Assembly (NCBI GenBank): GCA_905234125.1
Contig: CAJOGQ010000034.1
Span: 1-42,318 of the forward strand
DNA: 42,318 bases
Source: an uncultured Bacteroidaceae bacterium
Lineage (GTDB): Bacteria; Bacteroidota; Bacteroidia; Bacteroidales; Bacteroidaceae
Direction: 5' to 3'
Position 1 is the first letter of the stretch. Each line of letters starts with the position of its first letter. This document shows, one piece after another, positions 1-42,318 of the stretch. A model generated the notes under the pieces. The model ran no database searches. It was not told the origin of the DNA and worked only from the letters and a program-made list of their open reading frames with translations. The position numbers were made by a program, and so were the translations under genes.

Positions 1-199
1 GGCTTTTCGTTTTGTGGCCAAATTGCTCAAAGGAAGGGGAAAAGCATCGAAAAGAGGGCTTTGTGTGTGTATTTTGACACTTATGAGAACAGAATTTTGG
101 GCCGACAAGTTTATTTATGCAGTCATGGATATGGTAGGTTATAAGTTTGCAAACAATGATGACGTAAAATTATACTCACTCTTTCAAATGGCGAATAGT

Positions 200-299
200 A
201 AATGACGATGACACCGACCTGTTTTTGTCATCGATAGTGGAGAAGAGGTTCCTTCAGAAAACTATACCCCCACTATCATAGTCATCAGTGTCATCATTT
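200..299. repeat. Imperfect long inverted repeat
   Basis: The left arm (200-240) and right arm (270-299) are imperfect reverse complements. The innermost match is GATAGTGG (233-240) with CCACTATC (270-277), 8 bp perfect. The outer parts, AAATGA..TGACAC on the left and GTGTCATCATTT on the right, also pair with interruptions. It could fold into a long hairpin or be a relic of a small non-autonomous element. No transposase or clear target duplication is visible. Confidence 0.5.
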
Positions 300-322
300 G
301 TTTACTCCGACTAAACGGCCAA

Positions 323-388
323 TCAGGTAGTAGCTGATCAGCGGTCAGGTAGTAGTGGGTCGCCAACGAGGTTGTAACTGACTGGTAT
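323..388. repeat. 22-bp tandem repeat array, three units
   Basis: Units start at 323, 345 and 367, exactly 22 bp apart. The first two share TCAGGTAGTAG. The third is diverged (CGAGGTTGTAACTGA) but keeps AGGT.GTA.CTGA in register with unit one. The sequence just before (305-322, ACTCCGACTAAACGGCCA) recurs almost exactly at 4696, beside another array. Confidence 0.65.
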
Positions 389-758
389 CATGTTAAAACC
401 ACCTTTAGCAGAGGTGGGTTGGATTCGGTTTGTGTGACGATTAGACAGTCAGTTTTTGTGCCCTGGAGGAATGGGAAAAACTTGCATCGGCTGATAATCA
501 ATAGATTAGAATAATAATTTAACTTATAATAATTAATTAAATATAGTATTTAACATTAGATATTATCGATTTAACACAATATTCCTTCATTTTCCTATGT
601 TTTCCTTCGTTTCCTACTGATAAGATGCACATTGTATGGAAAGAGTCGCTATTCTTGAAATGCCACATTCCTTATTCTGACCATGCAAAAGACGCCCTGT
701 CCTTTGTCACATTTGTCACGCTTGGTTGGATAAGAAATGGAGGCGGCAGCTCCGAGTT

Positions 759-796
759 GACGAAACGGCATATCAAGGGCGACGAAACGGCATATC
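759..796. repeat. 22-bp period direct repeat, two units
   Basis: GACGAAACGGCATATC occurs at 759 and again at 781, 16 identical bases with a 22-bp period and 6 bp of differing sequence between the copies. It has the same period as the other arrays of this window but a different core sequence. Confidence 0.7.
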
Positions 797-872
797 GTCC
801 AAGAGAGGAGGAAATGCTTTGGGAAGATTGGCAATCGATGACGATGACAGCGTTTGCAAGAAAATTTGGAAT

Positions 873-903
873 CCCTAAGGGAAAAACTTGCAACCCTTAA
901 GGG
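873..903. repeat. Palindromic repeat pair, about 21-bp period
   Basis: CCCTAAGGG at 873-881 is followed 21 bp later by the palindrome CCCTTAAGGG at 894-903. The intervening GGGAAAAACTTGCA also occurs upstream at about 473. This is a weaker member of the family of 22-bp period arrays. Confidence 0.4.
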
Positions 904-979
904 TCGCAAAAAAATGAAGGAAAAGAGGCAAACGTGTCCAAGCATAGTTTACTACCATCAATTACTGGCAATCCACCCT

Positions 980-1045
980 CAAGAAGAGGGAAGGCGATCG
1001 TCAAGAAGAGGCTGCCCCATCGACAAGAAGAGGGTGAATTGTTCT
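980..1045. repeat. 22-bp tandem repeat array, three units
   Basis: CAAGAAGAGG begins at 980, 1002 and 1024, exactly 22 bp apart, with the other 12 bp of each unit differing except for an ATCG near the unit end in units one and two. A related array with core CAAGAAGC lies at 4808-4858, on the other side of the sensor genes. Confidence 0.7.
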
Positions 1046-1152
1046 GACAAATAGATGGAGCTAATTCTTGTATCGATGTCATGTAGGGTGGTGTTGAAAT
1101 CGTGCTTTCTCACTTTTTCGAGGCGAATAGTTTATATTTTTATTTCGATTTG

Positions 1153-1183
1153 TTTGTGGTATCTAAATTATTATCTAACTTTG
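1153..1183 (+). promoter_or_regulatory. Bacteroidetes-type promoter for the sensor pair
   Basis: TTTG (1153-1156), a 19-nt spacer and TAACTTTG (1176-1183) match the Bacteroidetes consensus TTTG-N19-21-TAnnTTTG. Transcription would begin near 1190, about 20 nt before the ATG at 1212. Confidence 0.75.
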
Positions 1184-1211
1184 CAATCGATGAAGACTAA
1201 ATCTATATCTG

Positions 1212-2681
1212 ATGAAGAGAGTAACTGAAAAACAATCCCGTCATTCATTGACCACGCAAGTTGTGCTGTGGGTGGTTGGATTCGTGTCGGTGCTCTTCGT
1301 CGCAGCCCTCTTCATCATGTTCCACCATGCCCGCAATTCTATCTATCAGGAGGCGATGGAGAAAGCCCGTCAGACGCTTCGCACGACAGAGTTGCGTATT
1401 GACAACACCCTGAACGAGGTGGAGACTGCCACGCGCAGTTGGCACTGGACTATTGAGAAGCGTTTGAACAGACCTGAAATCATGGACAGTCTCTGTCAGC
1501 AGTTGTTGAGAGAGAACCCTCACATCCAGAGCTGTACCATCGCTTTCGAACCAGGTGTCTATCCGCAATACGGCATCTACTATGAGGTGTATGCCCACCG
1601 TAGCCCTACTGATTCGACACAGATAGAAGTAATGGTGAACGGTGGAAAACAACTCTATACACGTGAGAAATGGTACTTCATACCTCTGCACCACGGGCAG
1701 CCCATTTGGATAGACCCCTATATCGATGTTGAACATGGAGAGACATCCATCATCACGTCCTATGGTATGCCGCTGCACAATAAAGAAGGTGAACTTGTGG
1801 GTGTGTTGTCGGCACACATCTCGATGAAGTGGTTTGCCGACTTGGTGCTCTCGCTGCGACCATTCCCCAACTCACATGCCTCAGTGATGGGTACTGACGG
1901 ACATCTGATTATTCACCCTGACAGTACGCTCAAAGAGCATGAAGCCTTCTTTACTGAGGCCTTCAACGAACCTACCAACGAGGGGCATTTGGCAGCCATA
2001 TCCATGAAGACAGGTCACATCGGACATAGCGAGATTCACATGGATGGCAAGCAGGACTTCATTTTCTATCATCCCTTTGAGAATGCAGGATGGAGCGTGG
2101 CTATCGTATGTCCTGAGAGCGACATCTTCAGTTCCTACAATTCACTTTTGCGCTACACAATCATCATCAGTCTCAGCGGCCTGTTGCTGCTGGCTTTGTT
2201 CTGTTTCTTCATCACCCATCGCCAGTTGAAGCCCTTGCAGCTGCTGGTAGATGAAGCCCACCGTATGGCCGATGGTCAAATGGATGAGTTGGTGAAGGAA
2301 AGTAAGCGCCCTGACGAGGTGGGTTATGTGCAGAATACATTCCGCCAGATGCAGCAGAACATTGGTCAGCATATCGCTCATATCACCCACCTGACCGATG
2401 TGCTCAGCCAGCGTAATGAAGACCTCAAGATGGCCTATGAACAGGCACGTGAGGCCGATCGCATGAAAGATGCCGTCATTCTGAACATGAGCGACCGTAT
2501 GGAGCAATCCGTCAAGGTCATCCATGCCACCATTGCCGATTTCCGACAGCATGCGACCGATATGAATGTCAACGAATTCCGCCAAATGGCTGACAAGATA
2601 AAGGAGCATACCGAAATGACCACAGCTTTGTTGGACAATCTGCTCGACATCGCTGACAAAAAGAGAGGGGAACGCTTATGA
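1212..2681 (+). CDS. Membrane sensor, truncated histidine-kinase-like protein without phospho-acceptor His
   Basis: This is a 489-aa protein with one membrane segment near residues 17-40, a large extracytoplasmic dCache-like sensor region (about 45-295), a second membrane segment near 308-330, a HAMP-like linker (331-385), and a coiled-coil or DHp-like helix pair to the end. It is clearly paralogous to the next gene over its whole length; both carry an E.ETATR motif shortly after the first membrane segment. Aligned with that kinase, the H-box reads MSDRMEQSVK where the partner has ITHQIHTPLN, so Asp (about residue 428) replaces the phosphorylated His and Ser replaces the Pro. The ATPase domain is absent. 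Its stop overlaps the next start (ATGA), so the two are translationally coupled. I infer a non-catalytic partner that senses a ligand and modulates the full kinase, possibly as a heterodimer. Confidence 0.8.
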   Translation: MKRVTEKQSRHSLTTQVVLWVVGFVSVLFVAALFIMFHHARNSIYQEAMEKARQTLRTTELRIDNTLNEVETATRSWHWTIEKRLNRPEIMDSLCQQLLRENPHIQSCTIAFEPGVYPQYGIYYEVYAHRSPTDSTQIEVMVNGGKQLYTREKWYFIPLHHGQPIWIDPYIDVEHGETSIITSYGMPLHNKEGELVGVLSAHISMKWFADLVLSLRPFPNSHASVMGTDGHLIIHPDSTLKEHEAFFTEAFNEPTNEGHLAAISMKTGHIGHSEIHMDGKQDFIFYHPFENAGWSVAIVCPESDIFSSYNSLLRYTIIISLSGLLLLALFCFFITHRQLKPLQLLVDEAHRMADGQMDELVKESKRPDEVGYVQNTFRQMQQNIGQHIAHITHLTDVLSQRNEDLKMAYEQAREADRMKDAVILNMSDRMEQSVKVIHATIADFRQHATDMNVNEFRQMADKIKEHTEMTTALLDNLLDIADKKRGERL

Positions 2682-4603
2682 TAGAGATGAGGAAAAATAT
2701 TCGCCAGTCACTCTCCACCCGACTCTGTCTCGACATCCTGTTTATCGTAGTGGTGGTGTTCTCGCTGTCACTCGGATTCCTCTATTGGCAGTCACGCAAC
2801 ATCATTCGTGAAGAGTCTATCGACGAGGCATCACACGTGCTCGACAATACGGCGCTGCGTGTCAAAGGATATATGGTGGAGTTGGAAACTGCCACACGCA
2901 ACATCATTTGGCTCGTCAACCTTCACAACGAGAAGGACTCCCTGCTGAAGTACACCCATCGAATCGTGGCCAACCATCCCAACACAAACGGCTGCTCCAT
3001 CACGATGGAACCCGATTTCTTCCCAGATGAAGAATATGGTTTCTCTGCCTATTCCGTTCGCCTTGAAGATTCAAGACCAGGAAAGGACTCTGTGGCCACC
3101 GTCCGTGAAGCCGATTACGACTATTATGATAAGGTGTGGTATAAGACGCCACGCCAAAAAAAGATAGCATGCTGGGTAGATCCCTTCGATGACTACAATG
3201 TTGGAACGCTGTCAAGCCCAGAGATGATCGCATCCTACTGTGTGCCACTCTCCAATCGTCAGGGAAAGTTCGTGGGCGTCATTTCCACCGACCTATCGCT
3301 GAAGAGGCTTACAGAGACCATCACAGCAGAGGATCCATACCAAAACTCCTATTTCATGTTGCTGGGCGCCGACGGACACTACTTTGTACACCCTGACACC
3401 ACGAAACTGCTCAAGCAGACCATCTTTACAGGCGTTGACCCCAGAGAGCACACCGATATTGTGGCATTGGGATATGAAATGACCAATGGACGGACAGGAC
3501 ACATGGATGTGAAAATTGACGGTACGTCACACATCGTGCTCTACCGACCTCTCGAAGGCACCCAATGGAGCATCGCGCTCGTCTGCCCCTCCAACGAACT
3601 GCTGCGTGGGTACAACAGACTGAACTACATCCTGTTCCCCCTGCTCATTATCGGATTGTTGTTGCTGGCAATGGGCTGCCATCGCATTGTGAAACACTTC
3701 ACACAGCCTTTAGGACTGCTGGCTGCCGAACTCAGGCAGATAGGTCATGGCGACTATGAGAAAGTCTTGCCACATAGTCAGCGCACCGACTTGATAGGTC
3801 AGTTGCAAAACAGTTTCTGCCAGATGCGGCAGAGCATCAGCCAGCACATCAACGAAGCAGAGAAGACGAAGCTGGAGACCGAGCAGCGCACCAAGGAACT
3901 CGAACAAGCCACCTTGCTGGCACGACGGGCAAGTGAGCAGAAGACGCAGTTCATGCAAGATATTACGCACCAGATCCATACGCCACTCAACATCGTTCAT
4001 GGATTCTCGCAGATATTGTGCGAAAACGACACGATGGCTGACGAAGAGAAAAAGGAGATGGCTGAGACTATGTATGTGCAGACCAACGCCCTCGACTATA
4101 TGGTGAACAAACTGCTCACAGCATCGCTTGTCGAGAGCCGTCAGACCATTATCACAGACGAAACCGTGGGTTGCAATATGTTGGCACACGAAGCCCTCGA
4201 AACCGCCAGCAGTTTGGTACCCCATACTGTAGAGATGCACCTTGACAGCCATGTGGATGATGAACTGACCGTTCAGACCAACCGTCACCATCTGCTCATC
4301 GTCCTCACAGAGCTGCTCGTCAATGCCCTCCACTTCACCAACGAGGGCAGCATCACCATGCGCATCGAAGCTACTGACGATGTTGTAAACTTCACTGTCG
4401 AAGACACAGGACCTGGCATTCCATCCGACAAGGCCGACTTCATCTTTGAGAAATTCACCAAGGTTGATATGTTCACAGAAGGGCTTGGCCTTGGTCTGTT
4501 CCTTTGTCGCCGTGTTATCATGCTGATGGATGGTACCCTCACGCTCGACACCCAATACACCAACGGCAGTCGTTTCGTCGTGAGCCTCCCATTGCACCAA
4601 TAA
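2678..4603 (+). CDS. Membrane sensor histidine kinase (dCache-HAMP-HisKA-HATPase)
   Basis: This 641-aa hybrid-free histidine kinase has an N-terminal membrane segment (about 20-42), a dCache-like periplasmic sensor, a second membrane segment near 318-336, HAMP, a coiled coil and the kinase core. Visible catalytic features are the H-box THQIHTPLN with phospho-acceptor His431, the N-box VNALHFT with Asn549, the G1 box DTGPGIP from Asp576 and the G2 box GLGLGL near 602. There is no receiver domain, and no response regulator gene lies nearby, so the partner regulator is unknown. The start overlaps the stop of the truncated paralogue (ATGA), which suggests equimolar production and joint function. 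The ligand cannot be inferred. Confidence 0.9.
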   Translation: MIEMRKNIRQSLSTRLCLDILFIVVVVFSLSLGFLYWQSRNIIREESIDEASHVLDNTALRVKGYMVELETATRNIIWLVNLHNEKDSLLKYTHRIVANHPNTNGCSITMEPDFFPDEEYGFSAYSVRLEDSRPGKDSVATVREADYDYYDKVWYKTPRQKKIACWVDPFDDYNVGTLSSPEMIASYCVPLSNRQGKFVGVISTDLSLKRLTETITAEDPYQNSYFMLLGADGHYFVHPDTTKLLKQTIFTGVDPREHTDIVALGYEMTNGRTGHMDVKIDGTSHIVLYRPLEGTQWSIALVCPSNELLRGYNRLNYILFPLLIIGLLLLAMGCHRIVKHFTQPLGLLAAELRQIGHGDYEKVLPHSQRTDLIGQLQNSFCQMRQSISQHINEAEKTKLETEQRTKELEQATLLARRASEQKTQFMQDITHQIHTPLNIVHGFSQILCENDTMADEEKKEMAETMYVQTNALDYMVNKLLTASLVESRQTIITDETVGCNMLAHEALETASSLVPHTVEMHLDSHVDDELTVQTNRHHLLIVLTELLVNALHFTNEGSITMRIEATDDVVNFTVEDTGPGIPSDKADFIFEKFTKVDMFTEGLGLGLFLCRRVIMLMDGTLTLDTQYTNGSRFVVSLPLHQ

Positions 4604-4616
4604 ACGAAAGTGAAAC

Positions 4617-4664
4617 CTTCCCCTTTTTTCTGCTTGGCCTTCCAGCGCTTTTTACAAGGGGAAG
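4617..4664. terminator. Inverted repeat after the sensor pair, possible terminator
   Basis: CTTCCCCTT (4617-4625) pairs perfectly with AAGGGGAAG (4656-4664). The 30-nt loop contains a smaller imperfect stem (GCTTGG with CCAGC). The hairpin lies 14 nt after the kinase stop and faces the converging fabI gene. Neither side has a long U tract, so terminator function is uncertain. Confidence 0.4.
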
Positions 4665-4695
4665 AAAAAAGTTTTAGAAGGCCTTCTGGAAATCA

Positions 4696-4795
4696 ACTCC
4701 GACTAAAAGGCCAGCCAAGTCGGAGTAAGCAATCAGTCAGGTCGGAGTAAAACAATCTGCTAGGTCAGAGTAAGCAATCAGTCAGGTCGGAGTAG
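4696..4795. repeat. Hairpin leading into a 22-23 bp tandem repeat array
   Basis: ACTCCGACT (4696-4704) is the exact reverse complement of AGTCGGAGT (4718-4726), a 9-bp stem. The right arm is itself the start of a tandem array with units at 4719, 4741, 4764 and 4786 (periods 22, 23, 22) and core GTCGGAGTAA or GTCAGAGTAA. Units one and three are identical except for one base in the core. The left part (ACTCCGACTAAAAGGCCA) is nearly identical to 305-322. Confidence 0.7.
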
Positions 4796-4807
4796 GCTAT
4801 GAACCAT

Positions 4808-4858
4808 CAAGAAGCAAGCCGCCTGCAAGAAGCAGACGGCCTATCGTCAAGAAGCTGG
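4808..4858. repeat. Short direct repeat array with CAAGAAGC core
   Basis: CAAGAAGC begins at 4808, 4826 and 4848 (periods 18 and 22). The middle unit resembles the first unit of the array at 980 over most of its length: both start CAAGAAG and end in ATCGT. The array lies just beyond the 3' end of fabI. Confidence 0.55.
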
Positions 4859-4871
4859 TTGTTCAGCTGGG

Positions 4872-5726
4872 TTATCCGTAGATAATCTTACCTGTTTCCT
4901 TATCGGTATTTTCCTCAATGAAGGACTTGTTGTATTGTGTCATACCACGCAGGGACATGCCCATGTTGGAGAAGCCTCCGTCGTGGAAGAGGGTCTGCAT
5001 GGTCACTTTCTTGGTGAGGTCGGAGAACATCACGATGCAGTAGTCGGCACACTCGTCGGCACTGGCGTTGCCCAGAGGGGACATGCGGTCGGAGAAGTCG
5101 TAGAGGCCCTTGATGCCAGAACCTGCTGTGGTGTAGGTGGGTGACTGGCTGATGGTGTTCACGCGCACTCCCTTCTCACGTCCGTAGATGTAGCCGAAGG
5201 AACGGGCGATGGACTCTAAGAGTGACTTGGCATCAGCCATATCGTTGTAGCCGAAGAAGGTACGGTGGCTTGCCACATAAGTGAGTGCCAACACACTGGC
5301 GTTCTCTGCCAGCGCATCCATCTTCTTGGCCACCTGAAGCATCTTGTGGAAAGAGATGGCAGAGATGTCCAACGTCTTGTCCAAGAGGCTGTAGTCGAGG
5401 TCGTCGTAAGTGCGCTTCTTTCTCATGTTGGCACTCATGGCGCAAGAGTGGAGCACGAAGTCAATCTTGCCTCCCAGAGCCTTCTGAGCCTCAGAGAAAA
5501 GCATCTCCAGGTCTTCCACGCTGGTGGCGTCGGCAGCAATCACTGTCGCGTTGGTCTTCTCTGCCAGTTGCGCGATGGTTCCCATGCGGCAGGCAACAGC
5601 TGTATTGGTGAGTACGATTTGTGCACCTTCTTCGACGGCACGTTCAGCCACTTTCCATGCGATGGACTGATCGTTGAGTGCACCAAAAATGATTCCCTTT
5701 TTACCTTTTAACAAATTGTAAGCCAT
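4872..5726 (-). CDS. fabI: Enoyl-[acyl-carrier-protein] reductase
   Basis: FabI reduces the trans-2-enoyl-ACP double bond with NAD(P)H, the last step of each fatty-acid elongation cycle, in the cytoplasm. The 284-aa protein is an atypical short-chain dehydrogenase. It has the N-terminal cofactor motif GALNDQSIAW (15-24), close to the family signature G.A.D.SIAW, and the catalytic Tyr160-x6-Lys167 pair with a further Tyr150 ten residues earlier, the spacing known in FabI. Its length is normal for Bacteroidetes FabI. The gene stands alone on the minus strand, convergent with the sensor operon and divergent from the tRNA. This start fits the promoter box about 50 nt upstream. Confidence 0.93.
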   Translation of the reverse strand: MAYNLLKGKKGIIFGALNDQSIAWKVAERAVEEGAQIVLTNTAVACRMGTIAQLAEKTNATVIAADATSVEDLEMLFSEAQKALGGKIDFVLHSCAMSANMRKKRTYDDLDYSLLDKTLDISAISFHKMLQVAKKMDALAENASVLALTYVASHRTFFGYNDMADAKSLLESIARSFGYIYGREKGVRVNTISQSPTYTTAGSGIKGLYDFSDRMSPLGNASADECADYCIVMFSDLTKKVTMQTLFHDGGFSNMGMSLRGMTQYNKSFIEENTDKETGKIIYG

Positions 5727-5777
5727 AAATTCGTCTTCTTACCTTATGAATATATTAGTACCTTTCAAAATCGGGTG

Positions 5778-5785
5778 CAAAGGTA
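5778..5785 (-). promoter_or_regulatory. Promoter -7 box for fabI
   Basis: CAAAGGTA on the plus strand reads TACCTTTG on the minus strand, an exact Bacteroidetes -7 element. It lies 51 nt before the fabI start. The -33 element is poor (CTTTTC near 5805-5810). The predicted leader is about 45 nt. Confidence 0.6.
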
Positions 5786-5867
5786 CGACAAATTGGCCAC
5801 ATGGGAAAAGGAAATTCCCTTTTTCTCACTTTTTCGCCCCTCTCACACAAAAAAACTCCCCAAATCC

Positions 5868-5898
5868 TTTGTCAGTTCCTCAAAAAGTCCTACCTTTG
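5868..5898 (+). promoter_or_regulatory. Promoter for the CAT-anticodon tRNA
   Basis: TTTG (5868-5871), a 19-nt spacer and TACCTTTG (5891-5898) form a near-ideal Bacteroidetes promoter about 30 nt before the tRNA. It is divergent from the fabI promoter. Confidence 0.75.
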
Positions 5899-5927
5899 CA
5901 CTCGCTAACGGAAAAAGCCATAGCGAT

Positions 5928-6001
5928 GGCGGGGTAGCTCAGCTGGTTAGAGCGTCGGATTCATAATCCGGAGGTCGAGGGTTCGAGCCCCTCCCCCGCT
6001 A
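5928..6001 (+). tRNA. tRNA-Met(CAT), elongator type or tRNA-Ile2
   Basis: A full cloverleaf folds. The acceptor arm GGCGGGG pairs with CCCCGCT (G-U at 1-72); the D-stem is GCTC/GAGC. The anticodon stem is TCGGA/TCCGG around loop TTCATAA (anticodon CAT), and the T-arm is GAGGG/CCCTC with loop TTCGAGC. CCA is not fully encoded; the discriminator is A. The paired 1-72 position argues against initiator tRNA. A CAT anticodon can also be lysidine-modified to read AUA (tRNA-Ile2), which sequence alone does not settle. Confidence 0.93.
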
Positions 6002-6007
6002 CAAAAA

Positions 6008-6043
6008 ATGGTAAAGTCTGCATCGGACTTTACCATCTTTTTT
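6008..6043 (+). terminator. Strong bidirectional intrinsic terminator
   Basis: ATGGTAAAGTC (6008-6018) pairs perfectly with GACTTTACCAT (6026-6036), an 11-bp stem with a 7-nt loop. It is followed by CTTTTTTT on the plus strand and preceded by an A-run that gives a U tract on the minus strand. It can end both the tRNA transcript and the convergent folP operon. Confidence 0.88.
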
Positions 6044-6809
6044 ATTCGTCATCATCGTCATTCTCATCTTCGTCTTTCGTGTCGCTCTTCATGTCTCGCT
6101 TGCGACGGACGCTGACTTTCACTTCTTTCTGCTTCTTGGCAGTCGAAGCCTTCTCCTTCTTTTCCTTGGGAGCCTTCTCGACTTTGGCCTTCTCCTCCTT
6201 CACCTTTTCTTCTTTGACCTTGGGCTCTTTTTCCACCTTGGGCTTCTCCTCTTTCACTTCTTTCACCTTGGGTTCCTTGACCACCTTCGGCTTCTCCTCT
6301 TTGACCTTCTCTTCCTTTTTTTCTTCCTTCACTACTTTAGGTTTTTCTTCCTTCACCTTGGTCTCCTTCACGGTCTTTTCCACCTTGGACTTCTCTTCTT
6401 TGACCTCCTTCACTCTGGTCTCTTTTTCCACTTTAGGCTTCTCTTCCTTCACAATCTTTGGCTTCTCCTCTTTCAATTTCGCTTCCTTGACGGTCTTGGG
6501 ATTATCCATCTGCACTTTCACCGCTTTGGGAGTGTAGGTTTTGCCCTTCTGCTTGGCTTTGCGCATAGCGAGCTTGTCTTTCTGGGCTTGACGGCGTGCA
6601 CGTTCCAATTCGCGGTTGAGTCGGTTCACCTCGCGTTCGTCTTCTTTCAGTTGGGTTCTGCTGGCACGCGCTTTGTCCTTGGCGGTTTTGATGCGTGCTT
6701 TGAGTTCTTGCTGTATGGAGTCGTTGGGGGTCATCACACGGGTCTGCGCCATCGTGGGGATGGTGAGGATGAGGAGGAGGGAAAGGATAATGGGTTTCAT
6801 GTTGGTCAT
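6042..6809 (-). CDS. Exported Lys/Glu/Val-rich repeat protein, unknown function
   Basis: From the ATG at 6809 the product is about 255 aa. It starts with a signal peptide (hydrophobic LSLLLILTI, Ala-Gln at the likely cleavage site), followed by a charged coiled-coil region (about 30-90). A long low-complexity tract (about 105-225) of variants of EEKPKVEK and EPKVKE comes next, and the acidic tail ends in a run of Asp. The start is chosen because its ATG overlaps the murF stop as ATGA; a second in-frame ATG three codons later (6800) would directly begin the signal peptide. An upstream in-frame ATG at 6995 lies inside murF and is unlikely. Strong charge and periplasmic export suggest a structural or cell-wall-associated role, but I do not recognise the family. 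The repeat is prone to length change. Confidence 0.7.
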   Translation of the reverse strand: MTNMKPIILSLLLILTIPTMAQTRVMTPNDSIQQELKARIKTAKDKARASRTQLKEDEREVNRLNRELERARRQAQKDKLAMRKAKQKGKTYTPKAVKVQMDNPKTVKEAKLKEEKPKIVKEEKPKVEKETRVKEVKEEKSKVEKTVKETKVKEEKPKVVKEEKKEEKVKEEKPKVVKEPKVKEVKEEKPKVEKEPKVKEEKVKEEKAKVEKAPKEKKEKASTAKKQKEVKVSVRRKRDMKSDTKDEDENDDDDE

Positions 6810-8116
6810 AAGAGTTCTACGGTTTGGACGAGTTTGTTGCTGTTGGAGCCTTTGATGAGGATGAGGTGCCCCTTGGGTTGCTCTGCCACGATGGCCGATT
6901 TCACTTCCTCCACATTGGCAAAAAGTCGGTAGTCGGTAGGGTGGGAGGTCTTGGCAAATTCCTCGCCGACGAGCCAAACCACCTCGAATCCACATTCGCC
7001 GATGAGGTCGATGATTTTCTGATGCTCCTCTTCACTCACCACGCCGAGTTCGCCCATCTGTCCGAGGATGCACATCTTATGGTCAGCGGGGATGAGGCGG
7101 AAGTTGTCAAGTGCGGCCTTCATGCTGGTGGGATTGGCGTTGTAGGCATCCACCACGAGCCGGTTGTTCTTTGTGATGGTCAGCTGACTGCGGTTGTTCG
7201 AGGGAGTGTATTCCTCCAGCGCCTTGCTGATGTCATCGGCAGGCACGTCGAAGTAGGTGCCGATGCAGGCAGCCGCCAGAGCGTTGTCGAGGTTGTACGA
7301 GCCGATGAGATGGGTTTGGACAAGCTTCTCCCTCTTTGAGGATTGGGGGACTTCCCACTTGAACTTCAGGAAGGGGTTGCACTCCACCAGCTCGCCCTTC
7401 ACCAGCAGGTCGTCAGCTTTCTGTTGTCCATACTTGACGAGTTTGAGTCCATTGCTGATGCCCAATAGGTGTGGATTGTCGTTGTTGATGAAGGCTGTGC
7501 CACCCAGTTCGCGGAGGAAATCGTAGAGTTCGCCTTTGGTGCGGATGACACCCTCGAACGAGCCGAAGCCCAGCAGGTGAGCCTTACCCACGTTGGTGAT
7601 GATGCCGAAGTCGGGCAGGACAATCTCCACCAGCGTTTTGATTTCTCCTGGATGGTTGGCTCCCATCTCGATGACGGCGATATCGTGCTCCTTGGTGAGC
7701 TGCAGGAGGGTTTTGGGCACGCCGATGTGATTGTTGAAGTTCCCTTGCGTGTAGAGCACGTTATATTTCTTCTTCAGCACCGCGGCGATGAGTTCCTTTG
7801 TCGTGGTCTTGCCGTTGGTGCCAGTGATGCCGATGATGGGCGTGCCCAGATGGACACGGTGATACTTGGCGAGTTGCTGGAGGGTCTTCAGCACGTCATC
7901 GACTAAGATGAGCCTCTCGTTGCCTTCTTTGGCATGTTCCTTCTCGTCGATGACTGCATACGCCGCTCCCTTTTCTATCGCCATTTTGGCGTAGGCATTG
8001 CCGTCGAAGGTTTCACCCTTCAGGGCAAAAAACATCGAACCCTCTGGCACATCTCGGCTATCGGTTGTGATGGTCGGATGTTGCAAGAACAGTTCGTATA
8101 GGTCTTTCATATCCAT
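6806..8116 (-). CDS. murF: UDP-MurNAc-tripeptide--D-alanyl-D-alanine ligase
   Basis: MurF adds D-Ala-D-Ala to UDP-MurNAc-tripeptide, the final cytoplasmic step of peptidoglycan precursor synthesis. The 436-aa protein has the three-domain Mur ligase layout: an N-terminal substrate domain with TDSR (18-21), the ATP-binding P-loop GITGTNGKTTTKE (96-108), and a C-terminal domain. QGNFNNHIGVP and EMGANHPGEI are further MurF-typical motifs. Its stop overlaps the start of the following Lys/Glu-rich gene (ATGA), and only 1 nt separates its start from the cdaA stop. Another ATG lies two codons downstream of the chosen one. Confidence 0.95.
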   Translation of the reverse strand: MDMKDLYELFLQHPTITTDSRDVPEGSMFFALKGETFDGNAYAKMAIEKGAAYAVIDEKEHAKEGNERLILVDDVLKTLQQLAKYHRVHLGTPIIGITGTNGKTTTKELIAAVLKKKYNVLYTQGNFNNHIGVPKTLLQLTKEHDIAVIEMGANHPGEIKTLVEIVLPDFGIITNVGKAHLLGFGSFEGVIRTKGELYDFLRELGGTAFINNDNPHLLGISNGLKLVKYGQQKADDLLVKGELVECNPFLKFKWEVPQSSKREKLVQTHLIGSYNLDNALAAACIGTYFDVPADDISKALEEYTPSNNRSQLTITKNNRLVVDAYNANPTSMKAALDNFRLIPADHKMCILGQMGELGVVSEEEHQKIIDLIGECGFEVVWLVGEEFAKTSHPTDYRLFANVEEVKSAIVAEQPKGHLILIKGSNSNKLVQTVELL

Positions 8117-8117
8117 A

Positions 8118-8891
8118 TTACTTCAACGCATTTATCAGATAACTTTCCAGTTCGTTGCTGGCCAGTCGCAGGTGGAATTCACCGCCCTGTGCCACGCTGA
8201 TGGCTCCTGTCTCCTCGCTCACGATGATGGCGATGGCGTCGCTCTGTGATGTGATGCCCAAGGCCGCGCGATGTCTCAGTCCCAGTTCTTTCGGGATGTT
8301 GAGGTTGTGGCTCACAGGCAGGATGCAACCCGCTGCCGAGATGCGGTTGTGGCTGATGATCATGGCTCCGTCGTGGAGGGGGGAGTTCTTGAAGAAGATG
8401 TTCTTGATGAGTTCCGTGCTGATGTTGGCATCGATGCTCTCACCCGACTTGATGACATCGCCCAGCGACATCTCTCGCTCGATGACGATGAGGGCTCCCA
8501 CCAGATTCTTGCTCATGTAGTCGCAGGCCAGCACGATGCGCATCAGTTGCTGATCCACGTGTTCCTCCTCCACGTTCGTCTTCCGCTTCACGAAGTAGCG
8601 GGTGATGAAATGGAGCTGACGCTGAGAACCCAGCGTGAGAAAGAACCGTCGGATTTCCTCCTGAAACAGGATGATGAGCGCCACCACACCCACGCTGACC
8701 AGTTTGTCGAAGATGCTGCCCAAGAGTTTCATCTCCAACATCTGCGATACGACAATCCACGTGATGACGAACACCAAGATGCCGTAGAAGATGTTCAGCG
8801 AGCCCGACATCTTCATCAGTCGCCATGCGTAGAACAGCATCACGGCGACCAGCAGAATGTCAATAGCGTCTTTTATACCAAATTCAAACAC
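8118..8891 (-). CDS. cdaA: Membrane diadenylate cyclase (c-di-AMP synthase)
   Basis: CdaA condenses two ATP into the second messenger c-di-AMP, which controls osmolyte transport and cell-wall homeostasis in other bacteria. The 257-aa protein has three N-terminal hydrophobic segments (about 8-25, 33-52 and 62-78) and a C-terminal DAC (DisA_N) domain. The catalytic motifs are DGA (174-176, in LHDGAMI) and RHR (206-208). The length is normal for CdaA. The gene sits between folP (4 nt apart) and murF (1 nt apart). No cdaR-type regulator is present, unlike in Firmicutes, where cdaA is linked to cdaR and glmM. Confidence 0.95.
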   Translation of the reverse strand: MFEFGIKDAIDILLVAVMLFYAWRLMKMSGSLNIFYGILVFVITWIVVSQMLEMKLLGSIFDKLVSVGVVALIILFQEEIRRFFLTLGSQRQLHFITRYFVKRKTNVEEEHVDQQLMRIVLACDYMSKNLVGALIVIEREMSLGDVIKSGESIDANISTELIKNIFFKNSPLHDGAMIISHNRISAAGCILPVSHNLNIPKELGLRHRAALGITSQSDAIAIIVSEETGAISVAQGGEFHLRLASNELESYLINALK

Positions 8892-8895
8892 GGGC

Positions 8896-9750
8896 TTAGA
8901 GTTTAGAGTTTAGCGTTTTTTGATACAGCTTGACCACTTCGAAGGCTTCCTTCACATCGTGCACCCTCAGGATGCTCGCTCCCTTCTGCAGGGCGATGGT
9001 GTTCAGCACCGTAGTGCCGTTCAGCGCCTCGTTGGGGGTACAGCCCAGCAGTTTATAAATCATGCTCTTGCGCGACACACCCACCAGCAGGGGCAGTTCG
9101 AACACGTTCAGCATCTCCTGATGCGCCAGCAGTTCGTAGTTCTCTTCCAGGGTCTTGCCGAAGCCGTAGCCGGGGTCGAGGATGATGTCCTTCTGTCCCA
9201 GGTCGCGCAGCTGCTGAACCTTCTCGGCAAAGAAACGCAAGACAGACTGATTCCCGCCCTGCATCGTTTTCCCCACAGGGCAGAGAGGGTCTGGCTTCAC
9301 GTTGTGGGTCAACACATACGGCACACCCATCTTCGCCACCGTTTGGAACATCTTCTCGTCCAGTTCGCCTGCCGTCACGTCGTTCACAATGTCAGCTCCC
9401 AGTTCCTCCACCGCCATCTTCGCCACATCGCTGCGGAACGTGTCCACGCTCACCACCGCATCGGGAGCCACCTCCCTCACCACCTTCATGCCACGTCGCA
9501 GACGCATCATCTCCTCCTCCGTCGATACTGGCTCCGCACCAGGTCTGGTCGAATACGCACCCACATCAATTATCGTGCCTCCCTCGTCCACAATCTCCTT
9601 CACACGCCTTCCGATAGCCTCCTCCGTCTCCATCCGGCTCGCCTCATAGAACGAGTCGGGCGTCACGTTCAGAATGCCCATCACACGGGGAGTCGAGAGG
9701 TCAAACAACCTCCCGCGCACGTTAATATAATAAGGTGTGAATTCTTTCAT
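8896..9750 (-). CDS. folP: Dihydropteroate synthase
   Basis: FolP joins p-aminobenzoate to hydroxymethyl-dihydropterin diphosphate in folate synthesis and is the sulfonamide target. The 284-aa TIM-barrel protein shows MGILNVTPDSF (24-34), DVGAYSTRPGAEPV (62-75), VNDVTAG, DPGYGFGKT (192-200), SRKSM (226-230) and the C-terminal RVHDV with Arg262 and His264. It is the first gene of the folP-cdaA-murF operon, and its promoter box lies immediately upstream. The last codons overlap a CTCTAAA-type heptamer repeat. Confidence 0.95.
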   Translation of the reverse strand: MKEFTPYYINVRGRLFDLSTPRVMGILNVTPDSFYEASRMETEEAIGRRVKEIVDEGGTIIDVGAYSTRPGAEPVSTEEEMMRLRRGMKVVREVAPDAVVSVDTFRSDVAKMAVEELGADIVNDVTAGELDEKMFQTVAKMGVPYVLTHNVKPDPLCPVGKTMQGGNQSVLRFFAEKVQQLRDLGQKDIILDPGYGFGKTLEENYELLAHQEMLNVFELPLLVGVSRKSMIYKLLGCTPNEALNGTTVLNTIALQKGASILRVHDVKEAFEVVKLYQKTLNSKL

Positions 9751-9755
9751 GGGGG

Positions 9756-9786
9756 CAAAGGTATGAAGAATTATCTGAATGACAAA
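9756..9786 (-). promoter_or_regulatory. Promoter of the folP-cdaA-murF operon
   Basis: On the minus strand TTTG (9786-9783), a 19-nt spacer and TACCTTTG (9763-9756) match the Bacteroidetes consensus exactly. The -7 box ends only 5 nt before the folP ATG, so the transcript should be leaderless or nearly so. Confidence 0.8.
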
Positions 9787-9883
9787 ATATAAACTGATTT
9801 TTTCAGAAAACTTTCCGATTTCTTAAAAGGACGTGTGATGTATCGCCCCTTTAACTACCCTTCTTTTCTCTTTTGCTTTCCTG

Positions 9884-10609
9884 TCAGAAGATCCACTTCA
9901 GGGCGACGGTGGGGTTGACGAAGAACTCCTTGTCGTTGACCTGGTTGTAGATGAAGCCGTTGGAGATTTCGCACTCGCCACCGATGCTGAGGTGGGTCTT
10001 CTGAAGCCCGTGGATGGTGTTGAGGTTGAACCAAATCTGGGGTTCGGTGAGGAAGACGAGCTTGCCGTGGCGGTTGTCCTTCTCGCCGCGCCACACGTCG
10101 GCGAAGCCTGAGAAGGTAAGTGCCTTGTGGAGGAAAGTGATGCCCCACACGCCAGTGACTTGGAAGCTGGCGTAGGCGTTGGTGTTGTCGTAGCTCTTGA
10201 AGAACTGCTTATACATGGCCTGCAGGCTGTAGGTCTTGGAGAAGTCGGCTGAGTGTCCGTTCCATGCGAAACCGGCGAGTCCGGCCTGCTGGAAACTGCC
10301 GAAGCGGTTGAGACCGCCGTCATATTCGACGTGGAAGGCGAAGGGTGACTGCTTGCCGAGGTTCAGTTCGCGGGAGACCTCGGTGTAGGCTCCCTCGGTG
10401 AACTTCTTGCTGAAATCGACATCGACGAAGTAGAACCACGAACCCCACTCGTCGGCCTTGAACTGTTCGAGGGTCATGGTGACGTTGGCGCGTCCACCTT
10501 CTTCGTCGGTGTAGATGCTGTGACCGAAGTCGTAGTGCAATTGGATGTTCTGTGCCTGAGCACTGATGGCGGCGATGAGGGTCATCGCCAGGAGAATGGA
10601 TTTCTTCAT
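9884..10609 (-). CDS. DUF5020-type, probably Tsx-like outer membrane protein
   Basis: The 241-aa protein starts with a clear signal peptide (cleavage near AQAQ, residue 20). The mature part shows alternating aromatic and polar residues and ends in an aromatic residue (LKWIF), the pattern of an outer membrane beta-barrel. I recognise it as like the DUF5020 family of Bacteroidetes, which I believe is related to Tsx nucleoside channels. The context agrees: it is the last gene after two nucleobase permeases on the same strand. The inferred role is passage of nucleosides or nucleobases through the outer membrane. The family call is from memory and the substrate is inferred. Confidence 0.7.
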   Translation of the reverse strand: MKKSILLAMTLIAAISAQAQNIQLHYDFGHSIYTDEEGGRANVTMTLEQFKADEWGSWFYFVDVDFSKKFTEGAYTEVSRELNLGKQSPFAFHVEYDGGLNRFGSFQQAGLAGFAWNGHSADFSKTYSLQAMYKQFFKSYDNTNAYASFQVTGVWGITFLHKALTFSGFADVWRGEKDNRHGKLVFLTEPQIWFNLNTIHGLQKTHLSIGGECEISNGFIYNQVNDKEFFVNPTVALKWIF

Positions 10610-10651
10610 TGTTGGATGATTGTTATGGGTTTCGCCCAGCGCGTAGGCTGG

Positions 10652-11962
10652 TTAAGTATATTGTTCTATATCTATATCCACGCGGTGTGGGAGGATGGCG
10701 TTGAGGAGGATACCGACGATGGCAGCGAGAGCCAGTCCGGAGAGGTTGACAGAACCGATGGCGATGGAGTCGTTGGCTCCGTACTTCACGCCGATGGCGA
10801 TGACGAGGATGAGGGCGGCGATGATGATGTTGCGCATGGAGGCGAAGTCGATGTGGGCTTCGACCATGTTGCGGATGCCGACAGCGGAGATCATGCCGTA
10901 GAGGATGAGGGACACTCCACCGATGGTGGCGGCAGGCATCAGACCCACAAGGCAAGCGAATTTGGGACAGAAGCTCAGGAGGATGGCCAGCACGGCTGCG
11001 AGGCGGATGACACGCGGGTCGAAGACCTTAGTGATGTTGAGCACGCCGGTGTTCTCGCCGTAGGTGGTGTTAGCTGGCGCTCCGAAGAGGGAGGCGAGTG
11101 CCGTGGCGATACCGTCGCCAGTCAGCGTTCGGTGTAGACCGGGGTCGGTAAGGAAGTTCTTGCCTACCGTTCCAGAGATGGCGCACATGTCGCCGATGTG
11201 CTCCATGATGGTGGCGAAGGCGATGGGCATGATGGCGATGATGCTGGTGAGCACGAGTGAGGAGTCGGCATCGTCGAAGACGGCCAGGATGGTGTTCTGA
11301 CGCGCCACAGGCAGACCGATCCAGTCAGCCTCGCCGAGGGCGGTGAAATCGACACGTCCGAGGCAGGCTGCCAGTCCGTAGGAGACAATGACACCGAGCA
11401 GGATGGGCACGATGCGGACGATGCCCCGTCCCCACATGTTGCTGACAATCACCACGACGATGGCCACGAGCGAGATGAGCCAGTCGGAGGTGACGCTCGA
11501 AATGGCTGAGCCGGAGAGGCAGAGTCCGATGGATATGACGATGGGGCCTGTGACCACAGGTGGGAAGTATTTGAGGATGCGTTCGGAGCCGAACCACTTG
11601 ATGAGGCCTGCCATGACGAAGTAGCAGAGTCCGGCACAGGCCACGCCGATGCAGGCATAGTCGAGGGAGAGCCATTCGGGCAGTCCCTTCTCCACACCAA
11701 TCTGCTTGATGGACATGTAGCCCCCGATGAAGGCGAACGAACTGCCGAGGAAGGCGGGGACTTTCCACTTCGAGATGAAGTGGAAAAGGAGTGTGCCGAT
11801 GCCTGCGAAGAGTAGGGTGGCGGACACGTTCAGGCCTGTGATGGCGGGCACAAGGATGGTGGCGCCAAACATGGCGAAGAGATGCTGGATGCCCAGGATG
11901 CTGAACTTGACAGGCCCCAGTTGGCGGGCATCATAAATGCCCAGTTGCGATGATGTTTCCAT
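10652..11962 (-). CDS. uraA: Uracil/xanthine permease, NCS2 family (UraA-like)
   Basis: This 436-aa polytopic inner membrane proton symporter takes up uracil or xanthine. NCS2 signatures are clear: the QH motif in GIQHLFAMFG (24-33), Glu254 in EHIGD and Glu303 in TTYGENTG. The two glutamates are 49 residues apart, as are the substrate-binding pair of E. coli UraA. It lies 10 nt after the AzgA-type permease and 42 nt before the Tsx-like gene, forming one transcription unit. UraA-like uracil specificity is more likely than xanthine but is not proven. Confidence 0.9.
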   Translation of the reverse strand: METSSQLGIYDARQLGPVKFSILGIQHLFAMFGATILVPAITGLNVSATLLFAGIGTLLFHFISKWKVPAFLGSSFAFIGGYMSIKQIGVEKGLPEWLSLDYACIGVACAGLCYFVMAGLIKWFGSERILKYFPPVVTGPIVISIGLCLSGSAISSVTSDWLISLVAIVVVIVSNMWGRGIVRIVPILLGVIVSYGLAACLGRVDFTALGEADWIGLPVARQNTILAVFDDADSSLVLTSIIAIMPIAFATIMEHIGDMCAISGTVGKNFLTDPGLHRTLTGDGIATALASLFGAPANTTYGENTGVLNITKVFDPRVIRLAAVLAILLSFCPKFACLVGLMPAATIGGVSLILYGMISAVGIRNMVEAHIDFASMRNIIIAALILVIAIGVKYGANDSIAIGSVNLSGLALAAIVGILLNAILPHRVDIDIEQYT

Positions 11963-11972
11963 TATTTAATTA

Positions 11973-13286
11973 TTATAAGAGTGCATATCTGGCGGTGAAG
12001 AGGATGGCCAGGATGACTAATGTCCAGTTCAGATTCTTCCACTTGCGGGCAATGGCGTTGAGCGCCACGTAGGAGATGATGCCGAGGAGGATGCCGTCGG
12101 AGATGGAACTTGCCATAGCCATGGAGAAGAGGGTGATGAACGCAGGCAGACCTTCTTCGTAGGAGTTGAAGTCGATGTGTATCACACGCATGAACATCAT
12201 CAGACCCACGATAATCAGTGCCGGACTTGTAGCGGAAGACGGGATGGACAGGAATAATGGCGAGAAGAACAGCGCGACGAGGAAGAGCATGGCGATGGTG
12301 AACGAGGTGAGGCCCGTGCGACCGCCTTCGCTCACACCGGCTGCGGACTCCACGTAGGTGGTGGTGGTCGATGCGCCCACACAAGTTCCGACTGTGGTGG
12401 CAATGGCATCGGCAAGCAACGCCTCATTCACATGGGGAATTGAGCCGTCGGACTTCACCATGTTGGCCGAGCCCATCACGCCTATGAGCGTTCCGATGGT
12501 GTCGAACATGTCGATGAAGAGGAATGTGATGACCACCAGGAGCATGTCGAGGGTGAGGATGTCGTGCCACTCGAACTGCATGCACAGGGGTGACACGTCA
12601 GGGGGCAAGCCGACGATGCCGCTGAGATGGGTCTCGCCGAAGGGGATGCCAATGAGCGTCGTCAGCAAGATGCCGATGAGCATGGCGCCCTTAATTCTGT
12701 AGATGAGCAATGCGGCGGTGATGATGATGCCGATGATGCAGACCAGGGCTGGACCCGAGGTGATGTGTCCCAGGGTGATGAAGGTGGTGTCGCTCTTTTC
12801 GATGAGGCCAGAGTTCTTCAGCCCCAAGGAGGCAATGAACAGACCGATGCCCACAGAGATGGCTGCCTTCAACTGCATGGGGATGGCATTGACAATCATG
12901 GCTCGGACTTTCGTGATGCTGAGGATGATGAAGATAATGCCCTCAATCAGAATGGCCGTGAGGGCAAACTGCCATGTGTAGCCCATCGTGAGGCAGACGG
13001 TGTAAACAAAAAAAGCGTTCAGACCCATGCCCGGGGCAAGTCCGAACGGCATCTTCGCATACAGCGACATGACCAGTGTGCCGACGACGGAGGCAATCAC
13101 TGTGGATGTGAACACAGCATTGGTGTCCATGCCTTGGGATGCGAGCGCCGAAAAGATGTTGGGGTTGACGGCGAGGATGTACGCCATCGTCAGGAAAGAC
13201 GTCAAGCCAGCCATCATCTCTGTCTTGACCTTGTGCTTCGACGCATCGAAGCCGAAGAGTTTTTGTAGTACCATACGTATTGACAA
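11973..13286 (-). CDS. Purine (guanine/hypoxanthine/adenine) permease, AzgA/PbuG type
   Basis: The 437-aa protein has many hydrophobic helices and begins with the typical AzgA/PbuG/GhxP sequence, including GLTSFLTMAYILAVNP and GMGLNAFFVYTVCL. SAAGVSEGGRTGLTS is another hallmark of the family. It imports purine bases by proton symport for salvage. It is the promoter-proximal gene of the uptake cluster. Substrate choice among guanine, hypoxanthine and adenine cannot be read from the sequence by eye. Confidence 0.9.
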   Translation of the reverse strand: MSIRMVLQKLFGFDASKHKVKTEMMAGLTSFLTMAYILAVNPNIFSALASQGMDTNAVFTSTVIASVVGTLVMSLYAKMPFGLAPGMGLNAFFVYTVCLTMGYTWQFALTAILIEGIIFIILSITKVRAMIVNAIPMQLKAAISVGIGLFIASLGLKNSGLIEKSDTTFITLGHITSGPALVCIIGIIITAALLIYRIKGAMLIGILLTTLIGIPFGETHLSGIVGLPPDVSPLCMQFEWHDILTLDMLLVVITFLFIDMFDTIGTLIGVMGSANMVKSDGSIPHVNEALLADAIATTVGTCVGASTTTTYVESAAGVSEGGRTGLTSFTIAMLFLVALFFSPLFLSIPSSATSPALIIVGLMMFMRVIHIDFNSYEEGLPAFITLFSMAMASSISDGILLGIISYVALNAIARKWKNLNWTLVILAILFTARYALL

Positions 13287-13318
13287 GTATTTTTAGAAGG
13301 ATAGTATTGATTTCGAGG

Positions 13319-13350
13319 CAAAGGTAGGAAAGATTTGTGGAAGGAGCAAA
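13319..13350 (-). promoter_or_regulatory. Promoter of the nucleobase uptake cluster
   Basis: On the minus strand TTTG (13350-13347), a 20-nt spacer and TACCTTTG (13326-13319) match the consensus. The leader would be about 25 nt, too short for a purine riboswitch. Confidence 0.78.
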
Positions 13351-13471
13351 TAAATCGGGAAGAAAATGGATGATGAAAGGGAAAAAAGTGGAAATACCGT
13401 TCGGGTGAGTGTTACATTTTAGATTGTTTTGAAATTTTTTCTTGCTGATTGTCAGCGAAATAACTAAAATG

Positions 13472-13484
13472 GGGTGTAACACCC
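13472..13484. promoter_or_regulatory. Palindromic operator candidate
   Basis: GGGTGT-A-ACACCC is a perfect palindrome with one central base. It ends 2 nt before the -33 TTG of the membrane regulator promoter. A related half, GGGTGAGTGTTACA, lies about 70 bp upstream (13403-13416) between the divergent promoters. The position suits activator or repressor binding, possibly autoregulation by the adjacent HTH protein. Confidence 0.5.
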
Positions 13485-13486
13485 TA

Positions 13487-13517
13487 TTGGTTATTTGCAG
13501 AAAAGTCACTAACTTTG
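13487..13517 (+). promoter_or_regulatory. Promoter of the membrane regulator operon
   Basis: TTG (13487-13489), a 20-nt spacer and TAACTTTG (13510-13517) fit the Bacteroidetes consensus. Transcription would start near 13523, which rules out the upstream in-frame start at 13442 and supports the ATG at 13538. Confidence 0.72.
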
Positions 13518-13537
13518 CAACGCCTTTTTCAAAACAG

Positions 13538-15475
13538 ATGAGAACGTCCAGTACATATTTCACATCTTATACATATATTATATATGTGTTGTTGCTGTTG
13601 CCACTTCGGGCAGGAGCCATGCAGAAAGTGTGGCAGGACGTGAAGGTCTATCATGCCAATCAACAAATGTTTGAAGTGACGGATGTGGTGGTGAACGACA
13701 CGGCCACGATGCTGACGATGACCGCCAAGGGGAAGCCCGACACGCAGTTCCTGATACGGAGGTCTTCTCATCTGCGTGATGACAGGGGACGATACTACGG
13801 ATTGCAAAGTTGGGATGGCATTGATGTGGGTAGAAGCGTCTGGATGGATGAACGTGGAGAGATGCGTTTCACGCTGTCGTTTGCGCCGTTGGCTGATGGG
13901 GTGCGATGGGTGGACTTGGTGGAATCGGAAGTGCATCTCGACGGTCTGCGGATGTTGGGCATCAGTGAAGGCGGACAAGTGGATGTGGCGCGGTATCAGC
14001 ATCGGAAGGTCGGTGATTTGTTCTCGTGTAAGAATAGCTTTGGCAGTGGGGAGGTGACCATCCGCGGACAGTTGAAAGGTTATCAGTCGGACATGGGGCA
14101 TCAGTCGCTTTTCCTGTGCGAAGAGTCGGCGTTGGCCGATGAAACGACACATGCCGTGGCTTCGTGTCACATTAGGGAAGATGGTTCCTTTGTGCTGAGT
14201 GCATCGGTGGCGAAGGCATCGCTGATGGTGCTGACCTCCACATTGGAGGGCGAAGTGTGGCAGATTCCTGTGTTTGTACATCCGGCCGACCAGATGACGC
14301 TGACCATTAGTCTGTCGGAGGGTAGGGTAGTGGATGTGCATTCGAAATGCAAGGAGAATCATATAGAGGCGATGCGTGAAGTGGCAATACTGGGAACGGA
14401 GTTTCTGGTGCCGAATCCGAAGATGGCCTCCACTCCGCTGACTGCCGTCTATGAGTCGCCGGCTATCAAGGGAAAGCAAATCATAGAGGACATGACGAGA
14501 CGGCATCGGGGACGCTATGTGGAGTTTGTGGGACTGAGTGCGAAGACGATGGTGACGACGCTGAATCAGTTGTCGAATATCCGCTATGATTTTTACGAAC
14601 ATCCTGACATCCATCTGGTCTATCTGTTCGATGGGAAGAGCGTCACGCGTGACTACTATAAGAAGTTTGTGGAGCGTTATTTGGACGAGGAGGACTGCCA
14701 TCTGCTCAGCATGGAGGACTTCAGTGCCGTGAGGGAGTTCCTGCTGTCGAGAGAATCCTCGTTGGTGGGCACACTCAATCGGGAGGGATTCCCGTTGCTC
14801 ACCCCGCTGAACTACAACGACGAGTTTGAGTTCCGTCGCCGATTCCGCATGATTCTGCGTACGGAATTAGATGCGCTGAGCGAGGAGGAGCAGGCGATGA
14901 TGGACACGATGGTGGAGGTGCCTGACAGCATTTCGCTCTACTACGACCGCGAGCATACGTTCGGAAGTGGGAGCATGTTGATTTCCCAGCCTCAGGCACA
15001 GGCGGAACATCGGATGCTGTGGGCAACTTGGTGGGTCATGGGCGTCGCTCTGCTGATGGCTCTTGTTGGATGGATCATTTATCGACAAAGGCGGAAGAAG
15101 GGCCTTGTAGCTGTCGATGAGAACCTGATAGTTGTCGATGAGGTAGAAGACGATATGGTCGAAGAACCGAATCAGCGGGAGACAGACCAGAAGGCGCAGG
15201 CAGTTGATAGTTTCTGTGCCAATCTGGTGATGGCGTGGGCCAACAAGAAGCCCAAGAATGCCCCGTTCCTCGAGAAATTGGAGAAGGCTTGTCCTTCGCT
15301 AAGCAAGCGCGAACAGGCGATGTGCCTTATTTACTATTCGGAGAAGATGGCGGACGACAAGGTGATGGAGATTCTGGATATTCCCTCGTCATCGGCCTAT
15401 CGCACGGCAAAGAGCCGATTGAGAAAGAAATTGAAAGGAATAGAACTAACAGAAATAAAAAACTTGAACTTATGA
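13538..15475 (+). CDS. Membrane-anchored HTH transcription regulator with large extracytoplasmic sensor
   Basis: The product is 645 aa. A signal peptide (about 1-28) is followed by roughly 460 extracytoplasmic residues, one membrane helix (about 494-515, then the stop-transfer RQRRKK), an acidic cytoplasmic linker, and a C-terminal helix-turn-helix of the sigma-70 region 4/LuxR kind (about 587-634, starting SLSKREQAM). The first periplasmic part resembles the N-terminal part of Bacteroidetes TlpA-type proteins, and residues about 325-400 look like a thioredoxin fold that lacks the CxxC pair. I infer a one-component signal transducer from envelope to DNA. The stop overlaps the next start (ATGA), so it probably regulates or works with the two secreted proteins downstream. 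The domain reading is by eye; the exact family is unknown. Confidence 0.72.
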   Translation: MRTSSTYFTSYTYIIYVLLLLPLRAGAMQKVWQDVKVYHANQQMFEVTDVVVNDTATMLTMTAKGKPDTQFLIRRSSHLRDDRGRYYGLQSWDGIDVGRSVWMDERGEMRFTLSFAPLADGVRWVDLVESEVHLDGLRMLGISEGGQVDVARYQHRKVGDLFSCKNSFGSGEVTIRGQLKGYQSDMGHQSLFLCEESALADETTHAVASCHIREDGSFVLSASVAKASLMVLTSTLEGEVWQIPVFVHPADQMTLTISLSEGRVVDVHSKCKENHIEAMREVAILGTEFLVPNPKMASTPLTAVYESPAIKGKQIIEDMTRRHRGRYVEFVGLSAKTMVTTLNQLSNIRYDFYEHPDIHLVYLFDGKSVTRDYYKKFVERYLDEEDCHLLSMEDFSAVREFLLSRESSLVGTLNREGFPLLTPLNYNDEFEFRRRFRMILRTELDALSEEEQAMMDTMVEVPDSISLYYDREHTFGSGSMLISQPQAQAEHRMLWATWWVMGVALLMALVGWIIYRQRRKKGLVAVDENLIVVDEVEDDMVEEPNQRETDQKAQAVDSFCANLVMAWANKKPKNAPFLEKLEKACPSLSKREQAMCLIYYSEKMADDKVMEILDIPSSSAYRTAKSRLRKKLKGIELTEIKNLNL

Positions 15476-18390
15476 AATGTATCATTTGCATATTGGTGTG
15501 GCTGGCCAGCTTCGGCGGGACGGTGTGTGCGCAGGGCATCAAGCAGTTGTCCGATTCGGTGCTGACGGGGTCTTCTGACTACGTTAATCTGGTGCGGTTG
15601 ATGCAGAAGGTGTGGTGGTTCAATAGCAATGTTCCGCAGGAGAAGGTGTATCTGCACTTCGATAACACGGGCTACTTCAAAGGTGAGAAGATGTGGTTCA
15701 AGGCTTACGTGGTTCGTACAGATACGGGCAAGCCGACTGATATGAGTGCGGTGCTTTATGCCGAGCTGGTCAACCCTTCTGGCGAGGTGATTCAGAGTCG
15801 GAAAGTCCACATTGACAAAGGAGAAGCCTATGGTGACTTCACCCTCGATACGCTTTATGTGACAGGTTTCTATGAGGTGCGGGCCTACACGAAATATATG
15901 CTGAACTGGGGTGGCACAGGCATTTTCTCCCGTGTGTTCCCGATTTTCAAACAGCCTCGCACGGATGGAGACTACACGCGGATGGAGATTGACAAGTTCT
16001 CGTATCGCAATCGTCAGCCCAACTACCGTGAGGTTCCTGAGGAAATCCTCGATGAAAAGGGTGGGGAGAAGAACCTGAATCAATTGACCATGAAGCGCTT
16101 GCCTCATGGGAGCGTGCATGTGAATTTCTATCCCGAAGGGGGAAATCTGGTAGAAGGTCTGCCCTGTCGTGTAGCCTTTGCGGTGAACGACGATGAGGGT
16201 CGCTACTTCGATGTGGATGGCGTTATTCTGGATGAGAACAAAGAACTTCTGCAAGGCGCTGTCACCTACAAGGATGGTCGCGGATACTTCTCTTTGACTC
16301 CTGACGATGCACCTAAGTATCTTCAGTTGACGACGGGGGATGGGAAAAAGCAAGAGTTCCAATTGCCTGAAGCCATCCCTCAAGGTGTGAGCCTCATGCT
16401 CAACACCCTTTATGACCCGAATGTCACGGCAAGCATCACCTCGACTGTGGCCTTTCATCATCGATTGTTGGGCTACACCCTTATGCACGACGGGCGAATC
16501 GTGGCCTGCGACACCCTGACATGTCGTCCGCAGATGCAACTTGCCTTCCTTCGTGACAGCTTGCCTGAAGGCGTGAACCAATTGACCCTCTTCGACTCTG
16601 ATGGCAAGATACTTGCTGAGCGTCTCTTCTTTATTTGTCCTCCGCTGACAGATGCGCATCGAGTTGCTGTCTCCACTCCCGATGACCATCTCGTGCCATG
16701 CGGGAAGGTGAAGATAGACCTCCAGACGCTCCCCTATGCCCGGCTCTCCTTTAGTGCGATGGACATGGCGACGCTGACCAACGGAAAGGAGGGTAATGCC
16801 TTGACTTGGATGCTCCTGAGCAGTGACGTGAAAGGCTACATCGCCCATCCAGAGCATTACTTCGAGGCTGATGACCGCGAGCACCGTATTGATGCAGACA
16901 TGCTGATGATGGTGCAGGGCTGGCGCAGGTATCGCTGGGACTTGATGTCGGGTCAGGAGCACTTCGAGCGTCTATATAATATAGAAGATAAACTTTACAT
17001 CTCTGGTCGCCTGCTTCAGAAAAGGAAGGACATCCCCGTGGTGGGTGAGCCCCTGCGGACGTACCTCTTTTGGGTGAACCGTGAGGAGAAGAAGGGCGAG
17101 TGGGTGTATGGTGATTGCGTGACGGACAGTTTAGGAGGCTTCGCGTTTCACATGCCCGATGCTTGGTACGAGTGGAATATGCAACTCGTGGTGAAGGACG
17201 CTTATAAATTTGGTGTAGATAAGAAGGGGGCGAAAGTCGGCGTTTCCCAACGCAAGCAGGACTACCGTGTATTGATTGATCGGCACTTTTCCCCTCAGCC
17301 AAGGTGGCTTTCTCCATACGAGACCGACACTCTTGCGAGCCTCAAACCTAACCTTTTCGAGGAGGTTCCTGATTCGCTCTTGCAGGAGTTGGAGGACATG
17401 CCCATCCTCAAGCGCGAGCATGTGCTGAAGGAGGTGAAGGTGAAGGCTTTCCGACGTATCTTCGATGATGCCAGGGCCGCTTGGGAGTCGGAAACACATG
17501 GTCAGCACTGGGCTTCCATCTATTATGATGTTGACAAAGAAGTGGACAAGCTCAACGACGAAGGATCTGTAATCCCCGGCCTTTATGAATGGCTTTATGT
17601 GAGGAATCCTCTCTTCCAGGCTCATGGCACCGAGCGTATATTCCCTTCCCAGGCCAATACCAACATCTCGAGTGCCAAAGTGAAGAAGGCCTCCAGTGCC
17701 GAACCGGTTGTCAAGAGGTTCAGCACCAACGCTTACGGTTCGCCCTCCCCAGAAATATCTGGCTTCAATGGCTCCATCAGCAATGTCATCAATTTAGATG
17801 AGCTTATGACTCCTCTCCGCAACACTTCCCGGCACGATCCGCGCATTTACTCCGACGGCCTTTCCTACAAGGAGCGTCCCATCATTTGGATTCTCAACAA
17901 CCACTATGCTGGCATCACCTCCACTTACAATTTTCCCATAGGCGACCTCACCGTCTATGACTACTCCTTGGACATATTCCCTACCTTCATCGACGACGTG
18001 AAGTCCATCTACATTACCGAGGACATCAATGCTCCCCGTCGCTACATGTACAGCGACCGAGTTATGGCAAGGAGTCCCGTCACTATCTTCCTTTACACTC
18101 ATCACACCTCTCCATGGAAGCTGAACGGTCTCCGCCGAACCCATTTTCAGGCCTATGACAAGCCCGACACCTTCGAGATGGACGACTACACCCATGTCCC
18201 CCCGATGGAGGATTTCCGCCGAACCATCTTCTGGGCTCCCGAAGTCCATGCCGACAAAGACGGAAAAGCTCACCTTGAGTTCTGGAACAATTCATCCGCC
18301 CACTATCTCTTCATTTCTGCCGAAGGCTTCACCTCCGACGGCCAAATCCTCACCAACGAACAGATATTCCAATCCTCCAAAGCCGAATGA
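15472..18390 (+). CDS. Large secreted MG2/plug-like protein
   Basis: The start is set by the ATGA overlap with the regulator stop; the ATG opens a signal peptide (MKCIICILVWLASFGGTVCAQ is the start region, cleavage near residue 22). A longer in-frame start at 15235 lies inside the regulator gene and is rejected. The 972-aa protein has an alpha-2-macroglobulin MG2-like domain near 55-160 (EKVYLHFDNTGYFKGEKMWF), several beta-rich regions, a plug-like segment near 800-890 (RPIIWILNN, then DDVKSIYI), and a C-terminal beta domain. No membrane barrel is seen. It is probably a periplasmic or surface-bound protein that binds a ligand or partner. Such MG2 proteins are common in Bacteroidetes and mostly uncharacterised; no specific function can be given. 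Confidence 0.75.
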   Translation: MKCIICILVWLASFGGTVCAQGIKQLSDSVLTGSSDYVNLVRLMQKVWWFNSNVPQEKVYLHFDNTGYFKGEKMWFKAYVVRTDTGKPTDMSAVLYAELVNPSGEVIQSRKVHIDKGEAYGDFTLDTLYVTGFYEVRAYTKYMLNWGGTGIFSRVFPIFKQPRTDGDYTRMEIDKFSYRNRQPNYREVPEEILDEKGGEKNLNQLTMKRLPHGSVHVNFYPEGGNLVEGLPCRVAFAVNDDEGRYFDVDGVILDENKELLQGAVTYKDGRGYFSLTPDDAPKYLQLTTGDGKKQEFQLPEAIPQGVSLMLNTLYDPNVTASITSTVAFHHRLLGYTLMHDGRIVACDTLTCRPQMQLAFLRDSLPEGVNQLTLFDSDGKILAERLFFICPPLTDAHRVAVSTPDDHLVPCGKVKIDLQTLPYARLSFSAMDMATLTNGKEGNALTWMLLSSDVKGYIAHPEHYFEADDREHRIDADMLMMVQGWRRYRWDLMSGQEHFERLYNIEDKLYISGRLLQKRKDIPVVGEPLRTYLFWVNREEKKGEWVYGDCVTDSLGGFAFHMPDAWYEWNMQLVVKDAYKFGVDKKGAKVGVSQRKQDYRVLIDRHFSPQPRWLSPYETDTLASLKPNLFEEVPDSLLQELEDMPILKREHVLKEVKVKAFRRIFDDARAAWESETHGQHWASIYYDVDKEVDKLNDEGSVIPGLYEWLYVRNPLFQAHGTERIFPSQANTNISSAKVKKASSAEPVVKRFSTNAYGSPSPEISGFNGSISNVINLDELMTPLRNTSRHDPRIYSDGLSYKERPIIWILNNHYAGITSTYNFPIGDLTVYDYSLDIFPTFIDDVKSIYITEDINAPRRYMYSDRVMARSPVTIFLYTHHTSPWKLNGLRRTHFQAYDKPDTFEMDDYTHVPPMEDFRRTIFWAPEVHADKDGKAHLEFWNNSSAHYLFISAEGFTSDGQILTNEQIFQSSKAE

Positions 18391-18393
18391 CCG

Positions 18394-19872
18394 ATGAAGC
18401 ATACTTTCCCCCTCTCTTGCGTTGGTGCCCTGCGGTTCCCCCGCAGGCTCCGTTTCCTCTCCCTCCTTCTCATCTCCATTCCCCTCTTTTCCCAGGAGTC
18501 CACGCCTCCTGCTCCTCTTCTCCGCGAGTCTGTCTCCGTCAAATACGATGCGCAAAACGGCATCGAGCTTGGCGATACCGTCCATCTTTCTGCTTATGTG
18601 ACCCGCGAGAAGCTGGATGGCCCCACTGATTACTCACGCATCCTCTACGTCGAACTTCTCAATCCCGAAGGAACTGTCATTCAGCGTCGGAAGCTTCTTC
18701 TCACCGGTGGACGTGCCACCACTTCCCTGTGGGTGGACAGCATTTACGGCACCGGATTCTACCAGCTCCGCGCCTACACCCGCTACATGACCAACTGGAA
18801 CGACTACGGCTACTGGGCGCGCCTCCTCCCCGTCTTCCGACCTGCCGATCCGCTGCATCCTACCGTCCGCACCCTCCGTTTGAAGTCCGCCCAACTGACC
18901 ACCGAATCAATCGCCCGCCACATGAAGCTCCGTCGCGACACCATCTACGGACTCAGTCAGCCCGTGGAGCGTCACCTCATGTACTTCGGACACATCGCCC
19001 CTCGCAAACCCGACCCCGAAGGCAGGGAGCCTGATCTCAATAACCGAGGAATGAAGCTCCAGATCTTCCGTCCCGGCGAGGCGTATGACGGCGATGTTTA
19101 CACCGACGCTCAGGGCTACTTCGCCCTCTATTTCCCTGATGTCATCGGCCACTGGAGCCTTCGAGCCATCCCCATCAAGTCCCTCAATCGCAAGGCGCTT
19201 GCTTCCGATGTCACCCATACATTTATCGTATCGCCTGACGAGCTTTTCGCTCCCAAGCCACGCCTTTGGGCACCCTCCGATTTCTCTCCCGATAACTTTG
19301 GCTACACGAAGTGGAAGGACGAGCGCGACCGCATCGAGGGCAACTTCATAGACTGCGACTACGACATCCTTCAGGGTAAGCAGAAGGGCTTTCTCACGAT
19401 GGACTTCTACAATTATCTCGGTCGCGCCGACCGTCGCTTTCTGCGCACCACTGGTTTCGCCTCTCCCACTGTCCTCAATGTGCTCGACGACTCCACCCAC
19501 ACCCGTTCTGCCGACATCAACCTCTACGGCAAGGATTCCAACGACCCCCGCACCGTCTGCATCGATGGCCCCAGCTTCCAAGGACGCCCCGTTGTATGGA
19601 TTGTCGATGGACGCTATCGCCTCGTCACTGGCCTAGCCAAGCGTATCACCGACTTCGAGGTTTTTCGCCCCACCACTCAAGGCATTCCCATCTACCTCGA
19701 CGAAGTTCGCTCCATCTTCATTTCTCAATCCCCGACAGCGCACTATCCTTACGTCCGCTGTTCTGTCCTCGAAAAGAAGCGTCCCGTCACCGTCTTCATC
19801 ACCACTCGTCCCAATTTCCTTTGGGACGACTCTGGCCTCCTCTCTTCTTTCTTTTATGGGTATGACGAATGA
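18394..19872 (+). CDS. Secreted MG2/plug-like protein, shorter paralogue
   Basis: The 492-aa protein starts 3 nt after the previous stop, with a signal peptide that ends near PLFSQ (about residue 35). It keeps an MG2-like N-terminal part (DTVHLSAYVTRE, then LYVELLNPEG) closely similar to that of the 972-aa protein (LYAELVNPSG). Its C-terminal part also matches the plug-like segment (RPVVWIVDGRY, DEVRSIFIS, RPVTVFI). The long middle region and the last domain of the larger paralogue are missing, so it looks like a compact version made by duplication and internal loss. Codon use is strongly C-rich at third positions compared with its neighbours. An overlapping frame at 18387 lacks homology and is rejected. 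Confidence 0.75.
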   Translation: MKHTFPLSCVGALRFPRRLRFLSLLLISIPLFSQESTPPAPLLRESVSVKYDAQNGIELGDTVHLSAYVTREKLDGPTDYSRILYVELLNPEGTVIQRRKLLLTGGRATTSLWVDSIYGTGFYQLRAYTRYMTNWNDYGYWARLLPVFRPADPLHPTVRTLRLKSAQLTTESIARHMKLRRDTIYGLSQPVERHLMYFGHIAPRKPDPEGREPDLNNRGMKLQIFRPGEAYDGDVYTDAQGYFALYFPDVIGHWSLRAIPIKSLNRKALASDVTHTFIVSPDELFAPKPRLWAPSDFSPDNFGYTKWKDERDRIEGNFIDCDYDILQGKQKGFLTMDFYNYLGRADRRFLRTTGFASPTVLNVLDDSTHTRSADINLYGKDSNDPRTVCIDGPSFQGRPVVWIVDGRYRLVTGLAKRITDFEVFRPTTQGIPIYLDEVRSIFISQSPTAHYPYVRCSVLEKKRPVTVFITTRPNFLWDDSGLLSSFFYGYDE

Positions 19873-19878
19873 TTCTTC

Positions 19879-19918
19879 ACTTGTACAGGCTGTACAAGTC
19901 CGCCGAGGGGGTTTTTTT
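19879..19918 (+). terminator. Hairpin after the MG2 operon, possible terminator
   Basis: ACTTGTACA (19879-19887) pairs perfectly with TGTACAAGT (19891-19899) around a 3-nt loop, just after the stop at 19872. A run of seven T (19912-19918) follows after 12 nt, which is further than usual for an intrinsic terminator. Confidence 0.45.
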
Positions 19919-19982
19919 CAATTTCGTGATTCCCGAAAGAAAGAAAAAAGCCCTTTTTCTTTCTATTTTCCATGCTAATCCG

Positions 19983-19990
19983 TACCTTTG
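19983..19990 (+). promoter_or_regulatory. Promoter -7 box of the GH105-type gene
   Basis: TACCTTTG is an exact -7 element 36 nt before the ATG at 20026. The -33 element is not clear. Its position excludes the in-frame start at 19972. Confidence 0.6.
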
Positions 19991-20025
19991 CCCCCGAAAT
20001 CAACAAAACCTCAATCGAAAACGAT

Positions 20026-21345
20026 ATGAACAAGAGAAATATTCTGACCCTTTGGATGCTTCTTTCTGCCTTCGTGCTTATGGCTCAGCCTCGTAAGGAG
20101 GACGTTTTGCAGGCCATGGAGCGTGCCAATGCCCATTTCATGACCAAATATCCAGACCCGGGCAAACCCACGTTCGTGAAAAAGGAGCGTCCGTCAAACC
20201 TCTGGACTCGTGGCGTCTATTTTGAGGGTCTTATGGCGCTGACCGAACTGGAACGTCAGACCGAAGGAAAGCTCTACGAACCCTGCAAGAAATACATCTA
20301 CGACTGGGGCGCCGCCCATCAGTGGAAGCCCCGCAATGGCGTGACCACTCGTGATGCCGACGACTACTGTTGTTGTCAGACCTACCTCGACATCTATCAG
20401 TACATCCGCTCCACCTCCTCCAGCGCTCAGGAAAGGAAACGTGAGGATGGAGTCCGCGGAAGCGAGCTCCTGATTCGCCCCACCGTTGAGTGCATGGATA
20501 ACCTTCTCTCTGCCCACGGCATCCCTTGGGTGGCTGGCGGTCAGACTAAATCAGAAGGCTCCTTCGGTGACTGGACCTGGATTGATGCCATCCAGATGGG
20601 ACTGCCTGTCTTGTCGAAACTGACCCGTCTCTGCCACTTCGCAGGCGAGCAGAACGCGTCGCGCTATGCCGATCAGGGCTGGGCCATGTACGAAACCTCG
20701 CGCAACAAGATTGGTGGTGGACTCTTCAACATCGAGGATGGTCTCTGGTGGCGCGACGCCGACTTCGTTCCGCCCTATACGGAGCCGAATGGTGAGGACT
20801 GCTATTGGAGCAGGGGCAACGGCTGGGTCTATTGTGCTCTTGTTCGTGCCATGGACGCTATGCTCGTGGCCAAGAATGCCGAAGCCCCTCAGTATTTCGA
20901 GCCCCTCGGCACCAAGAAATGGGCCAACATCGGCGAAGACGCCCATTGGCAGAGCTACATGGCCGACTACCAGATGATGTCCCAAGCCCTCCTTAAGTGC
21001 CAGCGTCCCGACGGATTCTGGAATGTTTCCCTCCACGACCCCGACAACTTCGGAGGTCCCGAACTCACAGGCACCGCTCTCTTCATCTATGGTATGGCAT
21101 GGGGTGTCCGTCACGGTTGTCTTCCTAAGAAGAAATATCTCCCCGTCATCTTCCGCGCCTGGGACGCTATGGTCAAAACCTGTCTGCACGATGACGGTTT
21201 CCTTGGCTACGTCCAAGGGACAGGCAAGGAACCCAAGGATTCCCAGCCCGTCACTTACGACAAAGAGCCCGACTTCGATGACTACGGCCTCGGCTGTTTC
21301 CTCCTCTGTGGCTCCGAGGTCTATCGTTTGGTCTATAAGCCCTAA
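20026..21345 (+). CDS. GH105-type unsaturated rhamnogalacturonyl hydrolase
   Basis: The 439-aa enzyme begins with a signal peptide (cleavage near MAQ, residue 21) and has the (alpha/alpha)6-barrel signatures of the GH88/GH105 group: TRDADDY (108-114), WIDAIQMG (185-192) with Asp187 at the place of the catalytic Asp of YteR, and WSRGNGW (261-267). GH105 enzymes hydrolyse unsaturated galacturonyl residues left by pectin or rhamnogalacturonan lyases. Export to the periplasm and the nearby GH2 and CE12 enzymes support a rhamnogalacturonan role. The start follows the promoter box. The close relative GH88 (glucuronyl) is the main alternative. Confidence 0.87.
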   Translation: MNKRNILTLWMLLSAFVLMAQPRKEDVLQAMERANAHFMTKYPDPGKPTFVKKERPSNLWTRGVYFEGLMALTELERQTEGKLYEPCKKYIYDWGAAHQWKPRNGVTTRDADDYCCCQTYLDIYQYIRSTSSSAQERKREDGVRGSELLIRPTVECMDNLLSAHGIPWVAGGQTKSEGSFGDWTWIDAIQMGLPVLSKLTRLCHFAGEQNASRYADQGWAMYETSRNKIGGGLFNIEDGLWWRDADFVPPYTEPNGEDCYWSRGNGWVYCALVRAMDAMLVAKNAEAPQYFEPLGTKKWANIGEDAHWQSYMADYQMMSQALLKCQRPDGFWNVSLHDPDNFGGPELTGTALFIYGMAWGVRHGCLPKKKYLPVIFRAWDAMVKTCLHDDGFLGYVQGTGKEPKDSQPVTYDKEPDFDDYGLGCFLLCGSEVYRLVYKP

Positions 21346-21363
21346 CCCATCAATTTAAAAGTC

Positions 21364-22377
21364 ATGCGTTACTCATATATATATATAATAATGTGTATCT
21401 CCCTCCTCTTCTCCTGCTCCTCCGACAAGAAAGAGGGAAAGAAAACCCTAGTCAAGGCTCAATCCGCGCCTTATGAACTCCTCGTTGTGGCCGACAAAGA
21501 TTGGCTGAAGACCGAAGCTGGCCAAGCCCTCGTCGCCTTCGTTGAGCAACCCATCCCCGGACTCCCCCAAGCCGAGCCCAACTTCCGTCCCACCTACATT
21601 TATCCGAAGGATTTCCAGGGAACCTTCCGTGCCTATTCCAATGTCCTCGTCGTCGAAGTCGGCATAAAGCATCAGAAATCGGAAATGACCCTCGACCGCG
21701 ATGTCTTCGCCCGTCCGCAGGTAATCATCGGCCTCTATGCCCCTTCCGACCAAGCCCTGATGTCCCTCATCGAAGTCCGTCAGAAAGAAATCCTCGCCCA
21801 ATTCAACGAGCAGGAGTTCAGCCGAGAACGTAAACTCTTGGCAAAAACCTACAGCGCCCCTGTCTTGGAGCAAGCCAAGAAGCAGTTCGGTATCACCATT
21901 CATGTCCCGAAGGACATCACCGACATGAAAATCGCCCCGAACTTTCTCTGGGCTGCCGCCACTGAGCGAGACTTCCGTCAGAACCTCTGCCTCTACACCT
22001 TTCCCCTCACCGACCTCAAATCCCTCGATGCCAATTCCGATTTCCGTTCCCTCGAAAGCATCCGCGACTCGATGCTCAAGGTTAATATCCCCGGTGGTCG
22101 CGAAGATCAGTGGATGGAAACGGACTACCGCACGGTTGTCTATGATGATATCACCAACCCCAACCGAATGGTCATGCGCGGACTTTGGGACATGCGCAAC
22201 GATGCCATGGGCGGTCCCTTTGTCTCCTACATCTATGTTGACACTGCCCGTCAGCGTTGCCTCGTCGCTGAAACCTTCATCTTCGCCCCCGATAAAAAGA
22301 AACGACCCCTCGTCCGACAGATGGAGGCAGCCCTTCAAACCGTCACTTTTGAGCAGAATCAGGAGCCTCGAAAGTGA
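21364..22377 (+). CDS. DUF4837-type lipoprotein
   Basis: The 337-aa protein has a lipoprotein signal with lipobox LLFSC (Cys about 18). The mature part starts with YELLVVADKDW and continues with LPQAEPNF, both typical of DUF4837 proteins of Bacteroidetes. The function of that family is unknown. It follows the GH105-type gene by 18 nt on the same strand and is probably co-transcribed, but nothing in it suggests a carbohydrate enzyme. Confidence 0.8.
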   Translation: MRYSYIYIIMCISLLFSCSSDKKEGKKTLVKAQSAPYELLVVADKDWLKTEAGQALVAFVEQPIPGLPQAEPNFRPTYIYPKDFQGTFRAYSNVLVVEVGIKHQKSEMTLDRDVFARPQVIIGLYAPSDQALMSLIEVRQKEILAQFNEQEFSRERKLLAKTYSAPVLEQAKKQFGITIHVPKDITDMKIAPNFLWAAATERDFRQNLCLYTFPLTDLKSLDANSDFRSLESIRDSMLKVNIPGGREDQWMETDYRTVVYDDITNPNRMVMRGLWDMRNDAMGGPFVSYIYVDTARQRCLVAETFIFAPDKKKRPLVRQMEAALQTVTFEQNQEPRK

Positions 22378-22468
22378 ACTGGAATGTGAGAACTTCGTCT
22401 GAAAAAGAGGCTGATACTCACTTCTTGGTATGAATTTGATGCATAGAAGTAATTTTCTCTACCTAAAA

Positions 22469-22501
22469 TTTGGTATGTAACGAAACTTTTCCCTACATTT
22501 G
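22469..22501 (+). promoter_or_regulatory. Promoter of the ferredoxin gene
   Basis: TTTG (22469-22472), a 21-nt spacer and TACATTTG (22494-22501) fit the consensus. The leader is about 90 nt and contains a perfect 7-bp hairpin. Confidence 0.7.
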
Positions 22502-22530
22502 CACCCGTAAACCAGCAAGAGGCTCCTCAG

Positions 22531-22557
22531 CGCATTGTCGCCAGAGTCTTCAATGCG
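22531..22557 (+). promoter_or_regulatory. Hairpin in the ferredoxin 5' leader
   Basis: CGCATTG (22531-22537) pairs perfectly with CAATGCG (22551-22557) around a 13-nt loop. It lies about 43 nt before the start codon in a leader that is otherwise AT-rich near the start. It may affect mRNA stability; no known riboswitch is recognised. Confidence 0.4.
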
Positions 22558-22600
22558 AAAGAGAATTTACACATTATTAATATATATAAAGAACAAGATT

Positions 22601-22774
22601 ATGGCTTACGTAATTAGTGACGATTGTGTGATGTGTGGAACTTGCGCAGGCGAGTGCCCATCAGGTGCTATCAGCGAAGGTGATGGCAAGTATGTAATTG
22701 ACCCAGACGGATGTGTTGACTGCGGTACATGTGCAGACGCTTGTCCTGCAGGTGCCATCGCTCCAGGCGAATAA
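22601..22774 (+). CDS. 2[4Fe-4S] ferredoxin
   Basis: This small 57-aa electron carrier has two CxxCxxCxxxCP clusters, CVMCGTCAGECP near the start and CVDCGTCADACP near the end. This is the clostridial-type bacterial ferredoxin that serves pyruvate:ferredoxin oxidoreductase, hydrogenase or Rnf in anaerobes. An upstream in-frame ATG at 22535 would add 22 non-conserved residues; the ATG at 22601 begins the conserved fold (MAYVI). It is monocistronic, with its own promoter and terminator. Confidence 0.95.
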   Translation: MAYVISDDCVMCGTCAGECPSGAISEGDGKYVIDPDGCVDCGTCADACPAGAIAPGE

Positions 22775-22815
22775 GGCCCATACAGCGAGTTTTTGAACAC
22801 TCATTCTGAACTTTT

Positions 22816-22847
22816 AGCGGCATTCTCTTGCGAGTGTGCCGCTTTTT
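22816..22847 (+). terminator. Intrinsic terminator of the ferredoxin gene
   Basis: AGCGGCA (22816-22822) pairs with TGCCGCT (22837-22843), with an inner CTC/GAG stem and a following T-run. The 3' half overlaps the promoter of the GH2-like gene. Confidence 0.8.
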
Positions 22848-22858
22848 ATGTACCTTCG
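22828..22858 (+). promoter_or_regulatory. Probable promoter of the GH2-like/CE12-like pair
   Basis: TTG (22828-22830), a 20-nt spacer and TACCTTCG (22851-22858) form a near-consensus promoter with one mismatch in the -7 box. The -33 element lies inside the ferredoxin terminator hairpin. Its position favours the start at 22902 over 22836. Confidence 0.5.
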
Positions 22859-22901
22859 CACACCAAAACGCGAACGAATATCAAACAAAGCGCTAACTAA
22901 T

Positions 22902-25900
22902 ATGATTATTGATCGTAGATTTTCGACCCCTCTTCTGAGATATTTCTGGGCTTCAGCCCTTTTGTGGTGCATCTCTTCACTCGTCTCCGCACAGGTGATT
23001 GACCTGAGTGGCCAGTGGCAGTTCCAAATTGACCGTGATGCCATGGGCATTTACAAGAATTGGCCACGCCCCGACCATACGTTGGCCGATAAAATCATCC
23101 TCCCATCCTCCATGCCTCAGCAGCTGAAGGGTGATGACATCAGTGTGGACACCAGATGGGTGGGTTCGCTCTACGACTCCAGTTATTTCTTCAATCCTTA
23201 CATGAAGAAATATCGTCAGCCCGGCAAGGACATGAAACTTCAGTTCTTCCTCACGCCCGACAAGCACTATGTGGGCAAGGCTTGGTATAAGCGGAAGGTG
23301 GTGCTCCCCGAGGAAGAGGCAGTGCCGATGTATTCCCTCTATTTAGAGCGTCCTCATATCACCACATCTGTTTGGGTGAACGGTGAAGAAGTGAATGGCA
23401 GTCAGAAATCCCTCTCCGTCCCTCATGTCTATCATCTGTACGGTATGCTGAAACCCGGTGAGAACACCATCACTATCTGTGTGGATAACGACCCTGAAAC
23501 CGTGAAGGTGGGTCAGGATTCTCACTCCGTGACAGACCAAACCCAAGGCGACTGGAACGGCATCGTCGGAAAGATTGAATTGCGTCCCTTCAATGCCATT
23601 GACCATATTGCTGTCTATCCTGACATTGACTCAAAGACCGCCCGTGTGCATCTCGACATGATGGACTGCAAAACCAAACAGCAAGCGACAGTCACACTGA
23701 AAGCCACCGCCTTCAATACCGACCAACAGCATACAGTCGTCAGTCAACCTGTAGAGGTGACGCTGAACAACACTCAGTCGGTACCCTGCGACATCACTCT
23801 CCCCATGGGTGACGGAATGTTGCTTTGGGACGAGTTCCATCCGCAGCTGTACAAATTGGAGGCTGAAGTGAAGACGAAAGATGGAAAGACCTATCGGAAG
23901 GAAACGGTCTTTGGTATGCGTAAGATGGAAATCCGTGGCAAAATGTTCTATCTGAACGGACACGAAATCATCCTTCGTGGCACTGTGGAGAACTGCGATT
24001 TCCCCAACACGGGCTATCCTCCCATGGACTTGGATTCGTGGCTCAAAGTCTTCAAGACCTGCAAATCATACGGTCTGAACCACATGCGTTTCCATAGCTA
24101 TTGTCCTCCTGAAGCCGCATTCATGGCCGCCGACATGGTAGGCTTCTATCTGCAGCCTGAAGGTCCATCATGGCCGAATCATGGTGTGAGGTTAGGACGT
24201 GGCGAACCCATCGACAAGTATCTGATGGAAGAGAGTGTCGCCATCGTCGATGAATATGGCAATCATCCTTCTTTCACCTTCTTTGCCTTTGGAAACGAAC
24301 CTGCAGGTAACTGGGTGAAGTGGTCAACCGAACATGTGGCACAGATGAAGGCCTACGATCCCAGACATCTCTATTGCGGTTTCTCTGTCGGAGGCGGTTG
24401 GGCTTGGCAGCCAGGCAGTGAGTATGCGGTGAAAGCTGGTGCTCGTGGCCTGAACGAATGGTATAGCCGTGCTCCCGAATCAGTGGCGACCTTCGAGAAA
24501 AACATCTCCATGTATAATGGTAAGGATATGCCGAACACCCCCATCACGATGCCGTTTGTCAGTCACGAGACAGGGCAGTGGTGCGCCTTCCCCAATTTCG
24601 ATGAAATCAGCAAGTACAAGGGCGTGAACAAGGCGAAGAACTTTGAGATCTTCCGCGATTTGTTGCGAGACAATGGCATGGAGTCTCGTGGGAAAAAGTT
24701 TATGCTGGCTTCTGGAATGTTGCAGACAATCTGCTATAAGGCGGAAATCGAACGTACGCTCCGTACTCCCAATTATGCAGGTTTTCAACTTCTTTCCATC
24801 AATGACTATTCGGGACAGGGCACCGCATTGGTGGGCGTGACCGATGTATTCTTCGACGAGAAAGGATATTGCGATGAGAGTACGTTCAATGAGTTCTGTG
24901 CTCCTATCGTCCCTTTGGCCAAGATGCCGAAGTTCACTTATCAGTCAAACGAAACTTTTGAAGCTGAAATAGAGGTGAGCCAATTCTCTGACAAAGAACT
25001 GAAAGGCGTGACTCCTGGTTGGACTATTTTCAAAGAAGGAAAGGTTGTCCTTACTTCTTCTGTCTCGTCCATCCCTTCTGAAGCCGTGTTTGCAGAAGGA
25101 AAACTTCCGATGTGTGACCTTCCTGTAGGTGGAAATCAGCAACTCGGCAAAATATCGGTGCCTTTATCTGACATCACAGAACCGACCAAGATGATGCTCG
25201 TTGTTTCTATCCCTGGTACTGATGCCATGAACCGTTGGAACTTCTGGGTCTATCCAACGCCAAAACCTGATATGGTGAAGTATGACAAGAAACTTGCTCC
25301 AGAAGATATATATGTAACGGATTCTTTGGATGAGAAGGCTCAGAAGACCTTGGCTAAGGGTGGCAATGTGCTCATTTGTGCTGCTGGCAAAGTGACCTAC
25401 GGAAAGGAAGTCGTTCAGCAGTTCACCCCTGTCTTTTGGAACACCTCTTGGTTCAAGATGCGTCCACCTCACACTACGGGCATCTTCGTGGAAAATACCC
25501 ACTCCATTTTCGACATCTTCCCAACGGATTATCACTCTGACTTGCAATGGTGGGAACTTGTCAATCGTGCCCAAGTCATGCAGTTCACGGATTTCCCCAA
25601 GGATTTCCAACCTCTTGTGCAGAGCATCGACACATGGTTCGTTTCTCGCAAGATCGGTATGCTCTTCGAGGCCAAGGTGGGCAAGGGAAAGCTGGTGATG
25701 ACTACGATGGATATTACCCGCAATCTTGACAAGCGCATTGTCGCTCGTCAAATGCGTGAATCCATCCTTCACTACATGCAATCCGATCAGTTCAACCCTC
25801 AATGGACGCTCGATGTCCAATTGATCTCCGACCTTTTCACCAAGGTTGCCGGCGATGTAAACATGTACACCAAAGATTCTCCAGATGAATTAAAACCTGC

Positions 25901-25916
25901 ACTCACAACCCCATAA
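22902..25916 (+). CDS. Secreted GH2-like glycoside hydrolase
   Basis: From the ATG at 22902 the protein is 1004 aa, with a signal peptide (cleavage near VSAQ, about residue 31). It has an N-terminal jelly-roll sugar-binding domain starting DLSGQWQFQ, Ig-like domains, a TIM barrel, and a C-terminal beta region. The barrel shows FGNEPAGNW with the acid/base candidate Glu466 and SHETGQW with the nucleophile candidate Glu556, as expected for a retaining clan GH-A enzyme. It lies 13 nt before the CE12-like gene, so both probably act on acetylated pectic glycans. Beta-galactosidase is the usual GH2 activity, but the sequence differs from classical LacZ and the substrate is open. Confidence 0.82.
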   Translation: MIIDRRFSTPLLRYFWASALLWCISSLVSAQVIDLSGQWQFQIDRDAMGIYKNWPRPDHTLADKIILPSSMPQQLKGDDISVDTRWVGSLYDSSYFFNPYMKKYRQPGKDMKLQFFLTPDKHYVGKAWYKRKVVLPEEEAVPMYSLYLERPHITTSVWVNGEEVNGSQKSLSVPHVYHLYGMLKPGENTITICVDNDPETVKVGQDSHSVTDQTQGDWNGIVGKIELRPFNAIDHIAVYPDIDSKTARVHLDMMDCKTKQQATVTLKATAFNTDQQHTVVSQPVEVTLNNTQSVPCDITLPMGDGMLLWDEFHPQLYKLEAEVKTKDGKTYRKETVFGMRKMEIRGKMFYLNGHEIILRGTVENCDFPNTGYPPMDLDSWLKVFKTCKSYGLNHMRFHSYCPPEAAFMAADMVGFYLQPEGPSWPNHGVRLGRGEPIDKYLMEESVAIVDEYGNHPSFTFFAFGNEPAGNWVKWSTEHVAQMKAYDPRHLYCGFSVGGGWAWQPGSEYAVKAGARGLNEWYSRAPESVATFEKNISMYNGKDMPNTPITMPFVSHETGQWCAFPNFDEISKYKGVNKAKNFEIFRDLLRDNGMESRGKKFMLASGMLQTICYKAEIERTLRTPNYAGFQLLSINDYSGQGTALVGVTDVFFDEKGYCDESTFNEFCAPIVPLAKMPKFTYQSNETFEAEIEVSQFSDKELKGVTPGWTIFKEGKVVLTSSVSSIPSEAVFAEGKLPMCDLPVGGNQQLGKISVPLSDITEPTKMMLVVSIPGTDAMNRWNFWVYPTPKPDMVKYDKKLAPEDIYVTDSLDEKAQKTLAKGGNVLICAAGKVTYGKEVVQQFTPVFWNTSWFKMRPPHTTGIFVENTHSIFDIFPTDYHSDLQWWELVNRAQVMQFTDFPKDFQPLVQSIDTWFVSRKIGMLFEAKVGKGKLVMTTMDITRNLDKRIVARQMRESILHYMQSDQFNPQWTLDVQLISDLFTKVAGDVNMYTKDSPDELKPALTTP

Positions 25917-25929
25917 TTCCCCCCAAACT

Positions 25930-27252
25930 ATGCGTCATATTATCTCCCTCCTCGTCCTGTCTGTTGCGACTTTGTCGCAACCCCTCCATGCCCAGTCCAT
26001 TCTCTCTCGCACCTATTCCTTCGATGCTCGCGACAAATCGGCCATCCAAGTCAAGCCTACCGATGTTTTCACTCCAGAGCAAGGCTACGGCTACGACTTC
26101 CAATCCGTCATTGCCGAAGCGAGGAAAGCCCAGAACGAAACCTTCCACCTTTCCGATGGTATCTTCTATTTCTCTGTGGCTGTTCCTGATGGCAACTACA
26201 AAGTGACCGTCACTCTGGGTTCCAAGAAAGCCAAGGGCAACACTACTGTCCGTGCAGAATCCCGTCGTCTCTTTATGCAAAATGAGGAAACAAAGAAAGG
26301 TGAGTTCAAAACCTGCTCTTTCATCGTGAATAAACGTAACACTACTATTCTTCTTCCTGATGGCAAGACTGATTATGTTCGTATCAAGAAGCGTGAAGAG
26401 ACTAAGATGAATTGGGATGATAAACTCACCATCGAGGTGAATGGCGATGCACCTGCTGTTTCTTCTGTCAGAATAGAACCAGCCAATGATGTGCCGACTC
26501 TGTGGTTGTGTGGCAATTCAACGGTTGTTGACCAAGACTATGAGCCATGGGCATCATGGGGACAGATGATTACTCGCTGGTTTACCGACAAGGTAGCTGT
26601 AGCCAATTATGCAGAAAGTGGGGAAACTGCAACATCTTTCATTGGCGCTGGTCGTCTGAAGAAGATCGTTTCTTTGATGAAAGAGGGGGACTATATCTTT
26701 ATGGAGTTTGGACATAATGACCAAAAGGAAAAGCGTCCAGGCAGTGGAGCCTTCTACAACTATGCATACGCTCTGAAACAATTTGTAGATGAGGCTCGCG
26801 CCAAAGGTGTCACCCCAATCTTCGTTACACCCACTCAACGCCGTTCATTCGACAAGGTTGGTAAGATACAAGAGACACATGCGAATTATCCTGAGGCAAT
26901 GCGTTGGGTGGCCAAAGATTTGGGCGTGCAACTGATAGAACTGCATGACATGACCCGAACATTTTACGAAACACTTGGTGTGGAGGATAGCAAACATGCA
27001 CTTGTCCATTATCCTGCTCACACCTATCCTGGACAAATGACAGCGTTTCAGGATAACACCCATTTCAATCCATACGGTGCATTCGAGATTTCAAAGATGA
27101 TAGTGGAGGGAATGAAAAGTCTGAATCTTCCAATCATGGAGCATTTGCGTAGTGATTACACATCCTTCAATCCCTCAAAACCCGATGATTGGAAAACCTT
27201 CCATTGGAATGATGGCCCTTTCATAGACATCATAAAACCTGATGGAAACTAA
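25930..27252 (+). CDS. CE12-like rhamnogalacturonan acetylesterase (SGNH hydrolase)
   Basis: The 440-aa exported enzyme (signal peptide ending near HAQ, about residue 22) has an N-terminal beta domain followed by an SGNH/GDSL esterase domain from about 190. Catalytic blocks are visible: GNSTV with nucleophile Ser197, the oxyanion Gly in YAESGETATSF, FGHNDQ (block III), and DNTHFN with the Asp and His of the triad. Family CE12 removes acetyl groups from rhamnogalacturonan I, consistent with the GH2-like gene just upstream and the GH105-type gene nearby. GNST in place of GDST is a known variation. Confidence 0.88.
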   Translation: MRHIISLLVLSVATLSQPLHAQSILSRTYSFDARDKSAIQVKPTDVFTPEQGYGYDFQSVIAEARKAQNETFHLSDGIFYFSVAVPDGNYKVTVTLGSKKAKGNTTVRAESRRLFMQNEETKKGEFKTCSFIVNKRNTTILLPDGKTDYVRIKKREETKMNWDDKLTIEVNGDAPAVSSVRIEPANDVPTLWLCGNSTVVDQDYEPWASWGQMITRWFTDKVAVANYAESGETATSFIGAGRLKKIVSLMKEGDYIFMEFGHNDQKEKRPGSGAFYNYAYALKQFVDEARAKGVTPIFVTPTQRRSFDKVGKIQETHANYPEAMRWVAKDLGVQLIELHDMTRTFYETLGVEDSKHALVHYPAHTYPGQMTAFQDNTHFNPYGAFEISKMIVEGMKSLNLPIMEHLRSDYTSFNPSKPDDWKTFHWNDGPFIDIIKPDGN

Positions 27253-27280
27253 GGATTTTGGGGTTGTATTCAAAAAAGAG

Positions 27281-27305
27281 GGCAAAAAAATTTTTGCCTT
27301 TTTTC
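27281..27305 (+). terminator. Intrinsic terminator of the GH2/CE12 pair
   Basis: GGCAAAAA (27281-27288) pairs with TTTTTGCC (27291-27298) and is followed by TTTTTTC. It ends the pectin unit 28 nt after the stop. Confidence 0.82.
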
Positions 27306-27306
27306 T

Positions 27307-27336
27307 TTTGTATTATTTTAGAAATTCGTACTTTTG
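27307..27336 (+). promoter_or_regulatory. Promoter of the polysaccharide locus
   Basis: TTTG (27307-27310), an 18-nt spacer and TACTTTTG (27329-27336) match the consensus except for a slightly short spacer. It lies about 205 nt before the first gene and directly after the upstream terminator. Confidence 0.65.
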
Positions 27337-27541
27337 ACCGTGGTTTCTAAAAAAACCACCTAAATCGGTGACTTTAACAAAGCTATTTGATCGTAAAAAG
27401 GATTCTAACGCTTTGAAAAACATCCTGTTAGTTGAAATGGGGTGAAGTAAGGGTGTGTTCTTTCACGAAAAAGCGCAAAAAGTCATTGTAAGTGTAAAAA
27501 CGAGAAATGAGCCTTTTTTGAAACGTTAAAAAAAATTAAAT
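27337..27541 (+). promoter_or_regulatory. Long 5' leader of the polysaccharide operon
   Basis: The predicted mRNA begins with about 200 nt of untranslated sequence. GTGGTTT (27340-27346) and AAACCAC (27353-27359) form a 7-bp hairpin at its very 5' end. In Bacteroides, capsule operons have long leaders where UpxY-type antiterminators act. No UpxY or NusG-like gene is present here, so any such control would be from elsewhere. I see no open frame of note in the leader. Confidence 0.45.
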
Positions 27542-28315
27542 ATGAAAAAGTCCTTATTGTATCTTAGTTTGGCTATAGTAGCCATCATGGGATTGTTGAG
27601 TTCATGTTCAGTGCCTCAAGACATCGCCTATTTCCAAGATTTTAATCCTGGCAAATCCATTGTTGTCCAGAATCCTGTCGAAATCAAATTTAGAGCGGAT
27701 GATGAAATCCGTATTTTGGTGAGTTCGGATAGACCGGAATTGGCTGCGCAGTTCAGTTTGACTTCAGGTGGTAGCGGTGGTGGAGGTGAAGGCTCTCGTT
27801 ATACCATTGATTCCGAAGGATGCATTCGTTTTCCGATGCTGGGTAAGATTCATGTAGCGGGTTTGAACCGTCAGGAATTGCAGGAAACTATCCGAGATCA
27901 GATTATAGAGAAGGGATTAATCCGTGACCCCATAGTAACTGTAGACTATTCCAACTTGTATGTGATCATTTTGGGTGCAGTAGGTACTGGACGTGTGCAA
28001 ATAGACCGAGATAAGTTTACCATTTTGGATGCGATTGGTTCTCAAGGGGATTTGAATATTAATGGACTTCGTACGAATGTGAAGGTGATCCGTGAAAGTT
28101 ATGGTAAGAAATCCGTTTATGAAGTGAATCTTTGTTCTGCGGAGGATTTGTATGCTTCGCCTGTGTACTATTTGCAACAGAATGATGTCATTTATGTGGA
28201 GATGAACAAGAAGGAAAAGCGTAATGCAACGGTAATGGGAAACTCTGCCGTTCAGCCATCTTTCTGGATGGGACTTGCTACCTTCATTGTTTCAGCAATG
28301 GCATGGTTCAAATAA
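27542..28315 (+). CDS. Wza-type polysaccharide export lipoprotein
   Basis: The 257-aa protein has a lipoprotein signal with lipobox LLSSC (Cys22), a polysaccharide export domain (about 45-150: RADDEIRILVSS, then RYTIDSEGCIRFPMLGKIHVAG), one SLBB-like domain, and a C-terminal hydrophobic helix (FWMGLATFIVSAMAWFK). It forms the outer membrane export channel for capsular or exopolysaccharide and is the first gene of the locus. The wzc-like gene follows by 40 nt. Confidence 0.9.
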   Translation: MKKSLLYLSLAIVAIMGLLSSCSVPQDIAYFQDFNPGKSIVVQNPVEIKFRADDEIRILVSSDRPELAAQFSLTSGGSGGGGEGSRYTIDSEGCIRFPMLGKIHVAGLNRQELQETIRDQIIEKGLIRDPIVTVDYSNLYVIILGAVGTGRVQIDRDKFTILDAIGSQGDLNINGLRTNVKVIRESYGKKSVYEVNLCSAEDLYASPVYYLQQNDVIYVEMNKKEKRNATVMGNSAVQPSFWMGLATFIVSAMAWFK

Positions 28316-28355
28316 AATTCTCAACTTAACATTTGACATTTTATATTCAGAAGAT

Positions 28356-30590
28356 ATGTTACCTCTTAATAATAACCAAGTAGCGGGAGCTCCAGCCGTT
28401 AATGTAGTGGCTTCGTCTGCTGCCCCTAAAGGAGCATCTCCATACGCGAAGGTGATAGATATGCTGACCGTTTTTGCCACCAAATGGTATTGGTTTGTCA
28501 TTTGCCTCGCTTTAGGTTTGGGTGGTGCGTATGTCTATCTTCAGATAACCCCTCCCATTTACACCCGTTCTGCTTCCATCCTCATTAAGAATGATTTCCA
28601 GACAGGATCCGGATCTAGTGGTGGTATGAGCATGAATGTTTTTGGCGGAAGTGTGGATGTTCAAAATGAACTTTTCACCTTGCGCTCCTCTGATATTGCT
28701 GAAACGACTGTTCGGAATTTGCATTTGGAAGTGAATTATTATGCGCAGGGACGTTTCCATGAAGAAGCCATCTATGGTACAGCACTTCCAGTCCAGATTA
28801 TTCCATTGGATATCAACGATCAGGAATCAGCAGGATTTATGTTTGATTTGAAAAGCGATGGAACCTATACGATGGATCATTTTGTACGTGGCGGGAAGAA
28901 ACTGAGCGGTTCCATTATGGGAAAGGTTGGCAGAACTGTGAAAACACCGATTGGAAAGGTCGAGGTTAATAAAACAGTGAATTATACTCCTCAGGAACTT
29001 TCTCTTAGGATAGACCGTACTGCTATCCAAACTGCTGTCAATAAGATTACCGATGGATTAAATGTAAGTGCGGTTAGTGAGATGTCAACCATTATCAAAT
29101 TGACCTACGATGATGAGAGTCCACAGCGTGCAGAAGATGTATTATCGACCTTGATTGCTGTGTATAATGAGAACTGGGTGAAAGATTGTAATCGCCGTTC
29201 TGTGTCCACCTCAGAGTTTATTGGAGAACGTTTGGAGGTAATCGAAAAGGAATTAGGTAATGTGGAGAATGACATTTCGAATTTCAAATCAGAGAATCTG
29301 ATTCCTGCTGGTCAAAGTGATGTGGCAAGTATTTACATAGGACAAGCTACATCTGCCTCAGCTCAATCAACAGAAATTAGTAATCAATTGCACATGGCAC
29401 GTTACGTGCGTAATTATCTGACGAATGATGCGAATAAATATACATTGATTCCCGCTAATCAGGGTGTGAATAGTCCTAATATTAGTGGGCAGATAGCAGA
29501 GTATAACTCGCTGTTGCTTACTCGTAACAATTTATTGAGCGCCAGTTCTTTGGCAAACCCCATCATTCAGGAGAAGGATTTGCAGTTGGCTGAATTGCGT
29601 AATGCGTTGATTGCCTCTGTCGATAACCATATAGCCTCCTTGAATGTGGAACTGAGTTCAGCTCAAGCCATTCGTGGACAAGCAAATAGTAAGATTGCTT
29701 CTTCACCCTCTCAATCCAAGTACTTGTTGAATGTGGAGCGTCAACAAAAAGTGAAGGAAAGCCTATATTTGTATCTTCTCCAGAAACGTGAAGAAAACGA
29801 ACTTTCCCAAGCCTTTACGGCATATAATAATCGCGTCATCAATTCTGCAACGGGTTCGAATATACCAACTTTCCCTGTTCCCAGCATGGTATGGATGATT
29901 GGGGCATTATTAGGAATTGTCGTTCCGGGTTTACTTATCTTCTTGTCTGAAAGCATGAATAATAAGGTACGTGGGCGTAAAGACTTGAATGAGATTTCTA
30001 TACCATTTATTGGTGAGATTCCCATTCATCGCCATCATCGTACCCTTCGTGAGAAATTGGTTGAGCCATGGAAGAATTTGCGAGATAGATTGAAAGTTAT
30101 GCTCAGATTAGGTGAGGTGGAAGAGGATAAGTCCTTGCATATTTTGGTGAAAGATCATTCGCGTAATGTTATCAATGAGGCTTTCCGGGTCATTCGTACC
30201 AATATAGAGTTTATGATGGCAAAGGGTGCTCGGGGTAAGGTTATCATGTTGACGTCATTCAATCCAAACTCTGGTAAAACCTTCGTCGTTACCAACTTGA
30301 TTACATCGTTTGCCATTAAGAAACAGCGTGTATTGGCGATAGATCTCGACCTTCGTAAAGCTTCTTTGTCTATGATGGTGGACAAGCCAAAGATTGGTAT
30401 TTCGGATTATTTATCGGGTGTGACCGATAGTTTTGATGACATTGTTGTGCGCGATGCAACTCATGAATATTTGGATATTGTTCCAGTGGGAACGGTTCCT
30501 CCTAATCCGACAGAACTGCTCTTTGACGATCGTTTGGGCAAATTTGCGCAACCAGTACTCATACATTATTTTGGACTGTCCTCCTATTGA
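28356..30590 (+). CDS. Wzc-type chain-length/BY-kinase protein, frameshifted in the kinase domain
   Basis: The intact part is 744 aa: a Wzz-type N-terminal domain with two membrane helices (near 55 and 520), a long coiled-coil region, and a BY-kinase domain with Walker A NSGKT (Lys641) and Walker A' AIDLDLRK (Asp663, Asp665). After LLFDDRLGK the frame runs into about 12 unrelated residues and stops at 30590. The missing Walker B and Tyr-rich tail continue in the +1 frame (next entry). Wzc controls chain length and export by cyclic autophosphorylation, so this allele is probably inactive as a kinase. The start at 28356 follows the wza stop; an in-frame start at 28275 would lie inside wza. Confidence 0.85.
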   Translation: MLPLNNNQVAGAPAVNVVASSAAPKGASPYAKVIDMLTVFATKWYWFVICLALGLGGAYVYLQITPPIYTRSASILIKNDFQTGSGSSGGMSMNVFGGSVDVQNELFTLRSSDIAETTVRNLHLEVNYYAQGRFHEEAIYGTALPVQIIPLDINDQESAGFMFDLKSDGTYTMDHFVRGGKKLSGSIMGKVGRTVKTPIGKVEVNKTVNYTPQELSLRIDRTAIQTAVNKITDGLNVSAVSEMSTIIKLTYDDESPQRAEDVLSTLIAVYNENWVKDCNRRSVSTSEFIGERLEVIEKELGNVENDISNFKSENLIPAGQSDVASIYIGQATSASAQSTEISNQLHMARYVRNYLTNDANKYTLIPANQGVNSPNISGQIAEYNSLLLTRNNLLSASSLANPIIQEKDLQLAELRNALIASVDNHIASLNVELSSAQAIRGQANSKIASSPSQSKYLLNVERQQKVKESLYLYLLQKREENELSQAFTAYNNRVINSATGSNIPTFPVPSMVWMIGALLGIVVPGLLIFLSESMNNKVRGRKDLNEISIPFIGEIPIHRHHRTLREKLVEPWKNLRDRLKVMLRLGEVEEDKSLHILVKDHSRNVINEAFRVIRTNIEFMMAKGARGKVIMLTSFNPNSGKTFVVTNLITSFAIKKQRVLAIDLDLRKASLSMMVDKPKIGISDYLSGVTDSFDDIVVRDATHEYLDIVPVGTVPPNPTELLFDDRLGKFAQPVLIHYFGLSSY

Positions 30591-30843
30591 GATTGTGGCA
30601 GACGCAACCATTGTGGGACGTTGTGCTGATGCAACACTCTTTATCATTCGTGCGGAGGTAATGGATCGTAGTTTCCTTCCAGACCTCCAAAAATATTATG
30701 AAGATAATCGGTTACCCAAGATGTCCGTCATTTTGAATGGTACCACGGATTCATTCTCCTATTATGGTTATCATCGTTACGGTTCACGCTACGGATATTA
30801 TGGTGGTTCGGCGTATGGTGGATATGCCAAGGACGATGATTAA
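30543..30843 (+). pseudogene. Out-of-frame C-terminal part of the wzc gene
   Basis: In the +1 frame relative to the upstream part, the sequence reads NLRNQYSYIILDCPP (Walker B), then VADATIVGRCADATLFIIRAE and VILNG, and a Tyr-rich tail (nine Tyr in about 22 residues), exactly the expected end of a BY-kinase. There is no suitable start codon or spacing for independent translation. Compared with E. coli Wzc, six residues (18 nt) are expected between the RF/RL dipeptide and the next conserved block; here 7 nt are left. The deficit of 11 nt is just what is needed to produce the observed frame change. Confidence 0.85.
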
Positions 30844-30889
30844 AAATTAAAATAGAATAATTAATCTTTTTATCTAATTATATAGAACT

Positions 30890-31999
30890 ATGGCAGATTC
30901 AAAACGTAAAATACTCATTTTGATAGAGTCTTTGGATAGTGGTGACGCAGCAAAGTCGCTTTCCACATTTGTACAATACATTGATAAAACCACCTATGAC
31001 TTGACCGTTTGTTCCATCAATGCAGGTGGACAATATGAAGCGTTAATCAAGGAAAATGCCAATTATAAAGCGATATTGACAAGCGCTGGTGGAATGAAGC
31101 GTAATATGGTGTACAGGAACCTTCCGATGTCAATGGTCTATAGGTTCTTTGTGCCTCAGGGCAGTGATGTCGAAATTGCTTATTCAGAAGGTTTTGCCAC
31201 CAAACTACTAAGTGCCTCCTCCAACAAAAAGGCGAAAAAGTATGCGTGGGTGCATACTGATTTGAACAAAAACCATTGGACTCAAGATGTTTTTGCCGAA
31301 TTGAAAGAGGAGGTGGATGTATATAACCGCTTCGATAAGGTCATCGGCATTTCCAACCTGATTTGTGAGGCATTCAGAAAGGCGCTTCCAGGTGTAAAAC
31401 CTCCTGTCGAAACCATTTATCCTCCAATTGACTCACTTTCTGTTCGTTTGAAATCATTAAATTCTGGAAACGATAACGAGATGCCTGTAAAGACTCGTTT
31501 GGTGGCTCATGGACGTTTGGAGTCGAAGAATGAATATGCTCGCTTGCTTCGCATTGTCAATCGTCTGATAGGTGAAGGTTACGATATTGGATTGTGGCTA
31601 TTCGGCGATGGGGCAGAACGTGGTATGCTTGACCACTATATTCGAGATAATAATTTACAGGAACGTATTAAACTGTTTGGTGCCCATCCCAATCCTTATC
31701 GATATACGGTGCAAGGTGATTTGTTCGTTTGCTCAGCTTATAGTTCATCGGTAGTGAAAGCACTCATCTTGGGTCTTCCTATCATTGCAACAGAAACCCC
31801 GGAACTCAAAGAATTGTTGAAGAATGGTGAAAGTGGTTATATTGTGCAAAATAACGAAACCGCCTTGTACGAAGGCATCAAGAAACTCCTTGATAATCCC
31901 GACCTCCTCCAGCAATACCGTCAAAAGGGTGAAGCTCGTGGTTGGGACTTCGATATTGAAGCCCTCTTGGTTCCTTACGGGAATCTCTTCCAAGCATAA
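30890..31999 (+). CDS. GT4-like glycosyltransferase with degenerate EX7E motif
   Basis: The 369-aa GT-B fold protein has a C-terminal half typical of GT4 (LVAHGRLESKNEY, LWLFGDGAERGML, IKLFGAHPNPY, LGLPIIATETPELKEL). The usual EX7E motif is changed: at the equivalent positions it has Ser282 and Lys290 (SAYSSSVVKAL) instead of two Glu. It may be a weak, altered or inactive enzyme. It is a cytoplasmic or membrane-peripheral enzyme of repeat-unit assembly. The sugar donor is unknown. Confidence 0.8.
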   Translation: MADSKRKILILIESLDSGDAAKSLSTFVQYIDKTTYDLTVCSINAGGQYEALIKENANYKAILTSAGGMKRNMVYRNLPMSMVYRFFVPQGSDVEIAYSEGFATKLLSASSNKKAKKYAWVHTDLNKNHWTQDVFAELKEEVDVYNRFDKVIGISNLICEAFRKALPGVKPPVETIYPPIDSLSVRLKSLNSGNDNEMPVKTRLVAHGRLESKNEYARLLRIVNRLIGEGYDIGLWLFGDGAERGMLDHYIRDNNLQERIKLFGAHPNPYRYTVQGDLFVCSAYSSSVVKALILGLPIIATETPELKELLKNGESGYIVQNNETALYEGIKKLLDNPDLLQQYRQKGEARGWDFDIEALLVPYGNLFQA

Positions 32000-32023
32000 T
32001 GAGTTAGCTTTCTAAAAAACTGA

Positions 32024-32089
32024 CTCGATCTATTTCGCCATTTGGCTCGATTCATTTGACGTTTTTGCTTGAATCAACGGTTCCCAAGA
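32024..32089. repeat. 22-bp period repeat array between glycosyltransferase genes
   Basis: CTCGAT occurs at 32024 and 32046, and the diverged CTTGAA at 32068, exactly 22 bp apart. The array fills most of the 104-bp gap between two glycosyltransferase genes. GAGTTAGCTT at 32001 resembles the GAGTTAACTC core of the arrays near 42033. Confidence 0.55.
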
Positions 32090-32103
32090 CATGAAAATTA
32101 AGA

Positions 32104-32736
32104 ATGGTTTCAGTCATTGTTCCTGTTTATAATTCTGCATCCTATTTATCTCGTTGTCTGGATTCTGTTATTTCCCAAACTTATGTTGATATTGAAGTGG
32201 TGTTGGTGGATGATGGTAGTACAGATGACTCAGGGAAAATATGTGATAGATATGCAGAAAAAGATGCTCGTGTTTGTGTGTATCATCAAAAAAATCAGGG
32301 TGCATCTATTGCCAGAAAGGATGGAATTATAAAAGCAAAGGGGGAGTGGCTTTCATTTGTTGATAGTGATGATATCGTTGAGATTGATTATATTGAACGC
32401 CTTTTTGATGCGGTGAAGCAGTTCGGTACCAAGATGGCTACATGTGATCAGAATCAGCATAAAGAAGGTATAAACATTCTGATTAATAAGAGTTCTCCCT
32501 CTAAATTGCTGGAAGAGAAGGAACTTCATCAACGCTTTTTTCATTATCAGTTTTGGGATTTTTGGGGGAAAATATACTATCGTTCCGTTTTTAAAGAAAT
32601 TTATTTCCCCCAATATATTATCAATGAAGATTATGTTGTGATGGCTCAACTTTTTGATAGGTATAAACAGATTGCATACGTACCTATAGGATTGTATCAT
32701 TATATGACTCATAATGAAAGTTTGTCACATCAGTAA
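32104..32736 (+). CDS. GT2 glycosyltransferase, truncated by a nonsense codon
   Basis: The 210-aa product holds the full GT-A catalytic domain of family 2: VSVIVPVYNSASYLSRCLDS at the start, VLVDDGSTDDS, and the DxD motif FVDSDD. Family members of this type are usually about 300-330 aa. The frame stops at TAA (32734-32736), but coding-like sequence continues in the same frame beyond it. The enzyme could still have partial function because the catalytic core is present, but it has lost its C-terminal region. Confidence 0.8.
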   Translation: MVSVIVPVYNSASYLSRCLDSVISQTYVDIEVVLVDDGSTDDSGKICDRYAEKDARVCVYHQKNQGASIARKDGIIKAKGEWLSFVDSDDIVEIDYIERLFDAVKQFGTKMATCDQNQHKEGINILINKSSPSKLLEEKELHQRFFHYQFWDFWGKIYYRSVFKEIYFPQYIINEDYVVMAQLFDRYKQIAYVPIGLYHYMTHNESLSHQ

Positions 32737-33033
32737 TTGTGTCCTCGGATCTTTGATGAGTATTGCAACAAACTTTGAGTGTTGGATTTCTACAAAAAGA
32801 ATAATCCATTTTATATAAGACAGGCGGAGGCTCAATTGACGGAAACATGTATCAAGTTGCTTGGATAAATCACCTATACCACTTTTCAAGTAGGAAAGCA
32901 ACAGATGCAGCATTTCATTCGTCCCAATATTTTCAGTTTCCTTTTGCAATCCCGACCTCTTGCTTGGTTTGAAAATGATGGCTTTGAGGAGAAGCTAATA
33001 ACGCATGGAGAAGAAGAAGGTTCTTTTTATTAA
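32737..33033 (+). pseudogene. Decayed C-terminal part of the GT2 glycosyltransferase
   Basis: In the same frame as the GT2 gene the sequence reads PRIFDEYCNKL, stop (TGA 32776), VLDFYKKNNPFYIRQ and on to KLLG, stop (TAA 32866), then a further coding-like run including IRPNIFSFLLQ to the next stop at 33031. The composition looks like a glycosyltransferase tail interrupted by three stops in total. This points to gradual nonsense decay rather than one sequencing error. Confidence 0.75.
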
Positions 33034-34180
33034 TGGTCATTTGAATGCAGGTGGCGTGGAGCGTTCTTTAGTGGACGTTTTGCGACACTTTGACTATGCC
33101 AAAAATGAAGTTGATCTTTTGTTGTTAGAGGGGACTGGCGATTATTTATCAGAGATACCGTCAAACGTCCATGTTATAATGTATCCGTTGAATGAGGCTT
33201 CAGGGCCATTGCTACGTACATTATTTGGGACTTTTGTACATGGTGATTTTATTCTCTTTTTTTATCGCCTTTTTATGTTATTTCGAAAAATATTAGGTGA
33301 TAAGATAATGAAATATGCTTTTATTCTATTTCGTAACGGAAAAGAAGTGTATGATGTGGTAATTGCATATCGTCCTGAAGCAGCAGCATTGCTCGCCGCT
33401 TTTACATTTAGGACTAAAAAGCGTTTTTTATGGTGGCATCATGGGGAAAGGAATATATATGGGAAAAAACAAAAGGAGTATTTGAATGTTTGTTCAAAAT
33501 TTGATTCTATTATAGCGGTTTCGGAGAGCAGTGCTAGTATTGTTAAGGAAACTTTCCCATTGTTAGTAAATAGGGTATTAGTAATACCTAATATGCTTTG
33601 TGTTGATGATATTAGAAAGAAAGGAAAGGAAACCCCATTAATGATGGATATTTCTGTCTGGAATGTGGTATCAGTAGCCCGTATGTCTCCAGAAAAGAAT
33701 ATGTCTTTGTGTATCAATGTGGCAAATTGTTTAAGAGAGCATGATTTTATGTTTCATTGGTACATGATTGGTGATGGGGTAGAGGCAATGAAGTTACAAA
33801 GTATGGTTAAGCTATATAAACTAGATAATTATTTTACTTTTACAGGAAAACTTGTAAATCCTTACCCATATATTCAACATGCGGATGTGTTATTTCACCC
33901 TTCTCTTGTTGAATCGCAAGGACTTACTGTTCTTGAAGCGATGTCACTTTATACTCCTGTGATAGTTGTTGAATCGGCGGGGACAAAAGAATATGTAGTA
34001 AATAAGACAAATGGCATTTTGATTCGTTCCGATGTGAAGGAAGCGGCAGATGCTATACTGCAACTTTATTTTGATAAACAAATGGCTGCTAAAATGGTTA
34101 ATAATGCAATTCAAACAATTAGCGTTTTTTCCCCACAGGTGGTCATGCGCAAGATAGAACAAATAATTACGGCGAAATGA
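33005..34180 (+). CDS. GT4 glycosyltransferase
   Basis: The 391-aa GT-B enzyme starts LFINGHLNAGGVERSL, typical of GT4 retaining transferases. The C-terminal donor-binding half has VARMSPEKNMSL, MIGDGVE, and an intact EX7E motif (ESQGLTVLE). The start lies within the remnant of the preceding gene. Its stop overlaps the next start (ATGA). The sequence is AT-rich relative to the left part of the window. The acceptor and donor are unknown. Confidence 0.87.
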   Translation: MEKKKVLFINGHLNAGGVERSLVDVLRHFDYAKNEVDLLLLEGTGDYLSEIPSNVHVIMYPLNEASGPLLRTLFGTFVHGDFILFFYRLFMLFRKILGDKIMKYAFILFRNGKEVYDVVIAYRPEAAALLAAFTFRTKKRFLWWHHGERNIYGKKQKEYLNVCSKFDSIIAVSESSASIVKETFPLLVNRVLVIPNMLCVDDIRKKGKETPLMMDISVWNVVSVARMSPEKNMSLCINVANCLREHDFMFHWYMIGDGVEAMKLQSMVKLYKLDNYFTFTGKLVNPYPYIQHADVLFHPSLVESQGLTVLEAMSLYTPVIVVESAGTKEYVVNKTNGILIRSDVKEAADAILQLYFDKQMAAKMVNNAIQTISVFSPQVVMRKIEQIITAK

Positions 34181-35439
34181 TGAAAGTTTTGTATGTTACA
34201 GCTTCGTGCTTGACCAAAAATACTTCCGCTAATATGAGTCATAATGCATTTGTGAAAGGGTTAATAGATTGTGGTTGTGATGTGAGTGTTATTATGGCAA
34301 AAGATAGTTGGGGAAAAGAAGATAAAGCACTACCTCGATGGGAAAGTGTCAAATATTATGAATATAATGCAGAGTCGTGGGTTGAACGATTGAGAAAGAA
34401 AGGAAGAACTTTAGGGGGAGAGGTTTTGCAGGTTGACGTACAAAGCGAAACAAATATACACAAAATGAAGGCGGCAAAAGATCCAACATTTTTTTTTAAT
34501 AAAAATATGGTGAGGACTTTTATGAAAAAAATGTTCTACGCTTTTGTGAAACACGATTCTTTATATCCATTAGAGTACGAAATGTTTCATAGCGTGATGG
34601 CTTTTAAGGAGAAGAATTCGTATGATGTTGTTATATCTAACTCATCACCTGCTGCAAGCCACAAAATAGTGTATTTGTTGGCTCGGGCTGGCAATATCAA
34701 ATATAAAAGATGGATACAAATATGGGAGGATCCATGGTGTTATGATTTATATGGTGGGTATTCTCCAAAAGTGTTTGAAGAAGAGCATCGATTGCTATTG
34801 GTGGCATCGGAAGTTTATTATGTGTCTCCTTTGACAATGATGTATCAGAAGAAATATTTTGAAGATTGCTCACCGAAAATGTCTTGTGTCCCACTTCCTT
34901 TTTTTTCATACACGACGGAAAGGGAACAAAGCGCTTCTGATGGGGAACTTGTCTTTGGTTATTTTGGCGATTATTATTCTCAAACTCGAAATCTTCAACC
35001 TTTTTATGATGCACTTCATAAAACAGGCTATCAGGGTTACATCTATGGTGACTCTAATCTGATTCTGAAATCAACAGATAAAATTGAGATTTCAAGGCGT
35101 GTGACTCTTGATGTGTTGTCAGATGTACAGCATAAAACAAATGTTTTGGTTCATTTATGTAATTTGCGAGGTGGGCAGATTCCAGGGAAAATATATCACT
35201 ATTCTGCCACGAATAAGAAGATTCTTTTTATTTTGGATGGCACGGAAGAAGAACAAGAAATGATATATGGATTCTTTTCTCGTTTTAATCGTTACTATTT
35301 CTGTAATAATACTGAAAATGATATTATTGAAACAATATATAAGATGATAATAGATAACTCTGTTTCAAATCAGGTTGTTCAGGAATTTGAACCTAAAAAT
35401 GTTGTACAAATGATTCTAAATAAGGAAAGTCTTATATGA
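34177..35439 (+). CDS. Putative glycosyltransferase (GT-B like)
   Basis: The 420-aa protein begins MMKVLYVTASCL and contains a GT-B-like arrangement (NSSPAASHKIVYLLAR, IWEDPW, VSPLTMMYQKKYF, FGYFGDYYSQTRNL, GGQIPGKIYHY). It resembles glycosyltransferases that are common in capsule loci but lacks a clear EX7E motif. Both ends overlap neighbouring genes by 4 nt (ATGA), so it is part of a coupled block with the GT4 gene and wecB. Confidence 0.7.
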   Translation: MMKVLYVTASCLTKNTSANMSHNAFVKGLIDCGCDVSVIMAKDSWGKEDKALPRWESVKYYEYNAESWVERLRKKGRTLGGEVLQVDVQSETNIHKMKAAKDPTFFFNKNMVRTFMKKMFYAFVKHDSLYPLEYEMFHSVMAFKEKNSYDVVISNSSPAASHKIVYLLARAGNIKYKRWIQIWEDPWCYDLYGGYSPKVFEEEHRLLLVASEVYYVSPLTMMYQKKYFEDCSPKMSCVPLPFFSYTTEREQSASDGELVFGYFGDYYSQTRNLQPFYDALHKTGYQGYIYGDSNLILKSTDKIEISRRVTLDVLSDVQHKTNVLVHLCNLRGGQIPGKIYHYSATNKKILFILDGTEEEQEMIYGFFSRFNRYYFCNNTENDIIETIYKMIIDNSVSNQVVQEFEPKNVVQMILNKESLI

Positions 35440-36536
35440 AGAGGAAAATTATGCTAATATTTGGGACGCGTCCTGAAGCTATCAAAATGTGTCCTTTGGT
35501 AAGAGAATTAAAAACTCGTCCGGAAATAGAGACTATAACATGTGTAACTGGACAACATCGGGAAATGTTAGATCAAGTGTTGGATGCTTTTGAAGTGCAA
35601 CCAGATTATGATCTTTCCATAATGAGGTCTCAGCAGTCTCTTTTTGATATAACTGTAGATATTCTTCAGGGAATAAAAAATGTATTGGAAAAGGTTAAAC
35701 CGGATGTCGTACTGGTTCATGGTGATACATCTACCACATTTGTCTCAGCATTGGCGTGTTTCTATTTACAAATTCCTATTGGACATGTGGAAGCAGGGTT
35801 GCGTACGTATAACATTTTTTCACCATATCCAGAGGAATTTAATAGGCAGGCGGTTAGCATTATTAGTCAATACAATTTTGCGCCCACGGAACTTTCGCGT
35901 ATGAATCTAATCAAAGAGGGGCATCGAGATGAAACGATATATGTTACAGGTAATACGGCTATTGATGCATTGAAAACCACGGTTAGAGAAGACTATACTC
36001 ATCCTGAATTGATTTGGGCCTCAGATAGTCGATTGATTTTGATTACTGCGCATCGTAGGGAAAACTTGGGAGAACCAATGCAACACATGTTCCGTGCTAT
36101 TCGTAAAGTTTTGGACGAACATTCCGATGTTAAAGCAATTTATCCTATACATATGAATCCGATTGTTCGTGAAACAGCAAATCGTATTTTAGGCGATGAC
36201 AATCGTATACATATTATTGAACCTCTTGATGTTCTTGATTTTCATAATTTTATGGCTCGTAGTTATATGATATTGACAGATTCGGGAGGTATTCAAGAAG
36301 AGGCTCCTTCATTAGGGAAACCAGTGCTAGTTATGCGTGATACGACAGAACGTCCTGAAGGCATTGAGGCAGGAACATTGAAGTTGGTGGGTACCGATGA
36401 GAATACTATATATAGTAATTTCAAACTTCTTCTTGAAGACGAGGAAGAGTATAGTAAGATGAGTAATGCATCTAATCCATATGGTGATGGTACAGCATCC
36501 GTTAAAATTGCCAATATTTTGACGGGTAGAATGTGA
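35436..36536 (+). CDS. wecB: UDP-N-acetylglucosamine 2-epimerase (non-hydrolysing)
   Basis: WecB interconverts UDP-GlcNAc and UDP-ManNAc. The 366-aa protein has FGTRPEAIK (9-17), VHGDTSTT, GHVEAGLRT, PEEFNR, TAHRRENLG, DSGGIQEEAPSLGKPVL and TERPEG, all hallmarks of the family and including the catalytic Asp, Glu and His residues. It shows that the polysaccharide probably contains ManNAc or a derivative. No WecC-type dehydrogenase lies in the window. The start overlaps the previous stop (ATGA). Confidence 0.95.
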   Translation: MKRKIMLIFGTRPEAIKMCPLVRELKTRPEIETITCVTGQHREMLDQVLDAFEVQPDYDLSIMRSQQSLFDITVDILQGIKNVLEKVKPDVVLVHGDTSTTFVSALACFYLQIPIGHVEAGLRTYNIFSPYPEEFNRQAVSIISQYNFAPTELSRMNLIKEGHRDETIYVTGNTAIDALKTTVREDYTHPELIWASDSRLILITAHRRENLGEPMQHMFRAIRKVLDEHSDVKAIYPIHMNPIVRETANRILGDDNRIHIIEPLDVLDFHNFMARSYMILTDSGGIQEEAPSLGKPVLVMRDTTERPEGIEAGTLKLVGTDENTIYSNFKLLLEDEEEYSKMSNASNPYGDGTASVKIANILTGRM

Positions 36537-36567
36537 TGTGAATAAAAGATTGTTATGTTTCATTTTT

Positions 36568-36611
36568 TTGAGTTGTTTGACTGTAGCGATTGAGGTTAAT
36601 ACAGACATGTG
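36568..36611. repeat. Weak 22-bp period repeat in the wecB-deacetylase gap
   Basis: TTGAGTTGTT at 36568 and TTGAGGTTAA at 36590 are 22 bp apart in a 137-bp gap. Only two partly similar units are seen, so this alone could be chance; it is noted because the period matches the other arrays. Confidence 0.3.
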
Positions 36612-36673
36612 ATTATCATATGGATTGTATGGGAAAACGAACAAGAGATTATAGAATAAATTGAATTTCTGAA

Positions 36674-37591
36674 ATGAAGAAGCTCTCAAATTTGTTACAA
36701 ACAGATAGTGTGATGTTACATCCATTTATGCGTTTATACTATCAATATAGATTGAGAGCAAAAGGTGTTGTATATATGTTGCATCGAGTCGGTGAGTTAG
36801 ACAAAAATGGCATATCTGTTAATGAGAACATGAAGGTCTCTCCTCGATGTTTAGAGAAAACCATAGTCTCGTATCGGAAACAAGGCTTTGATTTCCTTTC
36901 GCTTGATGAGCTTTATGATATGTTGAATGCTTCAAAGAAGCAGACCAAGCCTTTTGTTGTTTTCACATTAGACGATGGATATGTGGATAATTATACAATG
37001 GCATATCCTATTTTCAAACAGTATGATGTGCCGTTTTGTGTTTATGTGGCAACGGATTTCCCTGATGAGAAGGCCTTTTTATGGTGGTATGCGTTAGAGA
37101 ATTATATCCAGCAGACGAAAAGACGAAAAGAAGATTTTGAGGCAATGCGTAAACAAATCCTTACATTTCCTCAGGAGGGGTTTGTTGATCGATTTCGTCA
37201 GTTGACAGCAGATTTTGATGTTGATGTGCAGAAGTATGTAAAGGTCGCATCTATGTCATGGTCACAGATAGAAGAGATGTCGAAAGACCCCTTATGTACT
37301 ATTGGAGGACATACTGTTTCACATCCTGCATTTATAACTTTGTCAGAACAAGAGATAAGAACTGAAATTGAGGAAGGGGTTCGAAAGTTGGAATCTCATA
37401 TAGGTAAGAAAGTTTCACATTTTGCTTATCCTTATGGTAGTTTGAATGAAGTGAATGAACGTGAATATAGGATAGCAGAGGCTTATGGCTTTAAGACAAT
37501 CATGACGACCCTTGCAGGAGTCGTGACCGCAGAAACAAATACAAATAGGATACCACGTTATATGCTTTTTGATGACAATTATTTAAGATGA
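36674..37591 (+). CDS. Polysaccharide deacetylase (CE4/NodB-like)
   Basis: The 305-aa protein has the NodB homology motifs: MLHRV near 35, TLDDGY (98-103, Asp100/Asp101) and GGHTVSHP with metal ligands His213 and His217, then FAYPYGS. It removes N- or O-acetyl groups from a sugar, probably on the lipid-linked unit or polymer. No signal peptide is obvious, so it may act in the cytoplasm. Its stop overlaps the next start (ATGA). Confidence 0.9.
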   Translation: MKKLSNLLQTDSVMLHPFMRLYYQYRLRAKGVVYMLHRVGELDKNGISVNENMKVSPRCLEKTIVSYRKQGFDFLSLDELYDMLNASKKQTKPFVVFTLDDGYVDNYTMAYPIFKQYDVPFCVYVATDFPDEKAFLWWYALENYIQQTKRRKEDFEAMRKQILTFPQEGFVDRFRQLTADFDVDVQKYVKVASMSWSQIEEMSKDPLCTIGGHTVSHPAFITLSEQEIRTEIEEGVRKLESHIGKKVSHFAYPYGSLNEVNEREYRIAEAYGFKTIMTTLAGVVTAETNTNRIPRYMLFDDNYLR

Positions 37592-38364
37592 ACATTTTAA
37601 CTTCTATTCAAGCGAGATATCGCAATTATAAAGCAGAGCATTTCCCCCTTTTTGACGAGGGGCGTGTATTGAGACGTTTAAAGGGTATTCATAAAGGGAT
37701 GCGTTGTTTTATCGTTGGGAATGGACCGAGTTTACAGGCCGAAGATTTGACGAGGATTCATCATAATGGCGATATTTCGTTCGGCTTCAATAGGGTTTTT
37801 CACATTTTCCCTCAAACACCATGGAGGCCGACATATTATATTTCTCAAGACGAAAAGATTCTTAAAGGTTCTGTTGATGACATCAATGGCATACCTGCTC
37901 AACTTAAGTTCTATCCGATAGAAATCAAATGGTATTCAGGTCTAACTCTTAAGAATCCGACCTTTTTTCATCTTAGTAATAATAGCGTGGATTTCATCCC
38001 AGCTTTTAGTGATGATATAGCAAAATGTTTAGAGATTTCGAATACCGTTGTGTATAGTGCGATACAAATTGCTGTGTATATGGGAATCAAGGAAATCTAT
38101 CTTATAGGAATTGATCATCATTTCCATATATCCATGAATAGCAAGGGCGAAATAATAGTGGATCCTAATGTGAAAGATTATTTCAGTGCAGATTATAATC
38201 AAGACAAAGAATCACTTGACATACCTGAAGTTGATAAAAGTACTCTCACATTTATGGCTGCGCGGAAATATGCCGATGCTCATGGCATAAAAATATACAA
38301 TGCCACTCGCGGAGGAAAGCTTGAAGTTTTTGAAAGGGTTGATTTTAATACGTTATTCGGTTGA
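37588..38364 (+). CDS. DUF115/MptE-like protein of polysaccharide locus
   Basis: The 258-aa protein shows RCFIVGNGPSLQAEDL near residue 40, a Rossmann-like motif typical of the DUF115 (MAF_flag10/MptE-like) group, then LIGIDHHFH and NATRGGKLEVFERV near the end. Members of this superfamily transfer nonulosonic acids or phosphorylated groups, and capsule loci of Bacteroidetes often have one. It is probably a glycosyl- or phospho-transferase; the exact reaction is unknown. It is coupled to both neighbours by overlap. Confidence 0.75.
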   Translation: MNILTSIQARYRNYKAEHFPLFDEGRVLRRLKGIHKGMRCFIVGNGPSLQAEDLTRIHHNGDISFGFNRVFHIFPQTPWRPTYYISQDEKILKGSVDDINGIPAQLKFYPIEIKWYSGLTLKNPTFFHLSNNSVDFIPAFSDDIAKCLEISNTVVYSAIQIAVYMGIKEIYLIGIDHHFHISMNSKGEIIVDPNVKDYFSADYNQDKESLDIPEVDKSTLTFMAARKYADAHGIKIYNATRGGKLEVFERVDFNTLFG

Positions 38365-39911
38365 TGGCTGAGCATAAAAATGAACTGAAATTAGGCATAG
38401 TCCTCAACTACGTCAACATGGGGATTGGAAATCTGATCCCAATCTTCTATACTCCGATCATGCTTCGTCTTCTTGGGCAAAATGAATATGGATTGTATAA
38501 GTTGTCAAGTAGTGTGACTGGCTATCTTGGGTTAATTTCTTTGGGAATAGGTGCCGCTGTCACTCGATATCTGATAAAAGCTAAAACGGAAGAAGGGCAG
38601 GAAGCCGAGGAACGTATGTTAGGGTTGTTTCTTCTTATCTTTCGCTGTATCGCAGTCGCGGCTTTTATCCTCGGACTTATTTTGATTGCCAATTTGGATT
38701 TATGGTATAGCGATTCCTTGAATGGTAATGAAATGTGGAGAATGCAAATATTGGTGTTTATCATGGTTTGTAATATGTCACTATCATTCTCCATGTCACC
38801 TTATCTGTCCATAGTAACTGCACGGGAGAAGTATATTTTTTATCAATGGATGAACATTCTTAATACATGTATTGTGCCGATTTTAAGCCTTGTAGCTTTA
38901 TACATGGGATATGCATCAATTGGATTGGCTGTTGTGTCTTTGGCTGTTGCATTTGTTGTACGTGTAGTTTATAGTATATATGTTACAAAATCGTTGGGAA
39001 TTACACCACGCTATAAGAATTTACCTCTCCATTGTTTGAAAGAAATCATGGTGTTTTCTTTCTGGGTTTTTGTTGGAAATGTAGTTGGGCAGCTTTATAA
39101 TGCGACAGACACTTTGATGATTGGTGCTATTCCTGCGTTAGCCACAGCAGCGGTTGCTGTCTATAATATCGGCAATACGTTTAATAGTATCATATTAGGG
39201 ATAACGACGGGACTTTCCAATCTTCTTGTGCCACGAACTAACAAGATGGTTTTTAGTGGTGCTACGAATGAAGAACTGACGGATTATTCCATTCTTGTCG
39301 GAAGACTTCAATGTTATGTCCTTTCTTTCTTTGTCGCAGGTTTCGTGTTGTTTGGAAAGCCTTTCATTCATTTTTATGTGGGTGATGGATATTTGGATGC
39401 TTATTGGGTGGCGTTGTGCGTGATAATTCCTAATATGATACCATTAGTACAAAGTGTTTGCCTTAGTATTGTGGTAGCGAAGAATCAACACAGGTTTAGG
39501 TCACTGATGTATTTGGGCATAGCCATTTTAAATGTAATAGGTACATGGTTTGTCCTCCATGAATGGGGTATTATAGGTGCCGCTTTTGTGACAGGAATAG
39601 CTTTGATTGTAGGTAACGGGTTTGTGATGAATTGGTATTATTGGAAAAAGACAGGATTGATGATTGGCCGTTTTTGGCTTCAGGTGTTGAAGGTTTCTCT
39701 GATCCCTGTTGTTTTATGTGTGCTTTTCATCCCCCTTGTTTGTTTATTCGATTTTTATAACGTATGGAATCTTATTGCAGGAATAGTTTTCTTTAGCGTC
39801 TTAATGATCATGCTACAGTGGAAGTTTTCGATGAACTCTTATGAAAGAGAACTATGTCGCCAACCTTTTGTTAAGTTGCGTATGGTTAAAGGGCATGATA
39901 AGTCATCATGA
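38364..39911 (+). CDS. Wzx-type polysaccharide flippase (MOP superfamily)
   Basis: The 515-aa protein has about 12-14 hydrophobic segments, starting with LGIVLNYVNMGIGNLIPIFY and continuing LRLLGQNEYGLYKL, typical of the PST/Wzx branch. It flips lipid-linked repeat units across the inner membrane. The ATG at 38364 shares its A with the TGA of the preceding gene (TGATG); a TTG directly before it is the alternative. Wzx normally acts with Wzy, which is not seen here. Confidence 0.92.
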   Translation: MAEHKNELKLGIVLNYVNMGIGNLIPIFYTPIMLRLLGQNEYGLYKLSSSVTGYLGLISLGIGAAVTRYLIKAKTEEGQEAEERMLGLFLLIFRCIAVAAFILGLILIANLDLWYSDSLNGNEMWRMQILVFIMVCNMSLSFSMSPYLSIVTAREKYIFYQWMNILNTCIVPILSLVALYMGYASIGLAVVSLAVAFVVRVVYSIYVTKSLGITPRYKNLPLHCLKEIMVFSFWVFVGNVVGQLYNATDTLMIGAIPALATAAVAVYNIGNTFNSIILGITTGLSNLLVPRTNKMVFSGATNEELTDYSILVGRLQCYVLSFFVAGFVLFGKPFIHFYVGDGYLDAYWVALCVIIPNMIPLVQSVCLSIVVAKNQHRFRSLMYLGIAILNVIGTWFVLHEWGIIGAAFVTGIALIVGNGFVMNWYYWKKTGLMIGRFWLQVLKVSLIPVVLCVLFIPLVCLFDFYNVWNLIAGIVFFSVLMIMLQWKFSMNSYERELCRQPFVKLRMVKGHDKSS

Positions 39912-39996
39912 ATAGTCTCTCTTTACTTTTGTAGTGCTGCAAAGCCTTAGCGAAGATAGGAAAAAAGAGTGACAGTTTGTGTCAAATTAGATAAAG

Positions 39997-40125
39997 ATGC
40001 AGGACAAATCCAGAATATATATATTCGCGGGGGATTTTTTCATTGAAGTGGAAGTTGACGATACCAGAAAGTACATACATGAGCGTCTTGAAGAATTAGA
40101 AGGGAAATATCGAAAAACTGTGTAG
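39997..40125 (+). CDS. Possible small ORF, unknown
   Basis: A 42-codon frame starting MQDKSRIYIFAGDFF and ending in a charged segment (HERLEELEGKY) lies in the 268-bp gap between the flippase and the kdsB-like gene. It is acidic and could form a C-terminal helix. No family is recognised; it may be a small protein, a remnant, or chance. TACTTTTG at about 39929 could be its promoter -7 box, without a clear -33. Confidence 0.25.
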   Translation: MQDKSRIYIFAGDFFIEVEVDDTRKYIHERLEELEGKYRKTV

Positions 40126-40179
40126 CATAATTCATCATTCTCCGACAAGGCAGTATGAAATTTTAAAAATAATAAAATT

Positions 40180-40917
40180 ATGAAGATTCTTGGTATGATT
40201 CCAGCGCGTGGAGGTTCTTCGCGCTTTAATAACAAGCCTCTGGCTTTGATTTGTGGTAAACCTATGGTGTATTGGGTGTGGAAACACTCGAAGGAGGTGA
40301 GTGTGTTTGACGAAGTGTATGTGGCGACGGATAGTGAAGAAATCAAACAAACCGTAGAGAACTTTGGCGGCAAAGTTATTATGACAAGCAAAGATTGTGA
40401 AACGGCTACAGAGCGTTTGTATGAGTGTAGCAAGAAGGTGGAAGCAGATTTATGGGTGATGGTGAATGGTGATGAGCCACTGGTGTTGGCTGATGATATC
40501 GTGAAGTGTATTCCATCGAAGATCCCTGCGGATGGTTTCTATGTGAGCAACCTAATGACGGATTTTCAGAATCCTGTTGAGGTGGTTGATCCGACGAACT
40601 TGAAGATTGTGACTAACAAGGAGGGTGTTTGTCTGTTTATTAGCCGCGCACCGATTCCTTTTCCAAAGGGAGATATGAATTATGCCTATCAGAAGTTTGT
40701 TGGAGTTGGTGCCTTCACCAATGTGGCATTGGAATACTATCATTCCACACCTCGTGGACCAGTCGAAAAAATAGAAGAGAACGACTCTTTCCGCTTTATT
40801 GAAAATAGGAAGGATTGTTTTTATATCAATGCTCACTGTAAGACTTTGTCTGTTGATACTCCTAAGGACAGAGTTGCAGTAGAGAAATATATGATTGAAC
40901 ATAATATGGCTGATTGA
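40180..40917 (+). CDS. KdsB-like CMP-Kdo synthetase (cytidylyltransferase)
   Basis: The 245-aa protein follows the KdsB layout: IPARGGSSRFNNKPL (7-21), VATDSEEI (48-55), TATERL (75-80), VNGDEPL (95-101), and a C-terminal VDTPKDR motif. It activates a 3-deoxy-octulosonate or related acid as the CMP sugar. The nucleotide-binding loop (GGSSRFNNKP in place of ASTRLPGKP) and the missing Gln in VNxQGDEP differ from housekeeping KdsB, suggesting a locus-specific paralogue with a modified substrate. It is coupled to the next gene by TGATG. Confidence 0.8.
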   Translation: MKILGMIPARGGSSRFNNKPLALICGKPMVYWVWKHSKEVSVFDEVYVATDSEEIKQTVENFGGKVIMTSKDCETATERLYECSKKVEADLWVMVNGDEPLVLADDIVKCIPSKIPADGFYVSNLMTDFQNPVEVVDPTNLKIVTNKEGVCLFISRAPIPFPKGDMNYAYQKFVGVGAFTNVALEYYHSTPRGPVEKIEENDSFRFIENRKDCFYINAHCKTLSVDTPKDRVAVEKYMIEHNMAD

Positions 40918-41861
40918 TGGGGACAATTGCAGAGATTGGAATCAAGTGCATGCAAGATGAGGCGCAGGCCATTTTGGACTTGGCTCCTACTCTTGGTGAT
41001 GATTTTGAACGGGCTGTCGAGTTGATGCTCTGCTGCAAGGGGCGCGTGATTCTCACTGGTGTCGGAAAATCAGGACATATTGCCAGTAAGATTGCGGCGA
41101 CATTGGCAAGTACAGGTACGCCTTCTTTTTATGTGAATGCATTGGATGCATTTCATGGCGATTTGGGTATGTTTTGTCCAGGTGATGTGGCCGTTGCCAT
41201 TAGTTATTCGGGTAATACATTTGAACTTACCCGATTGCTTCCTTCGTTGTTGGAGAGAAAGATCCCCATCATTGCGATGACTGGCAAACAAGATTCTCTG
41301 CTTGCTCAAAATGCTGTATGTTGGCTCAACATCGGGGTGGAACATGAAGCTTGTCCTCTGAATTTAGCTCCGACCTCCAGTACGACAGCGACTTTAGCAT
41401 TGGGCGATGCGTTGGCGTGTGCATTGATTGAAAAGAGAAATTTCAAGGCCAGCGATTTTGCCAAATTCCATCCTGGGGGAAGTTTGGGCAAACACTTGTC
41501 GAAGGTTGCCGATTATATGACTACCGATAATCTACCCATCGTTTCGCCAGATTCTTTGGTAAGTGACACAATGATTGTGATAAGTAATGGCAAGCATGGC
41601 CTGGCTGTTGTTGCAGAAGATGATAAGGTCGTGGGGGTGATAACAGATGGCGATGTGCGTCGTGCCATGCAGCGAGACCGTGATCGTTTTTTCGAGATGA
41701 AGGTCGGAGAAATCATGAATTGTGCTCCCAAAACAATCAAATATACAGATCGTCTCTCGAAAGCTGAGAAAATAATGCAAGATTATAAGATTTATGCCCT
41801 GATTGTGGTTGATGAGGTGGGTAATGTGAAGGGAATAATCGATAGTATTAGCTGTCTATAA
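40917..41861 (+). CDS. kdsD: D-arabinose 5-phosphate isomerase (KdsD/KpsF type)
   Basis: The enzyme converts ribulose 5-phosphate to arabinose 5-phosphate, the first step to Kdo. The 314-aa protein has an N-terminal SIS domain with GVGKSGHIA (48-56), FHGDLGM (79-85) and SYSGNT (96-101), and two C-terminal CBS domains (about 195-314). The ATG overlaps the previous stop (TGATG); a TTG one codon earlier is less likely. Together with the KdsB-like enzyme it points to a Kdo-type residue in the polymer. It is the last gene seen in the locus. Confidence 0.92.
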   Translation: MGTIAEIGIKCMQDEAQAILDLAPTLGDDFERAVELMLCCKGRVILTGVGKSGHIASKIAATLASTGTPSFYVNALDAFHGDLGMFCPGDVAVAISYSGNTFELTRLLPSLLERKIPIIAMTGKQDSLLAQNAVCWLNIGVEHEACPLNLAPTSSTTATLALGDALACALIEKRNFKASDFAKFHPGGSLGKHLSKVADYMTTDNLPIVSPDSLVSDTMIVISNGKHGLAVVAEDDKVVGVITDGDVRRAMQRDRDRFFEMKVGEIMNCAPKTIKYTDRLSKAEKIMQDYKIYALIVVDEVGNVKGIIDSISCL

Positions 41862-41899
41862 TATTAAAGAAAAGATTGTTGAGTGGAGTAAGAATGACG

Positions 41900-41965
41900 T
41901 TCATTAATTCAAATCATCAAATTCATTAGTTAAAACCATAAAATGAGTTAATTGGCTACAGCAAC
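41900..41965. repeat. 22-bp tandem repeat array, three units
   Basis: Units start at 41900 (TTCATTAATTCAAATCATCA), 41922 (TTCATTAGTTAAAACCATAA) and 41944 (TGAGTTAATTGGCT), exactly 22 bp apart. The second half of unit one (CAAATCATCAAA) recurs in the array at 42033. Confidence 0.65.
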
Positions 41966-42032
41966 AACGTGGTGAAGGTTGGCTTGTTGTTTGATGTAAG
42001 GAATCGAACCCTGAAAGAGTGGAAAATCGCGT

Positions 42033-42098
42033 GAGTTAACTCAAATCATCAAATGAGTTAACTCAAACGATGAATCGAGTTAATTCAATGTTTTTGAA
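42033..42098. repeat. 22-bp tandem repeat array with palindromic core
   Basis: Units start at 42033, 42055 and 42077. The core is the palindrome GAGTTAACTC in units one and two and GAGTTAATTC in unit three. Exact 22-bp spacing places the palindromes on the same face of the helix. Confidence 0.72.
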
Positions 42099-42133
42099 AC
42101 GCTCTGATGAACCCTCTCACCGAGGATGAGTTT

Positions 42134-42199
42134 GTCGGTAAGAAATTACCAGTTAGTCGTAATGAAACCCCTGCTTTGTCGTAATGAAACACTGCGAAA
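42134..42199. repeat. 22-bp tandem repeat array with GTCGTAATGAAAC core
   Basis: GTCGTAATGAAAC occurs at 42156 and 42178, and a diverged unit GTCGGTAAGAAA at 42134, all 22 bp apart. Confidence 0.68.
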
Positions 42200-42221
42200 G
42201 GTTATCCTCTTCATTCGTGGG

Positions 42222-42229
42222 CAAAGTTA
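42222..42229 (-). promoter_or_regulatory. Possible minus-strand promoter box
   Basis: CAAAGTTA on the plus strand reads TAACTTTG on the minus strand. No clear -33 element is present, and no minus-strand gene lies downstream within the repeat region, so it could drive a non-coding transcript through the arrays or be chance. Confidence 0.25.
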
Positions 42230-42276
42230 CGACATCTTCCAAAAGTATTGTTGTACTGCGGCGCGTCCCCAAAGAA

Positions 42277-42306
42277 GTTAAGGTTAGGGTTAACGTTATG
42301 GTTAAA
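42277..42306. repeat. Degenerate hexamer repeat (GTTANN x5)
   Basis: Five consecutive hexamers read GTTAAG, GTTAGG, GTTAAC, GTTATG, GTTAAA. The fixed part is GTTA; the last two bases vary. It lies close to the right edge of the window and may continue. Confidence 0.6.
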
Positions 42307-42318
42307 TAAATCCGTGTG

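What the first reader, a model, noticed from the sequence alone, without database searches (positions are those of the whole stretch)
301..1045. Intergenic DNA built of short arrays that share a 22-bp period but not a sequence
Three arrays here have different cores (TCAGGTAGTAG at 323/345/367; GACGAAACGGCATATC at 759/781; CAAGAAGAGG at 980/1002/1024) but the same exact 22-bp step, with a weaker 21-bp pair at 873. The same period recurs at 4719, 4826, 32024, 36568, 41900, 42033 and 42134. A fixed length with variable sequence means selection or a generating mechanism acts on spacing: about two helical turns, which would put each core on one face of the DNA. This is seen directly. What it does (array-binding protein, replication or nucleoid role, a duplication mechanism with fixed step) is unknown.
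Basis: seen in the sequence. Interest (0 to 1): 0.8.

Follow-up and report, generated by a model that had tools for sequence, protein, structure and literature searches.

The report
Intergenic DNA words spaced 22 bases
Gut bacteria related to Prevotella carry small clusters of short, often mirror-symmetric DNA words repeated 22 bases apart; the words differ between clusters and species while the spacing is largely kept, which suggests that proteins bind them side by side, though no such protein is known.

Summary
Lag-22 repeats in the window's gaps far exceed shuffles and recur in 824 kb of the same genome (33 runs, shuffle mean 2.9). But the arrays fall into recurrent families. Family I (GAGCCGGTAGCTC, about 40 loci) is essentially confined to this species. 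Family II (TGAGTTAACTCA) occurs in several species, mostly as three palindromes. With spacers of 2-31 bp allowed, 31 of 31 GAGTTAACTC doublets in five species had exactly 12 bp (period 22), with 20 distinct spacers; the places overlap and some are copies. An unrelated palindrome, GAACATATGTTC, gave 9 of 9 at period 22 in one genome, mostly copies of one array. So in family II spacing is held while sequence changes. Against a universal rule: dyad symmetry is significant in 13 of 47 arrays, some families use 23 bp, one window array has an 18-bp step where its orthologue has 22, and genomes of other families show no 22-bp excess. Constant-length, variable-sequence bacterial tandem repeats are in print (Subirana and Messeguer), so the kind is known. 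Best reading: interspersed arrays of dimer-binding sites. Binder and route of spread are unknown.

The parts
301..388 (+). 22-bp array (323, 345, degenerate 367), preceded by TTTACTCCGACTAAA-GGCCA, a 'head' that also precedes the array at 4719
759..799 (+). Two 22-bp units of GACGAAACGGCATATC, a quasi-palindrome (ACGAAACGGCATATCGT). In a relative's gap upstream of the orthologous gene (L034) three units of ACGAWACGSCGTWTCGT stand at the same step
873..903 (.). Two palindromes CCCTAAGGG / CCCTTAAGGG, 21 bp apart (TRF reports a 22-bp period at 861-903)
979..1045 (+). Three 22-bp units with core CAAGAAGAGG
4696..4798 (+). Array of GTCGGAGTAA cores (4719, 4741, 4764, 4786; steps 22, 23, 22) after an inverted first copy ACTCCGAC, in the gap between two convergent genes
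   Evidence: steps read
4808..4860 (+). Array of CAAGAAGC cores (4808, 4826, 4848; steps 18, 22) just beyond the stop of the fabI-like gene. G020 has the orthologous array at the same place with both steps 22
32014..32066 (.). Decayed 22-bp pair (TGACTCGATCTA / TGGCTCGATTCA) between an A-run and a T-run, resembling family II
   Evidence: sequence printed; resemblance judged by eye
41900..41955 (.). Degenerate family II array (TTCATTAATTCA / TTCATTAGTTAA / TGAGTTAATTGG)
42032..42087 (.). Family II array: three palindromes TGAGTTAACTCA / TGAGTTAACTCA / CGAGTTAATTCA at exactly 22 bp, then a T-run
42134..42191 (+). Family III array (GTCGGTAAGAAAT / GTCGTAATGAAAC / GTCGTAATGAAAC, 22-bp step), next to family II here and at several other loci

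Best explanation
The arrays are short interspersed intergenic elements, each a row of typically 2-4 copies of a site whose core is often dyad-symmetric, at a kept distance of 22 (in some families 23) bp. Shown: the period; its exactness in family II and in one unrelated palindrome; family II spacers that differ in sequence at constant length; arrays of mostly three (family II) or three to four (family I) units; species-restricted families; different arrays in corresponding gaps of different species. Inferred: spacing is kept because dimeric DNA-binding proteins occupy neighbouring sites side by side on nearly the same face of the helix and touch each other, so an indel in a spacer breaks the complex while substitutions are tolerated. 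Also inferred: the elements spread as whole units by an unknown route and settle where they do least harm.
For: Period: 33 lag-22 runs against a shuffle mean of 2.9, maximum 6 of 50 shuffles, in 379 gaps of 824 kb; contig-edge stretches, hence 301-1045, were not part of this count. Exact spacing, variable spacer: 31 of 31 GAGTTAACTC doublets with a 12-bp spacer when 2-31 was allowed, 20 distinct spacers up to orientation. GAACATATGTTC: 9 of 9 at period 22. In 399 genomes of the family, 51 places counted, 34 listed: 32 at period 22 in 7 genera, 2 at period 21 in an eighth. A palindrome scan that ignores sequence gives 9 triplets (7 arrays) at step 22 in 460 kb of G016, at most 1 at any other step from 13 to 44, from three unrelated palindromes and one variant. 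Family II spacers average 5.3/10 pairwise identity. Dyad symmetry at p<0.05 in 13 of 47 arrays against 4 of 150 random intergenic 22-mers. Copy number: 21 of 24 family II arrays show three matched sites, two more have a diverged third unit in phase, one is cut by a contig end. Turnover: of 22 species' atpD-upstream regions, one carries family II, one family I, one a 23-bp palindrome array.
Against: No binding protein is identified and no experiment exists. Dyad symmetry is not significant in 34 of 47 arrays, including two of the window's three in that list. In the home genome the sequence-blind palindrome scan shows no excess at 22 (11 doublets, like other steps; no triplet). Copies share a period by descent: the 31 doublets overlap within arrays, and contigs C59 and C77 end in 99 identical bases, so two of the 31 may be counted twice; four of the five GAACATATGTTC loci share nearly the same spacers. 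Independent cases are families, by eye eight or nine in the home genome. Family II cores were picked by similarity, so core conservation is partly built in. Window arrays contain steps of 18 and 23; the 18 stands where the G020 orthologue has 22, so spacing is not inviolable. No 22-bp excess in G054, G057 or the pooled other families. Bias to 3' ends is strong in the home genome, not in G016.
Confidence: 0.5

Rival explanations
1. REP/BIME-like RNA elements: the palindromes act as hairpins in transcripts (3'-end protection or two-way termination); the DNA period is a by-product of hairpin size.
For: Family II folds far better than shuffles (mean z -6.5 on both strands, 19 arrays; 60 random gap segments -0.9) and often lies between an A-run and a T-run. 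Home-genome arrays favour convergent gaps (8 of 20, 1.9 expected) and avoid divergent ones (1, 5.6 expected). REPs are reported between unidirectional and convergent genes (PMC3733652, passages).
Against: In 21 family II arrays the two spacers of one locus are no more complementary than spacers of different loci (5.7 against 6.3 of 10), so the long hairpin is not maintained. The palindromes run to the centre without a loop. One family II array lies between divergent genes upstream of atpD. Family I folds only weakly (z -1.8/-2.0, 31 arrays), as do several window arrays. G016 shows no convergent bias.
Confidence: 0.2
2. Mobile REP-type DNA moved by a Y1 (HUH) transposase that cuts hairpins; tandem order comes from the transposition mechanism.
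For: Families are dispersed and species-restricted; most family I loci share a head and a tail; four G016 GAACATATGTTC arrays carry nearly the same two spacers in the same order.
Against: No Y1_Tnp match in the home genome nor in G009, G012, G016 (98% complete) or G066, all carriers of family II; G020, also a carrier, has one. In the 19 other genomes with a match at E <= 0.001 no family II was found by the pattern searches. Other transposases were not tested, and some assemblies are only 73-84% complete.
Confidence: 0.15
3. Neutral tandem duplication by slippage or template switching with a preferred step; no function.
For: Inverted cores inside some family I arrays (GAGCTACCGGCTC for GAGCCGGTAGCTC) look like template-switch products. 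The same genomes carry heptamer arrays that look like ordinary slippage. The window's 4808 array has lost four bases against its G020 orthologue.
Against: Copy number stays near 3-4. Family II spacers average about 50% identity without a length change in 31 doublets. Two unrelated palindromes share 22 exactly.
Confidence: 0.15

Closest known systems
Constant-size, variable-sequence bacterial tandem repeats (20-23 nt and 52 nt; Subirana & Messeguer 2020/2021)
   Same: Non-coding, constant unit length near two helical turns, several families per genome with different sequences, species-specific, short conserved words in the units (for the 52-nt class also their reverses); nucleoid or protein-polymer role proposed
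   Different: Their search needed four or more units and the paper read details Bacillus; here arrays have mostly 2-4 units, often a palindromic core, and in family II a spacer free in sequence but fixed in length. The terms 'palindrom', 'Bacteroid' and 'Prevotella' do not occur in the main text of PMC8161180
REP / BIME elements and REPINs with RAYT transposases
   Same: Dispersed, extragenic, palindromic, species-restricted; 3'-end placement in the home genome
   Different: Tandem 22/23-bp phase; no Y1 transposase in five of six family II carriers
Iterons and other phased operator arrays (recalled)
   Same: Direct repeats about 22 bp apart, binding sites on one helix face
   Different: Dispersed chromosomal copies and unrelated core sequences; the flanking proteins printed showed no replication initiator to my eye (no family search was run on them)
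BOX-type modular repeats of Streptococcus pneumoniae (recalled)
   Same: Head, repeated inner module, tail
   Different: Module length and sequence; 22-bp step

Membership tests
Constant-size bacterial tandem repeats (Subirana & Messeguer) | Unit length constant (20-23 nt) across families of unrelated sequence | tested here: met
Constant-size bacterial tandem repeats (Subirana & Messeguer) | Non-coding and species-specific | tested here: met
   Intergenic by my gene calls; family I: 32 exact core hits in G000, 1 in G027, 0 in the other 43 genus genomes. Family II is shared by several species
Constant-size bacterial tandem repeats (Subirana & Messeguer) | At least four units per array (their search rule, read) | tested here: not met
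   Family I spans: four units at 17 of 41 rows, three at 15, five at 1, two at 2, one at 6; family II mostly three. This is a search threshold, not a biological definition
REP/BIME with RAYT | Dispersed extragenic palindromes | tested here: met
   (for the palindromic families only)
REP/BIME with RAYT | Y1 tyrosine (HUH) transposase in the genome | tested here: not met
   No PF01797 match in G000, G009, G012, G016, G066; one in G020. Assemblies are 73-98% complete
REP/BIME with RAYT | GTAG or CGTC tag at the hairpin foot | not tested
   Family I contains GGTAGC, but the foot position was not examined
Known structured RNA (Rfam) | Match to a family at gathering score | tested here: not met
   Only a tRNA at 5928-6001 in the window
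CRISPR arrays | Identical repeats separated by unique spacers beside cas genes | not tested
   cas genes were not searched; dispersed arrays of 2-4 short cores argue against it

The most novel reading that the evidence does not exclude
Bacteroidaceae genomes contain an undescribed class of chromosomal array elements: rows of about three palindromic operators at a rigid 22-bp step, each family read by its own dimeric protein that polymerises along DNA. Families turn over quickly, so that different species place different operator families in the same gaps. Spacing, not sequence, is the inherited and selected trait.
Probability: 0.3. Interest if true: 0.8.

Novelty: new variant of a known kind. 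Interest (0 to 1): 0.55.

Why it matters
Constant-length, variable-sequence tandem repeats have been reported in many bacterial groups without a mechanism. Here the constraint can be put to a test: a defined palindrome, a defined spacer length and natural spacer variants. If a protein reads these arrays, its partner sites and its role (nucleoid, gene regulation, or control of a mobile element) become directly accessible in gut bacteria.

Tried and rejected
Coding origin: 22 is not a multiple of three and the arrays lie in gaps by my gene calls. Heptamer slippage: the genome has a separate 7/14/21-bp class (AAAAGTG, GTTTAGG types); arrays with heptamer structure were removed before the gap and dyad tests, but not before the run counts, where they explain the lag-21 peak. 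RAYT-driven REPs. A maintained long RNA hairpin in family II: spacer complementarity within a locus is not above the null. fabI gap: a first pass missed loci with fabI on the minus strand (8 of 26 unparsed, at least 4 more with the wrong ORF), so I redid it while checking this report. A clean insertion edge in the atpD gap: G012 has extra DNA against 8 species but no sharp boundary or target duplication is visible. Family V genome-wide: 38 hits at up to 2 mismatches against 66 for the reversed control, so no evidence of dispersal. Literature: Subirana & Messeguer 2020 (J Bacteriol) is not held (one search used a DOI recalled wrongly); its content is taken from citing text in PMC8161180 and from memory. 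A search for Prevotella + intergenic + short tandem repeats + 22 bp + genome, all five required, found no paper.

Rows dropped or double: overlapping loci L172 and L173 were left out, and one hit cluster (C13:43372) was not put in. Of the 41 rows, L007 and L163 are one site, L011 and L176 give two rows each, so there are 38 loci; three rows (two of L011, one of L167) lie in a called gene. Gene calls are from my own simple codon-usage caller, so orientation counts are approximate.

Full report
What was checked. The window is contig C34 of a 2.70 Mb, 107-contig draft genome (84% complete). The nearest named relatives are uncultured Bacteroidales/Bacteroidaceae/Prevotellaceae genomes, some with yak omasum, sheep rumen or reindeer in their titles. 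In 301-1045 there are 4 exact runs of 10 or more bases at lag 22 and 1 at lag 44, none at lags 15-59 otherwise (lag 21 not counted), and none in 300 dinucleotide shuffles. In all window gaps, 8 runs of 8 or more stand against a shuffle mean of 0.16.

Beyond the window. In 824 kb of the same genome (window plus 40 stretches), lag 22 gives 33 runs of 8 or more in 379 gaps between called genes; shuffle mean 2.9, maximum 6 of 50 shuffles. Lags 19, 20, 23 and 25 give 7, 6, 5 and 3, lag 24 gives 13, lag 44 gives 16. Stretches at contig edges, including the finding's own, are not in this count. Lags 7, 14 and 21 form a second, unrelated class of heptamer arrays. TRF lists 21 intergenic rows of period 22 in the same sequence, two of them for one array.

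The arrays form families. Family I has the 13-bp core GAGCCGGTAGCTC. It has 63 hits with up to one mismatch in the genome against 11 for the reversed control. Aligned, they give 41 rows, 38 distinct loci, most with a distinctive head unit (GAGCCGGTACCCC), inner units and often a tail like GAGGCGGTGGCTC; first-to-last core spans are four units at 17 rows, three at 15, five at 1, two at 2 and one at 6. Some cores are inverted while the GAG...CTC ends stay. The exact core occurs 32 times in this genome, once in G027 and not in 43 other genomes of the genus. Family II is TGAGTTAACTCA, family III GTCGTAAKGAAAC; CAAGAAG and GTCGGAGTAA cores belong to the finding and its neighbours. At contig ends C57, C59 and C77, families I, III and II follow one another, and at C73 and C85 families III and I.

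The exactness of the spacing. A search of 45 genus genomes for two GAGTTAACTC words with any spacer of 2-31 bp found 31 places in five species. All 31 have a 12-bp spacer, that is, period 22; the reversed control gave one place in one genome. The spacers comprise 20 distinct sequences up to orientation. The places overlap within arrays, and two from C59 and two from C77 lie in contig ends that share 99 identical bases. Over 399 genomes of the family, 11 genomes in 8 of 30 genera have such doublets, 51 places in all, of which 34 are listed (ten of them already): 32 at period 22 in seven genera, and two at period 21 with nearly identical sequence in two genomes of the eighth. The unrelated palindrome GAACATATGTTC gave 9 of 9 at period 22, at five loci of one genome, four of which carry nearly the same two spacers. 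In 460 kb of G016, a scan for 12-bp near-palindromes regardless of sequence found 9 triplets in 7 arrays at step 22 and at most 1 at any other step from 13 to 44; the palindromes are GAACATATGTTC, TAATGCGCATTA, TGAGTTAACTCA and its variant TGAGTCGACTCA. The same scan in the home genome found no triplet at 22 and 2 at 23, and its doublets show no excess at 22.

Anatomy of family II. In 24 arrays collected from six species, 21 have three matched palindromes at 22-bp steps, two have a diverged third unit in phase, and one is cut by a contig end (this collection required a neighbour at 22 bp, unlike). Flanks often carry an A-run on the left and a T-run on the right. In 21 arrays spacers average 5.3 of 10 identical and cores 10.6 of 12, though cores were chosen by similarity. 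The two spacers of one locus are no more complementary than pairs from different loci (5.7 against 6.3 of 10), so a long hairpin is not maintained. Arrays with other palindromes in the same layout occur in G066 (NNCTCGAGNN types) and G016 (TGAGTCGACTCA).

Dyad symmetry overall. Of 47 non-heptamer arrays of period 20-24 from all sampled genomes, 13 have a palindrome stronger than 95% of shuffles, against 4 of 150 random intergenic 22-mers and 2 of 16 control arrays of other periods. Symmetry is enriched but far from universal, and several arrays of the finding itself are not palindromic.

Turnover at corresponding places. In 320 bp upstream of atpD in 22 species (20 fetched, one of them only 263 bases long in all, plus the home locus and G012), G012 carries a family II array, the home genome a family I array, and G064 a 23-bp array of CGGACTGCTCCAGTCCG. 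The other 19 show no palindromic array, though six have weak repeats at lags 20-24, mostly heptamer-like or A+T-rich (one at lag 22, one at lag 23). Not all 22 regions share the same neighbour gene. Against 8 species with the same neighbour, G012 has extra DNA around its array but no sharp insertion edge. Beyond fabI, in 25 relatives' loci and up to 700 bp, two carry arrays: G020 has CAAGAAGCA units at 22-bp steps 13 bp past the stop, the orthologue of the window's 4808 array, and then a family II array where the window has its GTCGGAGTAA array; G036 has a 21-bp array. The window's first step there is 18 where G020 has 22. Upstream of the gene at window 1212 (900 bp; 408 in L025), five of six relatives about 90-92% identical show no repeat run of 8 at lags 19-25, though L022 has an imperfect 11/22-bp array; the sixth (L034) has a related array with three units instead of two.

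Placement. With my own gene caller, 20 home-genome gaps hold an array: 8 convergent (1.9 expected by length, none of 5,000 draws as high), 11 tandem, 1 divergent (5.6 expected, P 0.011). In G016: 13 gaps, 2 convergent (1.5 expected, P 0.45), 10 tandem, 1 divergent (3.1 expected, P 0.13). The 3'-end preference is a feature of the home genome and is not shown to be general.

Other genomes of the order. In 220 kb each of G054 and G057, lag 22 gives 0 and 1 runs; pooled stretches from other families show no 22-bp peak. G016 shows 23 runs at lag 22 and 13 at 23.

Mechanism. Family II spacers that change sequence but not length argue that length is under selection in that family; the second palindrome and the sequence-blind scan in G016 point the same way. 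A step close to two helical turns, symmetric cores without a loop, and a small number of sites are what cooperative binding of dimers would require. The 18- and 23-bp steps in the window show that the rule can break, perhaps in decaying arrays. The spread of whole units is inferred from dispersed copies; no transposase is implicated, and Y1 transposases are absent from five of six family II carriers. These steps are inference, put at 0.5. The RNA-hairpin, HUH-mobility and neutral-duplication rivals keep 0.2, 0.15 and 0.15.

Known ground. PMC8161180 (parts 1-4 of 5 read) describes tandem repeats of constant size (20-21 and 52 nt in Bacillus, 20-23 nt in many groups) with variable, species-specific sequence, notes that this length is two turns of the helix, and proposes a protein polymer on the nucleoid or small RNAs. 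Of PMC8625621, PMC6749651, PMC3733652, PMC4679880 and PMC5771137 I saw passages only. The 2020 J Bacteriol paper could not be read. Literature searches were made; among their listings I saw no paper on such arrays in Prevotella or Bacteroides, but most subscription papers are not held. The finding is thus a new variant of a known, unexplained kind.

The fabI comparison was redone and replaced an earlier, wrong statement that no relative has an array there; counts of loci, genera and weak repeats were corrected.

Noticed in passing
L002:743-810, L003:3968, L087:12045 and many other gaps of the home genome: A separate, abundant class of heptamer tandem arrays (periods 7, 14, 21; e.g. AAAAGTG, GTTTAGG), also present in G016 and other genus genomes. 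Heptamer direct repeats (TAACTGA) are in print for some Bacteroidetes (PMC4679880, passages).
   Followed up: partly
Contig ends C57, C59, C77, C73, C85 (L174, L177, L169, L159, L171): Several contigs of the draft genome end inside or next to composite array blocks (C59 and C77 share 99 identical end bases), so these repeats probably break the assembly.
   Followed up: partly
L075:831-916: Array of CTTAGGCGCCTAAG palindromes at a 23-bp step in the home genome, so 22 and 23 coexist.
   Followed up: no
L022:3322-3365 (gap upstream of the gene orthologous to window 1212): An imperfect array with an 11-bp (one helical turn) beat of GTAGCGTTATC in a close relative, about where the window has its CAAGAAGAGG 22-bp array.
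   Followed up: no
family I arrays L011:847-903, L015, L161, L149, L142, L176: Last core replaced by the (near) reverse complement of its neighbour, giving a long inverted repeat with a 9-nt loop; looks like a template-switch event.
   Followed up: no
L044:1141-1209 (G036, beyond fabI): A 21-bp array with palindrome GAATTGATCAATTC.
   Followed up: no
window 5928-6001: tRNA gene, the only Rfam match in the window.
   Followed up: no
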